A stretch of 64,000 nucleotides of DNA from NCBI GenBank assembly GCA_017443845.1, contig JAFSXX010000016.1, positions 1 through 64,000 of the forward strand, read 5' to 3'. The notes below the pieces were generated by a model, which was given only the letters and a program-made list of their open reading frames with translations, was not told the origin of the DNA and did no database searches. Position numbers and translations under genes: made by a program. Positions 1 through 64,000 of this stretch are shown piece by piece. Each line of letters opens with the position of its first letter. Positions within the stretch are counted from its first letter, which is position 1. The DNA comes from Bacteroidales bacterium. GTDB lineage: Bacteria > Bacteroidota > Bacteroidia > Bacteroidales > UBA932.

Positions 1-723
1 CGAAAAGCCCTTGGAGAAAGAACCGGCGGGGACCACGAAGTTGAGCACCCTGGGCGTGGAGAGTAGCAGGGTGATATCCTTTTCGAGGTCCATAGTGAGT
101 ATGTTGCTGCCGCCCGTGACGGTCATCGTCTGCTCCGAGGTGCCCTGTTTGCCGTCGAGCACTACGCGGCAGTCGCCCCATAGAGGCGCGCCGGAAAGGT
201 CGATTACCTCAACCTTGCGGATCTTCCCGGAACCGCAGAGGTTGACCTGGAGGATGCCGCAGAGGTTCTTGAAAGAGGCTCCGGAAGCCAGATCGGCCAT
301 AGTCGCCAAGGCGGGGGAGACTCCGGCGGCAAAACTCTTGTTGACATATTGCTGGACCTGCGGAAGTTTGAATTCAAGCGCTCCGGAGTTTAAACGGCAC
401 TCGTCGCTGTAGGGATAGAAGGCGTAGAAGGGCGCAGTACCGGATGTGGAACCCGTAAAGGAAGCGTTTCCCGTATTCGCCCCTGCGGTGAGGTCGAAGC
501 GGTCCTTGGTCGAAGCTGTCATAAGCGCTATGGCATCGCCCTTCGTCCAGACGACCTTAGTACCGTCGTCAAGTCCGGTACGGGTATCGGAAGACCCTTC
601 CGTAGTGGCAAAAAACGTCACCTGGGCTGCCTCTGAAGCAGGCTCACCAAACAATTGATCCTGTGCACAGGAGACTGCCAGCAGGGCGGCCAGGGCGCTG
701 AAAAAGATTTTTACGTATCTCAT
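1..723 (-). CDS. fimbrillin-like lipoprotein, 5' part (runs off left edge)
   Basis: An open frame reads leftward from an ATG at 723 to the first base without a stop, giving 241 codons. The N-terminus is a short basic/hydrophobic signal ending in a lipobox-like LLAVSC near residue 19, so the product is probably an outer-membrane lipoprotein. The next 200 residues (FFATTEGSSDTRTGL, VVWTKGDAIAL, FYAFYP) follow the pattern of Bacteroidales fimbrillin-like N-terminal domains: a TRT segment, then W..GD.I, then a FYAFYP-type strand. The lipoprotein at 33496-35316 has a similar N-terminal half. The ATG lies 18 bp after the cobC stop, so the two may be co-transcribed. Start and lipid anchor are seen; the fimbrillin-like assignment is family inference and the C-terminus is unknown. 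Confidence 0.72.
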   Translation of the reverse strand, partial: MRYVKIFFSALAALLAVSCAQDQLFGEPASEAAQVTFFATTEGSSDTRTGLDDGTKVVWTKGDAIALMTASTKDRFDLTAGANTGNASFTGSTSGTAPFYAFYPYSDECRLNSGALEFKLPQVQQYVNKSFAAGVSPALATMADLASGASFKNLCGILQVNLCGSGKIRKVEVIDLSGAPLWGDCRVVLDGKQGTSEQTMTVTGGSNILTMDLEKDITLLLSTPRVLNFVVPAGSFSKGFS

Positions 724-741
724 ACTCTTCCGCCTCCGCCC

Positions 742-1269
742 CTAAACCTCTATTTTGAGTATCTCGCCGTATTGGAATGCACCGGGAAGGGCGTCGTCAA
801 AGGGGATGGAACCGGCGTAAATCGCTGCGCAGATCAGCACGCCTCCGTGGCAGAAGACGGCGACCCGCTCTTTTCCGGAGGCTTTCAATTCTTCAATAAA
901 CCCGGATACCCTGAGGAAAGCCTCCCTGAAGGTCTCTCCGCCCGGGGGACGCACATTCTTCCAGTCCTCGTACCAGGCCAGCATACCGGGAGTGGGGTTC
1001 TCGATAAAATTGGCCATCTCCCACTCTCCGTAATCAACCTCAAGGACCCGCGGCTCCACTATCGGCTCAGGATAGCCGCAGTATGCCGCAAGGCGCCTCG
1101 CCCTGGTCAGGGGGCTACTGTAAACGGCGTCGAATGTGGTTTCACCTATATTCCTGTGAACTTCGTCCGCCTCCTCCTCGAAAGTATCCCGCAACGGAAC
1201 GTCGGTCCTGCCGTAGCAGGTTCCACGGGGAACGTCGACAGATGTATGCCTTATGAACCAGATTTCCAT
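742..1269 (-). CDS. cobC: alpha-ribazole phosphatase, histidine phosphatase family
   Basis: A 175-residue cytoplasmic protein of the histidine phosphatase superfamily. The catalytic RHT motif is at residues 7-9, a second Arg and Glu lie in the SSPLTRARRLA and DYGEWEMANF segments, and the second catalytic His is in FCHGGVL near residue 140. Family members of this size remove the phosphate from alpha-ribazole 5'-phosphate in assembly of the lower ligand of cobalamin. The general fold could also fit a phosphoglycerate-mutase-like enzyme, but the divergent neighbours cobS and cobT (next two steps of nucleotide-loop assembly) favour CobC. It is transcribed leftward, away from cobS, and the fimbrillin-like gene follows after 18 bp. 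Confidence 0.85.
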   Translation of the reverse strand: MEIWFIRHTSVDVPRGTCYGRTDVPLRDTFEEEADEVHRNIGETTFDAVYSSPLTRARRLAAYCGYPEPIVEPRVLEVDYGEWEMANFIENPTPGMLAWYEDWKNVRPPGGETFREAFLRVSGFIEELKASGKERVAVFCHGGVLICAAIYAGSIPFDDALPGAFQYGEILKIEV

Positions 1270-1289
1270 TCTATTCGTTATTTGATATG

Positions 1290-1297
1290 TAAATATA
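1290..1297 (-). promoter_or_regulatory. probable -7 element of cobC
   Basis: On the minus strand this reads TATATTTA, one base from the Bacteroidota -7 consensus TAnnTTTG, about 20 bp before the cobC ATG. A short imperfect palindrome at 1299-1320 separates it from the divergent cobS promoter. Confidence 0.4.
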
Positions 1298-1320
1298 GGG
1301 CTTTTTCGGGAATAAAGCCG

Positions 1321-1328
1321 TATCTTTG
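1321..1328 (+). promoter_or_regulatory. -7 promoter element of cobS
   Basis: TATCTTTG matches the Bacteroidota -7 consensus TAnnTTTG exactly and lies 18 bp before the ATG at 1347. Transcription would begin near 1335, which rules out the in-frame TTG at 1326 as a start. No clear -33 TTTG is seen at the usual distance, and no cobalamin riboswitch is visible between cobC and cobS. Confidence 0.6.
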
Positions 1329-1346
1329 CATAAAACGATATTCCGT

Positions 1347-2150
1347 ATGAGGAATCTTCTCAACGCATTTATGCTCTACTCCAGGATCCCGGTTCCGGCT
1401 CCTAAAGAGTTTCACAGGGAGGACACCAACAAGGCGATGCGCCACTTTGTCTTTGTTGGCTGGGTGGTGGGCCTGATCTGCGGCATCGTCTATATCTACC
1501 TCAAGCCGATTTTCGGAATCGCCACAGGAGTAATCCTGGCCCTGGCCTCCGGCATCCTTGCGACCGGCGCCTTCCACGAGGACGGATTCGCGGATACGCT
1601 GGACGGATTCGGGGGAGGCAGACGCGACAGGCAGAGGATTCTCGACATAATGAAGGACAGCCATATCGGCACCTACGGCGTAATGGGGCTCATAGTACTC
1701 TTCGCCCTCAAGGCGACGGCGCTCTATACGGTCCTCTCCTCAAAACCGTTCCTGAGCAACCACGCGGCAATCATCACGTTCGTGTTGTATCACTCCATGG
1801 CAAGATACTCCTCAGGCCTTGTGGCCATCTCCTCGCGCTATGCCCGCACCGACGGTTCCGGCAAACTGACCCCGGCCGAGAACGGCTGGAGCTGGCGCGA
1901 AGCGGCGGGGATAATCCTCTGGACCATACCTCCGGTTGCCGCCGCAGCCTGGTGGTTCACGGCATCCGTTTATTGGTTCGTGGCGATTCCCGCGGTGATG
2001 ATGATTCCCGTTCTGTGCTGCCGGTGGTTCTTCAACAGGCGCCTCGGCGGCTATACCGGGGACTGCCTCGGATTTGTCGAGCAGATTTCTGAAGTAATTG
2101 TGCTTTTGTACCTTTTATTTGTCATCAATTTCGGTTATTCGATATGCTAA
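1347..2150 (+). CDS. cobS: adenosylcobinamide-GDP ribazoletransferase (cobalamin synthase)
   Basis: A 267-residue polytopic inner-membrane protein that joins adenosylcobinamide-GDP to alpha-ribazole(-phosphate), the last assembly step of cobalamin. The family pattern is clear: N-terminal [12 protein letters not shown], the [18 protein letters not shown] block with its Asp-rich metal-binding residues ([11 protein letters not shown]), then [19 protein letters not shown], followed by several hydrophobic spans. I chose the ATG at 1347 (MRNLLNAF) over an upstream TTG because the -7 promoter element overlaps the latter. The stop overlaps the cobT ATG by 7 bp, so translation of the two is probably coupled. 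Confidence 0.95.
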
Positions 2151-3214
2151 AGTTCAATATTGTAGCGCCCGACAGGGCCATCGTGCCCGCCCTTCGCGAA
2201 AAGATAGACAATCTTACCAAGCCGAAAGGCTCGCTCGGAAGGCTCGAATCCCTGGCGCTGCAGGCCGGGCTTATCCAGCAGAGCCTGACCCCCTGCCTTT
2301 ACAACCCCGTAAATATCCTCTTCGCCGCCGATCACGGCATCATCGAAGAGGGGGTGAGCCTCTCTCCCAAGGAGGTCACACGCCAGCAGGTGGAGAATTT
2401 CCTGCGGGGACACGGTGGCGTCAACTTCCTCTGCCGCCAGCACGGATTCAGCCTCAAGGTGGTGGACGTCGGAGTGGACTGGGATTTCCGCAGGGGATTG
2501 AGCGCACCCGAGCCCGGTGTCGTCTTCTACGACCGCAAGGTGCGCAAAGACACGTCCAATTTCCTCCACGGAGCGGCTATGAGCGGCACCGAACTCAAGA
2601 AATGCCTCCTGGTGGGTATGGAGATGGCCGAGATGAGCCGCAGGGCGGGCAGCAATGTGGTTAGTTTCGGCGAGCTCGGAATGGGCAACACATCCGCCTC
2701 GTCCGTCTGGATGCATCTTTTCACCGGAATTCCGCTTGTGGAGTGCGTGGGGGCAGGAAGCGGATTCAATTCGGAGCAGATAAGGCATAAATACGAGGTC
2801 CTCGACGCCGCTGTCAGGAACTTCAAGGTCAAGTCCCCCTCTGCCGGCGATACGGAGGAGATTATCCGCTGGTTCGGCGGCTTCGAGATGGTCGCAGCCA
2901 TCGGAGGAATGCTCAAGGCGGCGGAACTGAAGATGATAATTCTTGTGGACGGCTTCATTATGACCGCCTGCGCCCTTGCAGCGGCCAGGCTCTGCCCAGC
3001 GGTCAAAGAGTATATGGTATTCGGCCATTGCGGCGACGAATCCGGCCACAGGAAGATGCTGGAGGCCATCGGCGCCGAGCCGCTCCTCAACCTCGGACTC
3101 CGCCTCGGAGAGGGCAGCGGAGCCATCTGCGCCTACCCTATCCTGGACTCCGCCGTCAGGATGATAAACGAGATGGAGACCTTCCGCGGAGCCTCCGTAA
3201 CCAAGTATTTTTAG
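2144..3214 (+). CDS. cobT: nicotinate-nucleotide--dimethylbenzimidazole phosphoribosyltransferase
   Basis: A 356-residue cytoplasmic enzyme that transfers phosphoribose from nicotinate mononucleotide to a benzimidazole-type base to give alpha-ribazole phosphate. Family landmarks: [15 protein letters not shown] near the N-terminus, [15 protein letters not shown], the [12 protein letters not shown] nucleotide-binding loop near residue 180, [11 protein letters not shown], and C-terminal [11 protein letters not shown], which carries the catalytic Glu. Length is normal. It overlaps cobS by 7 bp. No cobU/cobP or base-activating gene is adjacent, so the rest of the pathway must lie elsewhere or the cell salvages cobinamide. 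It converges on the serine hydrolase gene with a 9-bp gap. Confidence 0.96.
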
Positions 3215-3223
3215 ATTTAAATC

Positions 3224-4762
3224 TTACCTCTTCTTCCAGAGGCCGAAGTCCTCGCCGTGGCCCAGGTCGATGCTCATTGATTCGACCTTGTCGCCCTTCT
3301 TGTTGAGGTTGAACGAGGCTTTGAAGATGTGGCCGTCGGATTCGAAGAGGAAGTCGTTGCCGTTTACGTTCTCGAGTTCGTGCTTCCAGCCGAGCGGGCC
3401 CACCGTGATGCAGAGCATATTCTCATCCTCGAGCGTGACCGCAGCCTTGCCCATTACGGAATTCTCATAGGTTCCGACTACCATACGAGGCTCGATAGGT
3501 GCCTGATACTGAACCGCTTCGGCATTGGCGAGCGACTTGAAGCTGCGCTCCTGCTCCTCCTTTACGAAGAGATCATACTCCTCGGCGGAGTAATCGGTAT
3601 CGGGATAGCCCAGATAGAGATCGATTATACGGCGCATCACAGCCCTTCTGAAGCCCGCGCCGCCGTCGGTGTTACACGACACCATAAATCCCAGTTTAAG
3701 CTCCGGAAGCCACCCGCAAATGGCCGTGTGGCCATATCCCGAACCGGTATGCCAGTAGAGCTTGCCCTTGACCGACTGCTCCACATACCAGCCGTAGCCG
3801 TAAAGGGTTATGGCATCCTCGCTTTGCTTGGCGATACTCACGCCCTTGTGGATCTCGTCCATCTGCTTCTTGGAAACCAGGCGCTTGCCCCCCACCGTGC
3901 CGTCGCCCATCTGGAACATAAGCCAGCGGGCCATGTCGGTGACGTTCGAGACGATTCCGCCAGCGGCGCTGATCTCCGTCAGGCGGTGCATCGGCTGATG
4001 CTCGTAGGGAATGGGCTCGACATTGATGCGCCCGAGCTCCATCTGCGCCGTATGCGACTGAGCCTTGTTCTCGGCCAGCATAAGCCCGTCGCCGCCCGTC
4101 GAGGTCTCCGTCATTCCGAGGGGGACCAGAATGCGCGAGCGGAGGTTCTCCTCCCAGCTGCGGCCGGTGAGTTTCTCCACCAGCAGGGCAGAGATCGAAT
4201 AGAACATCGTATTGTAACGGAAATCGCTGCGGAAGGAGTACGCGGGTTCGATCTGCGCCGTCAGCTTCAACATATCCTGAGTCGAAAAACCGAGGTTCAT
4301 GAAGTTGGTTCCCGCCTGACGGGGAAGTCCCGACCAGTGGCAAAAGAGATCCTTGACGCGGAAGTTGTCGGTTGCGAACTTATCCTTGAGCTTGAATCCG
4401 GGAAGCAGGTCCTTGACCTTGTCGTTCCACTTGAGTTTGCCCTCGTCCACCAGCTGGGCCACGATTACCGGAGTGAAGGCCTTGGAAACCGACGCGATCT
4501 TGAAGCAGGTATGCTCGTCCACCCTGCCCGAGGGAGCGGAAAGGTCCTTGACCCCGAATCCCTTGGCATATACCACCTGGTTGTCCTTGACGATGGAGAT
4601 GGCCGTTCCGGGGATGTTCCACAGTTTCATTCCGTCCTCGATATAAGCCTCGATATCGGCCAGAATGTCGCCTTCGGTAGCATTATGCGGATTGTAAACC
4701 TGGGCCTGCAGCGCCGCCGAGGCCACGAACGCGGTAAAAACGAGAGTCAGTAAACGCTTCAT
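3224..4762 (-). CDS. secreted class C beta-lactamase-family serine hydrolase
   Basis: A 512-residue protein with a Sec signal peptide (MKRLLTLVFTAFVASAALQA, cleavage near Q21). It has a beta-lactamase/D-aminopeptidase-type serine hydrolase domain: nucleophile motif SVSK at 91-94, a Tyr motif in FRYNTMFYS, and HTGSGYGHT as the third active-site strand. The last ~120 residues form a separate beta-rich domain of the kind that follows this family in Bacteroidales. Relatives include D-Ala-D-Ala carboxypeptidases, D-amino-acid amidases and esterases; the exact substrate cannot be read. It is the last gene of a four-gene leftward operon, 2 bp after its paralogue. Confidence 0.88.
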   Translation of the reverse strand: MKRLLTLVFTAFVASAALQAQVYNPHNATEGDILADIEAYIEDGMKLWNIPGTAISIVKDNQVVYAKGFGVKDLSAPSGRVDEHTCFKIASVSKAFTPVIVAQLVDEGKLKWNDKVKDLLPGFKLKDKFATDNFRVKDLFCHWSGLPRQAGTNFMNLGFSTQDMLKLTAQIEPAYSFRSDFRYNTMFYSISALLVEKLTGRSWEENLRSRILVPLGMTETSTGGDGLMLAENKAQSHTAQMELGRINVEPIPYEHQPMHRLTEISAAGGIVSNVTDMARWLMFQMGDGTVGGKRLVSKKQMDEIHKGVSIAKQSEDAITLYGYGWYVEQSVKGKLYWHTGSGYGHTAICGWLPELKLGFMVSCNTDGGAGFRRAVMRRIIDLYLGYPDTDYSAEEYDLFVKEEQERSFKSLANAEAVQYQAPIEPRMVVGTYENSVMGKAAVTLEDENMLCITVGPLGWKHELENVNGNDFLFESDGHIFKASFNLNKKGDKVESMSIDLGHGEDFGLWKKR

Positions 4763-4764
4763 AT

Positions 4765-6294
4765 CTATTGTGCTTTTTTCCAGGGCCCGAGCTTCTCGCC
4801 GTTGCCCCAGTTGATTTCAAATTCGGATGCCTTGCCGTCCGGGCCTATGCGGAACTGCACCGGATAATTGTGCCCGTCGGAATTGAACCTGTAACGGTTG
4901 CCTTCGGCGTGTACCAGGCGGTGCTTCCACCCCTTCGTACCCACCTTGATGTAGAGATTCCCCTTCTCGAGCGATACTACGGCGTCGCCGAAGGGCGCCT
5001 CCTTGGTATAGCGTCCCGTCAGGGCCGAGGAGGCGGGAACCGTCTTGGTATACGGGATGGTCAGGCCGGAGGGGGCGGAACTTCCGCCGCTGCCCTTAAT
5101 CCACTTGCGGAACTCCTCGGTGCTGTAATCGCGGTCGGGTTCGCCGCGGTAGAGGTCGATGATTCGGCGCATCAGCGCGAATCGCGGCCCGTTGGGCACC
5201 TCGGCATTGAAGAGAATCGCGATGCTCAGCCCCTGCTCAGGCATAAAGACGCAGAGCGCGGTATGGCCCCAGGTGGTGCCCGTATGATAATAAACCCTGT
5301 ATCTGTTATTCTGCTCGATATACCAGCAATGGCCGTAGAGAGTTATCTTTTCGGGGGTCTGGGAGGTTATCGAGCGGCCGCTGTGGAGATACTCCATCTG
5401 GCGGTCAGAGATGATCCTGGCGCCGTCGGCGATGCCCATCTTGCGGTGGAATTCCGCCCAGCGGGCGAGGTCCGAGACGCTGCAGTTGATGCCGCCCGCG
5501 GGTCCTACGACTCCGAGCCAGTGAAGGGCGCGCCCGTCCCCGCGGATAAGCGAGACGCGGGCCGAATCCCTCCCCCTCGAATAGTCGTACTGCGCGGCCA
5601 CATTCTCCGAGGCGAGGAAGCCCTCCCCGTTGCAGGAGGCCGAAGTCATACCAAGGGGCTCGAAAATGCGGATGCGGAGATTCTCCTCCCACGACATTCC
5701 AGAGAGATTCTCGATGATCTTCATAGCCCAGAGAAATGCCATATTATTGTAGGTCACCGCTTCGCGCAGGCCGTAAACCGGCTCCACGAGTCCCATCATC
5801 TTCATCACGTCGTCGCGGGTATAACCCACGTTCGGGAAATAGGTTCCAACCTGGCTGCGAAGGCCGAGTTTGTGGGTCATAAGGTCGCGCACCTCCGCCT
5901 CTGCCTCCATCTCCTTGTCATAGAGGGTGAATTCGGGCAGGATGTCCTTGACCTTGTCATCCCAGCGGACCTTGCCCTCGTCCACCATCATCGCCATCAG
6001 GGCGGCTGTAAAGGACTTTGAAACGGAACCTATCTGGAAGACGGTATTGGCATCCACCGGAACCTTGTCGATGCGGTCGCGGACGCCGTAGCCCTTGGCC
6101 AGCACCACCTCCCCGTTCTTCACCACCTCCAGGGCGAAGCCGGGGATGCTCCACTGGCGGAGCACCTTGCGGGCGTAGGAATCTATGTTGTCATATATGG
6201 CATCGCGCTCGGATGCCTCGGTGGTCTGTCCCTGGGCCATAAGGGGCGCCAGGCAGGCCAGAAGCAGGGCGGCAAGGGTCAGCAATCTCCTCAT
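4765..6294 (-). CDS. secreted class C beta-lactamase-family serine hydrolase, paralogue
   Basis: A 509-residue paralogue of the next gene in the operon. The start is the ATG at 6294, which gives a proper signal peptide (MRRLLTLAALLLACLAPLMA); the longer reading frame adds basic residues that do not resemble a signal. Active-site motifs are SVSK at 90-93, Tyr motif TYNNMAF and HTGTTWGHT. The C-terminal ~110 residues form the same kind of beta-rich domain as in the neighbour (GTKGWKHRLV versus GPLGWKHELE). It lies 5 bp after the amidotransferase-like gene and 2 bp before its paralogue. Substrate unknown; a role in cleaving D-amino-acid peptides or esters is inference. Confidence 0.88.
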   Translation of the reverse strand: MRRLLTLAALLLACLAPLMAQGQTTEASERDAIYDNIDSYARKVLRQWSIPGFALEVVKNGEVVLAKGYGVRDRIDKVPVDANTVFQIGSVSKSFTAALMAMMVDEGKVRWDDKVKDILPEFTLYDKEMEAEAEVRDLMTHKLGLRSQVGTYFPNVGYTRDDVMKMMGLVEPVYGLREAVTYNNMAFLWAMKIIENLSGMSWEENLRIRIFEPLGMTSASCNGEGFLASENVAAQYDYSRGRDSARVSLIRGDGRALHWLGVVGPAGGINCSVSDLARWAEFHRKMGIADGARIISDRQMEYLHSGRSITSQTPEKITLYGHCWYIEQNNRYRVYYHTGTTWGHTALCVFMPEQGLSIAILFNAEVPNGPRFALMRRIIDLYRGEPDRDYSTEEFRKWIKGSGGSSAPSGLTIPYTKTVPASSALTGRYTKEAPFGDAVVSLEKGNLYIKVGTKGWKHRLVHAEGNRYRFNSDGHNYPVQFRIGPDGKASEFEINWGNGEKLGPWKKAQ

Positions 6295-6299
6295 CTTCC

Positions 6300-7622
6300 T
6301 CAATCCCAGGTAACTTGAATCGAATATGGAATGCCGTTGAGAACCTCGATATGGCCGGTGTACTCGACTCCGCAGTCGGTTTCCACGGTCTCGACCGTAG
6401 TGGCGCACTCGACTCCCACATACCAGACTCCGGCGGGCAGGGAATCGAAAGAGAGGGTCTTCCCCGCACCGGGGCCGAGATCCTTGTAATCGGCATTGTC
6501 GGCAAAGGCGAAATCCCCCTTCCGCATCGTCAGATTGAGGTCTATGCCCTCTTTCTTGCAGCGCAGGATGACTTTTATGTTGCGGGCCTTGCCGGGAATG
6601 TTGACGGTGAAGTGGTGATACTGCCGGTCGCCGATGCAGGAATACTCCTGGTCGTGGTCGCCGCTGCGCTTATTCATAAAGCGGATCTCGCCTTTTTTGA
6701 GCTCACCCTTGACCCTGGGGCCCCCGTTTCCGTCGAGGGCATAGAGGATCATGGCCTTGAAAAGGTCGAGATTCTCGCCTTCGGCTTTGATCTCGGGATG
6801 CGAGCCGGTAACTACCACGCGGCCCGAATTCCTGCCCTCCTTGTAGGCCCAGGCAGAGATTTCGCCGTTAACGCGCTGTTTGCCGGGGCGCTGCGAATCG
6901 TCGTAATCGTAGCGCAGCAGGACCTCCGTTCCGGCGGGCATATCGCCTTTGGCGGTGCTTGCGAAGCAGCCTCCGTTGTGGCGGACGCTGTCGATATGCA
7001 TATCGCCTCCGAAGTCGGTGTATTTCAACAGGGGGCTATCCTTCTCCACTGTCATCCCCGTATATGCGTTGCCCAGCCAGGTGTTATGCACCACTCCGGG
7101 ATAGATATGGAGATAATGGGGAATCGGTTTCTCGTCCTGGGTGCTGCCCAGCGAGCTGATGAAGGCTCCTGCGCAGGTGCCGATATAGTTGCCGCCCGCG
7201 GCCACGAACTGGCGCAGATGCTCAACGCCCGCCTTGGTAAGCGAGAGGCCGTGATGCTTTGCGTGGCCCCCGTTGATATAAATGGCGCGGAAGCGGGGCG
7301 AGCCGTCGGGATAGAGCAGGAATCCGTTATCGTCTATCGCGCTGCCGGCGAAACGCACCGCCTGCTCGGCCGTATCCTTGGCCGAAAGCGAGCCGTTCTC
7401 CCCGTGGGGCGCCGAATAATAGGCTTCCATCGAGAGGCCGAGCGCCTCTGCGGCATAGAGCCTCTTTCGGGAGGTGAGATTGATGCCGCCGTCCATATAG
7501 AGGTCCTTGTAATATCCGGGCGTGCGGCCGGAAGAAGACGGCGCCGCCTCTTGCGCAGGCAGCATCGCCTGCGCAAGGAGCAAAGCCAATGCGGATGCGA
7601 GTATGGCCCGGGCCTTACTCAT
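6300..7622 (-). CDS. secreted glutamine-amidotransferase-like (BPL_N-type) protein with C-terminal beta domain
   Basis: A 440-residue protein with a signal peptide (cleavage near AQEAAP). Residues ~35-290 resemble the class I glutamine-amidotransferase-like fold found at the N-terminus of some biotin-protein ligases: IYINGGHAKHHG, then GTCAGAF with a candidate nucleophile Cys150, then FGGDMHIDSVRHNGG. Residues ~310-440 look like a pre-peptidase-C-type beta sandwich (YHHFTVNIPG, FDSLPAGVWYVGVEC). Secreted stand-alone members are mostly uncharacterised; no reaction can be assigned. Its ATG overlaps the end of its upstream paralogue by 8 bp. All four genes from 8973 to 3224 are tightly spaced and very likely one transcript. 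Confidence 0.7.
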   Translation of the reverse strand: MSKARAILASALALLLAQAMLPAQEAAPSSSGRTPGYYKDLYMDGGINLTSRKRLYAAEALGLSMEAYYSAPHGENGSLSAKDTAEQAVRFAGSAIDDNGFLLYPDGSPRFRAIYINGGHAKHHGLSLTKAGVEHLRQFVAAGGNYIGTCAGAFISSLGSTQDEKPIPHYLHIYPGVVHNTWLGNAYTGMTVEKDSPLLKYTDFGGDMHIDSVRHNGGCFASTAKGDMPAGTEVLLRYDYDDSQRPGKQRVNGEISAWAYKEGRNSGRVVVTGSHPEIKAEGENLDLFKAMILYALDGNGGPRVKGELKKGEIRFMNKRSGDHDQEYSCIGDRQYHHFTVNIPGKARNIKVILRCKKEGIDLNLTMRKGDFAFADNADYKDLGPGAGKTLSFDSLPAGVWYVGVECATTVETVETDCGVEYTGHIEVLNGIPYSIQVTWD

Positions 7623-8973
7623 CCCAGGTAATGGTCAAAGTATAGGGAACGCCGTTGAGCACCTCCAGATGGCCGGTGTAGGCCACTCCGTAGTCTGTCT
7701 TGACGGTATCGACCGTGGTGGCGCAGTGAACGCCGATGAACCACATTCCGGCCTCGAGCTTGTCGAAATTCATCTCCTTGTCGCAGCCGAGGGAGATGTC
7801 GTGATAACGGGCATTGGCAAGGAATGCGAAGTCGTTTTTGGTCATGGTCAGGTAGAGGTCATCGTTCTTGTAAGGGCTCTCGAGAACTACCTTGATATTC
7901 TTGGCGTTCTTGGGGATGACCACATTGAAGTGGTGGTACTGCTTGTCGCCGATACGGGTGTAGGCCGGGTCGTTCTCGGCTGTTGCCTTCACCATCCTGC
8001 GGGGCTCGCCGTTCTTGAGCTCACCCTTGATTTCGGGCCTTCCGACGCCGTCGATCGCATACTGGAACATTGCTGCCGTAAGCTCAAGCTGGTCGCCCTT
8101 GGTAACACCCTCGGGATGCGAACCGATGAGCACGACGCGGCCGGTCTTGCCGTCCTTCTTGTAGGCCCAGCTGCTCACCTTGCCGGTGATGGGGAACGAA
8201 CCGCGGTCGATGCGGGCCTGCTCCTTCTCGGGAACATAGTCATAGCGCAGGAGGACTTCGGTACCGGGAACCATGGTGTAGGGCTCCTCGGCGATCCAGC
8301 TGCCGCCGTTATGATAGACGCTGTCGATATACATATCGCCGCCGAAATCGTAGTATTTGAGCAGCGGGCTGTTCTTCTCGACAATCATTCCGGTGTACTC
8401 CTGGTTGAGATCGTCGGTGCTGACGGTATAGCCGGGATAGACGCCGAAATATTCGGTTTTAACCTTACCTTCGTATTTGTGGGAAACCTTGCCCTTCTTG
8501 CCGTTGGTACCCTTTTCCACCTCCAGGTACTCATTTCCGCGGGAAGCGATGAACGATCCGGCGCAGCTGCCCACATACGAGCCGCCGTTGGCCACGAATG
8601 TGCGGATGTTCTCGACGCCCTTCTGGGTGAGGGAATTGCCGTGCTTGGTGGCGCGGCCGCCGTTGACATAGATCATCTTGAAGCGGGGAGCACCGTCGGG
8701 ATAGAGCAGTACGCCGTTCTCGTCGATGGTGGAGCCGACCATAAGCGCAGTCTGCTCGATGGTATCCTTGACCGTGATGGACATGGGATTGTGCTTTGCA
8801 GAATAGTAGGTCTCATACGAGAGGCCGAGGAAACGGGCTGCGGGAAGGTCCTCGCGCGAGGTCAGGTTGATACCGCTGTCCTGGAAGAGATCCTTGTAAT
8901 ACTGTGCGTTGCAGATGTCCTGCGCGGCGACAAGGGTAAGCGCCGTGAGGGCCAGGCAGAAGAGTTTTTTCAT
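7615..8973 (-). CDS. secreted glutamine-amidotransferase-like (BPL_N-type) protein, paralogue
   Basis: A 452-residue paralogue of the following gene, first in a four-gene operon. It has a signal peptide, then YYKDLFQDSGINLTSRE, which matches the paralogue (YYKDLYMDGGINLTSRK), then IYVNGGRATKHG and the nucleophile-elbow GSCAGSF with Cys137. The family-shared SPLLKYYDFGGDMYIDS segment follows, and a C-terminal beta-sandwich domain resembling pre-peptidase C (HHFNVVIPKNAKNIKV, GMWFIGVHCATTVDTV). The two copies differ by an insert after the Cys motif (about residues 145-175 here). The promoter is just upstream. Function unknown; secretion and the conserved Cys suggest an extracytoplasmic amidase-like or ligand-binding role (inference). 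Confidence 0.7.
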   Translation of the reverse strand: MKKLFCLALTALTLVAAQDICNAQYYKDLFQDSGINLTSREDLPAARFLGLSYETYYSAKHNPMSITVKDTIEQTALMVGSTIDENGVLLYPDGAPRFKMIYVNGGRATKHGNSLTQKGVENIRTFVANGGSYVGSCAGSFIASRGNEYLEVEKGTNGKKGKVSHKYEGKVKTEYFGVYPGYTVSTDDLNQEYTGMIVEKNSPLLKYYDFGGDMYIDSVYHNGGSWIAEEPYTMVPGTEVLLRYDYVPEKEQARIDRGSFPITGKVSSWAYKKDGKTGRVVLIGSHPEGVTKGDQLELTAAMFQYAIDGVGRPEIKGELKNGEPRRMVKATAENDPAYTRIGDKQYHHFNVVIPKNAKNIKVVLESPYKNDDLYLTMTKNDFAFLANARYHDISLGCDKEMNFDKLEAGMWFIGVHCATTVDTVKTDYGVAYTGHLEVLNGVPYTLTITWDE

Positions 8974-9013
8974 ATCGTTTTTATTGTTGGTTTTCGTTTC
9001 AGACTACATCTTT

Positions 9014-9046
9014 CAAAGTTAGTAATTTTTTATGTACGGATGCAAA
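9014..9046 (-). promoter_or_regulatory. promoter of the amidotransferase-like/serine hydrolase operon
   Basis: On the minus strand a -33 TTTG (9043-9046) is followed after 21 bp by a perfect -7 TAACTTTG (9014-9021), about 40 bp before the ATG at 8973. The -33 element sits inside the T-tract of the terminator that ends the SusD gene upstream. Confidence 0.7.
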
Positions 9047-9073
9047 AAAATCCCCCGCCTCGCGGCAGGGGAT
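9043..9073 (-). terminator. rho-independent terminator after the first SusD gene
   Basis: Stem 9050-9059 / 9064-9073 (ATCCCCTGCC with GGCGGGGGAT on the minus strand, 4-nt loop) followed by seven T on the minus strand. It separates the SusCD block from the four-gene operon downstream. Confidence 0.8.
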
Positions 9074-9096
9074 TCGTTTTTCATCACAGGAACGAA

Positions 9097-10725
9097 TTAG
9101 TCGTTCTGGGTGCAGAGAGGATTTGCAGAAAGCTCCTGTGAAGGGATGAGCCACTGCCATCTGACATCGCCTGCGGGAATAACGCGGGCTTCTTCTCCAA
9201 GAGAAGCGCCATACATGTCGTAGTTCGATGCCTGGGGATCCAGGTTGGTGGGAGCGGACTTCGCGCTGTTGGTCCAGGGACCCTGGTTGTATCCGGCGCG
9301 CGGAGCGGGTCCGCGGTCGCAGGGAAGGTTCAAGCGCTTGAGGTCGAACCAGCGAAGGCCGGCTTCAGCCCAAAGTTCCACACGGCGCTGCCACATAATC
9401 TTCTCGCAGAGTGCATCACCGGTTTCGGTAGGTTTCTGGTAATTCGCATCGCGGAAAGAACCAAGCTCATATACGAGCTGCTGTGCCTTTGCAGGGTTGT
9501 TGCTCTTTGCATAGCCTTCCGCAGCAATCATCATTATTTCGGGAATACGCATGTAGGGAACATCTCTCTCTTCGTACTTGGTCACAGGGTCATCCACGAG
9601 CCACTTCTGCGACATGAAGGGAGCCTTCTTGCCGGCAGCATTGATGTAGCAGGTGTTTGTATAGGGATCCTGAAGCCACATAGCCTTCCTCACGTCGCTG
9701 TCGGGAATGCTCCAGTAGAGCAGGCAGTTGATTGCGCGGGGAGAATTGGCATTATACGAAGCTGCGTTGTTTGAAATGAAATCGTGCCAGCTGCGGAGCT
9801 TGCCGCCGAACTGGGACTGGTCTGTCCTCGAGGATGAGCAGCCCCAAAGCCATTCGTTATTTGTCATTTCACCGAAGCGGTTCTCATTCATTCCGTCCGT
9901 ATAGGTGGATTTCTCAAGTTTCGCTCCGGAGTGGTCGATGATATCCTGAGCTACGGTTGCGGCATCAGCCCAACGTCCCATCGTGAGCAGTACGCGGGCC
10001 TTGATGCCCTTTGCTACCCACTGGTCGATGTGCGATTTGTTGAACTTGACGTAGTTGGTCTTTCCGAGGCATTCTATGCCCGCATCGATGTCCTTCAGAA
10101 TCTGGGCATATACCTCCTCGACAGAACTGCGGGGAAGATTCTCGTTGCTGTCCTCAATGCGGAGGATGACACCCGGCTGGGTATTGTTGCCTGCCGCATC
10201 ATAGCGCTTTGCATAGGCCTGGACAAGCTGGAAATGGCAGAAAGCACGGTATGCAAGAGCCTGGCCCTTTACATAATAACGTGCGTCATCCGATCCAGGG
10301 ATATCGTCGATATACGACAGGATGTGGTTCGCATTCGCAATTACGCTGTAGAACAATTTCCAATAGACATTGCAGTCCATATACTTATGGGTCAGGTCGC
10401 GATGGTGGACATACTGCTGAGTCTGCTGGAACATCGCATTGGTATATGTGAAGATAAAGTCATCCGACAGTGCTGCAAGGTGCAGGCAGAATGTGGGATA
10501 TCCGCCCTGGCTGTACCAATCGGACAGGGTAGCGCCGGAATTGCTGCATTCGTGCATTCTGCGGTGCATTCCGTTGATCGCCATTATGGCAGACTCCGTG
10601 CTTGCAAAGATGTCACCTTCCGCAACTGCACTGGTGGGTTTCGTTTCCAGGAAATCCTTTGAGCAGGAGGAAACCAGTACGACGGCCATAAAGGCCAGGG
10701 TAATTTTGCTTATGATTTGTTTCAT
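9097..10725 (-). CDS. SusD/RagB-family outer-membrane lipoprotein, pair 1
   Basis: A 542-residue surface lipoprotein. The signal peptide ends in a lipobox (VLVSSC, Cys21), followed by SKDFLETKPTSAVAEGDIF, typical of SusD/RagB proteins. Tetratricopeptide-like helices follow (AYRAFCHFQLVQAYAK), and the C-terminal region has the usual VPYMRIPEIMMIAAEGYAKSN and RRVELWAEAGLRWFDLKRLN blocks. SusD proteins cap the SusC transporter and capture substrate at the cell surface. It follows its SusC partner by 16 bp. It is clearly more similar to the SusD at 18979-20688 than to the one at 14177-15730, so pairs 1 and 3 are duplicates flanking a more distant pair. Confidence 0.95.
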   Translation of the reverse strand: MKQIISKITLAFMAVVLVSSCSKDFLETKPTSAVAEGDIFASTESAIMAINGMHRRMHECSNSGATLSDWYSQGGYPTFCLHLAALSDDFIFTYTNAMFQQTQQYVHHRDLTHKYMDCNVYWKLFYSVIANANHILSYIDDIPGSDDARYYVKGQALAYRAFCHFQLVQAYAKRYDAAGNNTQPGVILRIEDSNENLPRSSVEEVYAQILKDIDAGIECLGKTNYVKFNKSHIDQWVAKGIKARVLLTMGRWADAATVAQDIIDHSGAKLEKSTYTDGMNENRFGEMTNNEWLWGCSSSRTDQSQFGGKLRSWHDFISNNAASYNANSPRAINCLLYWSIPDSDVRKAMWLQDPYTNTCYINAAGKKAPFMSQKWLVDDPVTKYEERDVPYMRIPEIMMIAAEGYAKSNNPAKAQQLVYELGSFRDANYQKPTETGDALCEKIMWQRRVELWAEAGLRWFDLKRLNLPCDRGPAPRAGYNQGPWTNSAKSAPTNLDPQASNYDMYGASLGEEARVIPAGDVRWQWLIPSQELSANPLCTQND

Positions 10726-10741
10726 GGTATTATCTCCTCTT

Positions 10742-13700
10742 TTATAATGACAGGTTGAGGCCGACGGTTATAGTGCGGGCCGGCTTGGAGACTGATCCGT
10801 TCGAAGTATAGTTGCTCAGGGAGTAGTTGGTGTAGTAACCCCTGCGGGCATTTAACAGATAAAGGTGGTCTGCGGATGCGAACAGTTTGAGGCCGGACAG
10901 GTTCAGCGCGTTGCATACCTTGTTAGAGAAAGCATACGACATCGTCACGTTGTTGATTTCGAGCATGTTGGTCGTGGTCAACCAGCGTGTTGAACGGGTA
11001 CCGGTAGTGTTTTCTGCATAAGTGGAGGATCCGACCGCCTTGGTGCTGGTGGTGAGGATGGCGAAATCGGTGATGTCACCGGGCTGACGCCAGGACTTGG
11101 CAGCATCTACGGAACGGTTGATATACGGCTTGTTGTCGCCGATGATTCCCTGCTGCAGGATGTTGGAATATGCACGGTCGTAACCGACACCTCCGAGCTG
11201 GTAGTAAAGGTTGATGGCGAAGGAGAAACGTCCGATATTAAGATCTGATGTTATACCTCCATAAACCTTGGGAATCGATGTGCCGCTGTAATCTTCTTTA
11301 GACTTTACGATTGCTGTTGTATAGTATTTGCCGTCTACGGTTACGACATCTGCGTTTTTATCGATTCCGTCGATATAGGTTCCGTCTTCATTGTAGAAGC
11401 TGTCGCCGAGCTCATAATAGTTGAGTCCGGTAGCGGGATCGACGCCGCGCCACTGATAGAGCCACCACTCGTAAACCGAGTGTCCCTCTTCAATTTTGTT
11501 GTAGTTGCCGTTGAAAGTATATGCCGGAATGGGGAGGAAAGTCACCACGTTCCGGAGCAGGGATGCATTGGCTCCGATATTCCAGGTCACCTTGCGGGTC
11601 TTGATCAGGTCGTAACCCAGCTGGAACTCCCATCCTGAGTTGAGAAGGCCGCCGTCATTCGAAGGATACGATGCCTTTCCGGTAGAAGGAGCCAGGGAAA
11701 CGTCCATAAGGAGCTTGCTGGTTGCCCTGTGGAAATACTCGATGGATCCTGTCAGGCGGCGTTTGAATGCAGAAAACTCGACGGCAGCATCCCAGTTGGT
11801 GCTGACCTCCCACTGGAGATCGAGGTTACCGGGAGATGTCATGCTCTGCGCATAACCGGGCTCGGTATTGTTCTGCTTGAGATCGTAGAGCGCCATATAT
11901 TTCCAGTGGTCGCCCAGCTGGTCGCTACCGACCGTACCGAACGAAGCACGCAGCTTGAGCTGGTCGAGCCAGCCGATTCCGCGCATGAACTCTTCGTTGG
12001 AGACAATCCACGAGCCGCCGACGGACCAGAAGTTACCCCAGCGGGACTTCCTGTAGAAGTCAGAAGAACCGTCGCGGCGGAAGGATGCCGAGAGGAAATA
12101 GCGTCCGCTGTAATCGTAATTCAAGCGGGAGAAGTAACCCTCCGTATTGTAGGCTGTGCTGTATCCCGAAGGCTGCGAGCTCGTATCAGAGTAGTTGTTG
12201 AACTGGTAATTGTCACCTATGATGATCTGGTTTGTCTTGCCCGAAGTCTCATAATCGTAGAGAAATGCATTGGATTCGTGGCCGATCAGGGCATCGAGAT
12301 GATGATCGCCGAAGGCATGGTTCCAGGTCAGCAGCTGGTTGAATGCAAAAGTCTGGGTGTTTGAAAATGTCAGCGTGGCCGATGTGGAAGTGTTCTTGTA
12401 GTATTCGAAGTACGGCGTTGCGGAATGAGAGGTATAACCGCTGTTGTAAACTGCGGCATTGGCTGTCAGCTTGAAGTCCTTGAGAAATGAAATCTCAACG
12501 AACGGCTTGACATTGAGGATATTCCTTTTGTAATGGCTGTAGCGGGCGTTCTGGTATGCCACGACATTGAAGGAGAAGTCGGTGCGGGCCGGTATTGATT
12601 CGACGACGCCGGAAGCGTTTGCAAAGGTATCATAGCCCTCGCCGAAGTCATATATCCTGTCGCCGGAAGCGTCGGTCACATACGATCCGTCTGCAAAATG
12701 AAGGTGGATAGGATAGGTCGGGACGATCTTGAGCACCACGTGGTATGCATTCTGGCGGTCATTTGCAGAGGTCGAAAGGTTTCCTGACTGATCGCTCACC
12801 GATGCCGAAGCATTGACTCCGAACTTGAGCCACTTCTTCTCGAAAGAGACATTGGCTCTTGCCGAATAACGCTCGAAGCCCGTTCCTACCATGTAACCCT
12901 GGGTGTTAGTGTAGTTGATAGAACCGAAATAGGTTGTATACTTTCCCTTTCCTGTAGCGGAAATGCCGTAGTCCTGTACCTGGCCGACCCTTTCGGTAGC
13001 GCCAAGCCAGTCAACGTCATCCTCATAAAGGAACTTCGCGTTGGGGTTGTATTTTCCGTCAGCTCCGACAACTTCGTTGTAAGCAACTCCCTTCCAGGGA
13101 TAGAAGTCCTCCGTGTAGCCAAGGGTGGTGACAACCTTTTCAGACGCCGTCGCTGCCGCTGTACTTGCCTTATCGTTGAGAACTTCGGTATTGTAAAGCT
13201 GGGACCAATAATTCTCCATATAATCGGGAAGGGTCATCGTCTTGTAATCCTTCTGTTCGCGTGTCACGAAACCGTGGGATATCTTTACATTGATCTGAGG
13301 TGTCTCTCCCTTTCCCTGTTTGGTGGTGATCATAATGACGCCGTTGGCGGCACGGGAACCGTAAAGGGCTGTGGAAGCGGCATCCTTCAGGACGGTGATC
13401 TGGTCGATATCGCCGGTGGGGATGGTTGCCAGGTTTCCTGAATAGATCATACCGTCCATGACGATAAGAGGGTCGGTATTACCATTGATGGAGCCGATAC
13501 CGCGGATGGTGATTGTGGCGTCAGCACCGGGCTGTCCTCCGGCTGAGGTCAGACGCAGACCGGGGGTGGTACCGTTAAGGGTGTTCAGAGGGTTGGTAGC
13601 CGGGACAAGCTCGATCTTGTCACCGCTCACCTTTCCTGCAGAACCGGTGAAGGAGGTTTTCGTAGCGGAACCATATGCCACGACCATGACTTCGTCAATG

Positions 13701-13999
13701 GCTTCGGCATCGGTAGCCAACATTACGTTGATGACAGAACGGCCGCCGTTTTCGACCTCCTGAGTCGTATAACCGATGGATGAGAAAACGAGAACCGCCT
13801 TGGCATTGGGAACGCTGATGGAATATTTACCATCGGCATCTGCCGCCGTACCGGTTGTCGAATTCTTCACCACGACGCTTGCGAAGGGTATGGGAGCCCC
13901 GTCTTTTGCGTCAGTCACGACTCCTGTCACTTTGATTTGTGCATGCGCGCTGAAAACGGTAAGCAGCATCGTGCACAAGAAAATGATAGTACGTTTCAT
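10742..13999 (-). CDS. SusC/RagA-family TonB-dependent outer-membrane transporter, pair 1
   Basis: A 1085-residue transporter. I take the ATG at 13999 (MKRTIIFLCTMLLTVFSAHA), which gives a signal peptide; the longer frame adds 13 residues upstream of it. Domains in order: carboxypeptidase-D regulatory-like beta domain (KVTGVVTDAKDGAPIPFASV, ~22-100), TonB plug with the SusC/RagA signature ITVLKDAASTALYGSRAANG, then a long beta-barrel ending in an aromatic-rich strand. It imports an oligomer captured by the SusD partner, driven by TonB-ExbBD. Its barrel shares long blocks with pair 3 (GHSVYEWWLYQW, GLNYYELGDS). Substrate unknown; no sugar-degrading gene is nearby. Confidence 0.95.
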   Translation of the reverse strand: MKRTIIFLCTMLLTVFSAHAQIKVTGVVTDAKDGAPIPFASVVVKNSTTGTAADADGKYSISVPNAKAVLVFSSIGYTTQEVENGGRSVINVMLATDAEAIDEVMVVAYGSATKTSFTGSAGKVSGDKIELVPATNPLNTLNGTTPGLRLTSAGGQPGADATITIRGIGSINGNTDPLIVMDGMIYSGNLATIPTGDIDQITVLKDAASTALYGSRAANGVIMITTKQGKGETPQINVKISHGFVTREQKDYKTMTLPDYMENYWSQLYNTEVLNDKASTAAATASEKVVTTLGYTEDFYPWKGVAYNEVVGADGKYNPNAKFLYEDDVDWLGATERVGQVQDYGISATGKGKYTTYFGSINYTNTQGYMVGTGFERYSARANVSFEKKWLKFGVNASASVSDQSGNLSTSANDRQNAYHVVLKIVPTYPIHLHFADGSYVTDASGDRIYDFGEGYDTFANASGVVESIPARTDFSFNVVAYQNARYSHYKRNILNVKPFVEISFLKDFKLTANAAVYNSGYTSHSATPYFEYYKNTSTSATLTFSNTQTFAFNQLLTWNHAFGDHHLDALIGHESNAFLYDYETSGKTNQIIIGDNYQFNNYSDTSSQPSGYSTAYNTEGYFSRLNYDYSGRYFLSASFRRDGSSDFYRKSRWGNFWSVGGSWIVSNEEFMRGIGWLDQLKLRASFGTVGSDQLGDHWKYMALYDLKQNNTEPGYAQSMTSPGNLDLQWEVSTNWDAAVEFSAFKRRLTGSIEYFHRATSKLLMDVSLAPSTGKASYPSNDGGLLNSGWEFQLGYDLIKTRKVTWNIGANASLLRNVVTFLPIPAYTFNGNYNKIEEGHSVYEWWLYQWRGVDPATGLNYYELGDSFYNEDGTYIDGIDKNADVVTVDGKYYTTAIVKSKEDYSGTSIPKVYGGITSDLNIGRFSFAINLYYQLGGVGYDRAYSNILQQGIIGDNKPYINRSVDAAKSWRQPGDITDFAILTTSTKAVGSSTYAENTTGTRSTRWLTTTNMLEINNVTMSYAFSNKVCNALNLSGLKLFASADHLYLLNARRGYYTNYSLSNYTSNGSVSKPARTITVGLNLSL

Positions 14000-14035
14000 G
14001 TAAGAATAATTTGGGTGTTTAAGGTTATTTGGAAT

Positions 14036-14043
14036 CAAAGATA
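14036..14043 (-). promoter_or_regulatory. -7 promoter element of SusC pair 1
   Basis: TATCTTTG on the minus strand is an exact TAnnTTTG match 36 bp before the SusC ATG at 13999. It lies downstream of the terminator at 14078-14115, so pair 1 can be transcribed independently of pair 2. No good -33 TTTG is seen. Confidence 0.6.
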
Positions 14044-14077
14044 AACTAAAAATCGTTACCTTATACTATGGCGGCAG

Positions 14078-14115
14078 AAAAAAAACCGGCGGTAAATCAG
14101 TGACTTACCGCCGGT
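14078..14115 (-). terminator. rho-independent terminator after the second SusD gene
   Basis: Perfect 11-bp stem 14085-14095 / 14105-14115 (ACCGGCGGTAA and its complement), 9-nt loop, followed on the minus strand by a run of seven T at 14084-14078. Confidence 0.88.
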
Positions 14116-14176
14116 AATTACGATTTGTTACAAAAGAATGGCTTTTCCGGTGATTAATAAACCGCCGGCCCTTTCT

Positions 14177-15730
14177 TTAGTTATGATATGCCTCGTAACC
14201 GTAATTCTGCTGATCCCTCATATTGGGGTTGGCATCCATCTCGGTGATAGGAATAGGAGCCACCACCTTGTGGAAATCCTTGTCGTTGCGACCGTTTACA
14301 GGGTCGATCGACACGTATGCGGGATGCGAAGCATCGCGGGTGAATGAACGTCCCTTGCGCAGGAAATCCCAGATGCAGAAGCCTTCCATGATGAGCTCGC
14401 GGCGGCGCTCGTTGAAGATAGCCGTCTTGAGAGCCGCTCCGCTGAGTCCGCTGAGCTTGTCGGTGGTGCGGGCTTCATAAACCTTGTTGAGCCAGTTCAG
14501 GGCTTCAGCGTCCCTGCCGCCCAGCTCGGAGCAAGCCTCAGCTGCGATCAGATACATCTCGGGAACCCTGACTGCGGGAATGTTGTGCACGAACGGGCTG
14601 CCCTCGAGGCCTCCGATGAACTTATAGTAGAAGCGTGCGGAATAACCGTTTACGCCCTGCTTGCACTCGGAAAGGGGAACGTCGGCGGGGCCGGTCGAAG
14701 ACTTATCCTCGTGGAGGAGTCCGTGACGCACATCCTTGGGGTTCTCGTCGAGCAGTGCGAGGAAGGTGTCGCTCACACCGCCGTCACCGTAACCCTTGCT
14801 CTCGGTACCGCTGCGGCGGCCGTTTGCGCCCATTGTCTGGTTGAAGACATAACCGGGCATACGGTCGGAGTTGTGGTCGTTGATGTTGAACTGCATCTCG
14901 AACAGCGACTCGGACTGGTTCTTCTGGTTCACCTTTTCAACATACTGGTTGTAAGGGATGCAGGATCCGCCTGCTGCAGCCTCTTCGGCATACTTCAGTG
15001 CGTTGGTCCAGTCTTCCTGATAGAGGCATACGCGTGCGAGCATACCCTTGATGCCATAAGTAGTCCAGTAGCCGACATCCTTGCGGGAATTGTCGATATC
15101 TGCAAGAGCTTCGGTCAGGAGCTCCTTGACATAATTCATGGTTTCGATCAGGGTAGCACGGCGAGGAGGATTGACAATAGCTTCGATGTTGTCATCCCTG
15201 GTCTTCATAAGGGGAAGGCCGAGGTCGAACTTGCTGTCGGATTTCGCGAATGCGGGAGGATAGCAGAAGGTCTTGGTGAGTTCCAGATATGCATATGCCT
15301 TGCAGGCCTTTGCCTGGGCAATCATATCCTTCACGAGAGCTGTCTGCTCGAGTTTTTCGGCATTTGCGATGAAATTGTTTGCGTCCTTGATGGCCCTGAA
15401 GCCGGGAAGCCAGATTTCGCCGGCCTCTCCGTAGGTTGAAGAGCTCTCCCTGTAGGAGTACTCGACTGTCAGATACTGGCCGCCGCCATTGTTGTAAAGC
15501 ATATAGTCGGGACCCTTGATATCCTGGCGGATCATAGTGTTACGACCGCAGAAGTTTCCGGTAGTAATGCCGTCATATACGCCCATCAGGGCTGCATTTG
15601 CGGAAGATTCGTTCTCGAAAAGGGATTCCGAGGTAACCTGGATGGCAGAACTTCTGTCCAGGAAATCGGTACAGGAAGCCGCAGAAACCGCTACTAAAGC
15701 AACAAGTGCTATGATATATTTGTTTTTCAT
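14177..15730 (-). CDS. SusD/RagB-family outer-membrane lipoprotein, pair 2
   Basis: A 517-residue lipoprotein: MKNKYIIALVALVAVSAASC signal with the lipid-anchored Cys at position 20, then TDFLDRSSAIQVTSESLFE, a SusD-type start. The helical core (KACKAYAYLELTKTFCYPP) and C-terminal VPEMYLIAAEACSELGGRDAEALNWLNKVYEARTT with NERRRELIMEGFCIWDFLR are family-typical. It starts 12 bp after its SusC partner and ends at a strong terminator. It is the outlier of the three SusD proteins, which suggests that the middle pair handles a different ligand (inference). Confidence 0.95.
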   Translation of the reverse strand: MKNKYIIALVALVAVSAASCTDFLDRSSAIQVTSESLFENESSANAALMGVYDGITTGNFCGRNTMIRQDIKGPDYMLYNNGGGQYLTVEYSYRESSSTYGEAGEIWLPGFRAIKDANNFIANAEKLEQTALVKDMIAQAKACKAYAYLELTKTFCYPPAFAKSDSKFDLGLPLMKTRDDNIEAIVNPPRRATLIETMNYVKELLTEALADIDNSRKDVGYWTTYGIKGMLARVCLYQEDWTNALKYAEEAAAGGSCIPYNQYVEKVNQKNQSESLFEMQFNINDHNSDRMPGYVFNQTMGANGRRSGTESKGYGDGGVSDTFLALLDENPKDVRHGLLHEDKSSTGPADVPLSECKQGVNGYSARFYYKFIGGLEGSPFVHNIPAVRVPEMYLIAAEACSELGGRDAEALNWLNKVYEARTTDKLSGLSGAALKTAIFNERRRELIMEGFCIWDFLRKGRSFTRDASHPAYVSIDPVNGRNDKDFHKVVAPIPITEMDANPNMRDQQNYGYEAYHN

Positions 15731-15742
15731 ATCTTCCTACAA

Positions 15743-18700
15743 TTAAAAGTTAAGATTCAAGCCGATGATATACGTACGCTGGGAAGGCCAGGTGTAAGCA
15801 TAGCGGCCACCGGCGGTAGTCACTTCGGGGTCAAAGCCGAGTGCGTTCCAGAGCAGTAAGTTCTCGCCCTGGACATAGATGTCAATACCCCTCATCTTCA
15901 GGTTGTGGCAGAAAGCTGCGGGAAGCTTGTAGGCAAGCTTGACGTTCTTGAGCTTTGCATAGTCACCCTTGTAGAGGTATCTGGAGGAGTGGTTCGAGCC
16001 GTTCTTGACGGACTGCAGGAGCAGAGGACGGGTTCCGGAAGTGTTGTTCGGGGTCCAGTAGTCGAGCATCCTGCGTTCGTGGGTAATGGTTGCGGAGTTT
16101 CCGTCATCATCCCAGGAAGTAGGTCCTGCATAGTCATATACATTGAAGCCGAGACCGAAGCCGAGGAGGGCGCTCAGTTCAAAATTGTAGAAGTTGATGG
16201 AGGTGCTCAGACCGCCCGACCACTTGGGGTTGTAGTTGCCGAAGGTCTGGCGGGTTGCGTCAGCATAGTTCTTCACAATGGTCTTTTCGCCTGTCTCGTC
16301 ATTGACCTTGTACCACTGGGGTTCACCGGTATTGGGATCTATACCGGCCCACTCGGGAAGATACCAGGTATGGAGAGCCTCACCCACGCGGGTGATGGTA
16401 TAGGTTCCTACGTCGTCGTTAGGATATTCGAGGAGCTTGTTCTGGAGATATGCCAGGTTGAGCTTCATATTCCACTGGAAGTTCTTGGCCTCTACGAGAT
16501 ATCCGCCCAGAGCGAGCTCGAATCCCTTGTTGCCGAGCTTACCGAGGTTGACGGTAGCGGTGGAGAAACCGGTGGTCCTGGAGAGTTCCTGGTCGATGAG
16601 GAGGCTGTCGGACTTGCGGTCATACCAGTCGGCTTCCAAGGTGATGCGGCCATTGAAGAAGGTCAGGTCGAGACCGATGTCAAGGATAGCGTTCTTCTCC
16701 CAGCTCAGGTTGTAGTTCTCGACATTGTCGATGATGGCACCCGAGATGTTGTTGTAATCGTTTCCGAAGGAATAACCGCCGGAGTAGTCGTACAGACCGC
16801 TCGGGCGGGTACCGCTGGTACCGTAACTTGCACGCAGCTTACCTTCTGTCAGCCAGGAAGTGACACCTTGCATAAAGTTCTCCCTGGTGAAGCGCCAGGC
16901 ACCGGATACGGAGTAGAATCCGCCCCAGCGGTGACCCTCCGCGAAGCGTGACGAACCGTCGCGGCGATACGAAGCGGTAAGGAAGTACTTCTCAGCGAAG
17001 TTGTAATCGACCTTGCTGATCAGCGAGAGCATACCTTCGTCGGTATGGTTACCGTTGAATGCGGTAATCAGGGTTCCGGCATTGATTGAAGGGGTGTACG
17101 GGGTCTGGTACTGGGAAATTGAACCTCCCATATAATTGGTCTTCTGGTTTTCCGCCTCCCAGGCCACCATGGCGCCGAGATTGTGCAGGCCGAAGCTCTT
17201 GGTGTAGTTCAATACGGTCGAGGACGATGTACGGCTTCTTGTGGTGTTCCACTCATAGTAGATACCGTTGTTGTTCTTACCTGCCGCCACTCCCGGAGGA
17301 TACCAGCGGATCTCGTTCACGATGCGGGCATCATAGCTGAAGGTTTCCTTCAGGGTGAGGCCGGGAGCGAGGTTCAACTGAGCCCAAGGCTTAACGGTAA
17401 CGTGGTGGATCTCATCATCGTAGGCAGCCTTGGAGAGAATCATCGGGGCGTTGTAACCCGACATTTCAGTGAAGTTTACGTTCCACGAACCGTCAGAGTT
17501 CTTGATGGGGATGGTCGGAGGCAACTGTACTGCAACACGCCAGGGGTTTGCATACATATTGCCGCTCTGAGGTCCCACGAGAGTATTGTGGGAGAAGTTC
17601 ATGTTGGCACCGAACCAGAAGAGTTTGCTCTGCTTGGAAACGATGTTGGTACGGCCGCTGATACGCTGCAGCCCGGTATTCTGCATAGGGCTCTTGAGGT
17701 CGTAGTACTCACCGGATACGAAATAGGTGATCTTGTCGGTTCCGCCCGAGAGGGAGATGTTGTATTTCTGGGTGGTTCCGAGGCGGGAGACTGCGTCAAG
17801 CCAGTTGCTGTCGCTGAACTTGTCCTTGGTGTCGCCCCAGAAGTCATAAACCTTTCCGTCCTGGACGTATTTCTTGTTGAATGCGTCACGTGCGGACTGC
17901 AGATATGTGTTGTACTTGCTCTGGTCGGCATACATCTTTACAACATAGCCGTAAGGGTCTTCCTTGGCCTTCTTACCGTCGTTGTACATCAGGTTGTGCA
18001 TCTTTGCGGTGGTCCATATTTCCGCATATTCCTCGGCATTTACAAGGTCGGGCTTATACATGAAGTCGGAGACACCGGTAACGACGCTCACGTCAACTTT
18101 CATCTTGCCTGCCTTACCCTGCTTGGTGGTGATCAGGATCACACCGTTTGCAGCACGGGAGCCGTACAGAGCTGCGGAAGCGGCATCCTTCAGGACGGTG
18201 ATGGACTCGATGTCGGAAGGGTTGATACTGGTCATAGGGCTGACCGAGTGGTTACCCAGCTCCGCGAGGTCGGACATATCTACTGCAATACCGTCAATGA
18301 CATACAGAGGTGCCAGCGATGCGTTCATCGAACCGAAACCGCGGACGCGGATATTCGGCATCGAACCGGGCTGTGCGCCGCCATAGGACATCAGACCAGG
18401 CATATTGGAGGTAAGGGCGTCAGTGAAGGAAGCGTAGGGACGCTCCGTCATCACCTCTTCGCTCACGACGCTTGCCGAGCCGGTGTACGAGGATTTCTTG
18501 ACGGTACCGTAAGCGACAACGATGGTTTCGTCAATCGACTGGGCATCGGTTGCCAGCATTACGTTGATTACTGTGCGGCCGCCGTTCTCGACCTCCTGAG
18601 TCAGATAACCCACGGAGGAGAAGATCAGGACCGAGTTGGCGGAAGGAACCGTAATGGCGTAATTACCATCCGCGTCCGCCGCCGTACCTGTGGTGGTGTT

Positions 18701-18838
18701 CTTCACCACGACGCTTGCGAACGGGATCGGCTCTCCGTTTTTGGCGTCGGTGATGACTCCTGTCACCTTGATTTGTGCGAAAGCCGACGTTACCGTGGCC
18801 AGAAATGCGCACAAAAGAATGATAGTACGTTTTTTCAT
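15743..18838 (-). CDS. SusC/RagA-family TonB-dependent outer-membrane transporter, pair 2
   Basis: A 1031-residue transporter starting at the ATG at 18838 (MKKRTIILLCAFLATVTSAFA signal peptide). It has the carboxypeptidase-D regulatory-like domain (KVTGVITDAKNGEPIPFASV), the plug with ITVLKDAASAALYGSRAANG, and a barrel that differs strongly from pairs 1 and 3 (for example ITYFVSGEYYDLKSPMQNTG). The first ~110 mature residues are nearly the same as in the other two SusC proteins although the barrels differ, which points either to constraint on the TonB-interacting end or to gene conversion. Ligand unknown. Confidence 0.95.
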   Translation of the reverse strand: MKKRTIILLCAFLATVTSAFAQIKVTGVITDAKNGEPIPFASVVVKNTTTGTAADADGNYAITVPSANSVLIFSSVGYLTQEVENGGRTVINVMLATDAQSIDETIVVAYGTVKKSSYTGSASVVSEEVMTERPYASFTDALTSNMPGLMSYGGAQPGSMPNIRVRGFGSMNASLAPLYVIDGIAVDMSDLAELGNHSVSPMTSINPSDIESITVLKDAASAALYGSRAANGVILITTKQGKAGKMKVDVSVVTGVSDFMYKPDLVNAEEYAEIWTTAKMHNLMYNDGKKAKEDPYGYVVKMYADQSKYNTYLQSARDAFNKKYVQDGKVYDFWGDTKDKFSDSNWLDAVSRLGTTQKYNISLSGGTDKITYFVSGEYYDLKSPMQNTGLQRISGRTNIVSKQSKLFWFGANMNFSHNTLVGPQSGNMYANPWRVAVQLPPTIPIKNSDGSWNVNFTEMSGYNAPMILSKAAYDDEIHHVTVKPWAQLNLAPGLTLKETFSYDARIVNEIRWYPPGVAAGKNNNGIYYEWNTTRSRTSSSTVLNYTKSFGLHNLGAMVAWEAENQKTNYMGGSISQYQTPYTPSINAGTLITAFNGNHTDEGMLSLISKVDYNFAEKYFLTASYRRDGSSRFAEGHRWGGFYSVSGAWRFTRENFMQGVTSWLTEGKLRASYGTSGTRPSGLYDYSGGYSFGNDYNNISGAIIDNVENYNLSWEKNAILDIGLDLTFFNGRITLEADWYDRKSDSLLIDQELSRTTGFSTATVNLGKLGNKGFELALGGYLVEAKNFQWNMKLNLAYLQNKLLEYPNDDVGTYTITRVGEALHTWYLPEWAGIDPNTGEPQWYKVNDETGEKTIVKNYADATRQTFGNYNPKWSGGLSTSINFYNFELSALLGFGLGFNVYDYAGPTSWDDDGNSATITHERRMLDYWTPNNTSGTRPLLLQSVKNGSNHSSRYLYKGDYAKLKNVKLAYKLPAAFCHNLKMRGIDIYVQGENLLLWNALGFDPEVTTAGGRYAYTWPSQRTYIIGLNLNF

Positions 18839-18883
18839 TTGATTTGTATTGTTGGTAAGTAAAAGTGTCGATACAAATTGGTT

Positions 18884-18891
18884 CAAAAATA
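18884..18891 (-). promoter_or_regulatory. -7 promoter element of SusC pair 2
   Basis: TATTTTTG on the minus strand is an exact -7 consensus match 45 bp upstream of the SusC ATG at 18838 and just downstream of the terminator at 18928-18958. Confidence 0.58.
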
Positions 18892-18925
18892 AGAAAAAAT
18901 TTCTTTTCCTGTTTTGGCTTCATAC

Positions 18926-18960
18926 AAAACGCCGCCGCAAGAGATTTGCGACGGCGTTTT
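18926..18960. terminator. hairpin terminator after the third SusD gene
   Basis: A 13-bp stem (18928-18940 / 18946-18958, one mismatch) with a 5-nt loop, flanked by short A and T tracts on both sides. It lies 18 bp after the SusD stop at 18979 and separates pair 3 from pair 2. Confidence 0.75.
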
Positions 18961-18978
18961 CCATAAAGTTTCTATAGC

Positions 18979-20688
18979 CTATTCAGTAGGATTCTGCTTA
19001 GCTAACGGATTGGAATCTATCTCGTTATAAGGAAGAAGCCACTGCCACTTGAGGGAGTTAGCGGGAATGTAACGGGCCGCCTCGCCGGGGAACTGCTCTC
19101 CGTACATATTGTAGTTGGAGGCTTCCGGGTCGAGATTGGTGGGCATCTTCGTCATGGAAGTTTTCCAGCCGTTTGCGGTACCGCCCTGGTTGTAACCCTC
19201 ACGGGGCTTCGGACCGCGGTCGCATGCCACATTGAGGCGTTTGAGGTCGAACCAGCGGAGGCCTGCCTCAGCCCAGAGCTCCACGCGGCGTTGCCACATG
19301 ATCTTCTCTACGAGTGCGTCACCGGTTTCGGTAGGCATCGTATATGAAGGATCGCGGAAATGACCGAGGTCATACACAAGTTGCTGGGCCCTGCTAACAT
19401 CGGTATTGCTCTTCGCATATCCTTCGGCTGCAATCATCATCATTTCGGGAAGCCTCATGTAGGGAACGTCAAAATAGGTATTCTGGACGCCGTCATCGTT
19501 GATGAGCCATTTCTGAGACATCCAGGGGCATATACGCGCACTTCCTGTGGGAACCCATAGGGTGATGCCGTCGTACGCCGTATTATTCTTAACGTTACCC
19601 TTCTTGCGGGTGAAAGGATTTTCAACCCAGTTGTTCTTGCGGACATCCGTGTCGGGAATAGTCTTGTACAACAGGCTGTTGATGGCACGCGGGGAGTTGC
19701 GGTTGTAGGATGCGGAGTTGTTGGAGATGAAGTTGTGCCAAGAGCGGAGGGTGCCGTGCTGGGTTGCATCATCCGAGTGTCCCTGTGCCCAGAGCCATTC
19801 AGTGTTGCTCATATCCGACATCTGGTTCTTGAAAGGACCGCAGGTATAGGTGTCGGCCTGCAGCTTTGCGCCGGAATTCTTGACGACATCGTCGGCCACG
19901 GCGGCAGCCTCAGCCCATTTGCCCATGGTAAGCAGTATACGGGCCTTCATGCCCTTTGCCACCCACTGGTCGATATGGGTCTTGTTCTTCTTGACCTCCT
20001 TTGTGCTCTCGAGACAGGTGATTGCGTCGTTGATATCGGTAAGCATCTGGGTATAGCACTCTTCCACGGTGCTGCGCGCCTTGGTGCTTTCCTTCGAAGG
20101 TTCGGTACGGATGATTGCTCCAAGCTGGGCGTTGTTGCCGGCCTTGTCAGGATAGTAACGCTCGCCCCAGGTCTGGGTCAGCTGGAACAGCGCGAAAGCC
20201 CTGTATGCCAGCGCCTGGCCCTTGACGAAGTTGCGGGAACTATCGTCACCAGGGCAGTTCTCCTTGTCGTCGATGTAGTAGAGAATCTTGTTGGCGTTGT
20301 TGATGACACGGTAGAAGAACTTCCAGTAGTAGTTGAGGTCGTTGTAGTTGTGGGTGAGGTTCCAGTGATGGGTCCACTGAGCGGAGAACTTGTACATCAC
20401 GTTCTCATAGGTCCAGACCACATCGTCGCTCATAAATGCAAGATGGAGGCAGAAGGTGGAGTAACCGCCCTGGCCGTAATAACCGGTGGTGGTTCCCGAA
20501 GCACCTCCCTCGTGCATCAGACGGTGGATACCGTTGATTGCTCTTAAGGCATTGTCGGTGCTGCTGAAAATAGTGGATTCGGCGACCTGGGAGGTCGGCT
20601 CCGTATCGAGAGCGCCCTTTGCGCAGGAAGTCAGCGTCAATGCGGCCGCCGCAAAAACCAACAGGAAAGTATTAATTATATTTTTCAT
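18979..20688 (-). CDS. SusD/RagB-family outer-membrane lipoprotein, pair 3
   Basis: A 569-residue lipoprotein (signal MKNIINTFLLVFAAAALTLT, then SCAKG with the anchored Cys22). It shares extended blocks with pair 1: NSPRAINSLLYKTIPDTDVRK, VPYMRLPEMMMIAAEGYAKSN, RRVELWAEAGLRWFDLKRLNVACDRGPKPR. It is a little longer than pair 1, with an insert near ~365-390 (KKGNVKNNTAYDGITLWVP). It follows its SusC by 18 bp. Role: surface capture of the ligand for the partner transporter. Paralogy with pair 1 is plain from the sequence; substrate is not known. Confidence 0.95.
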   Translation of the reverse strand: MKNIINTFLLVFAAAALTLTSCAKGALDTEPTSQVAESTIFSSTDNALRAINGIHRLMHEGGASGTTTGYYGQGGYSTFCLHLAFMSDDVVWTYENVMYKFSAQWTHHWNLTHNYNDLNYYWKFFYRVINNANKILYYIDDKENCPGDDSSRNFVKGQALAYRAFALFQLTQTWGERYYPDKAGNNAQLGAIIRTEPSKESTKARSTVEECYTQMLTDINDAITCLESTKEVKKNKTHIDQWVAKGMKARILLTMGKWAEAAAVADDVVKNSGAKLQADTYTCGPFKNQMSDMSNTEWLWAQGHSDDATQHGTLRSWHNFISNNSASYNRNSPRAINSLLYKTIPDTDVRKNNWVENPFTRKKGNVKNNTAYDGITLWVPTGSARICPWMSQKWLINDDGVQNTYFDVPYMRLPEMMMIAAEGYAKSNTDVSRAQQLVYDLGHFRDPSYTMPTETGDALVEKIMWQRRVELWAEAGLRWFDLKRLNVACDRGPKPREGYNQGGTANGWKTSMTKMPTNLDPEASNYNMYGEQFPGEAARYIPANSLKWQWLLPYNEIDSNPLAKQNPTE

Positions 20689-20706
20689 AATCTGTTTCCT
20701 CCTGAA

Positions 20707-23700
20707 TTAAAGGGTGAAATTGAGACCTACGGTTATAGTCCTTGCGGGGTTGTAGCGCGATCCGCCGGAGTCGTAGTTGCTGAGGGAGTAGTTTGCGAAG
20801 AGACCCTGGCGGGTGTTGAGCACTGCGAGGTGGTCAGCGGAGACATAAGCCTTGAGGCCCATCAGGTGAATCTTGTTGCAGAACTTCTTGGAGAAGTCAT
20901 ATGCCAGCGTCATACTGTTGATTTCGAGCATGTTGGTAGAGGTGAGCCAGCGGGTGGAACGGGTACCTGCGACATTCTCGGCGTAAGTCGAAGAGCCGAG
21001 GGCTGTAGCGGTATTGGTGAACATTGCCACATCGGTGACGTCGCCCTCCTTTTCCCATGCCTTCAGCATGTCAACGTGCATGTTGATCTTGGAGGTAGCG
21101 ATGGTACCGGGCTGCATCAGGTTGGCGTATGTACGGTCGTAGGTGTAACCGCCGAGCTGGTAGTAGAGGTTGATGTTGAAGCTGAACCTTCCTACCCGGA
21201 GGTCGGAGGTGATACCGCCGTAGAGCTTGGGCAGGGACGAGCCGCTGTAATCCTCCTTGGATTTTGCCATTGCAGTCGTGTACTGTTTGCCGTCGATTTC
21301 AATGATATTGGCGTCTTTAATGACCTTTCCTTCATTGTCGAAATAACTGTCTCCGAGTTCATAGTAGTTGAGACCGGTCTTGGGATCCACGCCTTTCCAC
21401 TGGTAGAGCCACCACTCATATACAGAATGACCCTGCTCCACCTTGTTGTAGGATGAGTTCCTGGTAAATGCGGGAATAGGAAGATAGGTGATGACATTCT
21501 TGACTGCGGAGCCGTTTACGCCCACGTTCCATGTGACCTTCTTGTTGCGGATGATGTCATATCCGAGGGCGAATTCGAGACCGTGGTTGAGGAGGGCTCC
21601 GTCATTGTCATTGTAAGAGGTAAGACCGGTAGAAGGGGACAGGGTGACCTCCATCAGCAGGTTCGTCGTGGAACGGTGGAAATACTCGAGGCTACCTGTC
21701 AAGCGGCGCTTGAATGCGGAGAATTCGACTGCTGCATCCCAGTTTGTGGAAACCTCCCACTCGAGGAGGGGGTTTCCGGGAGAGGTCACGTTCTGGGTAT
21801 AACCGGCCTCGGTCATGTTGGAGTTCCTCGCATAAAGGGCCATCCAGGGATAATAGCTGTCGAAGTCATCGCTACCTACGGTACCTACGGAAGCACGGAG
21901 CTTCAGCATGTCGAACACGCTGCCGCGCATGAAGTCCTCATTGGAAATCATCCACGAACCTCCGATTGACCAGAAGTTACCCCAGCGGACATTCCTTTCG
22001 AAACGGGAACTGCCGTCACGGCGGAAGGAAGCGGAGATGAAATACTTGCTCAGGTAGTCATAGTTGACTCGGCCGAAGTAACCTTCGTTCTTATAAGTGT
22101 TGACATAACCGGAAGGCATTGTGTTGAGTTCGGTGTAGTTGTTGAACTCATAGTTGTCGCCTATGATGATCTGCTCCTTCATGCCGGTGGACACATTCTG
22201 ATAGTAGTACGAACTCCACTCGTGTCCGAGCAGGGCGTCGAGATGGTGGTCGCCATAGGAATGGTTCCAGTCGAGCAGCTGGTTGAGAGTCCAGGTGTGG
22301 GTCTTTACATAAGTAAGGGACGAACTGGTGGTTCCGGAGATCTTTTCGGGATAGTACGGGGTTGCCGAGTATGCCTGATAATCGTTGCTGTAGAGGGATG
22401 CGTTGGTCGTGAACTTGAAGTCCTTGAGGAAGTTGATTTCGACATAGGGCTTTGCGTTCAGAATGTTGCGGTGCTGGCCGTTTACGCGCGCCTCGCAATA
22501 CTTGACTGCATTGGAGGATGCGTAGATGGCCTGTGCGGGTATCGGCTCGGCGTAGTTGTCATAACCTTCACCGAAGTTGTATATCTTCTGGCCGTATTCA
22601 TCCAGCACATAATCTCCGTTTGAATAGTGGAGGTGGATAGGATACATCGGCGGAATCTTCTTCGTGGTGTGGAACGGGTTGCTCATATCACCCTGTGAAG
22701 TGCTCTGGATACCGTAGCGCTCGCTCACCTGTGCGGAGAGGTTGACTCCGACCTTGAACCAGTCCTTCTGCGAGGAGATGTTTGCGCGAGCGGAGAAGCG
22801 CTCGAAACCGGAACCGATCATATAACCTTCCTGATTCACATATCCGAAGGATCCGAAATAGGTGGTGAACTTGCTCCTTCCGCTTACCGAGAGAGAGTAG
22901 TCCTGAACCTGTCCTACCTGCTCGACAGAGGGTTCCCAAGCGATATCGTCTTCCCATTTCAGCTTTGCATTGGGGTTATACTTACCCTCGTTGCTGACCA
23001 CGTCATAGACGCTGTTGACTCCCGTCCAGGGGTTGTATGCGTCGGAATAGTTGTGCTGGTCGACTACGACCTTGGATGCGTTCTGGGCAGCCAGAGCAGG
23101 ATCGGCACCGCCGATTACATAGTCGTTGTAGAGCTGTCTCCATGTGGACTCCATATACTGGGCCACGTTCATGCGGGGATAGTCCTTCTGCTCGCGGGTC
23201 ACGAAACCGTGAGCCACCTTGAGGGAGATGACGGGTTTGTCGCCCTTGCCCTGGCGGGTGGTGATCATGATGACGCCGTTTGCCGCGCGGGCACCGTAAA
23301 GGGCCGTGGAAGCGGCATCCTTCAGGACGGTGATGGACTCGATGTCGCCGGCAGGAATACTGGAGAGAACTCCGTTGTAAACCATTCCGTCGAGAACGAT
23401 AAGAGGGCTTGTATTACCATTGATCGATCCGACACCGCGGACCGTGATGGTAGCATCGGCACCCGGCTGTCCGAGAGCCGATGTAAGGCGGATACCGGGA
23501 GTCGAACCGTTAAGGGTGTTCAGGGGGTTCGTGGCGGGGACAAGTTCGATCTTATCGCCGCTCACCTTGCCTGCCGATCCGGTAAAAGAGGCTTTCGTTG
23601 CAGTACCGTAAGCCACGACCATCACCTCGTCGAGAGCCGAGGCGTCGGTTGCCAGCATTACGTTGATTGAAGAGCGTCCTCCCACTTCTACCTCCTGGGT

Positions 23701-23937
23701 CACATAACCGATGGAGGAGAAAACGAGGACAGATTTTGCGGACGGTACAGAAATAACATACTTTCCGTCCGCATCTGCGGCTGTTCCCGTAGTCGAATTC
23801 TTGACTACGACGCTGGCGAACGGAATAGGGGACCCGTCAGCGGCGTCGGTAACGACACCGGTCACCTTGACCTGTGCGAACGCGCCCGTAGCGAACACGA
23901 GCATCGCGCACAAAATGATTGTCAGTCGTTTTTTCAT
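20707..23937 (-). CDS. SusC/RagA-family TonB-dependent outer-membrane transporter, pair 3
   Basis: A 1076-residue transporter starting at the ATG at 23937 (MKKRLTIILCAMLVFATGAFA signal). It has the carboxypeptidase-D regulatory-like domain (KVTGVVTDAADGSPIPFASV), the plug with ITVLKDAASTALYGARAANG, and a long barrel closely related to pair 1 (VARDQKDY-type VTREQKDYPRMN, GHSVYEWWLYQWKGVDP, KSKEDYSGSSLPKLYGG). It is the first gene of the three-pair array and has its own promoter. No adjacent anti-sigma/ECF or hybrid two-component regulator, the usual SusCD controllers, is present in the window. Confidence 0.95.
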   Translation of the reverse strand: MKKRLTIILCAMLVFATGAFAQVKVTGVVTDAADGSPIPFASVVVKNSTTGTAADADGKYVISVPSAKSVLVFSSIGYVTQEVEVGGRSSINVMLATDASALDEVMVVAYGTATKASFTGSAGKVSGDKIELVPATNPLNTLNGSTPGIRLTSALGQPGADATITVRGVGSINGNTSPLIVLDGMVYNGVLSSIPAGDIESITVLKDAASTALYGARAANGVIMITTRQGKGDKPVISLKVAHGFVTREQKDYPRMNVAQYMESTWRQLYNDYVIGGADPALAAQNASKVVVDQHNYSDAYNPWTGVNSVYDVVSNEGKYNPNAKLKWEDDIAWEPSVEQVGQVQDYSLSVSGRSKFTTYFGSFGYVNQEGYMIGSGFERFSARANISSQKDWFKVGVNLSAQVSERYGIQSTSQGDMSNPFHTTKKIPPMYPIHLHYSNGDYVLDEYGQKIYNFGEGYDNYAEPIPAQAIYASSNAVKYCEARVNGQHRNILNAKPYVEINFLKDFKFTTNASLYSNDYQAYSATPYYPEKISGTTSSSLTYVKTHTWTLNQLLDWNHSYGDHHLDALLGHEWSSYYYQNVSTGMKEQIIIGDNYEFNNYTELNTMPSGYVNTYKNEGYFGRVNYDYLSKYFISASFRRDGSSRFERNVRWGNFWSIGGSWMISNEDFMRGSVFDMLKLRASVGTVGSDDFDSYYPWMALYARNSNMTEAGYTQNVTSPGNPLLEWEVSTNWDAAVEFSAFKRRLTGSLEYFHRSTTNLLMEVTLSPSTGLTSYNDNDGALLNHGLEFALGYDIIRNKKVTWNVGVNGSAVKNVITYLPIPAFTRNSSYNKVEQGHSVYEWWLYQWKGVDPKTGLNYYELGDSYFDNEGKVIKDANIIEIDGKQYTTAMAKSKEDYSGSSLPKLYGGITSDLRVGRFSFNINLYYQLGGYTYDRTYANLMQPGTIATSKINMHVDMLKAWEKEGDVTDVAMFTNTATALGSSTYAENVAGTRSTRWLTSTNMLEINSMTLAYDFSKKFCNKIHLMGLKAYVSADHLAVLNTRQGLFANYSLSNYDSGGSRYNPARTITVGLNFTL

Positions 23938-23981
23938 CTGTATTGTTGTTAAGTAAGTAGGATTATCATTTACGGTTGCCC

Positions 23982-23989
23982 CAAAGTTA
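23982..23989 (-). promoter_or_regulatory. -7 promoter element of SusC pair 3
   Basis: TAACTTTG on the minus strand is an exact TAnnTTTG match 44 bp upstream of the SusC ATG. The same octamer is the -7 element of the hydrolase operon at 9014-9021. Confidence 0.6.
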
Positions 23990-24106
23990 ATAAATATTTG
24001 CGTTGTATTTTAATCCTTTTGCCAAAAAGAGTGTATAATTATTATTGTTTTTCTTTCTATCCGACTAATACACAACGCTCAACATCTCCCCGGAACAAGA
24101 CGTAAG

Positions 24107-24145
24107 GAGGGCCGGCTGTTTCTGATTATGGAAACGGCCGGCCTC
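24107..24145. repeat. GC-rich hairpin between serine hydrolase and SusC genes
   Basis: Two arms of about 15 bases (GGGCCGGCTGTTTC and GAAACGGCCGGCC) separated by a short loop lie 26 bp after the stop of the serine hydrolase at 24171. No T-tract follows on the minus strand, so it is a weak terminator candidate or a transcript-stabilising hairpin. The rest of 23990-24170 shows nothing else clear. Confidence 0.45.
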
Positions 24146-24170
24146 TCACAGGATGGACTCCTGTACTTGA

Positions 24171-25379
24171 TTACTTCTCCAGGACGTCCCGGAACTGCTG
24201 ATACAGCAGATTGATCGTATTGTAATAGATCTTGTAAACGGCTCCCTCTCCAACGGTATCGAGTTTGGTGCTGGAGCAGAGGCAGACGAAGCCCCAGTCG
24301 GACTCGGGGTCGAAGAACATGCAGCTCTTGAGTCCCTGTGCGCTGCCGGTGTGCCCCTTGAGCACCTTGCCTTCGATGAAGAAAGGCTCCGTACGGGTGG
24401 TAAGGCAGTAATACTTGCCCGGTTCTGCCGGAGTGACGGGGGTGAGAAGTTTCTTGATTCCCGCCTCGGAGAGGATGCGGTTGCCGTTGGGAGCCACGCC
24501 GCCGTTCTGCAGGGTCTTCATCCATTTGGCCAGATTCGGAGCGGAGATCTTCATTCCGCCGGTCGGCGACCAGTAGCAGCCGTCTATTCCTATCTGATAG
24601 GAGCCCTCCGCAACCTTGGGTTCATTTACGGGAACATACCCCTTGGCCCGGACGATGGTATCCTTTTCCTTGTCATAAGTGTAAAGGGTAGTGAATTTCG
24701 ATTTGTCGAGGCTGTCGAGGTTATAGCCGGCGTTATCGGCGCCTATTGGGCGCAAGATATGGTTGAGCACATAATTGTCGAACCTCTCGCCCGAGACCTT
24801 CTCGATAATTATTCCCATAAGATTGAGCGCCCTGTTGCAATATTTGTAGCCCTGTCCGGGAGCCCAGTCGGCAAAGCACATCGCTATGGTATCGGCCGAC
24901 ATCTTGGCCGGATTCACGTATTTGTCATCGCGGTACCAGGTGGCGCCGTGACGGTCGATCATGCTGGAAGTATGCGAGAGCAGCATCTTGACGGTGATGG
25001 GGATGTCAGGGTACTTCGGGTTGCGCAGCGAGAAGCCCAGATACTGGTTGACATCGTCCTCCAGATTGATCTTCCCGGCCTCCACGAGCTGCATTATCGA
25101 AACTCCGGAGAAGGATTTGGAGATGGATGCGATGCGGAAGATGTCATTGATTTCCAGGGGCTCCTTGGTCTCTACGTCGCGGTAGCCGAATGCCTTCTCA
25201 TAGACAATCTTGTTACCCTTAACCAGCACCACCGACAATCCTGCCGTGCGGCACTCATCCATATAACCCAGAATGGTCTTCTCAATCTGGCGGTTGCTCA
25301 TTGTCTTGCCGGAGCGCGCATAACCCGCTCCACAGACAAACATCAGACACAGAGATAAACAAATAAAAATCCTTTTCAT
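24171..25379 (-). CDS. secreted class C beta-lactamase-family serine hydrolase
   Basis: A 402-residue protein with a signal peptide (MKRIFICLSLCLMFVCGAGYA). The active-site motifs are present: SISK at 85-88, Tyr motif YKYCNRALN and HTGSAQG. It is shorter than the two serine hydrolases at 3224-6294 because it lacks their C-terminal beta domain. It begins 2 bp after the C69-family gene, so the two are one operon. This pairing of an N-terminal-Cys amidase with a D-peptidase-like hydrolase, next to peptide-type transporters, suggests processing of modified amino acids or wall peptides (inference). Confidence 0.87.
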   Translation of the reverse strand: MKRIFICLSLCLMFVCGAGYARSGKTMSNRQIEKTILGYMDECRTAGLSVVLVKGNKIVYEKAFGYRDVETKEPLEINDIFRIASISKSFSGVSIMQLVEAGKINLEDDVNQYLGFSLRNPKYPDIPITVKMLLSHTSSMIDRHGATWYRDDKYVNPAKMSADTIAMCFADWAPGQGYKYCNRALNLMGIIIEKVSGERFDNYVLNHILRPIGADNAGYNLDSLDKSKFTTLYTYDKEKDTIVRAKGYVPVNEPKVAEGSYQIGIDGCYWSPTGGMKISAPNLAKWMKTLQNGGVAPNGNRILSEAGIKKLLTPVTPAEPGKYYCLTTRTEPFFIEGKVLKGHTGSAQGLKSCMFFDPESDWGFVCLCSSTKLDTVGEGAVYKIYYNTINLLYQQFRDVLEK

Positions 25380-25381
25380 TT

Positions 25382-26662
25382 CTATAAAGTCATTTTACCA
25401 TACTTATATTTCCAGGGTACATTCTGATAAGCCGGCGTCCGGCGGATCAATCCCTCGACGACCGCATTTATCTTCTTAATGTCGTCGGTATCCACTCCGC
25501 CCTCCTTGCGCCACTTCTCGATATAGCTGTCGGTCCAGTTGAAAACAGCCTCCTCAACCGGCGAGAGCTGCTGGATATAACCGGTGCCTTCGACATTGTA
25601 AAGCTTCTTGAAATTGAGGTATTTCGGCCCGTTGCCGCGCTTGATGTCGAAAATCTGCGTCTTGAGCTTCAGCGACATATCGCACATCCAGCTGTTGTCG
25701 CGGTTGGAAGGATCGCCCTTGAGCAGCGGGTTGATCAGCTCGGTGCCGCCCTTGACCCAGGCCGGAATGGCAACCGAGGTGGGAGGATAGCCCATCGCCG
25801 TCCAGAGCGTCACCAGTTCCGGATTCTCGCCGGGCTTGACCCCCTGCACCACCGAAGAGACATAGGTGGTGATACGGGGAATAAAATCCGAATCGGGAAT
25901 GTGGCCGTCGCCGAACTCGATGCCCTCGTCCACCAGCGCGCGGAAATCGACCCCCATCAGGCTGTTGTAGAAACTCCTGGCGCCCTTGTCGAAAATATAG
26001 CGCGCAGTGAACTCTGTGCCTTCCGAGAATATCTTGTCGGCATTATCCTTGCGGATATATCCGCCACCGGCGTCCTTCTCGCCCATCACAGACCAGTTGG
26101 CATAAACCAGCCACCCGTCGGGGGCGACCTTGGGATCGTTGACGTCGAACACCCAGTATTCGACACTGTCGTGGAGCACCCTCGTCTCCACGTAAGCCGC
26201 ACCGCCGTGGGCGTCGATCACTCCGTAATGCGACGCGACGTTCCTGTCCTTGAGTTTGATGCGGGAAGTGTTGATGGTATCCAGCAGATGCAGGAAATCC
26301 TCCAGGGTGACGCATTGGTCGAGCGCCTCCTTCATAAGATAGCCGTTGCTCCGCTTTGCTTTCTCCGCTTCGTCCGTAATCAGATTGTGCGAAGCAGTGT
26401 TCATAATGGCGAAGCCCTTCTCGTTGGCCCCGAACCAGGCGCTCACCGGGTTGGGAGCAGTAGCGGCAAGTCCGAGCCAGGCGTACTTGCCCTCGTCGTG
26501 ATAGGCGAATCTCTGCGACACGAAGTGGTCGCTGCCGTCGGTGTTTTTCCACATCAGCGGCCTTCCGTCTTTTGTCGCCTTTCCGGTGATGATGACCGAA
26601 GTGCAGGCGAATGCCCCTGTGCAGAGCAGGGCGAAAAACAGAACTGCGATTGTTTTCTTCAT
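25382..26662 (-). CDS. secreted C69/acyltransferase-type N-terminal-Cys amide hydrolase
   Basis: A 426-residue protein. The ATG at 26662 gives MKKTIAVLFFALLCTGAFA then CTSVIITG; signal peptidase cleavage would expose Cys20 as the N-terminal nucleophile, as in dipeptidase C69, penicillin acyltransferase and choloylglycine hydrolase relatives (Ntn-hydrolase fold). Supporting blocks are DGRPLMWKNTD, GANEKGFAIMNTA, YGVIDAHGGAAYVET, YPPTSVAIP. A longer frame to 26734 reads into an intergenic palindrome and is rejected. Likely substrate class: dipeptides or acylated amino acids in the periplasm. The product at 45238-46455 is a paralogue. Confidence 0.82.
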   Translation of the reverse strand: MKKTIAVLFFALLCTGAFACTSVIITGKATKDGRPLMWKNTDGSDHFVSQRFAYHDEGKYAWLGLAATAPNPVSAWFGANEKGFAIMNTASHNLITDEAEKAKRSNGYLMKEALDQCVTLEDFLHLLDTINTSRIKLKDRNVASHYGVIDAHGGAAYVETRVLHDSVEYWVFDVNDPKVAPDGWLVYANWSVMGEKDAGGGYIRKDNADKIFSEGTEFTARYIFDKGARSFYNSLMGVDFRALVDEGIEFGDGHIPDSDFIPRITTYVSSVVQGVKPGENPELVTLWTAMGYPPTSVAIPAWVKGGTELINPLLKGDPSNRDNSWMCDMSLKLKTQIFDIKRGNGPKYLNFKKLYNVEGTGYIQQLSPVEEAVFNWTDSYIEKWRKEGGVDTDDIKKINAVVEGLIRRTPAYQNVPWKYKYGKMTL

Positions 26663-26677
26663 TTTTATTGCGTTTTT

Positions 26678-26755
26678 AGATTCCCGGTCAAGCCGGGAAT
26701 GACGGGAGTTCAGGTCGGGAATGATGTTCGTCACCCCCGACTTGATCGGGGGTCT
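26678..26755. repeat. inverted pair of REP-like palindromes
   Basis: Two related ~27-bp units face each other: 26678-26704 on the plus strand and 26755-26729 on the minus strand. Each is a 7-bp stem around the same loop TCAAG (stems 26681-26687/26693-26699 and 26734-26740/26746-26752), followed by TGACG. The right unit overlaps the glyS stop codon. Such palindromes are spread through many bacterial genomes; here they may also act as a terminator for glyS. Confidence 0.75.
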
Positions 26756-28301
26756 ATTCGTGAACTATCTTTTCAAACAGCGGTTTCATACTGATTTTTC
26801 CCGTAACTATTTCACGGAGCTTCTCAACGGGAATCCTCTCCTGCTGCATGGTGTCGCGGTCGCGCAGTGTCACGCAGTTGTCGTTGAGGGTATCGTGGTC
26901 GATTGTTATGCAGTACGGGGTTCCGATGGCATCCTGGCGGCGGTAACGCTTGCCGATGGAGTCCTTCTCGTCATACTGGCAGTTGAACTCGAACCTGAGG
27001 GTATCGAGGATCTCGCGCGCCTTCTCGGGAAGGCCGTCCTTCTTGACAAGGGGAAGGATGGCCAGCTTGACCGGCGCGATGCAGGCGGGAAGGCGGAGCA
27101 CAACGCGTTCCTCTCCACCTTCGAGTTTCTCCTCGCAGTAAGCGTTCGAAAGGATGGCGAGGAAGGTGCGGTCGAGTCCGATGGAGGTCTCGATGACATA
27201 AGGCACGTAACTCTCGTTGGTCTCGGGGTCGAAGTACTGGATCTTGCGGCCGCTGAACTGCTGGTGCCTCGAAAGGTCGAAATCGGTGCGGCTGTGGATG
27301 CCTTCGAGCTCCTTGAATCCGAAGGGGAATTCAAATTCTATGTCGGTAGCGGCATTGGCATAGTGGGCAAGTTTCTCGTGGTCGTGGAAGCGGTATTTGT
27401 CATCTCCCAGGCCGAGGGCCTTATGCCACGAGAGTCTTATCTCCTTCCACTTTTTGAACCACTCGAGTTCGGTGCCGGGGCGGACGAAGAACTGCATCTC
27501 CATCTGCTCGAATTCCCTCATGCGGAAGATGAACTGGCGCGCCACGATCTCGTTGCGGAAGGCCTTTCCGATCTGCGCGATGCCGAAGGGGATCTTCATT
27601 CGGCCGGTCTTCTGCACGTTGAGGAAGTTGACGAAGATGCCCTGTGCCGTCTCGGGACGCAGGTACAGGGTGCCGGCCTCGCCGTCCACGTTGCCCATCT
27701 GGGTGCTGAACATAAGGTTGAACTGGCGCACCTCGGTCCAGTTCTTGGTGCCCGAAATGGGGCAGGCAATCTCGCAGTCGATGATGATCTGGCGGAGTTC
27801 GTTGAGGTCGTTCCTGTTGAGCGCCTCCGTCATCCTGGCGTGAACCTCGTCATACTTGACCTTGCTGCGCAGGACATTGGGATTGGTGGCGCGGAACTGC
27901 TCCTCGTTGAAGGCATCGCCGAATTTGCGGCGGCCCTTCTCCACCTCTTTGTTCATCTTCTCTTCCAGCTTGGCCAGATAATCCTCGATGAGCACGTCGG
28001 CGCGGTAGCGCTTCTTGGAGTCCTTATTGTCGATCAGCGGGTCGTTGAAGGCGCCCACGTGGCCGGATGCCTCCCAGATGCGGGGATGCATGAAGATGGC
28101 CGAGTCGATTCCGACGATATTGTCGTTGAGATGGACCATCGCCTCCCACCAGTATTTCTTTATGTTGTTCTTCATCTCCACGCCCATCTGACCGTAGTCG
28201 TAAACGGCGCTCAGGCCGTCGTAAATCTCGCTCGACGGGAATACGAAACCATACTCCTTGGCGTGTGCGACAAGATTCTTGAAAACTTCTTCCTGTGTCA
28301 T
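26754..28301 (-). CDS. glyS: glycyl-tRNA synthetase, dimeric type
   Basis: A 515-residue single-chain glycyl-tRNA synthetase of the dimeric class II type (the archaeal/eukaryotic/Bacteroidota kind, not the alpha2-beta2 form). It has the N-terminal GFVFPSSEIYDGLSAVYDYG, ASGHVGAFNDPL, class II motif 2 in IGKAFRNEIVARQFIFRMREFEQMEMQFF-type residues near the middle, motif 3 in ETSIGLDRTFLAIL, and a C-terminal anticodon-binding domain. Length and motif order are normal. It lies alone, between the REP-like pair and a large stem-loop element. Confidence 0.97.
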   Translation of the reverse strand: MTQEEVFKNLVAHAKEYGFVFPSSEIYDGLSAVYDYGQMGVEMKNNIKKYWWEAMVHLNDNIVGIDSAIFMHPRIWEASGHVGAFNDPLIDNKDSKKRYRADVLIEDYLAKLEEKMNKEVEKGRRKFGDAFNEEQFRATNPNVLRSKVKYDEVHARMTEALNRNDLNELRQIIIDCEIACPISGTKNWTEVRQFNLMFSTQMGNVDGEAGTLYLRPETAQGIFVNFLNVQKTGRMKIPFGIAQIGKAFRNEIVARQFIFRMREFEQMEMQFFVRPGTELEWFKKWKEIRLSWHKALGLGDDKYRFHDHEKLAHYANAATDIEFEFPFGFKELEGIHSRTDFDLSRHQQFSGRKIQYFDPETNESYVPYVIETSIGLDRTFLAILSNAYCEEKLEGGEERVVLRLPACIAPVKLAILPLVKKDGLPEKAREILDTLRFEFNCQYDEKDSIGKRYRRQDAIGTPYCITIDHDTLNDNCVTLRDRDTMQQERIPVEKLREIVTGKISMKPLFEKIVHE

Positions 28302-28331
28302 ATATCGTTGTTATTTATTATTTCTGTTGTC

Positions 28332-28459
28332 TGTCCGGCGGGACGGTATACCCACCTGAACCTGTGCCACCCTCGGCACCATAAGAGGGAGGGGCCCACG
28401 AAGTGGGAGGGGTCGAGCGGAGCGAGACGGTTCAGGAGGGTATACCGTCCCGTCGGACA
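28332..28459. repeat. long inverted-repeat element (31-bp arms) upstream of glyS
   Basis: Arms at 28332-28362 and 28429-28459 are complementary over 31 bp with two mismatches. The 66 bases between them contain smaller hairpins: GTGCC/GGCAC at 28364-28379 and CCCAC/GTGGG at 28395-28407. The whole lies in the 168-bp gap between glyS and sufT and codes for nothing evident. It looks like a dispersed palindromic repeat, a small non-autonomous element, or a structured RNA; only genome-wide comparison can tell. Confidence 0.7.
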
Positions 28460-28469
28460 TATTAATTAA

Positions 28470-28799
28470 TCAATCAAACATATTCAACGCAAGTTTGGCC
28501 TCGTCGCTCATCAGCGATGGAGTCCACTCGGGCTCGAAGACAAGGTCCACATTGACGCTTTCCACCCCGGGAACCATCATCACCGCATTGTAAACCTGCG
28601 CCACCACCTCGTCCGCAATGGGGCAGTTGGGGGCCGTCAGCGTCATCTTGACTCCGACTTTGTTGTCCTCTATATTTATCTCGTAAATAAGTCCGAGCTC
28701 ATAGATGTCCACCGGAATCTCCGGGTCGAACACCGTCTTGAGCGCCAGGACCACATCGTCCCTCTTGGGAACCTTCTTATTATCTGTTTCAGCACTCAT
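28470..28799 (-). CDS. sufT: SufT/MIP18-family iron-sulfur assembly protein
   Basis: A 109-residue protein of the DUF59/MIP18 family. The diagnostic parts are FDPEIPVDIYELGLIYEI, MTLTAPNCPIADE with the conserved Cys near residue 59, and VNVDLVFEPEWTPSLMSDEAK. Relatives take part in maturation and delivery of Fe-S clusters. It overlaps the 3' end of sufE by 11 bp and is the last gene of the sufS-sufE-sufT operon, which supports the role. Confidence 0.87.
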   Translation of the reverse strand: MSAETDNKKVPKRDDVVLALKTVFDPEIPVDIYELGLIYEINIEDNKVGVKMTLTAPNCPIADEVVAQVYNAVMMVPGVESVNVDLVFEPEWTPSLMSDEAKLALNMFD

Positions 28800-29217
28800 A
28801 CTTCTTTGCGTAAGCCTTGATTTGTCCTATCATCGACACCAGTCCGTTGGCGCGCGTGGGCGAGAGATTCTCCCTCAACCCGATCTTCTCTATAAACCCG
28901 AAATCGGACGATGCGATATCCTCGGGCTTCTGTCCGTTATAGACCCTTATCAACAGTGAAATGATACCCTTGGTTATGATGGCGTCGCTGTCGGCCGTAA
29001 ACCAGATACGGCCGTCGCGGTACTCGCAGGCGAGCCACACCCTCGACTGGCAGCCACTGATAAGCTTGTCGTCGGTCTTATCCTTTTCATCGATTATGGG
29101 AAGCGACGAACCGAGCTCAATTAGGTACTCATACTTGTCCAGCCACTCGTCAAAGACGGAGAACTCCGCCACGACCTCTTCGGCTATCTCTTCCGGTTTG
29201 CGTGTATTCATATTCAT
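28789..29217 (-). CDS. sufE: SufE cysteine desulfuration activator
   Basis: A 142-residue protein that accepts the persulfide sulfur from SufS. The sulfur-accepting Cys is C56 in KLISGCQSRVWL, preceded by the typical LPIIDEKDKTDDKLI. The ATG at 29217 forms an ATGA overlap with the sufS stop, favouring this start (MNMNTRK) over ATG 29211. It overlaps sufT by 11 bp downstream. The longer open frame to 29352 lies inside sufS and is rejected. Confidence 0.93.
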   Translation of the reverse strand: MNMNTRKPEEIAEEVVAEFSVFDEWLDKYEYLIELGSSLPIIDEKDKTDDKLISGCQSRVWLACEYRDGRIWFTADSDAIITKGIISLLIRVYNGQKPEDIASSDFGFIEKIGLRENLSPTRANGLVSMIGQIKAYAKKYEC

Positions 29218-30452
29218 ATAGCTTTCAACATTGCGAGCGTCTTTTTGAGACACTCCATAAAAAATTCCGCTTCTTCCATAGTGTTGTACGGAAGCAGGGA
29301 GATCCTCAGCAGGCCCTTGTCGGAGAACTTCCGGACCAGGGGCTCGGCGCACATCAGGCCCGACCGCACGGCTATGCCCATCTTATCGAGAATGAGCGCC
29401 ATATCTTCGGGGTGCGCCCCCTCGACCGAGAAGGAGATCACCGGAACCTTGTTCCCCATATCCCTCGGAAGTCCCGCTATCCGCAGGCCGTTTATCTTCT
29501 GAAGCTGTTCCACGAGGAACATAACGATGCGGCGTTCCTCGTGGAACACATCCGCATCACTGCGCATCGCCTCTGCCATCTTAAGCGCCGGGGCATAGCA
29601 GGCCGCCGCGGGATAATTCGGAGTGCCCGCCTCGAACTTGAGGGGCAGCGGTGCGTACGTCGTCCCTTCGAAGCTCACGGTCCCGACCATATCTCCGCCG
29701 CCGAAGAAAGGCGGCATCTTTTCGAGCAGCGCCTTCTTTCCGTATAGGACTCCGGTCCCTGCGGGAGCATAGATCTTATGACCCGAGAAGATATAGAAAT
29801 CGCACCCTAGCGCGGCTACATCCGACTCGCTGTGGACCACGCCCTGAGCGCCGTCCACCGCCACCGGAATCCCCTTCGCGTGGGCCATCGAGACCATCTC
29901 CCTGATCGGGTTGACAATACCCAGCACATTGGATACCTGGGCTACGGAGACCAGTTTAACTCGTCCGTCCAGCATCCTCTCGTACTCGTCGAGAATGATC
30001 TCGCCACGGTCGTCGACCGGGATGAATCCGAGCTCGGCGCCAACCCTGTCGCAAGCCAGCTGCCAGGGAACCAGGTTGGAGTGATGCTCCGCCTCGCTGA
30101 CCAGGATCCTGTCGCCCTTTCCGACGAAACGGGCCGTAAAACTGTGGGCAAGCAGGTTGAAAGAGGCGGTCGCGCCCGAAGTAAGGATTACACAACCATC
30201 CTCGCCGGCGTTAATGAATCTCTTGACAGCGGCGCGCCCCTGCTCATAGAGGTCGGTCGCCTCGGCGCTCAGGCGGTGGACCGCACGGTGGATGTTGGCG
30301 TTGGAGTTCCTGTATATCGTATCGTGGAGTTCGAGAACCTCCCTGGGTTTCTGCGAAGTAGCGGCATTGTCGAAATAGACGAAACGTTTGCCGTACACAC
30401 TCCTTTCCAGTATCGGAAAGGCCTCCCTTATGTTATTTCCATTCAAAATCAT
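29214..30452 (-). CDS. sufS: cysteine desulfurase SufS
   Basis: A 412-residue PLP enzyme that removes sulfur from cysteine for Fe-S cluster assembly. The start is the ATG at 30452 (MILNGNNIREAFPIL); the open frame continues upstream into the divergent ruvA promoter and is not used. Landmarks: VYFDNAATSQKP, the PLP lysine in FSGHKIYAPAGTG, and the active Cys368 in RSGLMCAEP (group II type). It begins the sufS-sufE-sufT operon. The scaffold genes sufB, sufC and sufD are not in the window. Confidence 0.95.
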   Translation of the reverse strand: MILNGNNIREAFPILERSVYGKRFVYFDNAATSQKPREVLELHDTIYRNSNANIHRAVHRLSAEATDLYEQGRAAVKRFINAGEDGCVILTSGATASFNLLAHSFTARFVGKGDRILVSEAEHHSNLVPWQLACDRVGAELGFIPVDDRGEIILDEYERMLDGRVKLVSVAQVSNVLGIVNPIREMVSMAHAKGIPVAVDGAQGVVHSESDVAALGCDFYIFSGHKIYAPAGTGVLYGKKALLEKMPPFFGGGDMVGTVSFEGTTYAPLPLKFEAGTPNYPAAACYAPALKMAEAMRSDADVFHEERRIVMFLVEQLQKINGLRIAGLPRDMGNKVPVISFSVEGAHPEDMALILDKMGIAVRSGLMCAEPLVRKFSDKGLLRISLLPYNTMEEAEFFMECLKKTLAMLKAI

Positions 30453-30457
30453 ATATC

Positions 30458-30487
30458 TTGCGAAGTTAACAAAAATACCTAATTTTG
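30458..30487 (+). promoter_or_regulatory. ruvA promoter, overlapping the sufS promoter
   Basis: TTG at 30458-30460, a 19-bp spacer, then a perfect -7 TAATTTTG at 30480-30487, 22 bp before the ruvA ATG. On the opposite strand the sufS -7 TATTTTTG occupies 30470-30477, inside this spacer, so the two promoters overlap back to back and polymerase probably cannot occupy both at once (inference). Confidence 0.65.
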
Positions 30488-30509
30488 TAGAGATAAAGAT
30501 GCAATTATT

Positions 30510-31103
30510 ATGTATGAGTATATAACCGGAAGGCTCGTGGAACTGCTCCCGACCGAGGCTGTCGTCGAAAACGGAGGGTTCGGATATTCCGTCCTCATCT
30601 CGCTGAGCACATTCACCCGACTTCAGAAAGACGGCGAGGAATTCGTCAAACTCTACCTGTATCACCACTTGCGCGAAGAGGAGGAAGCCTTCTTCGGATT
30701 TTACGACAAGGACGAAAGGGAACTTTTCATCCAGCTTATCTCCGTCTCCGGCATCGGCCCCAACTCGGCAAGGATGATGCTCTCGTCGATGACCTCCGAC
30801 GAACTCCGCACCGCCATCATAGCGCAGGACACCAACAGGATCAAGAGCATCAAGGGCATCGGCCTCAAGACGGCGCAGCGCATCATCCTCGAGCTCAAGG
30901 ACAAGGTCGGACCGGCAACCGGAGGCTCGGCCGCCGTTGTTTCCGCTCCGGGCGATTCATCGATAAGGGACGAGGCTCTCAGCGCACTGGTGCTTCTCGG
31001 CTTTGCGAAACCCGCGGCAGAAAAGGCCCTCGGAGCGGTCCTGAAGGAGGATCCGGCTGCAAAATTGGAGGACCTTATCAAAAAAGCTCTCAAAATTTTA
31101 TGA
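30510..31103 (+). CDS. ruvA: Holliday junction helicase subunit RuvA
   Basis: A 197-residue DNA-binding protein. Domain order is normal: N-terminal OB-fold (MYEYITGRLVELLPTEAVVE), two helix-hairpin-helix motifs (SVSGIGPNSARMML near residue 75 and KSIKGIGLKTAQRIILELK near 110), then a flexible acidic linker and the small C-terminal domain that contacts RuvB (ALSALVLLGFAKPAAEKAL). RuvA tetramers bind four-way junctions and load the RuvB motor. ruvB lies separately at 44205. The gcvH promoter overlaps the last bases of the gene. Confidence 0.97.
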   Translation: MYEYITGRLVELLPTEAVVENGGFGYSVLISLSTFTRLQKDGEEFVKLYLYHHLREEEEAFFGFYDKDERELFIQLISVSGIGPNSARMMLSSMTSDELRTAIIAQDTNRIKSIKGIGLKTAQRIILELKDKVGPATGGSAAVVSAPGDSSIRDEALSALVLLGFAKPAAEKALGAVLKEDPAAKLEDLIKKALKIL

Positions 31104-31119
31104 GTCTCGATTTTTTTGC

Positions 31120-31127
31120 TATATTTG
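31120..31127 (+). promoter_or_regulatory. -7 promoter element of gcvH
   Basis: TATATTTG matches TAnnTTTG exactly, 42 bp before the gcvH ATG and just after the ruvA stop. A TTTA at 31097-31100 lies 19 bp upstream as a weak -33 element. Confidence 0.62.
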
Positions 31128-31169
31128 CCTCGTATAATTTTTTGTAAAACCTGTTAGTTCGATATTATT

Positions 31170-31544
31170 ATGAACGTTCCCGCAAACCTCAAATACACAG
31201 AGGATCACGAATGGGTTAAAGTCGACGGCGACGTAGCTGTCGTAGGTATCACCGATTTCGCTCAGGGCGAGCTTGGTGACGTTGTATTTGTTGATGTCCA
31301 GACCGCTGGCGAAACCCTTGCAAAGGGCGAGACCTTCGGTACCATCGAGGCGGTCAAGACTGTCGCAGATGCATTTATGCCGGTTTCCGGTGAAGTCCTC
31401 GAAGTAAACGAAGCGCTTGACGGCGCTCCGGATCTGGTAAACTCAGATCCTTACGGAGACGGATGGATGATCAAGATCAAATTTTCCGACGCTTCGGAAT
31501 TTGATAGCCTCCTTACTGCCGAGCAGTACAAGGAAATAATCTGA
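31170..31544 (+). CDS. gcvH: glycine cleavage system H protein
   Basis: A 124-residue lipoyl carrier that shuttles the aminomethyl group between the P, T and L proteins of glycine cleavage. It has [21 protein letters not shown], the lipoylation lysine K63 in [20 protein letters not shown], and the family C-terminus ([19 protein letters not shown]). It stands alone; gcvP and gcvT are elsewhere. Its codons are like the neighbouring housekeeping genes. A decayed second copy of its 3' end lies at 33428-33491, on the far side of the hip module. Confidence 0.96.
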
Positions 31545-31568
31545 TTTATAAATCAAAATGTGGTGTGT

Positions 31569-31604
31569 GCATAGGGGCTAAGCGTGAGCCCCTATGCTTT
31601 TTTT
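31569..31604 (+). terminator. rho-independent terminator of gcvH
   Basis: A perfect 11-bp stem (GCATAGGGGCT / AGCCCCTATGC at 31569-31579 and 31587-31597), 7-nt loop, then seven T. Confidence 0.92.
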
Positions 31605-31625
31605 GTGCGCTGCACAAAAAAAGCA
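31595..31625. repeat. second perfect hairpin overlapping the gcvH terminator
   Basis: TGCTTTTTTTGTGC (31595-31608) and its exact complement (31612-31625) enclose the loop GCT. It overlaps the right arm and T-tract of the gcvH terminator and could terminate transcription arriving from the right. Confidence 0.6.
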
Positions 31626-31670
31626 TTTGTGAAGGGGCGCTGCCCCTTAGACACCCCGCGGCAACGCTTT

Positions 31671-31758
31671 TACTGGGGCTCCGCCCCAAACCCCACCGCT
31701 CCGGCCTTGCCATTGCTCAGCCCTCCCTGCTCGGCCTCCGCTAGCGCCTGATGGCGCT
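31671..31758. repeat. dispersed GC-rich intergenic repeat, copy A
   Basis: About 88 bp that align with 42897-42982: both contain ACTGGGG, then GCCCCAAACCCC, CCGCT, GCTCGGCCT, CGCTAGC and CCTGATGG in the same order with scattered changes. It is rich in small palindromes (GGGGCTCCGCCCC) and continues to the right with more hairpins up to about 31800. The minus-strand open frame through it (31670-31933) is low-complexity and not a gene. 31800-31873 holds nothing else that I can name. Confidence 0.7.
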
Positions 31759-31873
31759 TGGCCCGGAAGCCAAGCTCCGCCGGGCCGCTAAGGCGGCCTT
31801 TATGCTGTTCCCCCAATGAATTTATGCCTTTCACAGTGCTGGGAATACCATATAAGATCTCAAAGAAATCTAT

Positions 31874-31893
31874 AATCACAATAGATTGTGATT
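31874..31893. promoter_or_regulatory. HipB operator O1
   Basis: A perfect 20-bp palindrome: half-sites AATCACAAT and ATTGTGATT around AG. It lies just upstream of the -33 element of the hip promoter. The near copy O2 at 31936-31953 supports an operator bound by the HipB-type repressor encoded downstream. Confidence 0.8.
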
Positions 31894-31896
31894 TTT

Positions 31897-31928
31897 CTTG
31901 TTTATTATGATTATTCTCTCTATTTTTG
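31897..31928 (+). promoter_or_regulatory. hipBST promoter between two operators
   Basis: -33 element CTTG (31897-31900), 20-bp spacer, perfect -7 TATTTTTG (31921-31928). It sits exactly between the operator palindromes O1 and O2. Confidence 0.72.
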
Positions 31929-31935
31929 TGCATAA

Positions 31936-31953
31936 ATCACAATAGGTTGTGAT
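31936..31953. promoter_or_regulatory. HipB operator O2
   Basis: ATCACAA-TAGG-TTGTGAT, the same half-sites as O1. It covers the expected transcription start of the hip operon and ends 3 bp before the hipB ATG. Its centre is 61 bp from that of O1, about six helical turns, so two repressor dimers would face the same side of the DNA. Confidence 0.8.
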
Positions 31954-31956
31954 ATT

Positions 31957-32184
31957 ATGGCAACAATAGGATCACATATCAAGAATCGTAGAAAGCACCT
32001 TAAGATTTCGCAGCGGCAATTAGCCGAGCTTTCCGGTGTCGGTATCAACACACTGACAAAAATCGAAAGGGGCGAGGCCAACCCTACCCTGTCCGTCCTG
32101 AACCGCATTCTTGACACTTTGGGACTGGAGCTTACAGTATCTGTAAAGACTTTGAACGATGAGGGAAGCAATTGTTTACAATAG
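31957..32184 (+). CDS. hipB: HipB-type helix-turn-helix antitoxin/repressor
   Basis: A 75-residue XRE-family DNA-binding protein: IGSHIKNRRKHLKISQRQLAELSGVGINTLTKIERG is the helix-turn-helix, followed by NPTLSVLNRILDTLGLEL as in HipB proteins. It is the first gene of a three-gene module and overlaps hipS by 26 bp. Two matching palindromes around its promoter are the likely binding sites, giving autoregulation. It is short compared with E. coli HipB but normal for Bacteroidota members. Confidence 0.88.
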   Translation: MATIGSHIKNRRKHLKISQRQLAELSGVGINTLTKIERGEANPTLSVLNRILDTLGLELTVSVKTLNDEGSNCLQ

Positions 32185-32494
32185 CGGCAGAGTTGCCGGC
32201 AGACTTCAGGAAATCAGTCCGTTCGAGTATTTCTTTCGTTATGACGATGAGTATTTTAAGGACACCTCGGCCCCTGCAATCAGTCTTACACTGCCTAAAA
32301 CCAGGCAAGAGTACAAGTCGGAACACTTGTTTCCGTTTTTTTGCAATATTCTGTCCGAAGGTCATAATCGTACGGTTCAGGCCCGCCTGCATAAACTGGA
32401 CGAGGATGATGACTTCGGACTTCTCCTTTCCACGGCTCAGACAGACACTCCTGGAGCCATAACCCTTAAACCCGTTCAAAATGATTCCATTTGA
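32159..32494 (+). CDS. hipS: HipS: free-standing HipA N-terminal subdomain, probable antitoxin
   Basis: A 111-residue protein that matches the N-subdomain 1 of HipA (couple_hipA type): VYNSGRVAGRL, FRYDDEYF, ISLTLPKTRQEY, LFPFFCNILSEGHNR, DDDFGLLLS, GAITLKP. In the described HipBST systems (E. coli O127:H6) this separate subunit is the main antitoxin that restrains the kinase HipT. It starts inside hipB (26-bp overlap) and its 3' end overlaps hipT by 14 bp in another frame. A sequencing frameshift in an ordinary hipA is possible, but both halves have their own ATG and together equal HipA length. Confidence 0.82.
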   Translation: MREAIVYNSGRVAGRLQEISPFEYFFRYDDEYFKDTSAPAISLTLPKTRQEYKSEHLFPFFCNILSEGHNRTVQARLHKLDEDDDFGLLLSTAQTDTPGAITLKPVQNDSI

Positions 32495-33431
32495 ATCATA
32501 TAGCCATTCTATCCTTAGGCACTTGACAGGAGGGATTGCGGTATCTCCCATCTTACCCTTTCGCAGTCACGAAGCCGACATAGCTAAATTTAATGAAAAC
32601 CGAGGAAGAATCTCGCTCTCTGGTGCGCAGAGTAAGTATTCCGTATGTATAAAGAATGGAAAATTCGAACTTACGGGCCCGGGAGAACCGGGGACTTTTA
32701 TTCTTAAACCGATGCTCTCCGATTTTGAATGCCGCGAAGACAGCCCGGCCAACGAACATCTCACGATGCAGATTGCCGCAAAGGTATTCCATATCGAGAC
32801 GGCTGCCAATCAGTTGTGCTTCTTCGAGAACGGAGACCCTGCATATATAACCCGACGATACGATATCGCCGGGGACGGCTCAAGAATCCAACAAGAAGAT
32901 TTCGCCTCTCTTGGAGGCATTTCTGTAGATAAGTATGGCAGGGATTACAAATATTCTGCTCTGAGCTATGAAGATATCGGGCACTTGATTATCAAATACA
33001 TTCCGGCTTGGAGAATTGAGATGGTGAAGTTCTTCGACCTCATCCTGTTTAACTTTCTGTTTTCAAACGGAGATGCTCACCTGAAGAACTTTTCGGTGTT
33101 GATGAATCCGGAGGGAGACTATCGTCTCGCCCCGGCCTACGACCTCATCGATACTCATATCCATCTGCCCGGGGACAGTATCTTCGCCCTTCAAAAAGGC
33201 TTATTTGCCGATGCCCGATCCTTCCCCTTGGGAATAGGAAATAGCGATTTCCTGGAGTTCGGCCTTTGCCTCGGCCTCCCAAAAAATATCGTGCACAAAG
33301 AGTTGGATCGCTTCTGTGCCGACTATCCGCTAATCGAAACAATGATCCAGGAATCCTATATGTCCGACACCACAAAACAGCGCTATTACGAACACTATCG
33401 TATGCGTCTGACTTCTTTTCTCAGGGTTTGA
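32481..33431 (+). CDS. hipT: HipT: HipA-like serine/threonine kinase toxin without N-subdomain
   Basis: A 316-residue HipA-fold kinase. Seen: Gly-rich loop ISLSGAQSKYSV with Ser45 and Ser47 (the SxS pattern that in E. coli HipT carries the autophosphorylation sites), the ATP-site lysine in TFILKP, catalytic SNGDAHLKNFS (Asp198, Asn203), and metal-binding LAPAYDLI (Asp221). The N-terminal subdomain of HipA is absent and is supplied by hipS upstream. E. coli HipT targets tryptophanyl-tRNA synthetase and HipA targets GltX; the target here is unknown. The stop coincides with the first bases of a gcvH fragment. Confidence 0.85.
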   Translation: MIPFESYSHSILRHLTGGIAVSPILPFRSHEADIAKFNENRGRISLSGAQSKYSVCIKNGKFELTGPGEPGTFILKPMLSDFECREDSPANEHLTMQIAAKVFHIETAANQLCFFENGDPAYITRRYDIAGDGSRIQQEDFASLGGISVDKYGRDYKYSALSYEDIGHLIIKYIPAWRIEMVKFFDLILFNFLFSNGDAHLKNFSVLMNPEGDYRLAPAYDLIDTHIHLPGDSIFALQKGLFADARSFPLGIGNSDFLEFGLCLGLPKNIVHKELDRFCADYPLIETMIQESYMSDTTKQRYYEHYRMRLTSFLRV

Positions 33432-33491
33432 CGGCGCTCCGGATCTGGTTAACACCGATCCTTTGATAGCCTCCTTACTGCCGAGCAGTAC
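33428..33491 (+). pseudogene. fragment of a second gcvH 3' end
   Basis: 33428-33463 aligns with gcvH 31417-31452 with three changes (a [11 protein letters not shown] version of [11 protein letters not shown]), and 33463-33491 is identical to 31501-31529. The 49 bases between them in gcvH are missing, which breaks the frame. After the match the remnant reads on to AAIARR and a stop rather than KEII, so it comes from a different gcvH allele, not a copy of the present one. It starts exactly at the hipT stop. Confidence 0.9.
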
Positions 33492-33495
33492 GCGG

Positions 33496-35316
33496 CTATT
33501 GCGCGAAGATAATGTCCGCTGTATTTGACCAGTTTTCGGCTGTCTTGTATCTCTCTAGCGACAGGGCCGGGACGTAAACTTTTACGTTCGGATCGTTCAT
33601 AAAGGCGAAGACTCCTTCGAGAACGGGAGGATTCTTCGGATTACAGTTTATCCTGACCAGATTCTCTCCGCAAGAGTTGAACGCGAAGTTCCTTATTCGC
33701 GTGACGCTTGCCGGTATGGTCAACGTACGCAGGGATGTGCATTTATAGAAAGATTTATCTCCTATCGTTTTGATTCCGTTGGAAATATTCACGGTCTCAA
33801 GGGACGAACAAAAAGCAAAAAGACTATCCGGTATCGTCGTGATGGAGGGAGGAATCGTTATGTAACTCAACGATGTGCAACCCAAAAAGGTCGCGCTCCC
33901 TATTGTATCAACCCTACTGGGCATGTCAAAAACTACGTCATCAAGGTTTGTGCAGTTCGCAAAAACGCTGTCTGCCATTGATGTGACATTGGTTGGAATA
34001 GTTATCGTTGTGAGCCCCGTACCGATAAATGCCATTTTTTTGATTTCCTTCACCTCGGAAGGTATAATTATAGAGGTTATTTTGTCGCTATAACTGAACG
34101 CTCTATCCCCTATTACGGAAAGGTGTTTGGGTAAAATGACTTTGGTCAGATTTTTACACAATGCGAAACAGGCTTTATATGTCTCTGTCATCCCGGTAAA
34201 ATACTGAAAGAATGAAGCATCTGTGATATCTCTGTTATCAACAAGATTAAAATGAGTCATCTGTGCCGCCTCGTATTTACTTAAACGATCGTTCAGATTA
34301 AGGTCTCCGCCTGCACCGTAATACTTCTTCATTATCTTGGTCCTGACGGACTCCGGCTGTCCCAGCAGGACATCCTGGTTGGAATTGTCGGTAAGGGTGA
34401 CGGCTTTCGTGTAGCCCTTGCCTGGCTCGATGATCGCCTTGCTGATGGTGCCGCCCTGGAGATCGTACTCCTTGTAGACATTGTCCATCGCGATACTGAA
34501 GTCCACCTGGTCGTACTGTGCACCGTCGTCCGTGATACGGACCATATTATCGGCCAATACGGACATATACAGCGTTCCTTTCGTATCGCTTGATGCGATG
34601 AAAGCCCCGCTTACCGTAGAAGCTTCCCCGGAAGCGCTCCATCCGGATCTGTTGCAGGAGGCCCTTGAACAGATATGCCAGTCGTTGACCACATCCACCG
34701 TGTAATACCTCGCCATATCGGACTCCTCCGACGGGACGGTCACGTCCATCTTGACATAGCTGTTCAGCATTCTGAAGGAGAACTGCCTGGCTTCATACGT
34801 GGTCTCGCCCTGATACAGGATCGTACGGCTTACCAGGGCCTCGAGATTCGAATCGATTGCGCCCCTGGAATAATCGACAGTCAGCTGCCTGGATATGCCG
34901 TTATAGTGGAATATCCCCATCGTGACACCCTCCTTGGGAATCAGTACGGCAAAGAGTTTTTTGCCTGCAAGATCTGCTTCTGTTTTGCCGGATGCGAGGA
35001 CCAGGTCACCCTCGAATACTGCCGTTTTATTGCCGGCACCGGACTTCAGCGTGAGGATGGAAGGTTCCACCAATTGATAGAAGTAAACCATCAACTGGTC
35101 GCCCTCCGAGAATACGATGTTGGTAGTGCTGCCATCCTTCATTTCGACCCTCGTCTGTGTTGCTCCGGCCTTGGCGGAGAAGGGCACGAGAATATGTGAG
35201 CCGTTATCCACTACAACCGGCGTTTCCTCCGTTGCAGGGTCAATTTCTGCTTTGGAGCAGGAAAACGCTGCTGACATTGCCATGAGCAGCGCAAGAATAT
35301 ATATATTCGTTTTCAT
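33496..35316 (-). CDS. surface lipoprotein: fimbrillin-like domain plus BspA-type leucine-rich repeats
   Basis: A 606-residue lipoprotein: signal ending MSAAFSC (Cys20), then SKAEIDPATEE. Residues ~40-290 are fimbrillin-like (TQTRVEMKDGS, IVFSEGDQLMVYF, ARQFSFRMLNSYVKMDV), comparable to the protein at the left edge. Residues ~390-590 are BspA-type LRR_5 repeats of about 23 residues (LTKVILPKHLSVIGDRAFSY, LTTITIPTNVTSMADSVFAN, LRTLTIPASVTRIRNFAFNS). BspA-type repeats are known adhesin modules in oral and gut Bacteroidota and in trichomonads. A 42-codon gene precedes it by 14 bp. Its stop codon lies 5 bp from the gcvH fragment. Confidence 0.85.
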   Translation of the reverse strand: MKTNIYILALLMAMSAAFSCSKAEIDPATEETPVVVDNGSHILVPFSAKAGATQTRVEMKDGSTTNIVFSEGDQLMVYFYQLVEPSILTLKSGAGNKTAVFEGDLVLASGKTEADLAGKKLFAVLIPKEGVTMGIFHYNGISRQLTVDYSRGAIDSNLEALVSRTILYQGETTYEARQFSFRMLNSYVKMDVTVPSEESDMARYYTVDVVNDWHICSRASCNRSGWSASGEASTVSGAFIASSDTKGTLYMSVLADNMVRITDDGAQYDQVDFSIAMDNVYKEYDLQGGTISKAIIEPGKGYTKAVTLTDNSNQDVLLGQPESVRTKIMKKYYGAGGDLNLNDRLSKYEAAQMTHFNLVDNRDITDASFFQYFTGMTETYKACFALCKNLTKVILPKHLSVIGDRAFSYSDKITSIIIPSEVKEIKKMAFIGTGLTTITIPTNVTSMADSVFANCTNLDDVVFDMPSRVDTIGSATFLGCTSLSYITIPPSITTIPDSLFAFCSSLETVNISNGIKTIGDKSFYKCTSLRTLTIPASVTRIRNFAFNSCGENLVRINCNPKNPPVLEGVFAFMNDPNVKVYVPALSLERYKTAENWSNTADIIFAQ

Positions 35317-35330
35317 CTCTGTTCGCTTTA

Positions 35331-35459
35331 TTAATCGTTAAACTCAAAGCCGGGAAGTTCCTTTCCATCCCAGTTGTTTCCGCTGGCGCAGTACGGCTCC
35401 AAAATCAGCACCTTGATATTGGCTTCAGGAGCGAAATAGGGTTTCTTTGCCTGGTCCAT
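35331..35459 (-). CDS. small protein of 42 residues upstream of the LRR lipoprotein
   Basis: An ATG at 35459 opens a 43-codon frame ending at TAA 35331-35333, 14 bp before the lipoprotein ATG. The product begins MDQAKKPYFAPEANIKVLIL and ends CASGNNWDGKELPGFEFND. It has no signal peptide. I recall short Bacteroidales proteins of the same build (APE..I.VL...C.SG followed by an acidic tail) next to fimbrillin-type lipoprotein genes, but their function is not known to me. Start, frame, length and tight spacing favour a real gene; no clear promoter was found. Confidence 0.6.
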   Translation of the reverse strand: MDQAKKPYFAPEANIKVLILEPYCASGNNWDGKELPGFEFND

Positions 35460-35577
35460 ATGTGTAGTGTATAGTGTTAGTGTTTTGCTATGGATTGCAA
35501 TTTTACCTCTTTTAACCCTTTTTTGAGTAATGATTTTTCATTAATTTGAGGTTTTAGAATGCTTGGAAATGGCTTTT

Positions 35578-35609
35578 TTTGCATTATCACGGGATTCTTG
35601 CCACCTTTG
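35578..35609 (+). promoter_or_regulatory. promoter of the TPR/LuxR regulator
   Basis: -33 TTTG (35578-35581), 20-bp spacer, near-consensus -7 CACCTTTG (35602-35609; consensus TAnnTTTG), 16 bp before the ATG at 35626. The spacing is typical; the first -7 base deviates. Confidence 0.55.
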
Positions 35610-35625
35610 TATAAACGACTTTAGT

Positions 35626-37083
35626 ATGAAAAGAGTTCTTCTGCTTTTTATTTCAGCCGCCCTTCTTGCCAGGCTTTCTGCCTGCTCTCCGGACATAAAA
35701 ATCAGCCCGTCGGAGAATGAGACTCAGGTGACTTCACTGATAGAACAAGCATCCAAAGATGTATCCTCCCAGAATTATGACGCCGCTATGGAGAAGGCGC
35801 TTCGCGCGCTTGATCTGGCCGGCGACGACCCGCTGCTGAAGGTGCGGGCATTGGAATCCATAATAGGTGTGGACATAATGGCAAGCCGCGACGAGGATGC
35901 CTGGAACAAGGCGATGGAGGCGGAAGCGCTCGCTCGTGAGCACGGATTTAAGAAAGAACTGGCCGCAATCCTGGTCTTCAAAGCGAAGCTTTGCTCCTAC
36001 GCTGAGATTTCACCCGAAACCGGACGCAACGACGAAGGCCTGGAATACGCTACAGAAGCGCTGGCGCTGGCAGAAGAGGCTGGAGCTCTGGAACAGCAAT
36101 GCGAAGCCTGCTACACCATAGGCTCCCTCTATATAAACAAGAACCGCTGGAGCGACCCCATAGACCAGAATATCTACCAAACCGCCGGGGAATGGCTTGG
36201 AAGAGGCCAGGCCCTTGCAGACTCCTGCGACGATGCCCGGCTGCGACGCTACGGAATCCTGTTCCGTTCGCGCTGGTTCCAGCAGGGAGACCGCAACGAG
36301 GAGGCAATAAAATACTTCGAAGAAGTGATGGCTTCCCTGAAAGAAACCGACCATCTGACGATTTCTTCGCTGGACGACCGTCTGGTACGCCTCTACACCC
36401 GCACCGGGGAATACCAAAAGGCCCTGGACACCCACGACGATTACGTCTTCCATACGCAGAAGTACATCCTGCAGAAACAGGATGAGACCCTCCAGGAGAT
36501 GCAAACCAGGTTCGAGGTGCAGGAAAAGGAGCGCGCCCTGGAGCGGAGCCGCTACCGGACGGGTGTGTTGATCCTGGCGCTGCTGCTTGCAACGGCGAGC
36601 ATCATCCTTGCTGTCGGCAATATACGCAAGATCCGCCGCCGGAACGTCGAACTTCAAAGGGTGAACGACGCCAAGGAGGAACTGATCCAGTTCCTTGCAA
36701 AAGACCTCAAGAACCCTATCGGAACGATATCTGGCAAGATTGCCGACCTTTCCGCTTCTGCCGCGACCCTTTCAGCCGAGCAAATCCGGAGCAAGTGCAA
36801 CCAACTTGCCAAAAACGCAGAGTCAATCAATACCGACGTGGCGTCCTATGTGGGTGACGTACTTATCAGGCGCAGCCAGAGAATAGCGGATATCGGGCTT
36901 TCAATGCGCGAAATACAGATTATCCGCCTGAGCGCGGAAGGTCTCACCGCGGCCCAGATAGCCGAACGGTTATTCCTGAGTGTTCACACAATTAACACCC
37001 ACCGCCAGCGTATTTACGCCAAGATGGGCGTAGGCAACGTCTCGGAAATGATCCGCAAGGCCGGTGAACTCGGCATTCTGTAG
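35626..37083 (+). CDS. membrane TPR regulator with degenerate histidine-kinase segment and LuxR-type HTH
   Basis: A 485-residue protein starting at the ATG at 35626 (MKRVLLLFISAALLARLSAC, a signal with a lipobox-like end). Residues ~30-290 are TPR-like helices (NYDAAMEKALRALDLAGDD, EEAIKYFEEVMASLKE), residues 313-331 one membrane span, ~350-420 a DHp-like helix pair, and ~425-485 a LuxR-type helix-turn-helix (LSMREIQIIRLSAEGLTAAQ, LFLSVHTINTHRQRI). In the DHp segment the usual His is replaced: LAKDLKNPI with Lys359 where HDLKNP is expected, and no ATPase domain follows. So it cannot autophosphorylate there. It is divergent from the small-protein/LRR lipoprotein genes, its likely targets (inference). 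Confidence 0.82.
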   Translation: MKRVLLLFISAALLARLSACSPDIKISPSENETQVTSLIEQASKDVSSQNYDAAMEKALRALDLAGDDPLLKVRALESIIGVDIMASRDEDAWNKAMEAEALAREHGFKKELAAILVFKAKLCSYAEISPETGRNDEGLEYATEALALAEEAGALEQQCEACYTIGSLYINKNRWSDPIDQNIYQTAGEWLGRGQALADSCDDARLRRYGILFRSRWFQQGDRNEEAIKYFEEVMASLKETDHLTISSLDDRLVRLYTRTGEYQKALDTHDDYVFHTQKYILQKQDETLQEMQTRFEVQEKERALERSRYRTGVLILALLLATASIILAVGNIRKIRRRNVELQRVNDAKEELIQFLAKDLKNPIGTISGKIADLSASAATLSAEQIRSKCNQLAKNAESINTDVASYVGDVLIRRSQRIADIGLSMREIQIIRLSAEGLTAAQIAERLFLSVHTINTHRQRIYAKMGVGNVSEMIRKAGELGIL

Positions 37084-37110
37084 GCTTGATGCCGGTTTTC
37101 GACAGGGCTT

Positions 37111-39126
37111 CTATCTTCCGAAATATACAAGCAGGACAGAGATGTCGGCTGGAGAAACTCCGCTGATGCGGGAGGCCTGCGCTATGGTGCGAGGACGGTA
37201 GCGGTCCAATTTGATGCGGCTCTCCATCGACAGGGCCGTGAGTTTCGAATAATCGAAGCCATCGGGAATCCGCAGGTCCTCCAGGCGTTTTATCTTATCC
37301 GCTATCCTCCTCTCCCTCTCGATATATCCTGCATATTTCACCGCTATCTCCGCCGCTTCGAGAACGGAATCCCGGATATCCTCTTCCGTCCTTTCAATGT
37401 CACGGCTACGGAAGTCCATGCAACCGGGAATCCACGGCAGCGAAAGCACCGCCTCCATCGACTCGTAATCCTCCGGATCGACATCCGCCGCAGCCTTCAC
37501 CTTCCCGCCCAGTTCCTCTTCGAATTGTTCCGCGGTTCCCCGTGGAACACTCCGCAGCAATCCGGCCAGCGAAACCTCGGGACGGGTAAGCAGCTCTCCC
37601 ATCCTTTTGGGGACCGGTATCTCCGCGGAACCGACAGAATCCAGATAAGGATTCACATCCTCCGGCTTGAGGGCCGACTGGCGGGCGAAATCGATGCTCT
37701 GCTGTGCCATCTCCCGCTTGCGGCACATATAATCGTACCTGAAATCATCGGCAAGACCTATCTGATGGGCCTTTTCGGTAAGCCTCTGGTCGGAATCGTC
37801 CTGCCTCAGCAGGATCCTGTACTCCGCCCTCGAAGTGAACATCCTGTAAGGCTCGTCCACACCTTTTGTTATCAGATCGTCGATGAGTACCCCGATATAA
37901 GCTTCGTCGCGGCCCAGGATGAAAGGCTCCTTGCCGGCAAGGGCAAGATGGGCGTTAATGCCCGCCATCAATCCCTGCGCGGCCGCTTCCTCATAGCCCG
38001 TAGTGCCGTTGACCTGGCCTGCGAGATAAAGCCCCTTTACGACTTTCGACTCGAGTGTGGCCTCGAGCTGCAGGGGATCGAAATAGTCATACTCGACGGC
38101 ATAAGCCGGACGGAATACCTTGACATCGGAGAATCCCTCTATGGCACGGAGAGCCTCCATCTGCACATTGAAAGGCAGCGAAGAGGAGAAACCCTGAAGA
38201 TAATACTCGTTTGTGTTCCACCCCTCCGGCTCGATGAAGAGCTGATGGGCGTCGCGGCCGGCGAAGGTATGGAGTTTGTCCTCGATCGAAGGGCAGTAAC
38301 GCGGCCCGATTCCTTTGATGCGGCCCGTAAAGAGCGGCGACTCGTCGAACCCGCTCTCGAGGATCGAATGAACCTCTTTGTTGGTATGAGCGATATAGCA
38401 CTCCTTCTGGACTCCGCTGCGCTGCACCGAGGAGAGCAGCGGAAGATATGAGAATTGCGAAGGGTTCTCATCCCCCTTCTGGATTTCGAAAGCGGAGAGA
38501 TCGAGGGAACGGATGTCGATGCGGGGCGGGGTTCCGGTCTTCATCCTGCCGCTCTTGATTCCGAGCGAGACGAGCTGGGAGGTCAGGCCGTATGAGGCCA
38601 TCTCTCCGATGCGCCCTCCGTCGGCACTCTCGCGGCCTATGAAAAGTTTCCCGTTCAGGAAGGTTCCGGCCGTCAGGATCACCGACTGAGCCTCGAATTC
38701 GGCGCCCATCGATACGCGTACGCCGGAAATTTTAGATTCTCGGAAGGTTATCGCAGTCACAAAATCCTGCCAAATATCTAAGTTACAGGTATTTTCGAGG
38801 ATATGACGCCAGTTCATCGAGAAGCGGGTCTTGTCGCACTGTGCGCGGGGGCTCCACATTGCCGGACCTTTCGACCGGTTGAGCATCCTGAACTGGATAG
38901 TGGAGGCATCGGTCACTATGCCGCTGAAACCTCCTAATGCATCTATCTCCCTGACAATCTGGCCTTTGGCAATGCCGCCCATAGCCGGGTTACACGACAT
39001 CTGGGCCGTCTTGCCCATATCCATCGTGACCAGCAGCACCTTCGATCCGAGGCGCGCCGCCGCCACTGCGGCTTCGCATCCGGCGTGACCGGCACCGACG
39101 ACGATTATGTCATACCTCCGCGCCAT
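37111..39126 (-). CDS. mnmG: tRNA uridine-5-carboxymethylaminomethyl modification enzyme MnmG
   Basis: A 671-residue FAD-binding enzyme that, with MnmE, modifies the wobble uridine of several tRNAs. The N-terminal dinucleotide-binding motif is [19 protein letters not shown], followed by the family signature [21 protein letters not shown] and a second signature region [20 protein letters not shown]. The C-terminal helical domain is complete ([20 protein letters not shown]). It overlaps ybeY by 17 bp and is probably co-transcribed with it. It converges on the LuxR-type regulator with a 27-bp gap. Confidence 0.97.
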
Positions 39127-39568
39127 TGCGTATCTGTTCGAGCAGATCGAGAGACTCGTTCTCCTTGGCCGTCATCTCCTCCTGGAGTTCGGGAGTTACG
39201 TCGTCGTACCCCAGAAGATGGAGCAGTCCGTGGGCTATCACCCTGTGGAGTTCGCGGTCGAATCCTTCGCCGTATTCCTCGGCATTGTGGCGCACGGTAT
39301 CGATACTGATGTATATGTCGCCGCTTATGAGGTCGCCCTTACCTTCGACTTCGTAATCCTGTGAAAAATCGAAAGTAATTATATCGGTATAGTAATCGTG
39401 GCCCAAATATTGTTTGTTGATAGTCAAGAGATAAGGGTCGCTGCAAAATATATAGTTGAGTTCGCCTGTCCTCTTTGAATCGCGAGCAGCTATGGCCTTC
39501 AGCCATTTTGAAACCAATCTTCTCCGGGAGAGTGAGAAGTTTATATCTTCAGAATTGAACCTTATCAT
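39110..39568 (-). CDS. ybeY: endoribonuclease YbeY (rRNA maturation factor)
   Basis: A 152-residue metal-dependent RNase for 16S rRNA maturation and ribosome quality control. I chose ATG 39568 ([11 protein letters not shown]) over the longer frame. Family blocks: [30 protein letters not shown] and [14 protein letters not shown]. The zinc site [11 protein letters not shown] keeps two His, but the third ligand of the canonical H-x3-H-x5-H motif is Asp here, as I recall in other Bacteroidota members. It overlaps mnmG by 17 bp. Confidence 0.93.
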
Positions 39569-39587
39569 TGAAACACAATTTGGATGA

Positions 39588-39595
39588 CAAAAATA
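39588..39595 (-). promoter_or_regulatory. -7 promoter element of ybeY-mnmG
   Basis: TATTTTTG on the minus strand, exact consensus, 19 bp before the ybeY ATG; a TTTC lies 20 bp upstream of it as a -33 candidate. Confidence 0.58.
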
Positions 39596-39686
39596 AGCAA
39601 AACTCACCAAGAGTTGAAACTTATTAAAAATATATTGATTTTCAAATAGTTATGGGAACCCTACATATTTTTGCCGGCAAAATATG

Positions 39687-39715
39687 TTGAAAACAAAAAA
39701 AAATTACTACCTTTA
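39687..39715 (+). promoter_or_regulatory. promoter of the TonB-family gene
   Basis: TTG at 39687-39689, 18-bp spacer, -7 TACCTTTA at 39708-39715 (one change from consensus), 49 bp before the ATG at 39765. Confidence 0.5.
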
Positions 39716-39764
39716 CCGATTACTAGTGGTAATGTACAGAAACAAATAAAACACATCACATACT

Positions 39765-40457
39765 ATGGAAGTAAAGAAATCACCCAAGGCAGACCTTGAA
39801 AACAAGAAACTTCTCTTCAGAGAAATTGGTCTCGTAGCAGTGCTTGCAATCGTTCTTTTGGCATTCGAGTGGTCCACGAAGGACAAACCCGAAATGATGG
39901 ATCTCACACAGGAGACCGTCGCTGTCGAAGAAGAAATCATTCCTATCACCCAGGAACAGCAGGAACTTCCCCCCGAGATGCCCAAGATTCCTGTCCTCTC
40001 CGATGTCATCGACATCGTGGACGACGATATCAAGGTCAATGATGACCTGATCATCAGCCTCGAGGATAACAGCAACGTAGGTGTCGAGATTCTTGACTAC
40101 CACGCAGAGGTTGTTGAGGAAGTCGTCGAGGAAGAGGCTATTCCTTTCGCATTGGTCGAGGAGAAGCCCAAATTCCAGGGCGGTGACGCAAATACCTTCT
40201 CAAAGTGGGTCAACAGCAAGCTCGTATATCCTGAGATTGCAAAGGAGAACGGAGTCCAGGGCCGTGTAACCCTTCAGTTCACTGTCAATACCGACGGTTC
40301 TGTCAGCAACGTGACAGTCCTCCGCGGAGTGGACCCTTCTCTCGACAAAGAGGCAGTACGTATTGTCTCGAGTTCTCCCAAGTGGGAGCCTGGTCGCCAG
40401 AGGGAGCGTCCGGTAAAGGTTACCTATACCTTCCCCGTGATTTTCCAGCTCAGATAA
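39765..40457 (+). CDS. TonB-family energy transducer
   Basis: A 230-residue inner-membrane protein. It has a short cytoplasmic start (MEVKKSPKADLENKKLLFRE), one membrane span (IGLVAVLAIVLLAFEW), an acidic Glu/Val-rich periplasmic stretch (VVEEVVEEEAIPF) in place of the usual Pro-rich linker, and a C-terminal TonB domain (VYPEIAKENGVQGRVTLQFTVNTDG..., WEPGRQRERPVKVTYTFPVIFQL). TonB couples the proton-motive force to outer-membrane transporters such as the three SusC proteins in this window, although no exbBD is adjacent. It is followed by a hairpin terminator. Confidence 0.9.
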   Translation: MEVKKSPKADLENKKLLFREIGLVAVLAIVLLAFEWSTKDKPEMMDLTQETVAVEEEIIPITQEQQELPPEMPKIPVLSDVIDIVDDDIKVNDDLIISLEDNSNVGVEILDYHAEVVEEVVEEEAIPFALVEEKPKFQGGDANTFSKWVNSKLVYPEIAKENGVQGRVTLQFTVNTDGSVSNVTVLRGVDPSLDKEAVRIVSSSPKWEPGRQRERPVKVTYTFPVIFQLR

Positions 40458-40480
40458 TCATCTGCTGAATGTAAAATTTT

Positions 40481-40509
40481 AAGAGTGACCTTCGGGCCAC
40501 TCTTTTTTT
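40481..40509. terminator. terminator between the tonB-type gene and hflX
   Basis: Stem GAGTGACC / GGCCACTC (40483-40490 and 40495-40502, one mismatch) with a TTCG tetraloop and seven T on the plus strand. The A/T flanks allow it to act in both directions for the convergent genes. Confidence 0.75.
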
Positions 40510-41653
40510 ACTGTTTCACCATCCGCAGGAGATCCTGCCGCAGTTTTTCGATATTGATTTTGTCTTTGGCGGAAATGAATATGCAGGGGGTGTTTTCCTT
40601 CGACATCCAGGAGTGTTCGAACTCTTCAAGGGTATAATTCTTCTCACTTTTGGCTTCGAGCGAAAAGTCGTCGTAAGGCTCGTAGGTATATTGGTCTATC
40701 TTGTTGAAAACCATATAGCAGGGCTTATCCTTGACGCCTATATCCTTAAGGGTATTGTTTACCACCGTTATCTGTTCCTCGAAGTTGGGATGGGATATGT
40801 CCACTACGTGTACCAGTATATCCGCCTCCCTCACCTCGTCCAGGGTGCTTTTGAATGATTCCACAAGCTGGGTCGGCAGTTTCCGTATAAAACCGACCGT
40901 ATCGCTCAGCAGGAAGGGAGTGGTGTCTATCACTACTTTGCGGACCGTAGTATCGAGCGTGGCGAAGAGTTTGTTCTCGGCAAAGACGTCGCTCTTGGAG
41001 AGCAGATTCATAATGGTGCTCTTTCCCACATTGGTATAACCTACCAGGGCTACACGCTTCATCGATCCCCTGTTGCCGCGCTGCGACTCCATCTGGCGGT
41101 CGATTTTCGAAAGTTGCTGCTTGAGCCTCTTTATCTTGTCGAGGACAATTCGGCGGTCGGTCTCCAACTGACTCTCTCCGGGGCCCCTCATATTGAGTCC
41201 GCCCTTTCCTCCGCGCTGCCTTTCGAGGTGGGTCCACATACCCGTAAGGCGGGGCAGAAGATATTGATATTGTGCGAGTTCGACCTGTGTCTTGGCGTAT
41301 GCTGTCTTGGCCCTCTGGGCAAATATATCTAGGATGAGTCCGGTACGGTCAATTACTTTGGCCCCGGTCTCTTTCTCGATGTTGCGCATCTGCGAAGGAC
41401 TGAGTTCATCGTCAAATATAATGTACTCTACCTCTTTCTGCTGGACATAATCCTTTATTTCCTGCAACTTGCCCGGCCCCACATAGGTCCTCGAATTGGC
41501 CCTCTCCAACCTCTGGGTAAAGAATTTATTTCCCTCTATACCATCTGTCTCAGCCAAAAACTTCAACTCTTCGAGATACTCCCTTACCTGGCTCTCTTTT
41601 TGCTGCTGAAGCATTATGGCTGCAAATACAGCCCTTTCCGTTTTATTTTCCAT
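40508..41653 (-). CDS. hflX: ribosome-associated GTPase HflX
   Basis: A 381-residue GTPase that splits stalled or stressed ribosomes in characterised species. The N-terminal HflX domain carries EYLEELKFLAETDGI, the coiled region VDRTGLILDIFAQRAKTAYAKTQVELAQ, and the GPGESQLETDRR signature. The G domain has VALVGYTNVGKSTIMNLL (G1), DTVGFIRKLP (G3) and VFNKID (G4). Length and domain order are normal. It is transcribed divergently from the P1 peptidase gene with overlapping promoters and ends at a shared terminator with the tonB-type gene. Confidence 0.95.
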   Translation of the reverse strand: MENKTERAVFAAIMLQQQKESQVREYLEELKFLAETDGIEGNKFFTQRLERANSRTYVGPGKLQEIKDYVQQKEVEYIIFDDELSPSQMRNIEKETGAKVIDRTGLILDIFAQRAKTAYAKTQVELAQYQYLLPRLTGMWTHLERQRGGKGGLNMRGPGESQLETDRRIVLDKIKRLKQQLSKIDRQMESQRGNRGSMKRVALVGYTNVGKSTIMNLLSKSDVFAENKLFATLDTTVRKVVIDTTPFLLSDTVGFIRKLPTQLVESFKSTLDEVREADILVHVVDISHPNFEEQITVVNNTLKDIGVKDKPCYMVFNKIDQYTYEPYDDFSLEAKSEKNYTLEEFEHSWMSKENTPCIFISAKDKINIEKLRQDLLRMVKQ

Positions 41654-41667
41654 TCATTAATTTTTTA

Positions 41668-41688
41668 CAAAATTAGAAACTATCTTTG
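41668..41688. promoter_or_regulatory. overlapping divergent promoters of hflX and the P1 peptidase
   Basis: Minus strand TAATTTTG at 41668-41675 (hflX) and plus strand TATCTTTG at 41681-41688 (peptidase) are both exact -7 elements and only 5 bp apart, so each lies in the spacer of the other promoter. Confidence 0.65.
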
Positions 41689-41712
41689 TATTTATATAAA
41701 ACAAGGTTTGTA

Positions 41713-42831
41713 ATGAAAAGGTCTATTGTTCTGTTTGCAGCGCTGTTTTCCGTTATTTCTGTTTCGGCCGGCGGCCGGCTGAGGGATTATTCTATATGTC
41801 CCGGAATTTTCAAGACAGGTGAGAATAATGCGATTACCGATGTCAGGGGAGTAAAAGTAGGACACGTTACTTTGGTTTCGGGAGACGATGTCCGTACCGG
41901 AGTTACCGCCATCATACCTCACGAAGGCAATATATTCCAGAAAAAGTGTCCTGCGGCCCTCTATGTGGGCAACGGATTCGGCAAGTTCGCGGGAGCCACA
42001 CAGATCAATGAACTCGGCAACATCGAGACTCCCATTGTTCTGACAAATACTCTCTCGGTATCGGCCGGAATCCAGGGTCTGGTCACCTATACCCTCAACC
42101 AGCGCGGAAACGAGAAGGTACGTTCGGTGAATGCCGTAGTGGGAGAGACCAACGACGGCAAGCTCAACAATATCCGCAAGCGCGTAGTTACCGAAAAACA
42201 CGTGCTTCAGGCTATCAACAATGCCAAGGGCGGTCCCGTTGAGGAGGGTAATGTGGGAGCCGGAACCGGAACAGTATGCTTCGGATTCAAAGGTGGCATA
42301 GGAACCTCTTCAAGGGTGCTTCCCGAGTCGTTGGGAGGTTATACTGTAGGAGTCCTGGTGCAGTCCAATTACGGAGGAATCCTCGAGATTGACGGCGTCC
42401 CCGTAGGCAAGAAACTCGGAAAATATTCATTCAAGGAGGATGTCGAGAAGGAGGAGGAACTCTCTCCCGACGGATCCTGCATGATGATTATTATAACCGA
42501 CGCCCCGCTGGATTCGCGCAATCTGCAGCGTCTGGCAAAGAGGGCATTCATGGGATTGGCAAAGACCGGAGGTATTGCCTCCAACGGCAGTGGCGATTAT
42601 GTGCTGGCTGTTTCGGTCAACAAGGATAATCTGATAGATTCCCGCACTCCCTATTATTTCCCCACTCTTCTGCATAACGATGCGATGTCGCCGCTCTTCG
42701 CAGCTGCCATAGAAGCCACCGAGGAGGCTCTCTGGAACTCACTCTTCGCCGCTTCTACCGTCACCAGTAACGGAATCACCATCGAGGCCCTGCCGGTGGA
42801 AGAGGTTGTGGAGATGTTCAAGAACAGGTAA
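41713..42831 (+). CDS. secreted P1-family (DmpA-type) aminopeptidase
   Basis: A 372-residue protein; the ATG at 41713 gives MKRSIVLFAALFSVISVSA as signal peptide, and the earlier TTG at 41686 falls inside the promoter. P1-family blocks are NAITDVRGVKVGHVTL, RTGVTAIIPHEGN, CPAALYVGNGFGKFAGATQINELG, GNVGAGTGTVCFGFKGGIGTSSR. Members self-cleave next to a Ser/Thr in the last block and act as L-aminopeptidase/D-amidase or beta-peptidase. Secretion fits the other periplasmic peptide-type hydrolases of the window. Substrate unknown. Confidence 0.9.
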   Translation: MKRSIVLFAALFSVISVSAGGRLRDYSICPGIFKTGENNAITDVRGVKVGHVTLVSGDDVRTGVTAIIPHEGNIFQKKCPAALYVGNGFGKFAGATQINELGNIETPIVLTNTLSVSAGIQGLVTYTLNQRGNEKVRSVNAVVGETNDGKLNNIRKRVVTEKHVLQAINNAKGGPVEEGNVGAGTGTVCFGFKGGIGTSSRVLPESLGGYTVGVLVQSNYGGILEIDGVPVGKKLGKYSFKEDVEKEEELSPDGSCMMIIITDAPLDSRNLQRLAKRAFMGLAKTGGIASNGSGDYVLAVSVNKDNLIDSRTPYYFPTLLHNDAMSPLFAAAIEATEEALWNSLFAASTVTSNGITIEALPVEEVVEMFKNR

Positions 42832-42865
42832 TAGCACTTTAAACAGAATATCTCCGTCTACGCGA

Positions 42866-43033
42866 CACTACCCCCTGAAAAGACCCTCCTGGATTATACT
42901 GGGGCCCTGCCCCAAACCCCGCCGCTTCGGCCGGCTATTACACTAACCAACCCGCTCGGCCTTCGCTAGCACCTGATGGTGCCGCGGGCCCCTCCCCGTG
43001 TGCCGGGGACGCACACTTTTCAGGGGGTAGTGC
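42866..43033. repeat. dispersed GC-rich intergenic repeat, copy B, within 17-bp inverted repeats
   Basis: A perfect 17-bp inverted repeat (CACTACCCCCTGAAAAG near 42866-42882 and its complement near 43016-43033) encloses a segment whose 42897-42982 part aligns with copy A at 31671-31758. It lies in the 467-bp gap between two convergent genes. The terminal inverted repeat and shared core suggest a small non-autonomous element or a folded RNA. No target-site duplication is obvious. Confidence 0.7.
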
Positions 43034-43071
43034 CGACTGCGCCTGCAATATTCTTCATACACACAATTAAT

Positions 43072-43107
43072 AATGAATAATATAGATTTATTTAAATCTT
43101 ATTCATT
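43072..43107. repeat. AT-rich palindrome
   Basis: Inner perfect palindrome AGATTTA-TT-TAAATCT (43084-43099) inside outer arms AATGAAT (43072-43078) and ATTCATT (43101-43107). It is a possible protein-binding or strand-opening site; no gene start is near. Confidence 0.5.
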
Positions 43108-43144
43108 ATATTTTATTAGGGTGTTGAAAGGTTGATAACTATGA

Positions 43145-43179
43145 AAAAAGGGCTTTGCATATACTGCAAGGCCCTTTTT
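43145..43179. terminator. bidirectional terminator between convergent genes
   Basis: A 15-bp stem with one G-T wobble (43145-43159 / 43165-43179), 5-nt loop, with A5 and T5 at the ends, so it can serve both the P1 peptidase (plus) and the alpha/beta hydrolase (minus). Confidence 0.8.
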
Positions 43180-43298
43180 ATGTTTATTAACTATGTTGAT
43201 AAAGGCGAAGGTATCTTTTGATAAAAGGGTTTTTGTTTATGTCATTTTTTTATAGCGCCGGAGCAGGAGTATTTTATCAACAACAGTAAACAACAATA

Positions 43299-44123
43299 TC
43301 AACCTATAAATTCACAAATCTGTTCATAAACCTTCTGCTCTGCCTCGATGAAAGAGTTGTGTCCGGTATTCTCGAGGAGCACGTGCTTAACCTTCGGGAA
43401 CTTCGAAATCATCTCCTTGACGCCTTCCAGGGGCAGGAATCTGTCCGAATCGCCCTCGAACATCATCATAGGAACAGGAGGTTCGGACATAACCGAGGTT
43501 GAATCCTCCCTCTGCTGCATTCCCAGGACCGAGGCCACTATCCCCTCGGGATTGTGCATATCGCACAATTCTATGGTTTCCATTATCTTGTCGTCGTAAA
43601 GGCGGAGATTCTCGCTCTTGAACATCTTGGGGATGCTGAGATCCGCAAGGGTTTCGAGCTTTCCGGAGCGGATTATATCTATCTCGCGCTTGCGGTCCTC
43701 GCTCTTTGCAGGATCATCCCTGTAGGGATTTGAATTGAATATAATGGCCTTTTCTATGACATCGGGGTATTTCTTGCAGAAAGCCAGGGTCACATATCCT
43801 CCCATCGAGTGGCCGCCGAGAGTCACGTTGCGGGCTCCGCACTTTTCGATGAGGGCCTTTACCACGTCGGCTCCGAATTCCATCGTATTGACGACAGAGC
43901 CGTCCTCACGCGCGGGAGCGGAGTCGGTAAGCCCGTGTCCGGGCATATCGAGCACTATGACCCTATACTTATCTTTAAGTCTTTCAACAAGTTCGTTCCA
44001 GATGTTGAGCGTTTCGAGATAACCGTGCAGCAGAATAATGCACTTTTCCTTTTGCTGCTCTTTTGAATCCTGTGTATCCAGCAGGTGAACCGTAATGCCG
44101 GCTGCAGTAGTGAAATATTCCAT
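43299..44123 (-). CDS. alpha/beta hydrolase
   Basis: A 274-residue cytoplasmic alpha/beta-fold hydrolase, no signal peptide. It has the oxyanion-loop region [22 protein letters not shown], the nucleophile elbow [10 protein letters not shown] (Ser near residue 107), acidic residue in [13 protein letters not shown] and catalytic His in [12 protein letters not shown]. Members act on esters, thioesters or C-C bonds, so the substrate cannot be stated. It is divergent from ruvB and ends near a bidirectional terminator. Confidence 0.9.
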
Positions 44124-44204
44124 CAGTTTACCTTTAACGGAGGTAAAGATATAAATTTCCTGAGAATGTCGGAATATTTCAAAAAAATGCGGAACTTTGT
44201 CAAA

Positions 44205-45233
44205 ATGGAAAAAATGGATACCAATTTCAATCCGAGAGAGGAATCAAGCCTGCGTGAGAGCGATTTCGAAGGCCAGATAAGACCCAAGGGATTCGATGAG
44301 TTTTCGGGTCAGGATAAGATACTTGAAAACCTCAAGATATTCGTCAAGGCCGCCCTTCTGCGCGGCGAAGCTCTCGACCACGTGCTTTTCCACGGCCCTC
44401 CCGGCCTGGGAAAAACCACGCTGGCCAATATAGTGGCGAACGAGCTCGGAGTAAATATGAAAGTCACTTCGGGCCCGGTGCTGGATAAACCGGGAGACCT
44501 TGCGGGACTACTTACCTCGCTCGAGCCGGGAGACGTTCTCTTTATCGACGAGATTCACAGACTTTCCCCGGTAGTGGAGGAGTATCTCTATTCCGCAATG
44601 GAGGATTATGTCATTGATATAATGATAGATAAAGGCCCTGGAGCGCGTACGGTAAGGATATCCCTGAGTCCGTTCACGCTTATCGGAGCCACTACCCGCA
44701 GCGGCCTGCTGACATCTCCCCTGAGGGCCAGGTTCGGCATCCAGTGCCATCTTGAATATTATGATGCCGATGTCCTTTTCAAGATAGTTAAACGCACCGC
44801 ATCCATTCTCGATATAGAGATAGAGGACAGCGCGGCGATGGAAATAGCGCTCCGAAGCCGTGGAACGCCCCGAATCGCCAACCGTCTGGTGCGCCGCGTA
44901 AGGGACTTCGCACAGGTCAGGGGAAGCGGGCATATCGATTTGAATATCACGAAAATAGCCCTCAACGCCCTCAATATTGACGCGCGCGGACTCGACAATA
45001 TCGACAATAAGATATTGACTACCATCATAGAGAAATTCTCCGGAGGCCCAGTCGGAGTAAGTACCATAGCGACCGCCATCAGCGAGGATCCCGGAACCCT
45101 TGAGGAGGTTTATGAACCGTTCCTTATCAAAGAAGGTTTCATAACCCGTACGCCGCGCGGCAGGGTGGCTACCGAACTGGCATTTAAACATCTGGGAATC
45201 AAGCAATACAAATCCGATAATTCTTTATTCTGA
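44205..45233 (+). CDS. ruvB: Holliday junction helicase motor subunit RuvB
   Basis: A 342-residue AAA+ ATPase that drives branch migration with RuvA. Motifs: [11 protein letters not shown], Walker [14 protein letters not shown], Walker [10 protein letters not shown], sensor 1 [18 protein letters not shown], and a C-terminal winged helix ([24 protein letters not shown]). The open frame extends to 44085, but Bacteroidota RuvB proteins begin about 25-30 residues before RPK, which favours ATG 44205 (MEKMDTNF) or 44214; 44166 cannot be excluded. The C69-family gene follows after 4 bp. Confidence 0.93.
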
Positions 45234-45237
45234 TATT

Positions 45238-46455
45238 ATGAAAAAAATACTCTTTTCTTCCATTCTGGCGCTGTTCCTTATAGTATCCGTCAGTCCGGAC
45301 GCAGGCGCCTGCACTTCAGCTATCATATCAGGCAAACTTACCCCCGACGGAAGGCCTTTGCTGTGGAAACACCGCGACACCGGCGAACTCAACAACAGGG
45401 TGGATTATATTGCCAAATCGAAAGACGTAAAATACGCTTTCATAGCCGTGGTCAACAGCCCCCGCGAGGAGGGAGAATCCTGGATGGGAGTCAACGAGGC
45501 CGGCTTTGCGATTATAAATACGGCCTCTTCGAATATGCATAAATACGACGAGGATGGCGGCGACCAGGAAGGCACCTTTATGTACAAGGCCCTTGCTATG
45601 TGCAAGACAGTCAAGGACTTCGAGGCCCTTCTCAAGAATAAGAAACACCAGCCCCGCAAGGTTGAGACCAACTTCGGCGTAATCGATGCCGAGGGCGGTG
45701 CCGCATATTTCGAGACCAACAGCTACGATTATACCAAATACGACGTAAACGACCCTACGGTCGCTCCCCACGGCTTCCTGGTATATACCAACTTCTCCTT
45801 CACCGGTACTCCTGACGGCGGCGGCGGATACATCCGCTATGCGAATGCGCAGGAAAAGATTTTCGGCAAGGCTATCCGCAAGGAGGGCATCACCCCCCAG
45901 TGGATTTTCACCAACCTCTCCAGGAGTTATTACAATCCCCTCCTGAACGTCGATCTTACAAAGGATCTGAGCCTCACTCCCGGCGGATGGTATCCCGATT
46001 CCGACTTCATCCCCCGCAAGAGCACGGCTTCCTCGGCTGTCATAAAGGGTGTCAAGAAGGGAGAAAATCCCCTCCTGAGTGTAATGTGGACTATCCTGGG
46101 GTATCCTCCGACCTCCGTAGCGGTGCCTCTTTACATTGCTGCGGGAGCCGACCAGCCGGCTTTCGTGAAACCCAACAGCGAGACCGATAATAACTGCGCC
46201 ATCTGCGACGCGGCTCTCGAGCGCCGTGCGAAAGTGTTCCCCCTGCAGCGCGGAAGCGGCAAGAATTACTTCTATTTCAAGGCCGTCTATAACGAAGAGG
46301 GAACCGGATATATGCAGCGTCTCGCCCCCATCGATGCCAACATATTCTCGACATTCGAGAATGCGGCCGAAAAGTGGTACGGTGAAGGTGCCGTTGACCT
46401 TTTCGAACTCGCAAGGCTTTACAAGACAACCGATTTCGGACTTGACATCAAATAG
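45238..46455 (+). CDS. secreted C69/acyltransferase-type N-terminal-Cys amide hydrolase, paralogue
   Basis: A 405-residue paralogue of the protein at 25382-26662. The signal peptide MKKILFSSILALFLIVSVSPDAGA is followed by CTSAIISG, so cleavage exposes Cys25 as the N-terminal nucleophile. Shared blocks are DGRPLLWKHRDTG, GVNEAGFAIINTASSN, FGVIDAEGGAAYFET, FLVYTNFSFTG, GYPPTSVAVPLYI. It probably hydrolyses dipeptides or N-acyl compounds in the periplasm (family inference). It lies 4 bp after ruvB and its stop overlaps the mfd GTG by one base, so it may be co-transcribed with both. Confidence 0.83.
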   Translation: MKKILFSSILALFLIVSVSPDAGACTSAIISGKLTPDGRPLLWKHRDTGELNNRVDYIAKSKDVKYAFIAVVNSPREEGESWMGVNEAGFAIINTASSNMHKYDEDGGDQEGTFMYKALAMCKTVKDFEALLKNKKHQPRKVETNFGVIDAEGGAAYFETNSYDYTKYDVNDPTVAPHGFLVYTNFSFTGTPDGGGGYIRYANAQEKIFGKAIRKEGITPQWIFTNLSRSYYNPLLNVDLTKDLSLTPGGWYPDSDFIPRKSTASSAVIKGVKKGENPLLSVMWTILGYPPTSVAVPLYIAAGADQPAFVKPNSETDNNCAICDAALERRAKVFPLQRGSGKNYFYFKAVYNEEGTGYMQRLAPIDANIFSTFENAAEKWYGEGAVDLFELARLYKTTDFGLDIK

Positions 46456-49400
46456 TGGAGATACCCGATAAATTGATATCAGCGCCCAATATAGACTGCT
46501 TTACCGTTTCGGCCAAGGCAGTCTATATAGCCTCCGTACTCTCCTCGTCGAAGGATCCCCTGTGCGCCCTGGTCATCGCGGACAGCAAGAAGAACGCATA
46601 TTTCATAACGAGCGACCTCTATAACTTCTTTTCGGAGGAGAGCGTATTCTATTTTCCCCAGACGACCGACAGAAACGAACTCAAGACTGCTTCGTCGAAG
46701 GTTCAGAGAACCGCTGCGATATCGGCAATCAATAAATTTGTATCGAAAGTCGATAAAGATACAATAGAACAGTCCCTTTCAAAAGGGCACTTCGATATCT
46801 GCAAGTTGGGGAAAGACTGCAAACTCCCGACAATCATAGTCTCTTATCCCGAGGCCCTCGAAGAGAAGGTCCTCAAACAGCGGAAGACACGCGAGAGCAT
46901 CCTGAAGATATCCAAGGGAGACCGTCTCTCGCACTCATTTGTGAGCGAGGTCCTCTTCAGCCAGGGATTTGTGAAGGCGGATTTCGTTTCGGAACCGGGC
47001 GAATTCGCACTCCGCGGAGGCCTTATCGACATATTCTCATTTTCCGACAACAATCCTTACCGAATCGACTTCTTCGGCGACGAGGTAGATTCCATAAGGA
47101 GGTTTGACTCCAATACCCAGCTCTCCGTGGGAGAGCTCGAAAGCGTGGAGATTTATCCCGACCTGACGGAGAATTTCACCGCTTCGGACTATGTGGATTT
47201 CCTGGAGATACTTCCAAAAAACACTGTAATATGGGACCTCCGGGAGAATATGGAGCAGACCTCCGGAAGGGTCGTGCCCCAGCCGACTTTCAATAAGAAT
47301 TTTGAAATCCTGGCCAGGGACATCGACGAGAAGAGACGCCAGGGATACGATGTCAACATCCTGAGCCCCAATGACTCACAGACCCGCCGCCTGGAGCAGA
47401 TCCTCAGGGACATAGGCTCCGGAATGCGTCCCGATTTCATCCCCGTCTCGCTGCACGAGGGATATGTGGACAAAGAGGCTAAAAAGTGCTTCTATACCGA
47501 CCACCAGATATTCGAACGCTACCACAAGATCCGCATCCGCCGCCAGGTGGAGCGGAGCGAGAGGCTGACAATAAACGAACTGAACTCCTTCCAGATAGGC
47601 GACTATATAGTCCATATCGACCACGGAGTGGGCCGCTTCGGAGGTCTGGTCAAAACCAGGGTCGGCGACAAGGTCCAGGAGTCCATAAAGCTGGAATACA
47701 GGGACGGAGACGTCATTTTCGTGCCCGTTTCGGGAATCCACAGGATATCCAAATACAAATCCCGCGACGGAGAGCCGCCGCGCATCTACAAACTGGGATC
47801 GAAGGCGTGGGAGAATCTCAAGAACTCCACGAAGGCCAAGGTAAAGGATATAGCGCAGGATCTGATAAAGCTCTACAGCGAGCGGCAGCAGTCGCGCGGA
47901 TTCGCCTTCTCGGCCGATACCTATCTCCAGCAGGAGCTCGAATCCTCCTTCTTCTTCGAGGATACCCCCGACCAGCAGAAGGCCACCGCCGCCATCAAGG
48001 AGGATATGGAGAGCGTCCACCCGATGGACCGCCTGATATGCGGCGACGTGGGATTCGGAAAGACGGAACTGGCAATCAGGGCCGCCTTCAAGGCGGCCTG
48101 CGACGGCAAGCAGGTGGCCGTCCTGGTCCCGACGACCATACTCGCGCTCCAGCATTACCGCACATTCTCGGAGCGCCTGAAAGACTTCCCGTGTACCATT
48201 GACTATATCAGCCGCCTGCGGAGCGCCAAAGAGATAAAGGAGATCCAGCAGCGGCTCAAAGAGGGCAAGATAGACATAATAATAGGAACCCACCGGCTGA
48301 TAAACAAGAAGATAGAGTTCAAGGACCTGGGGCTCCTGATCATCGACGAGGAGCAGAAGTTCGGCGTTACGGCTAAGGAGCGCCTCAGGCAGCTCAAGGC
48401 CTCGGTGGATACCCTTACCCTCACCGCGACCCCCATCCCGCGCACCCTGCAGTTCTCGCTCCTGGGAGCGCGCGACCTCTCCATCATCAACACCCCGCCG
48501 CCCAACCGCCTTCCGGTCTATACGGAGGTCATCCCCTTCGAGGACGACGCCGTGGCGGAGATCATCTCCAGGGAGATGGAGCGCGGAGGGCAGGTCTTCT
48601 TCGTCCATAACAAGATAGAGGACATCAATTCGGTATATGACATCCTGCACCGCATCGTACCCGAGGCCGAGATCTGCATAGCCCACGGCCGGATGGAACC
48701 CGAGGTGCTGGAAAAGAAGATAATAGACTTCATAGACGGGGAATACGACATACTGCTCTCCACCTCTATAATGGAGAACGGCATCGACATTCCCAACGCC
48801 AATACGATAATCATCAACCAGGCGCAGAAATTCGGCCTCTCCGACCTGCATCAGCTGCGCGGCCGCGTCGGAAGGAGCAACGTCAAGGCATATTGTTACC
48901 TCATCGTGCCCCCGATGGCGAGCCTCACCGAGGACGCCCGCAGGAGGATCCGGGCCATCGAGGCCTTCTCCGACCTGGGCAGCGGATTCAACATCGCGAT
49001 GCAGGATCTCGACATCCGCGGAGCGGGCAACCTCCTTGGGGCCGAGCAGAGCGGTTTCATAGCCGAGATGGGCTTCGAAACCTATATGCGCATCCTCAAC
49101 GAGGCGATGGCCGAGCTGCCGGCCACCATCCGGGCCGAGGAGGAGAACAACCGGGAGCACCAGATGAAGCAGTCCAGGATGCCGGTGCTGCCCAAGAGTT
49201 TCATAGGCACGATAGACACCCAGGTGGACACCGACCTCGAGGTCCTCATACCCGACGACTATGTCAATGTGCAGTCGGAGAAGATAAGGCTCTACAAGGA
49301 ACTCGACACGATGTCGCAGGATTCCGAGCTGGAGCGCTTCAAGAAGGAGGCGGAGGACCGTTTCGGCCCCATTCCTCCGCAGCTCGAAGAGCTGATGGAC

Positions 49401-49667
49401 GTAGTCCGTCTCCGCCGCGAGGCGCAGGCGATGGGTATCGAGAAGGTCGTTCTGAAGAACGGGATAATGCTGTGCTACTTTGTCTCAAACCAGATGTCGC
49501 CGTTCTATTCGAGCGACGTTTTCGAGAAATTGCTGGTCAATATCCAGAAGTACGGAAGCCGGTTCCAGATGAAGGAAAGCAACGGCAAGTTATACTTCAA
49601 GGTAGAAAACGTGGAAAGCGTAAAACAGGCCGTAGGGCGCCTCGTACTGCTTTCCGAAGGCATTTGA
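46455..49667 (+). CDS. mfd: transcription-repair coupling factor Mfd
   Basis: A 1070-residue DNA translocase that removes stalled RNA polymerase and recruits UvrA. The order is normal: UvrB-homology region (SEVLFSQGFVKADFVSEPGEFALRGGLIDIFSF), RNA-polymerase-interacting domain (GDYIVHIDHGVGRFGGL), helicase core with Walker A CGDVGFGKTELAIRAAF, DEEQKFGV and TATPIPRTLQFSLLGARDLS, then GRVGRS and the TRG region, and the C-terminal regulatory domain. Start is GTG 46455, sharing one base with the upstream stop. Confidence 0.96.
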   Translation: MEIPDKLISAPNIDCFTVSAKAVYIASVLSSSKDPLCALVIADSKKNAYFITSDLYNFFSEESVFYFPQTTDRNELKTASSKVQRTAAISAINKFVSKVDKDTIEQSLSKGHFDICKLGKDCKLPTIIVSYPEALEEKVLKQRKTRESILKISKGDRLSHSFVSEVLFSQGFVKADFVSEPGEFALRGGLIDIFSFSDNNPYRIDFFGDEVDSIRRFDSNTQLSVGELESVEIYPDLTENFTASDYVDFLEILPKNTVIWDLRENMEQTSGRVVPQPTFNKNFEILARDIDEKRRQGYDVNILSPNDSQTRRLEQILRDIGSGMRPDFIPVSLHEGYVDKEAKKCFYTDHQIFERYHKIRIRRQVERSERLTINELNSFQIGDYIVHIDHGVGRFGGLVKTRVGDKVQESIKLEYRDGDVIFVPVSGIHRISKYKSRDGEPPRIYKLGSKAWENLKNSTKAKVKDIAQDLIKLYSERQQSRGFAFSADTYLQQELESSFFFEDTPDQQKATAAIKEDMESVHPMDRLICGDVGFGKTELAIRAAFKAACDGKQVAVLVPTTILALQHYRTFSERLKDFPCTIDYISRLRSAKEIKEIQQRLKEGKIDIIIGTHRLINKKIEFKDLGLLIIDEEQKFGVTAKERLRQLKASVDTLTLTATPIPRTLQFSLLGARDLSIINTPPPNRLPVYTEVIPFEDDAVAEIISREMERGGQVFFVHNKIEDINSVYDILHRIVPEAEICIAHGRMEPEVLEKKIIDFIDGEYDILLSTSIMENGIDIPNANTIIINQAQKFGLSDLHQLRGRVGRSNVKAYCYLIVPPMASLTEDARRRIRAIEAFSDLGSGFNIAMQDLDIRGAGNLLGAEQSGFIAEMGFETYMRILNEAMAELPATIRAEEENNREHQMKQSRMPVLPKSFIGTIDTQVDTDLEVLIPDDYVNVQSEKIRLYKELDTMSQDSELERFKKEAEDRFGPIPPQLEELMDVVRLRREAQAMGIEKVVLKNGIMLCYFVSNQMSPFYSSDVFEKLLVNIQKYGSRFQMKESNGKLYFKVENVESVKQAVGRLVLLSEGI

Positions 49668-49702
49668 GAGAGAAAACGCAAGCGGCACAATGTTTGAATA
49701 AA

Positions 49703-49734
49703 TTTGTAAACAACCGCTAAAAATCACATATTTG
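49703..49734 (+). promoter_or_regulatory. promoter of the outer-membrane barrel gene
   Basis: -33 TTTG (49703-49706), 20-bp spacer, -7 CATATTTG (49727-49734, one change from consensus), 20 bp before the ATG at 49754. Confidence 0.6.
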
Positions 49735-49753
49735 CACTCCTAAAAAAAGAGAT

Positions 49754-51070
49754 ATGAAATTTCTGAGACCGATAACAGCCGTTGCGATACTGATGCTCCT
49801 CCCTCTTTTCGGGGCGAAGGCACAGAACTCTACGGCCGACACGGGGTACAGCCCGTACTCGATTTTCGGCATAGGAGACCTCGCTAAAAGCGGTTCCGCA
49901 TACAATGCGTCGATGGGCGGCATAGGCATCGGCGACAGGAATATAAGATATATCAACTACCTCAACCCCGCCGCGGTAACAGCCCGCCAGACGAAGTCCT
50001 TCATGATGGATTTCGGCGTGAGGCAGAACAATGTCTATTATGCGGCCCGTCCTGCCGGATCGGAGAATACCCTCCACTCCGCCAACAATGTCTTCAACAT
50101 GGACCATATCGTCCTCTCCTTCCCTATCTGGAAGAGTTCCGCCTTCAAGTTCGGCATCACGCCCTACAGCAGCACCGGATACAGGTTCCGGACCAGGGAG
50201 GGCCGCGACGAGCTCGTCTCCGAGATGGGGGATATCGAGTATTACCAGCTCGGCCAGGGCGGCGTATCGAAGGCCTTCTTCGGAGCCGGCGCGACCTTCT
50301 TCAAGCGTCTGAGCATCGGAGTTGACGGAGAGTATCTCTTCGGAAACATAACCCGCTACACGGCGGCATCCTTCAATACCTCCTCGTCGTACCGTTCGAT
50401 CAACTCCGGTTGGAATTATACCCTTCACGGCCTAGGAGCCAAGTTCGGACTGCAGTACGAGCAGCCTCTGGGCAAGAAACTGGTGGCGACGGTAGGAGCC
50501 ACCTACAGCCTCGCGGCCAAAGTGGGAGGAGAGGTGAACCGTTTCGCATACGGAGTCCACGGCTCCTCTTCCGATACCATAGTGAACACGACGACCAAGC
50601 TCGACGGATATGAGATTCCGGCCGAACTGGGAGTCGGCTTCACCCTCCGCGCCAAGGACGAATCCTGGATGTTCGGATTCGACTACACCGACCAGGACTG
50701 GACCAGGAGCGTCATCGACGCGGCTCCCGGAACGGGTTTCTCCCCCGCCCGCACAAGGGCATTCAGGGGCGGATTCGAATTCACTCCCAACCGGTACGAT
50801 ATGCGCTACTTCCTCAAGCACATAACCTATCGCGCCGGAGCATATCACGAACTCTCATATTATTCATTCAATGGCTATCAAGTGGCGGCGACAGGCATAA
50901 CGCTCGGATTCTCGATACCTGTGTTCAGGTATTTCAATTCCGTCAACTTCGCCCTCGACCTCGGCCAGAGAGGCTCCCTGACCGATAATCTTGTCCGCGA
51001 ACGGTATTTCAAGTTCACCGTTTCGTTCGCCCTCCACGACATCTGGTTCCTGAAACCGATGTACGAATAG
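49754..51070 (+). CDS. outer-membrane beta-barrel protein of the LptC/PpiD cluster
   Basis: A 438-residue protein with signal peptide MKFLRPITAVAILMLLPLFGAKA. YSPYSIFGIGDLAKSGSAYN, MGGIGIGDRNIRYINYLNPAA and alternating aromatic strands match a conserved Bacteroidota outer-membrane protein that resembles FadL-type barrels. In several Bacteroidales genomes a gene like this precedes a TPR protein, lptC and a PpiD-like foldase, the same order as here. Function unknown; a role in envelope biogenesis is suggested by context only. Confidence 0.78.
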   Translation: MKFLRPITAVAILMLLPLFGAKAQNSTADTGYSPYSIFGIGDLAKSGSAYNASMGGIGIGDRNIRYINYLNPAAVTARQTKSFMMDFGVRQNNVYYAARPAGSENTLHSANNVFNMDHIVLSFPIWKSSAFKFGITPYSSTGYRFRTREGRDELVSEMGDIEYYQLGQGGVSKAFFGAGATFFKRLSIGVDGEYLFGNITRYTAASFNTSSSYRSINSGWNYTLHGLGAKFGLQYEQPLGKKLVATVGATYSLAAKVGGEVNRFAYGVHGSSSDTIVNTTTKLDGYEIPAELGVGFTLRAKDESWMFGFDYTDQDWTRSVIDAAPGTGFSPARTRAFRGGFEFTPNRYDMRYFLKHITYRAGAYHELSYYSFNGYQVAATGITLGFSIPVFRYFNSVNFALDLGQRGSLTDNLVRERYFKFTVSFALHDIWFLKPMYE

Positions 51071-51116
51071 ACGAAATAATCACTAACTTTGAACGATTTT
51101 TAAAGGAGATAATAAA

Positions 51117-52427
51117 ATGAAAAAAGCAGCAGTTATTCTTTTGGCGTTCATTCTCGCAGTTCCGACGTTCGCCCAGGGCAAATTCGGAGCCGACAGTGCA
51201 GAGTGCATCAAGTACCTCTCGTACTATTCCGAGCTGATGAAGCAGAACAATATCCAGGAGGCCACCCCGTTCTGGAGGCAGGCCATATCCCTCTGCCCTC
51301 CTACGGCTAACCAGAACCTGCTCATCAACGGAACCAAGATCCTCCGCAACGAGATCAACCAGAACCGCCGCAACCCCGAGCGTTACAAGGAACTCGTCGA
51401 TTCGTTGCTGATGCTGCACGACGTACGCGCCGAGTACTACCCCAAGTACTATAACTCAACGCTCAACAATAAGGCAATCGACGTTATCAACTATTGCAAG
51501 TTCGATAAGAAGCTCAGCTACGAAACGCTTTCGAAGATCGTAAATGACATCAAGTCGGCCTGCTCACCCGTGGTTTACGTCAATTATATGCAGGTTGCAT
51601 CCGACCTCTACAAGGAGGGAACCATCAGCCCCGACGATGTGATGCAGACCTACACCAACCTCGCGGACTATATGGATACCAACACCAATCCCGACATCGC
51701 TTCCGCGAAGGCGGCGGTCGAGCAGATCCTCATCGACAGCGGCGTGGCATCCTGCGAAAACCTCGTAGAGCTCTATACTCCCAGGTATGAGGCAGGCTCA
51801 ACCGACAAGAATCTCCTTTCGGGTATGGTCAAGATGCTCACCAAGTCGGAGTGCTACGATTCGGATCTCTACCTCAAGGCAGTCGAGTCGCTCAACGCCG
51901 TCGATCCCAGCCGTGAGTCGGCATACTTCCTCTACAAGCTCTACTCCTCCAAGGACAGGAACGACGAGGCAGCAGACGCACTCTCGAAGGCGATCAGCAT
52001 GATCGACACCAACGATCCCGCGAACAAGGGCATCCTCGGCGACTACACCCTCGAGCTCGCAACCTTCTACTTCAAGAAGTGCGGCAAGAACGCAGCGGCT
52101 GTCAACGTGGCCAAGACCATTCCCGAGATCAACCCCGCCCTCACCGGCAAGGCATACCTGCTCATCGGTACCATCTGGGGTTCGCAGAAGTGCTACGGCA
52201 ACGAGGTCGAGTCCCGCGCTCCCTTCTGGGTGGCCGTCGATTATATGATCAAGGCCAAGAATGCCGACCCTTCGCTCGCCGACGAGGCGGACGGACTTGC
52301 AGCACAGTACCGCAGGTACTTCCCCCAGCAGGCAGAGGCCTTTATGTATGATGTTACTGACGGTTCGTCGTACCGCGTAAACTGCGGCGGCCTTTCCGAG
52401 CTCACGACCGTCCGTACCAACAAGTAA
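51117..52427 (+). CDS. periplasmic TPR-type protein of the LptC/PpiD cluster
   Basis: A 436-residue protein with signal peptide MKKAAVILLAFILAVPTFA. The mature part is helical and TPR-like (YYSELMKQNNIQEATPFWRQAISLCPP, ESAYFLYKLYSSKDRNDEAADALSKAISM, VAVDYMIKAKNADPSLADEADG). It contains several Cys, including paired CxxC-distant ones near 62 and 177. A purine-rich stretch (AAAGGAG) lies 8 bp before the ATG. It is conserved in this position in Bacteroidota; function unknown. lptC begins 2 bp after its stop. Confidence 0.8.
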   Translation: MKKAAVILLAFILAVPTFAQGKFGADSAECIKYLSYYSELMKQNNIQEATPFWRQAISLCPPTANQNLLINGTKILRNEINQNRRNPERYKELVDSLLMLHDVRAEYYPKYYNSTLNNKAIDVINYCKFDKKLSYETLSKIVNDIKSACSPVVYVNYMQVASDLYKEGTISPDDVMQTYTNLADYMDTNTNPDIASAKAAVEQILIDSGVASCENLVELYTPRYEAGSTDKNLLSGMVKMLTKSECYDSDLYLKAVESLNAVDPSRESAYFLYKLYSSKDRNDEAADALSKAISMIDTNDPANKGILGDYTLELATFYFKKCGKNAAAVNVAKTIPEINPALTGKAYLLIGTIWGSQKCYGNEVESRAPFWVAVDYMIKAKNADPSLADEADGLAAQYRRYFPQQAEAFMYDVTDGSSYRVNCGGLSELTTVRTNK

Positions 52428-52429
52428 AA

Positions 52430-53080
52430 GTGTCAGCAGACATAAAACATATTCTCAGTGTTATAGCCGCCGCAAGTGCGGCTATAATGCTGTTATCATC
52501 CTGCAAGGAAGAGGAGACGGGTGAGACCCTGGATACGAACAAGATCCCGACCCAGGTGGTCCGCGACATGTCTTTCACACAGTCCGACAAGGGTTATATC
52601 CAGCTCCGGATGGAATCTCCCAAGATGGAGCATTTCCAGTACAGCGAAGATTCCCAGGAGAAGTCGTACGACCTCTATTCCGACGGCTTCCACGTGGATA
52701 TCTATACCCCCGACGGGGCCCTCGAGACCGAGATCAATTCCAAGCAGGCAAAACACGAGACGACATCCGGAAAAGAGTCGTGGAGCGCCTTCGGCGACGT
52801 GGTAATAATCAACCATATCAAGCAGGAGCGGGTCGAATCGGACACCGTTTACTGGGACCGCGCCAAGGAAAAGATCCATACCGACTGCTATGTAAAGATA
52901 ACATCTCCCCAGGGAGTGATGCAGGGGTATGGCCTGGATTCCGACGAGAGGGCACGTCACGCGGTGATACTCAAACCGTTCGACTCTTATTCGGTGATGC
53001 GCGATTCGACCGACGTCGAGGAGCCCCTTGATTCGTTGAATTTTATAGGACCGCGCGTGCAACGTTTTGGTTCAAAATAG
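52430..53080 (+). CDS. lptC: LPS export periplasmic protein LptC
   Basis: A 216-residue protein starting with GTG 52430, 2 bp after the TPR gene. The N-terminus is a membrane anchor ending in a lipobox-like LLSSC. The mature part is the LptC beta-jellyroll (IQLRMESPKMEHFQYSED, YDLYSDGFHVDIYTPDG, INSKQAKHETTSGKESWSAFGDVVIIN), which receives LPS from LptB2FG and passes it to LptA. The family match rests on this pattern and the Bacteroidota gene order. Confidence 0.85.
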   Translation: MSADIKHILSVIAAASAAIMLLSSCKEEETGETLDTNKIPTQVVRDMSFTQSDKGYIQLRMESPKMEHFQYSEDSQEKSYDLYSDGFHVDIYTPDGALETEINSKQAKHETTSGKESWSAFGDVVIINHIKQERVESDTVYWDRAKEKIHTDCYVKITSPQGVMQGYGLDSDERARHAVILKPFDSYSVMRDSTDVEEPLDSLNFIGPRVQRFGSK

Positions 53081-53102
53081 CATCTACTTATAGATTTTTG
53101 AT

Positions 53103-53110
53103 TACTTTTG
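53103..53110 (+). promoter_or_regulatory. -7 promoter element of the PpiD-like gene
   Basis: TACTTTTG, exact -7 consensus, 32 bp before the ATG at 53143; no good -33 element is seen. Confidence 0.5.
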
Positions 53111-53142
53111 CAGTTCGAAAAAATCACTAAAAACTAAACTAT

Positions 53143-55194
53143 ATGGCGGTATTAGAGAAAATCCGTGTAAAATTCGGGGTTTTGATAACGATCCTTGTCG
53201 CTCTTGCCCTGTTGTCCTTTATCCTTGATCCATCTACCCTGAGGAACTTCGTGCAGATGGCATCCAACGACAACAAAGTCGGAGAGATGGCGGGAAAATC
53301 CATTACATACAAAGATTTCTACGAAGAGTACGACCATTTCAGCAAGCTTGCTGAGATGACCGGCCAGCGTGTCAACGATGAAGAGGCCCAGAAGGGTCTC
53401 CGCGACGCCGCTTGGCAGGAGATGTTCGACGAGAACGTGTTCCTTCCCAGGGCAGCCAAGGCCGGCCTGTTCGTCTCCAACCAGGAGATGTACGACCTCA
53501 CCCAGGGTGCTTCCATCTCCCCCGTCCTGGCTCAGCAGGGAATGTTCGCCGACCAGAACGGCAACTTCAACCGCGCTGCCCTCGCACAGTTCGTCCAGAA
53601 CATAGACGCTGACGAGACCGGCAACACCGGCGCTTACTGGAACTTCCTCGAGTCGACTGTTTACAAGTCGCAGCTCTACAACAAATACGCTTCCCTTCTC
53701 CAGGCTTCGTGCCTCCAGACCAATGCCGAGAAGGAGCTTGCTATGAAGTGGAACAACGTCACTTCTGACGTCGATTTCGTAATGGTGCCCGTCGGCTTCG
53801 AAACCGACACCACCATCGCGGTTTCGAAAGAGGAGATCAACGCGTACTTCAATGCGCGCAAGGATATGATGACCCAGCCCGCCAACCGCGACATCCGTTA
53901 CGTGATGCTCGAGGTCGAGCCTTCAAAGGAGGACTATGACGAGACCAGGGTCAAATTCAACGAGCTCTACGACGAGTTCACCACCGCTGAGAACCTCAAG
54001 AATTTCGTGGCCCTCAATTCGGACGCGAAACTCGATACCTATTATTATAAGGAGTCCCAGCTCAACAATAACCCCGAGTTCAAGGCTATCTTCAACAGCA
54101 ACGACGCCACCAGCGCCATGCACGAGGAGGAGAACTCCTTCCAGGCAGCACGCGTGCTCGACCGTCGCCAGATGGCCGACTCGGCTCACGTCTATTATGC
54201 GATGTTCCCCCTCGACCAGGAGGCAACAGCCGACTCTCTCGTCAATGTGCTCCGCCGCAGCGGGCTCACTTCCGATATGACAGAACTTGGCTGGTTCACC
54301 CAGGAGGCAGCAGCGGCGAGCGGACTCAACGACTTCGTTCCCGTCCTCTGGTCGGCCGACAAGGCGATGAAGGTCAAGATGACCACGGCCCAGGCCTGGT
54401 TCGTGCTCTATACCGCAGAGCGTACCCGTCCCTCTACCAAGGTCCAGTTCGCGACCCTCGTCAAGAACGTGCTTCCTTCGGAATCCACCTACCGCGACTA
54501 TCTGATGCGCGCTACCGAGATCTCCGACAAGACCGGCGGTGACGCCCGCAAGCTCGCCGAGGTCGCAGAGGAAGAAAAACTCACCGTTGTTCCCGTAACC
54601 CATCTTACCGAGGATACCCGCCGCGTAGGTGCCTGCGAGAACGCACGCGAGCTCGTCCGCTGGGTCTTTGACAAGAAGACCAAACGCGGAAGCGTATCGG
54701 ATGTCATCATCGTCGATAACAAATATTATTTCGTAGCAGCCGTCGACCGTATCCGCAAGGAGGGTAAGATGGATGTCCGCGACATCGCAAGCGATATCCG
54801 CGGTATCCTCGCAACCGAGAAGAAGCTCGAGGCAATGAAGGCCGACGCGGCTTCGAAGATCCAGGGCTGCAAGACTATGGAAGAGGTGGCCGAGGCTCTC
54901 GGCACCACGGTCAGCCACAACGACGGAGTCTCTTTCGGCTCGCAGTTCCAGCAGCTTGACAACAAGTTCGTGGGAGCCATCGCAAATGCGGAAGAAGGCA
55001 AGATCTGCGGTCCGGTCGCAGGCGATATCGGAGTCTATGTGTTCCAGGTGGCCAAGAAGAACGAGGGTTCGTTCTTCACCGAGGCGGATGCCAAATCCGC
55101 TGTGGCGCAGAAGGGTTCATACGCTGCGAATATACTCCAGTCGGTGCTCGTCGACGAGGCTGATGTGAAGGATTATAGGGCTAGATTTTTTTAA
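53143..55194 (+). CDS. PpiD/SurA-like membrane-anchored foldase
   Basis: A 683-residue protein with a single N-terminal membrane anchor (FGVLITILVALALLSFIL), a SurA_N-like helical domain (GEMAGKSITYKDFYEEYDHF), two parvulin-like regions (~345-460, MADSAHVYYAMFPLD to AQAWFVLYTAER; the second ~ 480-600 degenerate) and a C-terminal helical lobe. It probably assists folding of outer-membrane proteins emerging from Sec. The parvulin domains look divergent, so chaperone rather than isomerase activity may dominate (inference). It follows lptC by 62 bp. Confidence 0.85.
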   Translation: MAVLEKIRVKFGVLITILVALALLSFILDPSTLRNFVQMASNDNKVGEMAGKSITYKDFYEEYDHFSKLAEMTGQRVNDEEAQKGLRDAAWQEMFDENVFLPRAAKAGLFVSNQEMYDLTQGASISPVLAQQGMFADQNGNFNRAALAQFVQNIDADETGNTGAYWNFLESTVYKSQLYNKYASLLQASCLQTNAEKELAMKWNNVTSDVDFVMVPVGFETDTTIAVSKEEINAYFNARKDMMTQPANRDIRYVMLEVEPSKEDYDETRVKFNELYDEFTTAENLKNFVALNSDAKLDTYYYKESQLNNNPEFKAIFNSNDATSAMHEEENSFQAARVLDRRQMADSAHVYYAMFPLDQEATADSLVNVLRRSGLTSDMTELGWFTQEAAAASGLNDFVPVLWSADKAMKVKMTTAQAWFVLYTAERTRPSTKVQFATLVKNVLPSESTYRDYLMRATEISDKTGGDARKLAEVAEEEKLTVVPVTHLTEDTRRVGACENARELVRWVFDKKTKRGSVSDVIIVDNKYYFVAAVDRIRKEGKMDVRDIASDIRGILATEKKLEAMKADAASKIQGCKTMEEVAEALGTTVSHNDGVSFGSQFQQLDNKFVGAIANAEEGKICGPVAGDIGVYVFQVAKKNEGSFFTEADAKSAVAQKGSYAANILQSVLVDEADVKDYRARFF

Positions 55195-55233
55195 CAAGTT
55201 ATTAACAAAAAACTGAAATAAAAGAGCTAAAAT

Positions 55234-55264
55234 TTTGACGAAAAGGAAAAAATCCCTATATTTG
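55234..55264 (+). promoter_or_regulatory. consensus promoter of the coiled-coil lipoprotein operon
   Basis: -33 TTTG (55234-55237), 19-bp spacer, perfect -7 TATATTTG (55257-55264). This is the best full match in the window. It leaves a leader of about 115 nt before the ATG at 55388; a small hairpin (CGCTTC/GAAGCG, 55313-55334) lies in it. Confidence 0.78.
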
Positions 55265-55387
55265 GCCCTAAGAACTATAGTGCACCCAAGCGTATTTTTA
55301 GGATAAAAATGCGCTTCTGTGTGCGTTTGAAGCGGAAAACTATTTTTAATGTTTAACCAAAATACAAAACACTTAACAATTTTTTTT

Positions 55388-58300
55388 ATGAAAAAGATTA
55401 TTTATTCATTAGTGATGCTGGTTGCTGTCGGCAGCCTCTTCACTTCTTGTATTGACCCTGAGGAGCCGCAGGGCGTCTATGAGCTCAGGCACGCAAAGGC
55501 TGAGTACATCCTCGCTCTGAAGGACCTCACCAACGGCCAGCAGGCAGTCCTTGAGGCAGAAGCTGCTTACAAGAACGCTCAGGCAGACGTTGAGAAAGCT
55601 AATGCAGCCCTCATCAACGCCCAGGTTACCGTTGAAGGTCTTAAGGCAGAAGGCGTAAAGCTTGACAATGAGGCCAAGAAGATCGCCAACGACGCTATGA
55701 AGATCGCTCTCGAACTCGAGAACGCACGCTTGGCTAACGAGAACACCGCAGAGCTTGAGAGGCTCCAGAAGGAGAACGAGGCTCTCGCATCCGAGGTTGC
55801 TCTCCAGATTGCAAGGAACAATGCAGAGATCGCAAGGGTTCAGGATCAGGCAAAGGTTGACGCTGTCAAGGCTCAGGAAGCTCTCGCAGTCGCTAACGCT
55901 GACCTCCAGAACACTCTCGACAGCATCGCAGCTTATGCAATGCTCCTCTCCGAGGATGAGGGTGCTGTTGTCGTCATCGCAACCCAGACCTATCTTGCAG
56001 CTCTCGATATATACAACAATGCTCTCGCTGACTACACCGAGCTCGTTGCACAGACCTATATCGACACCTACGATTCCAAGCACCTCAGCAAGGAATATCT
56101 GAAGCAGGAACTCGAGGATGCAAAGGCTGGTCTCGAGGCTGCAAAGGCTGCAAAGGAAGAGTACCTCGCAGTTGACGGCAAGGCAGAGTCCTGGAAGGCA
56201 GAGATCGACGCTCTCGAAGAGCAGATCAAGGATCTTGAGAGGTCCAAGACCGAAGTCGTTGCAGAGCAGGCTTATGCAGAGTCCAAGTATCGTCAGTGCT
56301 TCGAGGCTTTCCGCGAGAAAGTTGAAGAACTCACAAAGGAATACATCGCTAAGTATATCGGTGTTGACGTAGAGCTCAATGCAGAGGTTGAACTCCCCAA
56401 CAACAACTACTTCATCCTTGACCAGTTCGCTGATTACACCTATCCTTTCGTTGACGGTGGTATCCTCGACTTCTATACCGAGGACGGCAAGCTCTATATG
56501 ACTGTCAATGCTGACTACGAGGATGTAGAGGGTGTTCTCTACAGCGAGCTCGAGCCCGTTGGTCTTAAGGAAATCATCGAAACCTTCCGCCGCGAGAAAG
56601 TTATCATCGACAACGAGGGTTACGACAAGGTTCTTGCTGAAACCAAGCAGGCAAAGAAGGACGCTGACTCCATCTATTTCGCACACAAGGCTATCCTCGA
56701 GGCTGGTCTGATGGCTTACAAGCCCGTTGCTGACGCTAACGCAGCTCTGACTACCGCAAACGCAGCCCTGACAGCAGCTCAGGCAGCTTACAACAAGGCT
56801 AAGAACGACTCCGTAGCAGCAGAGAAGGCAGCCAAGGATGCATACAAGGCTGACACCACCGCAGCAGGCAAGGCATACAGGCAGGCTCTCGCAGATGCAG
56901 CCAAGGCTAAGGAAGACGCTTACAAGGCAGCTAAGGATGCCCAGAAGGCAGACAGCGCAGCTATCGCTACCGCAGCAAAAGAGTTCGCATACGATATCAA
57001 CTACTTCTTCGGCACCATCGGTGGCGGCGACATGGATACCGCTAAGGTTTTCGCAGCTATCAAGAAGTACGCTGAGTTCATCTCCCAGTACAACACCAAG
57101 CAGGACACCATCTTCTACTACAACGGTCTCGACGCTGACAACAACCCTATCGTTGCTTCGAAGCCTATCCAGGACCTCACCCTTGATGATATGACCGCTA
57201 CGGGTCTTGTCGGCAAGTATGCTTACACCGGCAATTTTATGCCTAACGAAGGTACCGTAGGTATTCCTGAGGCAGAGATCTTCGCTCACGTTATCCGTGT
57301 CCTCGTATACGACAACTCCTTCAACAAGAGCACCGATATCACCGCTGACAACCTCAAGGTTTATGTTGACGGTACCCTCACTCTTCTTACCGACCTCGCA
57401 GACGCAGCAGTCAGCGACACCGATCCTGACTATATTGCAGCCCTCGCAGCAGCTGACAAGGCTTATAACGACGCAGTCAAGGCTGCTAAGGATACTTATG
57501 ATGACGCTCTTGCAGATGCTCTCGATACATACAACGGAGTTGTCGCAGCAGAGCACTCAAAGGTTGCTGACGCTCTCAGCAAGCTCAACGCAGCTAACGC
57601 AGCTGTCGCTACCGCTCAGACCAACCTCAAGAACGCAAAGGATGAGTTCTATGCAATCTATGACAGCTTCTGGGGCTACAACGACGGCACCCACACCGTA
57701 GCTAGCTACAGCGCAGGCACTGCATTCGCAGATCCCGCTGACTCCCTCACCGTTGTCTATACCGAGAAGACCTTCGTTGATCCCGACAACATCGTAAGGG
57801 TTAACATCTTCTCCGAGGAGCTTATGGCCGAGAACGAAGAGCTCGCTATCGCACTCTACAACCTCGGCTACGCACGTACTCCTTACTACTCGATGACCGA
57901 CTTCTTCAACGATCCTACCCTCTCTTACATCTTCTACAACGATCACTACAATGAGTTCTTCGACCGCTTCCTCTGGGATGCACGTCTTGAATTCCTCTCC
58001 CAGTATGAGACCAACCTCGCAACCCTCGACGCTCTCGAGGCAGCAGTAAATGAACTCTGCGAGGCATACGAGGCTAAGAAGGCCGAGATCGAGGCAGCTG
58101 AGGCTGAAATGAAGGCTGACGTCGCTGAACTTACCGGTTATCCCATCGAGATGCTCGAAGCTGATCCTTCTCTCGCATTCGCAGTTCTTGAGCAGGTTGT
58201 CTCAGTTGCAGCTCCCGGTTACTTCTTCGAAGACTTCATCGCAGACTTCGTAGATCCTCTCAACGGTATCTATGTTTACAACAACCTTCCTACCGGTCTC

Positions 58301-58783
58301 TTCGGCGAGCCCGAACCCGTCGGCGGCAAGATCCTCGAGGTTATGCAGGAGTGCATGAACGAGGAGACCTTCGGCGACTTCGCTACCAAGTATGCTGAGT
58401 GGATGAAGGCTGAGAAGGACATCCAGGGCCAGATCAACGACCTCACCAAGATCGTCGAGAAGCTCGATCCTCTCTACACCGCAGCTCTCAAGCTCGAGAT
58501 CCCCGAGGAGATGGATGCAGCAGCCGTTGCTAACTACGACGAGCTCTACAAGGCTCTCATCGAGTACCTTGATGGAGAGATCGAAGACCTCGAGTTCGAT
58601 ATCTACGACCTCCAGAAGCTTATCGACATCATGGAAGCAGGCGCAGACCGTATGACCGTCAATGCACAGCTCGCAGAGCAGAAGCTCGCTCACGCAGCAG
58701 AGAAGCTCGCAGTTGCAAAGACCAACCTCGATGCAGCCAAGGCTACCTATGACGAAGTTATCGCTAAGTACCTCAACAAATAA
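55388..58783 (+). CDS. large Ala-rich coiled-coil lipoprotein
   Basis: A 1131-residue protein starting at ATG 55388: MKKIIYSLVMLVAVGSLFTS then the lipid-anchored Cys21 and IDPEEPQG, an acidic run after the Cys like that which marks surface export in some Bacteroidota. Residues ~35-215 and ~325-470 are long Ala/Glu/Lys heptad-type helices (EAAYKNAQADVEKANAALIN, ERLQKENEALASEVALQIAR), broken by globular Asn/Tyr-rich parts (~265-330, 540-640, 760-860), with a further coiled coil at the end. It uses a narrow codon set (GCA/GCT, CTC, AAG), as strongly expressed genes do. Not recognised as a named family; possibly a surface or periplasm-spanning structural protein. The barrel gene follows after 39 bp. 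Confidence 0.8.
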   Translation: MKKIIYSLVMLVAVGSLFTSCIDPEEPQGVYELRHAKAEYILALKDLTNGQQAVLEAEAAYKNAQADVEKANAALINAQVTVEGLKAEGVKLDNEAKKIANDAMKIALELENARLANENTAELERLQKENEALASEVALQIARNNAEIARVQDQAKVDAVKAQEALAVANADLQNTLDSIAAYAMLLSEDEGAVVVIATQTYLAALDIYNNALADYTELVAQTYIDTYDSKHLSKEYLKQELEDAKAGLEAAKAAKEEYLAVDGKAESWKAEIDALEEQIKDLERSKTEVVAEQAYAESKYRQCFEAFREKVEELTKEYIAKYIGVDVELNAEVELPNNNYFILDQFADYTYPFVDGGILDFYTEDGKLYMTVNADYEDVEGVLYSELEPVGLKEIIETFRREKVIIDNEGYDKVLAETKQAKKDADSIYFAHKAILEAGLMAYKPVADANAALTTANAALTAAQAAYNKAKNDSVAAEKAAKDAYKADTTAAGKAYRQALADAAKAKEDAYKAAKDAQKADSAAIATAAKEFAYDINYFFGTIGGGDMDTAKVFAAIKKYAEFISQYNTKQDTIFYYNGLDADNNPIVASKPIQDLTLDDMTATGLVGKYAYTGNFMPNEGTVGIPEAEIFAHVIRVLVYDNSFNKSTDITADNLKVYVDGTLTLLTDLADAAVSDTDPDYIAALAAADKAYNDAVKAAKDTYDDALADALDTYNGVVAAEHSKVADALSKLNAANAAVATAQTNLKNAKDEFYAIYDSFWGYNDGTHTVASYSAGTAFADPADSLTVVYTEKTFVDPDNIVRVNIFSEELMAENEELAIALYNLGYARTPYYSMTDFFNDPTLSYIFYNDHYNEFFDRFLWDARLEFLSQYETNLATLDALEAAVNELCEAYEAKKAEIEAAEAEMKADVAELTGYPIEMLEADPSLAFAVLEQVVSVAAPGYFFEDFIADFVDPLNGIYVYNNLPTGLFGEPEPVGGKILEVMQECMNEETFGDFATKYAEWMKAEKDIQGQINDLTKIVEKLDPLYTAALKLEIPEEMDAAAVANYDELYKALIEYLDGEIEDLEFDIYDLQKLIDIMEAGADRMTVNAQLAEQKLAHAAEKLAVAKTNLDAAKATYDEVIAKYLNK

Positions 58784-58822
58784 TTGAACTTGTAAGGTAT
58801 TTTAATCTAAGACATCCATAAA

Positions 58823-59794
58823 ATGTTGAAGAGATTAAGCATATTACTAATAACGATCCTGATGGTTGTGCCCGCAGTGGCACAACCGCAGGAGAGTTGC
58901 GAATGTATGTATGCTCCAAAGAAAGGTCAGTTCCAGGTGAATTTATCTATGGGTCAGGGTCAGTTCTTCAACGACTTCAACGGCCTGTACTATCTTCTCC
59001 CCAACGCTGACGGCACCTCCCTCGGCCTGGGATTCCTTCCCAGCAACTATAAGGAGATCGCCGGCCTCGGAAACAACTACATTTCCGCGGATCTTTCGAC
59101 ATATGCCATCAATATCGGCTCCTTGAACCTGAATGATCTGACGAACATTGCAGGCGTGCAGATGAAGTACTTCCTGACGAATCACATCGACATCAACCTC
59201 TCTGCCGCATACAACGTCAACCTTCAGCCTCACAAGGATTATATCGAGGGTGAGTATTACGGACTGGGCGTTCTCAAGGAGATGCTCAACGGCTACGATC
59301 CCACCGAGATTGCCAATATCGTAGGCGCTGGAGATACATATGCATCCAAAGCCATCCTCGGTGCAGTGACCCACAGTCTCTTCACCCAGCTCGGAGCAGA
59401 CTATTACTTCGATGTACAGAACCCCCGCGTTCACCCGTACCTCGGTCTGTTCGGACAGTTCAAGATGGCAAGGGTGCAGGCTTACTACCCCTACACGGGA
59501 CAGACCACCGAATATGACGTTACTGAGCCCGAGGCTCCTCTTATGAACGAGGACATCTCGATGTACCGTCCCCAGAATCGTGCTGGTCAGCTTCTCGGTT
59601 TCGGCGGAGGCCTCCTTGCAGGTGTTGAGTATTCGATTTCCGAAGGTCTGATCATCGGTATCGAAGTGGCTCCGGTCGCATATCAGTACACCCTTATGCA
59701 CCTCAATGCACAGGGACAGGACGACTACTATGCTTCCAACCACAACATCCGCGCATTTACAATGCCGCAGCTTAAATTTGGTATCAGGTTCTAA
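58823..59794 (+). CDS. outer-membrane beta-barrel protein, partner of the coiled-coil lipoprotein
   Basis: A 323-residue protein with signal peptide MLKRLSILLITILMVVPAVA, then QPQESCECMYAPKKGQFQVNLSMGQGQF. The mature part has the alternating strands of an eight- to twelve-strand barrel (MKYFLTNHIDINLSAAYNVNL, LFTQLGADYYFDV, HPYLGLFGQFKMARV) and ends LKFGIRF, a C-terminal aromatic residue as in BamA substrates. It lies 39 bp after the coiled-coil lipoprotein in the same transcript and ends at a bidirectional terminator. Function unknown. Confidence 0.82.
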   Translation: MLKRLSILLITILMVVPAVAQPQESCECMYAPKKGQFQVNLSMGQGQFFNDFNGLYYLLPNADGTSLGLGFLPSNYKEIAGLGNNYISADLSTYAINIGSLNLNDLTNIAGVQMKYFLTNHIDINLSAAYNVNLQPHKDYIEGEYYGLGVLKEMLNGYDPTEIANIVGAGDTYASKAILGAVTHSLFTQLGADYYFDVQNPRVHPYLGLFGQFKMARVQAYYPYTGQTTEYDVTEPEAPLMNEDISMYRPQNRAGQLLGFGGGLLAGVEYSISEGLIIGIEVAPVAYQYTLMHLNAQGQDDYYASNHNIRAFTMPQLKFGIRF

Positions 59795-59817
59795 TCGCGA
59801 AAGCGTACAGATATTTG

Positions 59818-59845
59818 AAAGGGCGTTCTTCGGAGCGCCCTTTTA
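59818..59845. terminator. bidirectional terminator
   Basis: Stem AAAGGGCG / CGCCCTTT (59818-59825 and 59836-59843), with a T-rich tail on the plus strand. It overlaps the stop codon of the convergent ABC permease gene (59843-59845). Confidence 0.82.
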
Positions 59846-61063
59846 TTTTGTCAGAGCTTCTGCCGGCTGCAGGCCTGAAGCCAGGGAGGCGGGAGCCAGG
59901 CCCGATATCGTTCCGATAAAAAGGGCTATTCCCATCGCGGAGGCTGCAATGCTCCAGGATACGGAGAGATCCATTACCGAAGAGGGTATAAGGGCGCAGA
60001 GAGCGACAACCAGCAGCACACCCGCGGCGGCTCCGGAGAGCGAGAGAAACGCCGCCTCGGAGAGATACTGGAACAATATGATCCCGTCCCCGGCTCCCAG
60101 GGCCTTTTGAAGGCCTATTTCGCGCGTTCTCTCCGATACGCTGACAAACATTATGTTCGCGATCCCAAAACCGCCTATAAGCAGCGAAAAGAGCCCTATA
60201 ATCCATCCCACATTCGAGAGTGTGCGGAATATCGAGGAGACCTCGCCCGCGATGAAGGACATCCTGTTGACGGCGAAGCCTGCGTCGGAGCCATCGCAGG
60301 TGCGGCGGTATCTTTTAAGGAGCCGCGTCAGTTCGGCGGCCAGCTCCTTTTCCGAAACCCCTTCGCGGGGTTTTGCGGTGATGGTGGCCTTTCCCATTTC
60401 CAGGGAGGCGATTCCACGCGCCCAAAGGTAGGGCACGAGGAGGGCCCCGTCGATATCACCCAGAATGCTGACCGAATTGAGCCCGCTTTCCTTGAGCCTG
60501 CCGGCAACGGGGATCCTTACGCCCCCGACCTCGGCCGTCGAGGCGCCACGGAGATCCGCCGAAGCCCCCGCGATGGCCGCCGCCGCCCCCCGGGAGAGCT
60601 CCGAAGGGAGGAAATCGCGCCCCTCGCAGAGGGGATTCGCAACCGCGCAGCGCCAATTCTCCGAAACGCCGATTACCTTTCCGTCGGCGAATGAGGCGGA
60701 GAATGTCATCAGGGCCGCGGAGCGACAGTGTTCCCTGAGGAACATATACTCCCGGTAGGTGGGCTCGGGCCTTCCGATGTATTTCCACCAGCGGAAGAGC
60801 CCGTTCTCGTCCAGATCGGGCTCCAACGGCATTTTTTCGATAAAGACGATATCGCTTCCGAAGCTTTCCATCCCTTCGCGGAGGCTCCTTTGGAGCGAAT
60901 CGAACAGCGTCATCGAGGCTACGATGCAGAATATCCCGATGCTTACCCCTGCCAGGGAGAGCAGCGTCCTGACCCGGTCGTTTCCGAGGCTCCCCGCTAC
61001 GAATATGATACTCTCTCCGGCTATCCTCGCACGGATGCCGGCCTTTCCCTTCAATCCCTTCAT
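59843..61063 (-). CDS. MacB/FtsX-type ABC transporter permease
   Basis: A 406-residue inner-membrane protein with the MacB topology: one N-terminal span (RVRTLLSLAGVSIGIFCIVASM), a large periplasmic domain (~60-270), and three C-terminal spans with the FtsX signature (FGIANIMFVSVSERTREIGLQKALGAG). Such permeases work with an ATPase subunit in lipoprotein sorting, drug or peptide export, or as mechanotransmission systems; no ATPase gene is adjacent. It starts 9 bp after mutS and is probably in its transcript. Confidence 0.88.
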   Translation of the reverse strand: MKGLKGKAGIRARIAGESIIFVAGSLGNDRVRTLLSLAGVSIGIFCIVASMTLFDSLQRSLREGMESFGSDIVFIEKMPLEPDLDENGLFRWWKYIGRPEPTYREYMFLREHCRSAALMTFSASFADGKVIGVSENWRCAVANPLCEGRDFLPSELSRGAAAAIAGASADLRGASTAEVGGVRIPVAGRLKESGLNSVSILGDIDGALLVPYLWARGIASLEMGKATITAKPREGVSEKELAAELTRLLKRYRRTCDGSDAGFAVNRMSFIAGEVSSIFRTLSNVGWIIGLFSLLIGGFGIANIMFVSVSERTREIGLQKALGAGDGIILFQYLSEAAFLSLSGAAAGVLLVVALCALIPSSVMDLSVSWSIAASAMGIALFIGTISGLAPASLASGLQPAEALTK

Positions 61064-61072
61064 AATCTCCTT

Positions 61073-63700
61073 CTACAGTCCTGTCTTCTTTTTGAGTTCC
61101 CTTATAAGATCGAATGCGTCCAGCGGCGACATACGGTTGATATCCGCATTCCTGAGTTGTTCCTTGATATCGAGCAGCAGCGGGTCGTCGAGCTGGTACA
61201 ACGACAATTGTACGGGCTGCTGCCTTTGTGCGGGGGCGTTCTGCGCCGAATCCCTGAGCGATTCGAGTTCCCGGAGCTTGCGCTCGGCCCCGACCACCAC
61301 GTTGGAGGGCATTCCTGCGAGCCTTGCCACGTGGATTCCGAAGCTGTGCGCGACGCCGCCCTTGCAGAGTTTGCGCAGGAAGATGACCTTGCCGTCCACC
61401 TCCTTGACGGAGATGTGGTAGTTGCGGACCCTCTTGTAGAGTTCCTCGAGTTCGTTGAGCTCGTGGTAGTGGGTGGCGAAGAGGGTCTTTGGATGGGGCT
61501 CGGCCGCCGATGCCTTTGCGTGGGTGCCGTGGAGGTATTCGACGATGGACCAGGCGATGGACATTCCGTCGAACGTGGAGGTTCCTCGGCCAATCTCGTC
61601 GAGCAGCACGAGGGAGCGCTCCGAAAGGTTGTTCAGGATGGTGGCGGTTTCGAGCATCTCCACCATAAAGGTCGATTCTCCGCGGGAAATGTTGTCGCTC
61701 GCCCCGACCCTGGTGAAAATTTTGTCCACAATGCCTATTTTCGCGGCTTTTGCGGGCACGAAGCATCCTGTCTGGGCCAACAGCACGATCAGGGCGGTCT
61801 GCCTTAAAAAGGCCGATTTTCCGGCCATATTGGGACCGGTGAGGATGATGATCTGCTGGTCGGCGTTGTCGAGCATCAGGTCGTTGGCCACGAATTCCTC
61901 CCCGGGTGCCATCATAGTCTCGATGACGGGGTGGCGCCCCTCTTTTATCTCTATCCTGAGCGAGTCGTTGATCTCGGGACGGCAGTAGTTGTTCTCCCTG
62001 GCCAGGTATCCGAATCCGGCGAGGCAGTCGAGCTCGGCCACGGCCGCGGCGTCGGCCTGCAGGGCGGGGATCTCTTTCTGGATCTCCCCCACGAGGGCGG
62101 CGTAGAGGGAGGCCTCTATCTGGAGGATGCGCTCCTCCGCGCCGAGAATCTTCTCCTCATATTCCTTGAGTTCCTGCGTTATGTAGCGCTCGGCGTTGAC
62201 CAGGGTCTGCTTGCGGATCCAGTCGGCTGGCACTTTGTCCCTGTAGAGGTTGCGGACCTCGAAGTAATAGCCGAAAACGTTGTTGTAGCCTATCTTGAGC
62301 GAGGGTATGGCGGTGGCGTCCTTCTCCCGCTGCTGGATATCGAGCAGTATCTGCTTGCCGTTGTGCATTACGTCGCGGATGGAGTCGAGCTCTTCGGAGA
62401 CGCCGGGGGCAATGACGTCGCCCTTGCCTATCTGGGCGGCGGTTTCGGGGAGGATGGTCTTCTGGATCCTGGCGCGAAGGTCGCCGCAGCGGTTCATCCT
62501 CGCCGCGAAACGTTCCACGGGGGTTCCGGGCAGAAGGTCGCATATCGCCGCTATGCCGCCGAGCCCGCGGGCGAGCTGAAGGGCCTCCCTCGGGGCGAGT
62601 TTGCCTGCCGCCGCACGGGAGATAATTCGCTCCATATCGCCGATATCGCCGATCGCCTGCCGCACACCGGAGTTCAGGTTCTCGTCGTTGAGAAATGCCT
62701 CCACGATATCCTGGCGCGCCTTGATGGCATCGGGGCTCTTGAGGGGCATAGCGAGCCAGCTGCGCAGCAGCCGGGCGCCCATCGGGGAGCAGCATTTGTC
62801 CACCACCTGGAGCAGCGAGACGCCTTCGGCTCCGGCCAGGGAGTTGAAAACCTCGAGATTGCGCACCGTGAAGCGGTCCATCCAGACGAAGTCGCCCTGG
62901 TCGATGCGGGAGATGGAGCGGATGTGGCCGAGGTCGGTGTGGCGGGTCATCTCGAGATAGAAAAGTATGGCACCCGCGGCCGTTACGCCGAGCTCCATCC
63001 CTTCCACTCCGAAGCCTTTGAGGGTGTCGGTGCCGAGCTGTCCGGCGAGTTTCCGGTAGCACGATTCGTGGACGAACGCCCATTCGTCCATCGAGGTGAC
63101 GTAGCAGCGCTGTCCGAAGCGGTTGCGGAAACCCTCCACATAACTGCGTTCCACGAGGAACTCTTTGGGCGAGAAGTCGGAGAGCAGGATATCGATGTAG
63201 TCGATTGAGCCTTCAGCGATTTTGAATGTGCCGGTAGAGATATCCAGGAATGCGATTCCCGCGCTGGCCTGGGAGTCCCGGCAGTTGCTCTCGAAGGCTA
63301 CGGCCGCCAGGAAGTTGTTCTCCTTCTGGTTGAGCAGGGTGTCGTTGAAGGCGACTCCCGGGGTGACGAGTTCGGTGACCCCGCGCCTGACCAGTTTCTT
63401 GGTGAGCTTCGGGTCCTCCAGCTGGTCGCAGACTGCGACTTTGTAGCCGGCCCTCACGAGTTTCGGGAGATAGGATTCCAGGGCGTGGTGAGGAACGCCG
63501 GCCATCGGGATGTAGTTGCCGTTGCCGGCGGTTCTCTTGGTGAGGACGATTCCGAGCACCTTGCTCGAGTTTATGGCGTCCTCGCCGTAGGTTTCATAGA
63601 AGTCTCCGACACGGTACAGCAGCATTGCGTCCGGGTATTGCGCCTTTACCTGGAAGAAGTGTTTCAGCATCGGGGACTCGCCCTGTTTCTTTTCGCTCAT
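61073..63700 (-). CDS. mutS: DNA mismatch repair protein MutS
   Basis: An 875-residue mismatch-recognition ATPase. Domain I has the mismatch-probing Phe-x-Glu in YRVGDFYETYGEDA, followed by the connector, lever and clamp domains, then the ATPase with Walker A LTGPNMAGKSAFLRQ, Walker B LVLLDEIGRGTSTFDG and a C-terminal MutL/dimerisation tail. Length is normal. A -7 TAATTTTG (63709-63716, minus) lies just upstream. It is divergent from the secreted protein at the right edge. Confidence 0.97.
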   Translation of the reverse strand: MSEKKQGESPMLKHFFQVKAQYPDAMLLYRVGDFYETYGEDAINSSKVLGIVLTKRTAGNGNYIPMAGVPHHALESYLPKLVRAGYKVAVCDQLEDPKLTKKLVRRGVTELVTPGVAFNDTLLNQKENNFLAAVAFESNCRDSQASAGIAFLDISTGTFKIAEGSIDYIDILLSDFSPKEFLVERSYVEGFRNRFGQRCYVTSMDEWAFVHESCYRKLAGQLGTDTLKGFGVEGMELGVTAAGAILFYLEMTRHTDLGHIRSISRIDQGDFVWMDRFTVRNLEVFNSLAGAEGVSLLQVVDKCCSPMGARLLRSWLAMPLKSPDAIKARQDIVEAFLNDENLNSGVRQAIGDIGDMERIISRAAAGKLAPREALQLARGLGGIAAICDLLPGTPVERFAARMNRCGDLRARIQKTILPETAAQIGKGDVIAPGVSEELDSIRDVMHNGKQILLDIQQREKDATAIPSLKIGYNNVFGYYFEVRNLYRDKVPADWIRKQTLVNAERYITQELKEYEEKILGAEERILQIEASLYAALVGEIQKEIPALQADAAAVAELDCLAGFGYLARENNYCRPEINDSLRIEIKEGRHPVIETMMAPGEEFVANDLMLDNADQQIIILTGPNMAGKSAFLRQTALIVLLAQTGCFVPAKAAKIGIVDKIFTRVGASDNISRGESTFMVEMLETATILNNLSERSLVLLDEIGRGTSTFDGMSIAWSIVEYLHGTHAKASAAEPHPKTLFATHYHELNELEELYKRVRNYHISVKEVDGKVIFLRKLCKGGVAHSFGIHVARLAGMPSNVVVGAERKLRELESLRDSAQNAPAQRQQPVQLSLYQLDDPLLLDIKEQLRNADINRMSPLDAFDLIRELKKKTGL

Positions 63701-63708
63701 AGCGAAGG

Positions 63709-63716
63709 CAAAATTA
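63709..63716 (-). promoter_or_regulatory. -7 promoter element of mutS
   Basis: TAATTTTG on the minus strand, exact consensus, 9 bp before the ATG at 63700, so the leader would be very short or absent. Confidence 0.5.
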
Positions 63717-63823
63717 CCAAATAATTTGTCAAAGCCCCTCCGCCAGCGTCAAAATTTAACCCCCCGGAGAATCGGATTTCGGACAATAAATCCGACATTA
63801 GCCTCTCTTTTGCCGTTTTTTCA

Positions 63824-63831
63824 TAAATTTG
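63824..63831 (+). promoter_or_regulatory. -7 promoter element of the right-edge gene
   Basis: TAAATTTG, exact consensus, 21 bp before the ATG at 63853. No TTTG lies at the usual -33 spacing. Confidence 0.5.
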
Positions 63832-63852
63832 TCAAAAAAAGACAGGTTTCAG

Positions 63853-64000
63853 ATGTTCAAAAGAGTATCAATCATAGCCGCAGCGGCCCTGTTCCTGCTA
63901 TCCGGTCTGCAGCTTGGGGCGCAGGGTTTCGACCGTGCGAAATTCGACGAGGCATTTATGCGCCTGACGCAGGAAATGGAGATCACCGGCACATCGGTAA
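63853..64000 (+). CDS. secreted protein, 5' part (runs off right edge)
   Basis: The first 49 codons of a gene: MFKRVSIIAAAALFLLSGLQ LGAQ is a signal peptide, followed by GFDRAKFDEAFMRLTQEMEI and TGTSV. The spacing of an amphipathic helix and then a short strand after the signal is like the start of secreted beta-lactamase-family serine hydrolases in this window (compare IEAYIEDGMKLWNIPGTAIS), but the piece is too short to decide. Confidence 0.55.
   Translation, partial: MFKRVSIIAAAALFLLSGLQLGAQGFDRAKFDEAFMRLTQEMEITGTSV

Follow-up and report, generated by a model that had tools for sequence, protein, structure and literature searches.

A Bacteroidales HipBST module of three genes and the operator-like palindromes upstream of its hipB

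The stretch of DNA analysed here, a window of 64,000 nucleotides from a Bacteroidales contig, very probably carries an intact, autoregulated tripartite HipBST toxin-antitoxin module of the active kinase type, for which we infer toxicity, neutralisation and HipB binding. With its genomic setting taken into account, it is most probably a mobile kinase toxin-antitoxin module under its own control. The module itself is unremarkable: its family has been described in Bacteroidota before. The part deserving specialist attention is the spacing of the operator-like sites upstream of hipB. In the published HipBST systems HipT is neutralised by HipS, augmented by HipB (PMC6581861, PMC8262856).

Gene anatomy and genomic context

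The module consists of three intact open reading frames on the plus strand, which overlap by 26 nt (hipB/hipS) and 14 nt (hipS/hipT). The following features were delineated:

31170-31544, plus strand: intact gcvH, left neighbour of the insert
31874-31893, no strand: operator-like palindrome 1 (AATCACAATAGATTGTGATT), direct repeat of the site at 31935 with 61-bp spacing, 91% over 22 nt
31898-31928, plus strand: putative Bacteroidetes-type promoter, TTG at 31898 and TATTTTTG at 31921-31928
31935-31954, no strand: operator-like palindrome 2 (AATCACAATAGGTTGTGATA), directly before the hipB start codon
31957-32184, plus strand: hipB, 75 aa HTH_3 protein, putative repressor and co-antitoxin
32159-32494, plus strand: hipS, 111 aa HipA N-terminal-domain protein, putative antitoxin
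32481-33431, plus strand: hipT, 316 aa HipA_C Ser/Thr kinase, putative toxin, Gly-rich loop S45-L-S47-G
33428-33491, plus strand: partial copy of the 3' end of gcvH that lacks 48 nt internally and abuts the hipT stop codon, probable insertion footprint

Pfam matches HTH_3 on hipB (E = 1.5e-15), Couple_hipA, the N-terminal domain of HipA, on hipS (E = 4.1e-19) and HipA_C on hipT (E = 1.4e-36), all three well beyond the Pfam cut-off, and NCBIfam couple_hipA matches hipS as well (E = 7e-25). Compared with the known HipS structures, the HipS protein is best matched by Legionella HipS and E. coli HipS (E = 9e-11 and 3e-9). Reading frames and domains bear out the original prediction that this Bacteroidales genome has a HipBST module made of three genes, with the N-terminal subdomain of HipA encoded by an overlapping gene of its own. 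The AT-richness proposed for the module is found in direction but is modest in size: its GC content is 47.1% versus 53.9% in the remaining window, which places it at the 3rd percentile among tiles of the same size.

In a sister genome (G031), whose gcvH product is 93% identical, gcvH and mnmG are only about 400 bp apart and no HipA_C gene was found. The alignment to this genome breaks at window position 31760 and resumes at 37118. The intervening 5.4-kb insert, absent from the sister, holds hipBST, a BspA-like LRR protein and a LuxR/TPR protein; as far as the two sequences tell, the difference may be an insertion here or a loss in the sister genome. The four nearest relatives of HipT have no gcvH or mnmG in the flanks retrieved, which reach 3 kb to either side. 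From its surroundings, the HipBST module appears to move. The interval between gcvH and mnmG also varies in contents and length across other members of the genus, and a GC-rich segment of about 100 nt (31664-31775) is a dispersed repeat with about a dozen further places in the genome at 79-88% identity.

The partial gcvH copy (33428-33491) derives by match from 31417-31529. Its first 36 nt are 97% identical to the gcvH of the sister and 92% to that of the window itself. That this copy abuts hipT prompted the idea of an integrase island targeting gcvH, which we rejected. The intact gcvH retains its native end and terminator, which counts against such an island, and no integrase was seen among the large open reading frames of the 5.4-kb insert. 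A scar of a single crossover or of a duplication is likelier; a search through 40 genomes of the genus turned up no such partial copy, only the normal gcvH. Two further ideas were discarded. The downstream copy does not provide a different C-terminus of GcvH (YAAIARR), as the letters past 33491 enter the 3' end of the neighbouring LRR gene, and a phage-borne module was set aside with a single weak HipA-family match in the phage collection.

For the conservation of the split, GTDB genomes were scanned with a profile built from six HipT proteins, and of the best 80 loci 79 could be scored. Among these close homologues, which are mutually related so that the counts are not independent, not one has the HipS domain fused to the kinase, and 75 have the order hipB-hipS-hipT; three have no detectable hipB and one is ordered hipS-hipT-hipB. 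The scored loci belong mainly to Bacteroidota, with a few in Akkermansia (Verrucomicrobiota), Acidobacteriota, Ignavibacteria (Ignavibacteriota) and Neomarinimicrobiota. The four nearest HipT relatives (63-80% identity) are encoded in metagenome assemblies of Bacteroidales, of which three or more have names that refer to ruminant samples. The same three genes are found on plasmids of Bacteroides thetaiotaomicron and Runella slithyformis.

Judged by this conservation, the hipS/hipT split is genuine. As hipS matches one end of HipA and hipT the other, and the host genome (an assembly of 57 contigs, 93% complete) also encodes two divergent fused HipA proteins (L002, L003), one could suspect a hipA gene broken by a frameshift or an assembly error, that is, a pseudogene. 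The original prediction had named relatives that all carry a fused gene as the finding that would speak for this; instead the split is kept in every scored homologue, across Bacteroidota, Acidobacteriota, Ignavibacteriota, Verrucomicrobiota and others. Moreover, the three-gene layout is repeated on annotated plasmid copies, and hipT has its own start codon and conserved residues. We therefore rule out a frameshifted hipA, and a broken gene of either origin is extremely improbable. A module that was acquired horizontally but is now stranded, decaying and no longer functional would fit the insert that the sister genome lacks, the gcvH scar at the hipT stop codon and the short N-terminus of HipT, which is missing about 14 residues (the CP[GS]TL segment) present in most homologues of its clade (clade A, see below). 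However, the four nearest relatives lack the same segment, the scar meets the coding sequence at the stop codon only, HipT ends at the same position as in its nearest relatives, and the three reading frames, both operator-like sites and all kinase residues are intact. We consider decay improbable. A role chiefly in defence against phages, instead of in persistence or stabilisation, would be in line with the mobile-looking context, with the proposal that toxin-antitoxin kinases are abortive-infection systems (PMC8262856) and with PADLOC matches of HipT (E = 1.7e-7) and HipS (E = 1.7e-5) to the candidate pair PDC-M03A/B. These matches are weak and partial, though, and no defence genes were seen among the immediate neighbours, so that we hold this role to be rather unlikely.

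Lineage of the kinase and the Trp65 position of HipS

The original prediction had correctly placed Ser45 and Ser47 of the SxS loop as well as Asp198, Asn203 and Asp221 in HipT. Across a 45-sequence HipT alignment G48, Q50, K52, D198, N203 and D221 are invariant. The AlphaFold model of HipT (pLDDT 92) finds Legionella HipT as its best PDB match (E = 2e-22, TM 0.83), followed by E. coli HipT (E = 4e-19) and then HipA. The profile scores are 177 bits for Legionella HipT, 111 bits for HipT of E. coli O127 and 50 bits for HipA.

In a maximum-likelihood tree of 52 kinases, whose deeper branching order is unsure owing to long HipA branches, three HipT groups each fall to one side of a branch. Clade A includes the window HipT; it comprises 32 rows, is composed mainly of Bacteroidota, and its sister is a protein from an Arcobacter plasmid (97/89). 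Clade B includes Legionella HipT (support 98/94), and the third group is formed by the E. coli and Aliivibrio HipT proteins (100/100). The window HipT is not grouped with HipT of E. coli O127, as clade A and the E. coli group are separately supported. Legionella HipT joins clade B and not clade A, although it is the top PDB match. We note some variants among these groups. The order is hipS-hipT-hipB in two clade-A loci (L088:1041-2533 and L131). On plasmid pCG103-32 of Aliivibrio fischeri (L198:258-2975), hipB and hipS precede two hipT-like kinase genes in tandem. Several of the clade-B hipT matches (L213, L214, L226 and others) contain an internal stop, which may mark a natural end or a broken gene, and clade-B HipT proteins (L009-L014) start with a zinc-knuckle-like CxxC...H...C motif (CLYCY...FH..C) which clade A does not have.

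The view that HipBST is described mainly from Proteobacteria does not hold. Homologues of the Legionella type are widely distributed in Bacteroidota (PMC10653801), and we found a split HipT in 49 of 198 sampled Bacteroidales genomes, about a quarter (E <= 1e-30, clade-B query); among the weakest of these 49 matches at least one is of clade A (G043). Split HipA modules on plasmids of Bacteroides, Parabacteroides and Runella belong to the same clade as the window module and, where inspected, have the same three-gene layout. They are annotated as 'HipA N-terminal domain-containing protein' and 'HipA domain-containing protein'. Their HipT proteins are 42-46% identical to the window HipT, and they differ from the window module in being plasmid-borne. 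We found no characterisation of these plasmid modules.

Of the characterised systems, HipBST of Legionella pneumophila (lpg2368-2370; PMC9325769, PMC10653801) is the nearest, both by profile score and by fold of the kinase. It shares the order B-S-T, a HipS without Trp65 and evenly spaced operators upstream of hipB, to which the candidate sites here correspond. The two kinases are nevertheless only about 28-30% identical and sit on different, supported branches. The loop serine is present at both positions here, whereas Legionella HipT has only one (S-V-Q). E. coli O127:H6 HipBST (clade III; PMC6581861, PMC10627512) likewise has three overlapping genes, a separate N-subdomain protein HipS, the SxS Gly-rich loop and the catalytic and Mg-binding residues, but its HipT is 24% identical in a structural alignment and lies on a separate branch of the tree. 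In E. coli, Trp65 of HipS wedges beneath the Gly-rich loop of HipT and is required for neutralisation (PMC10627512). Legionella HipS has Ile or Met in place of this Trp and does not rely on a Trp (PMC10653801). The window HipS reads LSEGHNR at this place, thus EGH and not EGW. Clade-A HipS proteins have EG, then mostly V, A, S, H or E, and then usually N; no Trp follows EG in any of the clade-A loci examined, while 28 of 31 clade-B HipS proteins have EGW. By its sequence, the window module has a HipT whose SxS loop resembles that of E. coli HipT, together with a HipS that lacks the Trp. With His in the place of the blocking Trp65, neutralisation by HipS probably runs through non-Trp contacts, as reported for Legionella HipS. 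The combination of an SxS loop with a plug-less HipS in clade A makes the current model of HipS inhibition testable.

The module might still work in the E. coli mode, with HipT phosphorylating the KMSKS loop of TrpS and HipS blocking it by a Trp plug. The SxS loop is common to E. coli HipT (S57/S59) and TrpS of the host genome has an AKMSKS loop. The KMSKS motif is, however, a general feature of class I synthetases and hence not specific. Further, HipT scores closer to Legionella HipT, whose toxicity is rescued neither by TrpS nor by GltX (PMC10653801), and for this reason TrpS, though possible as a target, is not favoured. The proposed likeness to E. coli HipT holds for the loop and the catalytic residues and is limited in the profile score, the tree branch and Trp65 of HipS. 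Because of these three differences neither the TrpS target nor the E. coli mode of neutralisation should be transferred to the window module, and we regard operation in the E. coli mode as unlikely.

Operator-like sites and the proposed mode of action

Upstream of hipB, two near-perfect palindromes flank a promoter-like sequence. The module start given in the original prediction, 31874, is the opening base of the upstream palindrome. We take the TTG...TATTTTTG arrangement at 31898-31928 to resemble the Bacteroidetes promoter consensus TTTG/TAnnTTTG, and the promoter is putative in function. In the four nearest relatives, whose genomic surroundings differ, both sites are kept at 61-62 bp.

The spacing extends to more distant relatives, in counts that are not independent since the promoters come from related loci. 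A scan with a tolerant version of the motif gives 46 of 75 promoters with two or more sites, where base shuffles lead one to expect about 1; in 44 of these 46 the sites are 60-63 bp apart. In a lag test free of any motif, in which 18 nt with at least 14 identical count as a self-match and dinucleotide shuffles are the control, 49 of 76 clade-A promoters have a self-match at lag 60-62 upstream of hipB; the shuffles give an expectation of 0.65 for this lag, and the other lag bins tested reach at most 2. The next clade-A peak is at lag 122, so some promoters have three sites. An operator scan with exact 7-nt arms finds pairs in only 4 of 76 promoters. At a protein identity of 41-52%, promoter DNA under no constraint would not be expected to stay alike. 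The conserved spacing of about 61 bp between operator-like sites is possibly new.

Legionella HipB binds evenly spaced operators of 18 nt that are separated by 53 bp, which makes 71 bp from start to start (PMC10653801). The copy of Legionella adelaidensis gives a lag of 71-72 in the same test, and clade B has peaks at 40-41 and 80-82 bp. The sites described here thus differ from those of Legionella in spacing (61 versus 71 bp) and also in sequence. That the spacings are near whole helical turns is suggestive only. The clade-specific spacing suggests selection on a DNA-bridging HipBST complex. We tentatively propose, as a reading that stands only just short of an even chance, to see in clade A an undescribed HipBST lineage, the third, which occurs in Bacteroidota and neighbours, restrains the kinase in a way of its own (no HipS Trp plug) and keeps the sites of its HipB-operator array about six helical turns (61 bp) apart. 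The spacing would then be fixed separately for each HipBST clade (40/80, 61 and 71 bp), always close to whole turns; a HipB-HipS-HipT complex that spans two operators could dictate it by its geometry.

We suggest that the autoregulated HipBST module probably works in the following way. By its domain and predicted fold, HipT is a Ser/Thr kinase of the HipA type that lacks the N-terminal subdomain. The detached subdomain, HipS, would bind HipT beside the Gly-rich loop and keep the kinase inactive. Free HipT would act on an essential protein, which by analogy may belong to the translation machinery, and its phosphorylation would arrest growth. The HTH protein HipB, either alone or within the HipBST complex, would bind the two palindromes that flank the promoter 61 bp apart and repress the operon. 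The HipBA system of E. coli K-12 shares the HipA fold, the HTH repressor and the flanking operators with the module described here and differs from it in that HipA is one polypeptide and HipB itself is the antitoxin.
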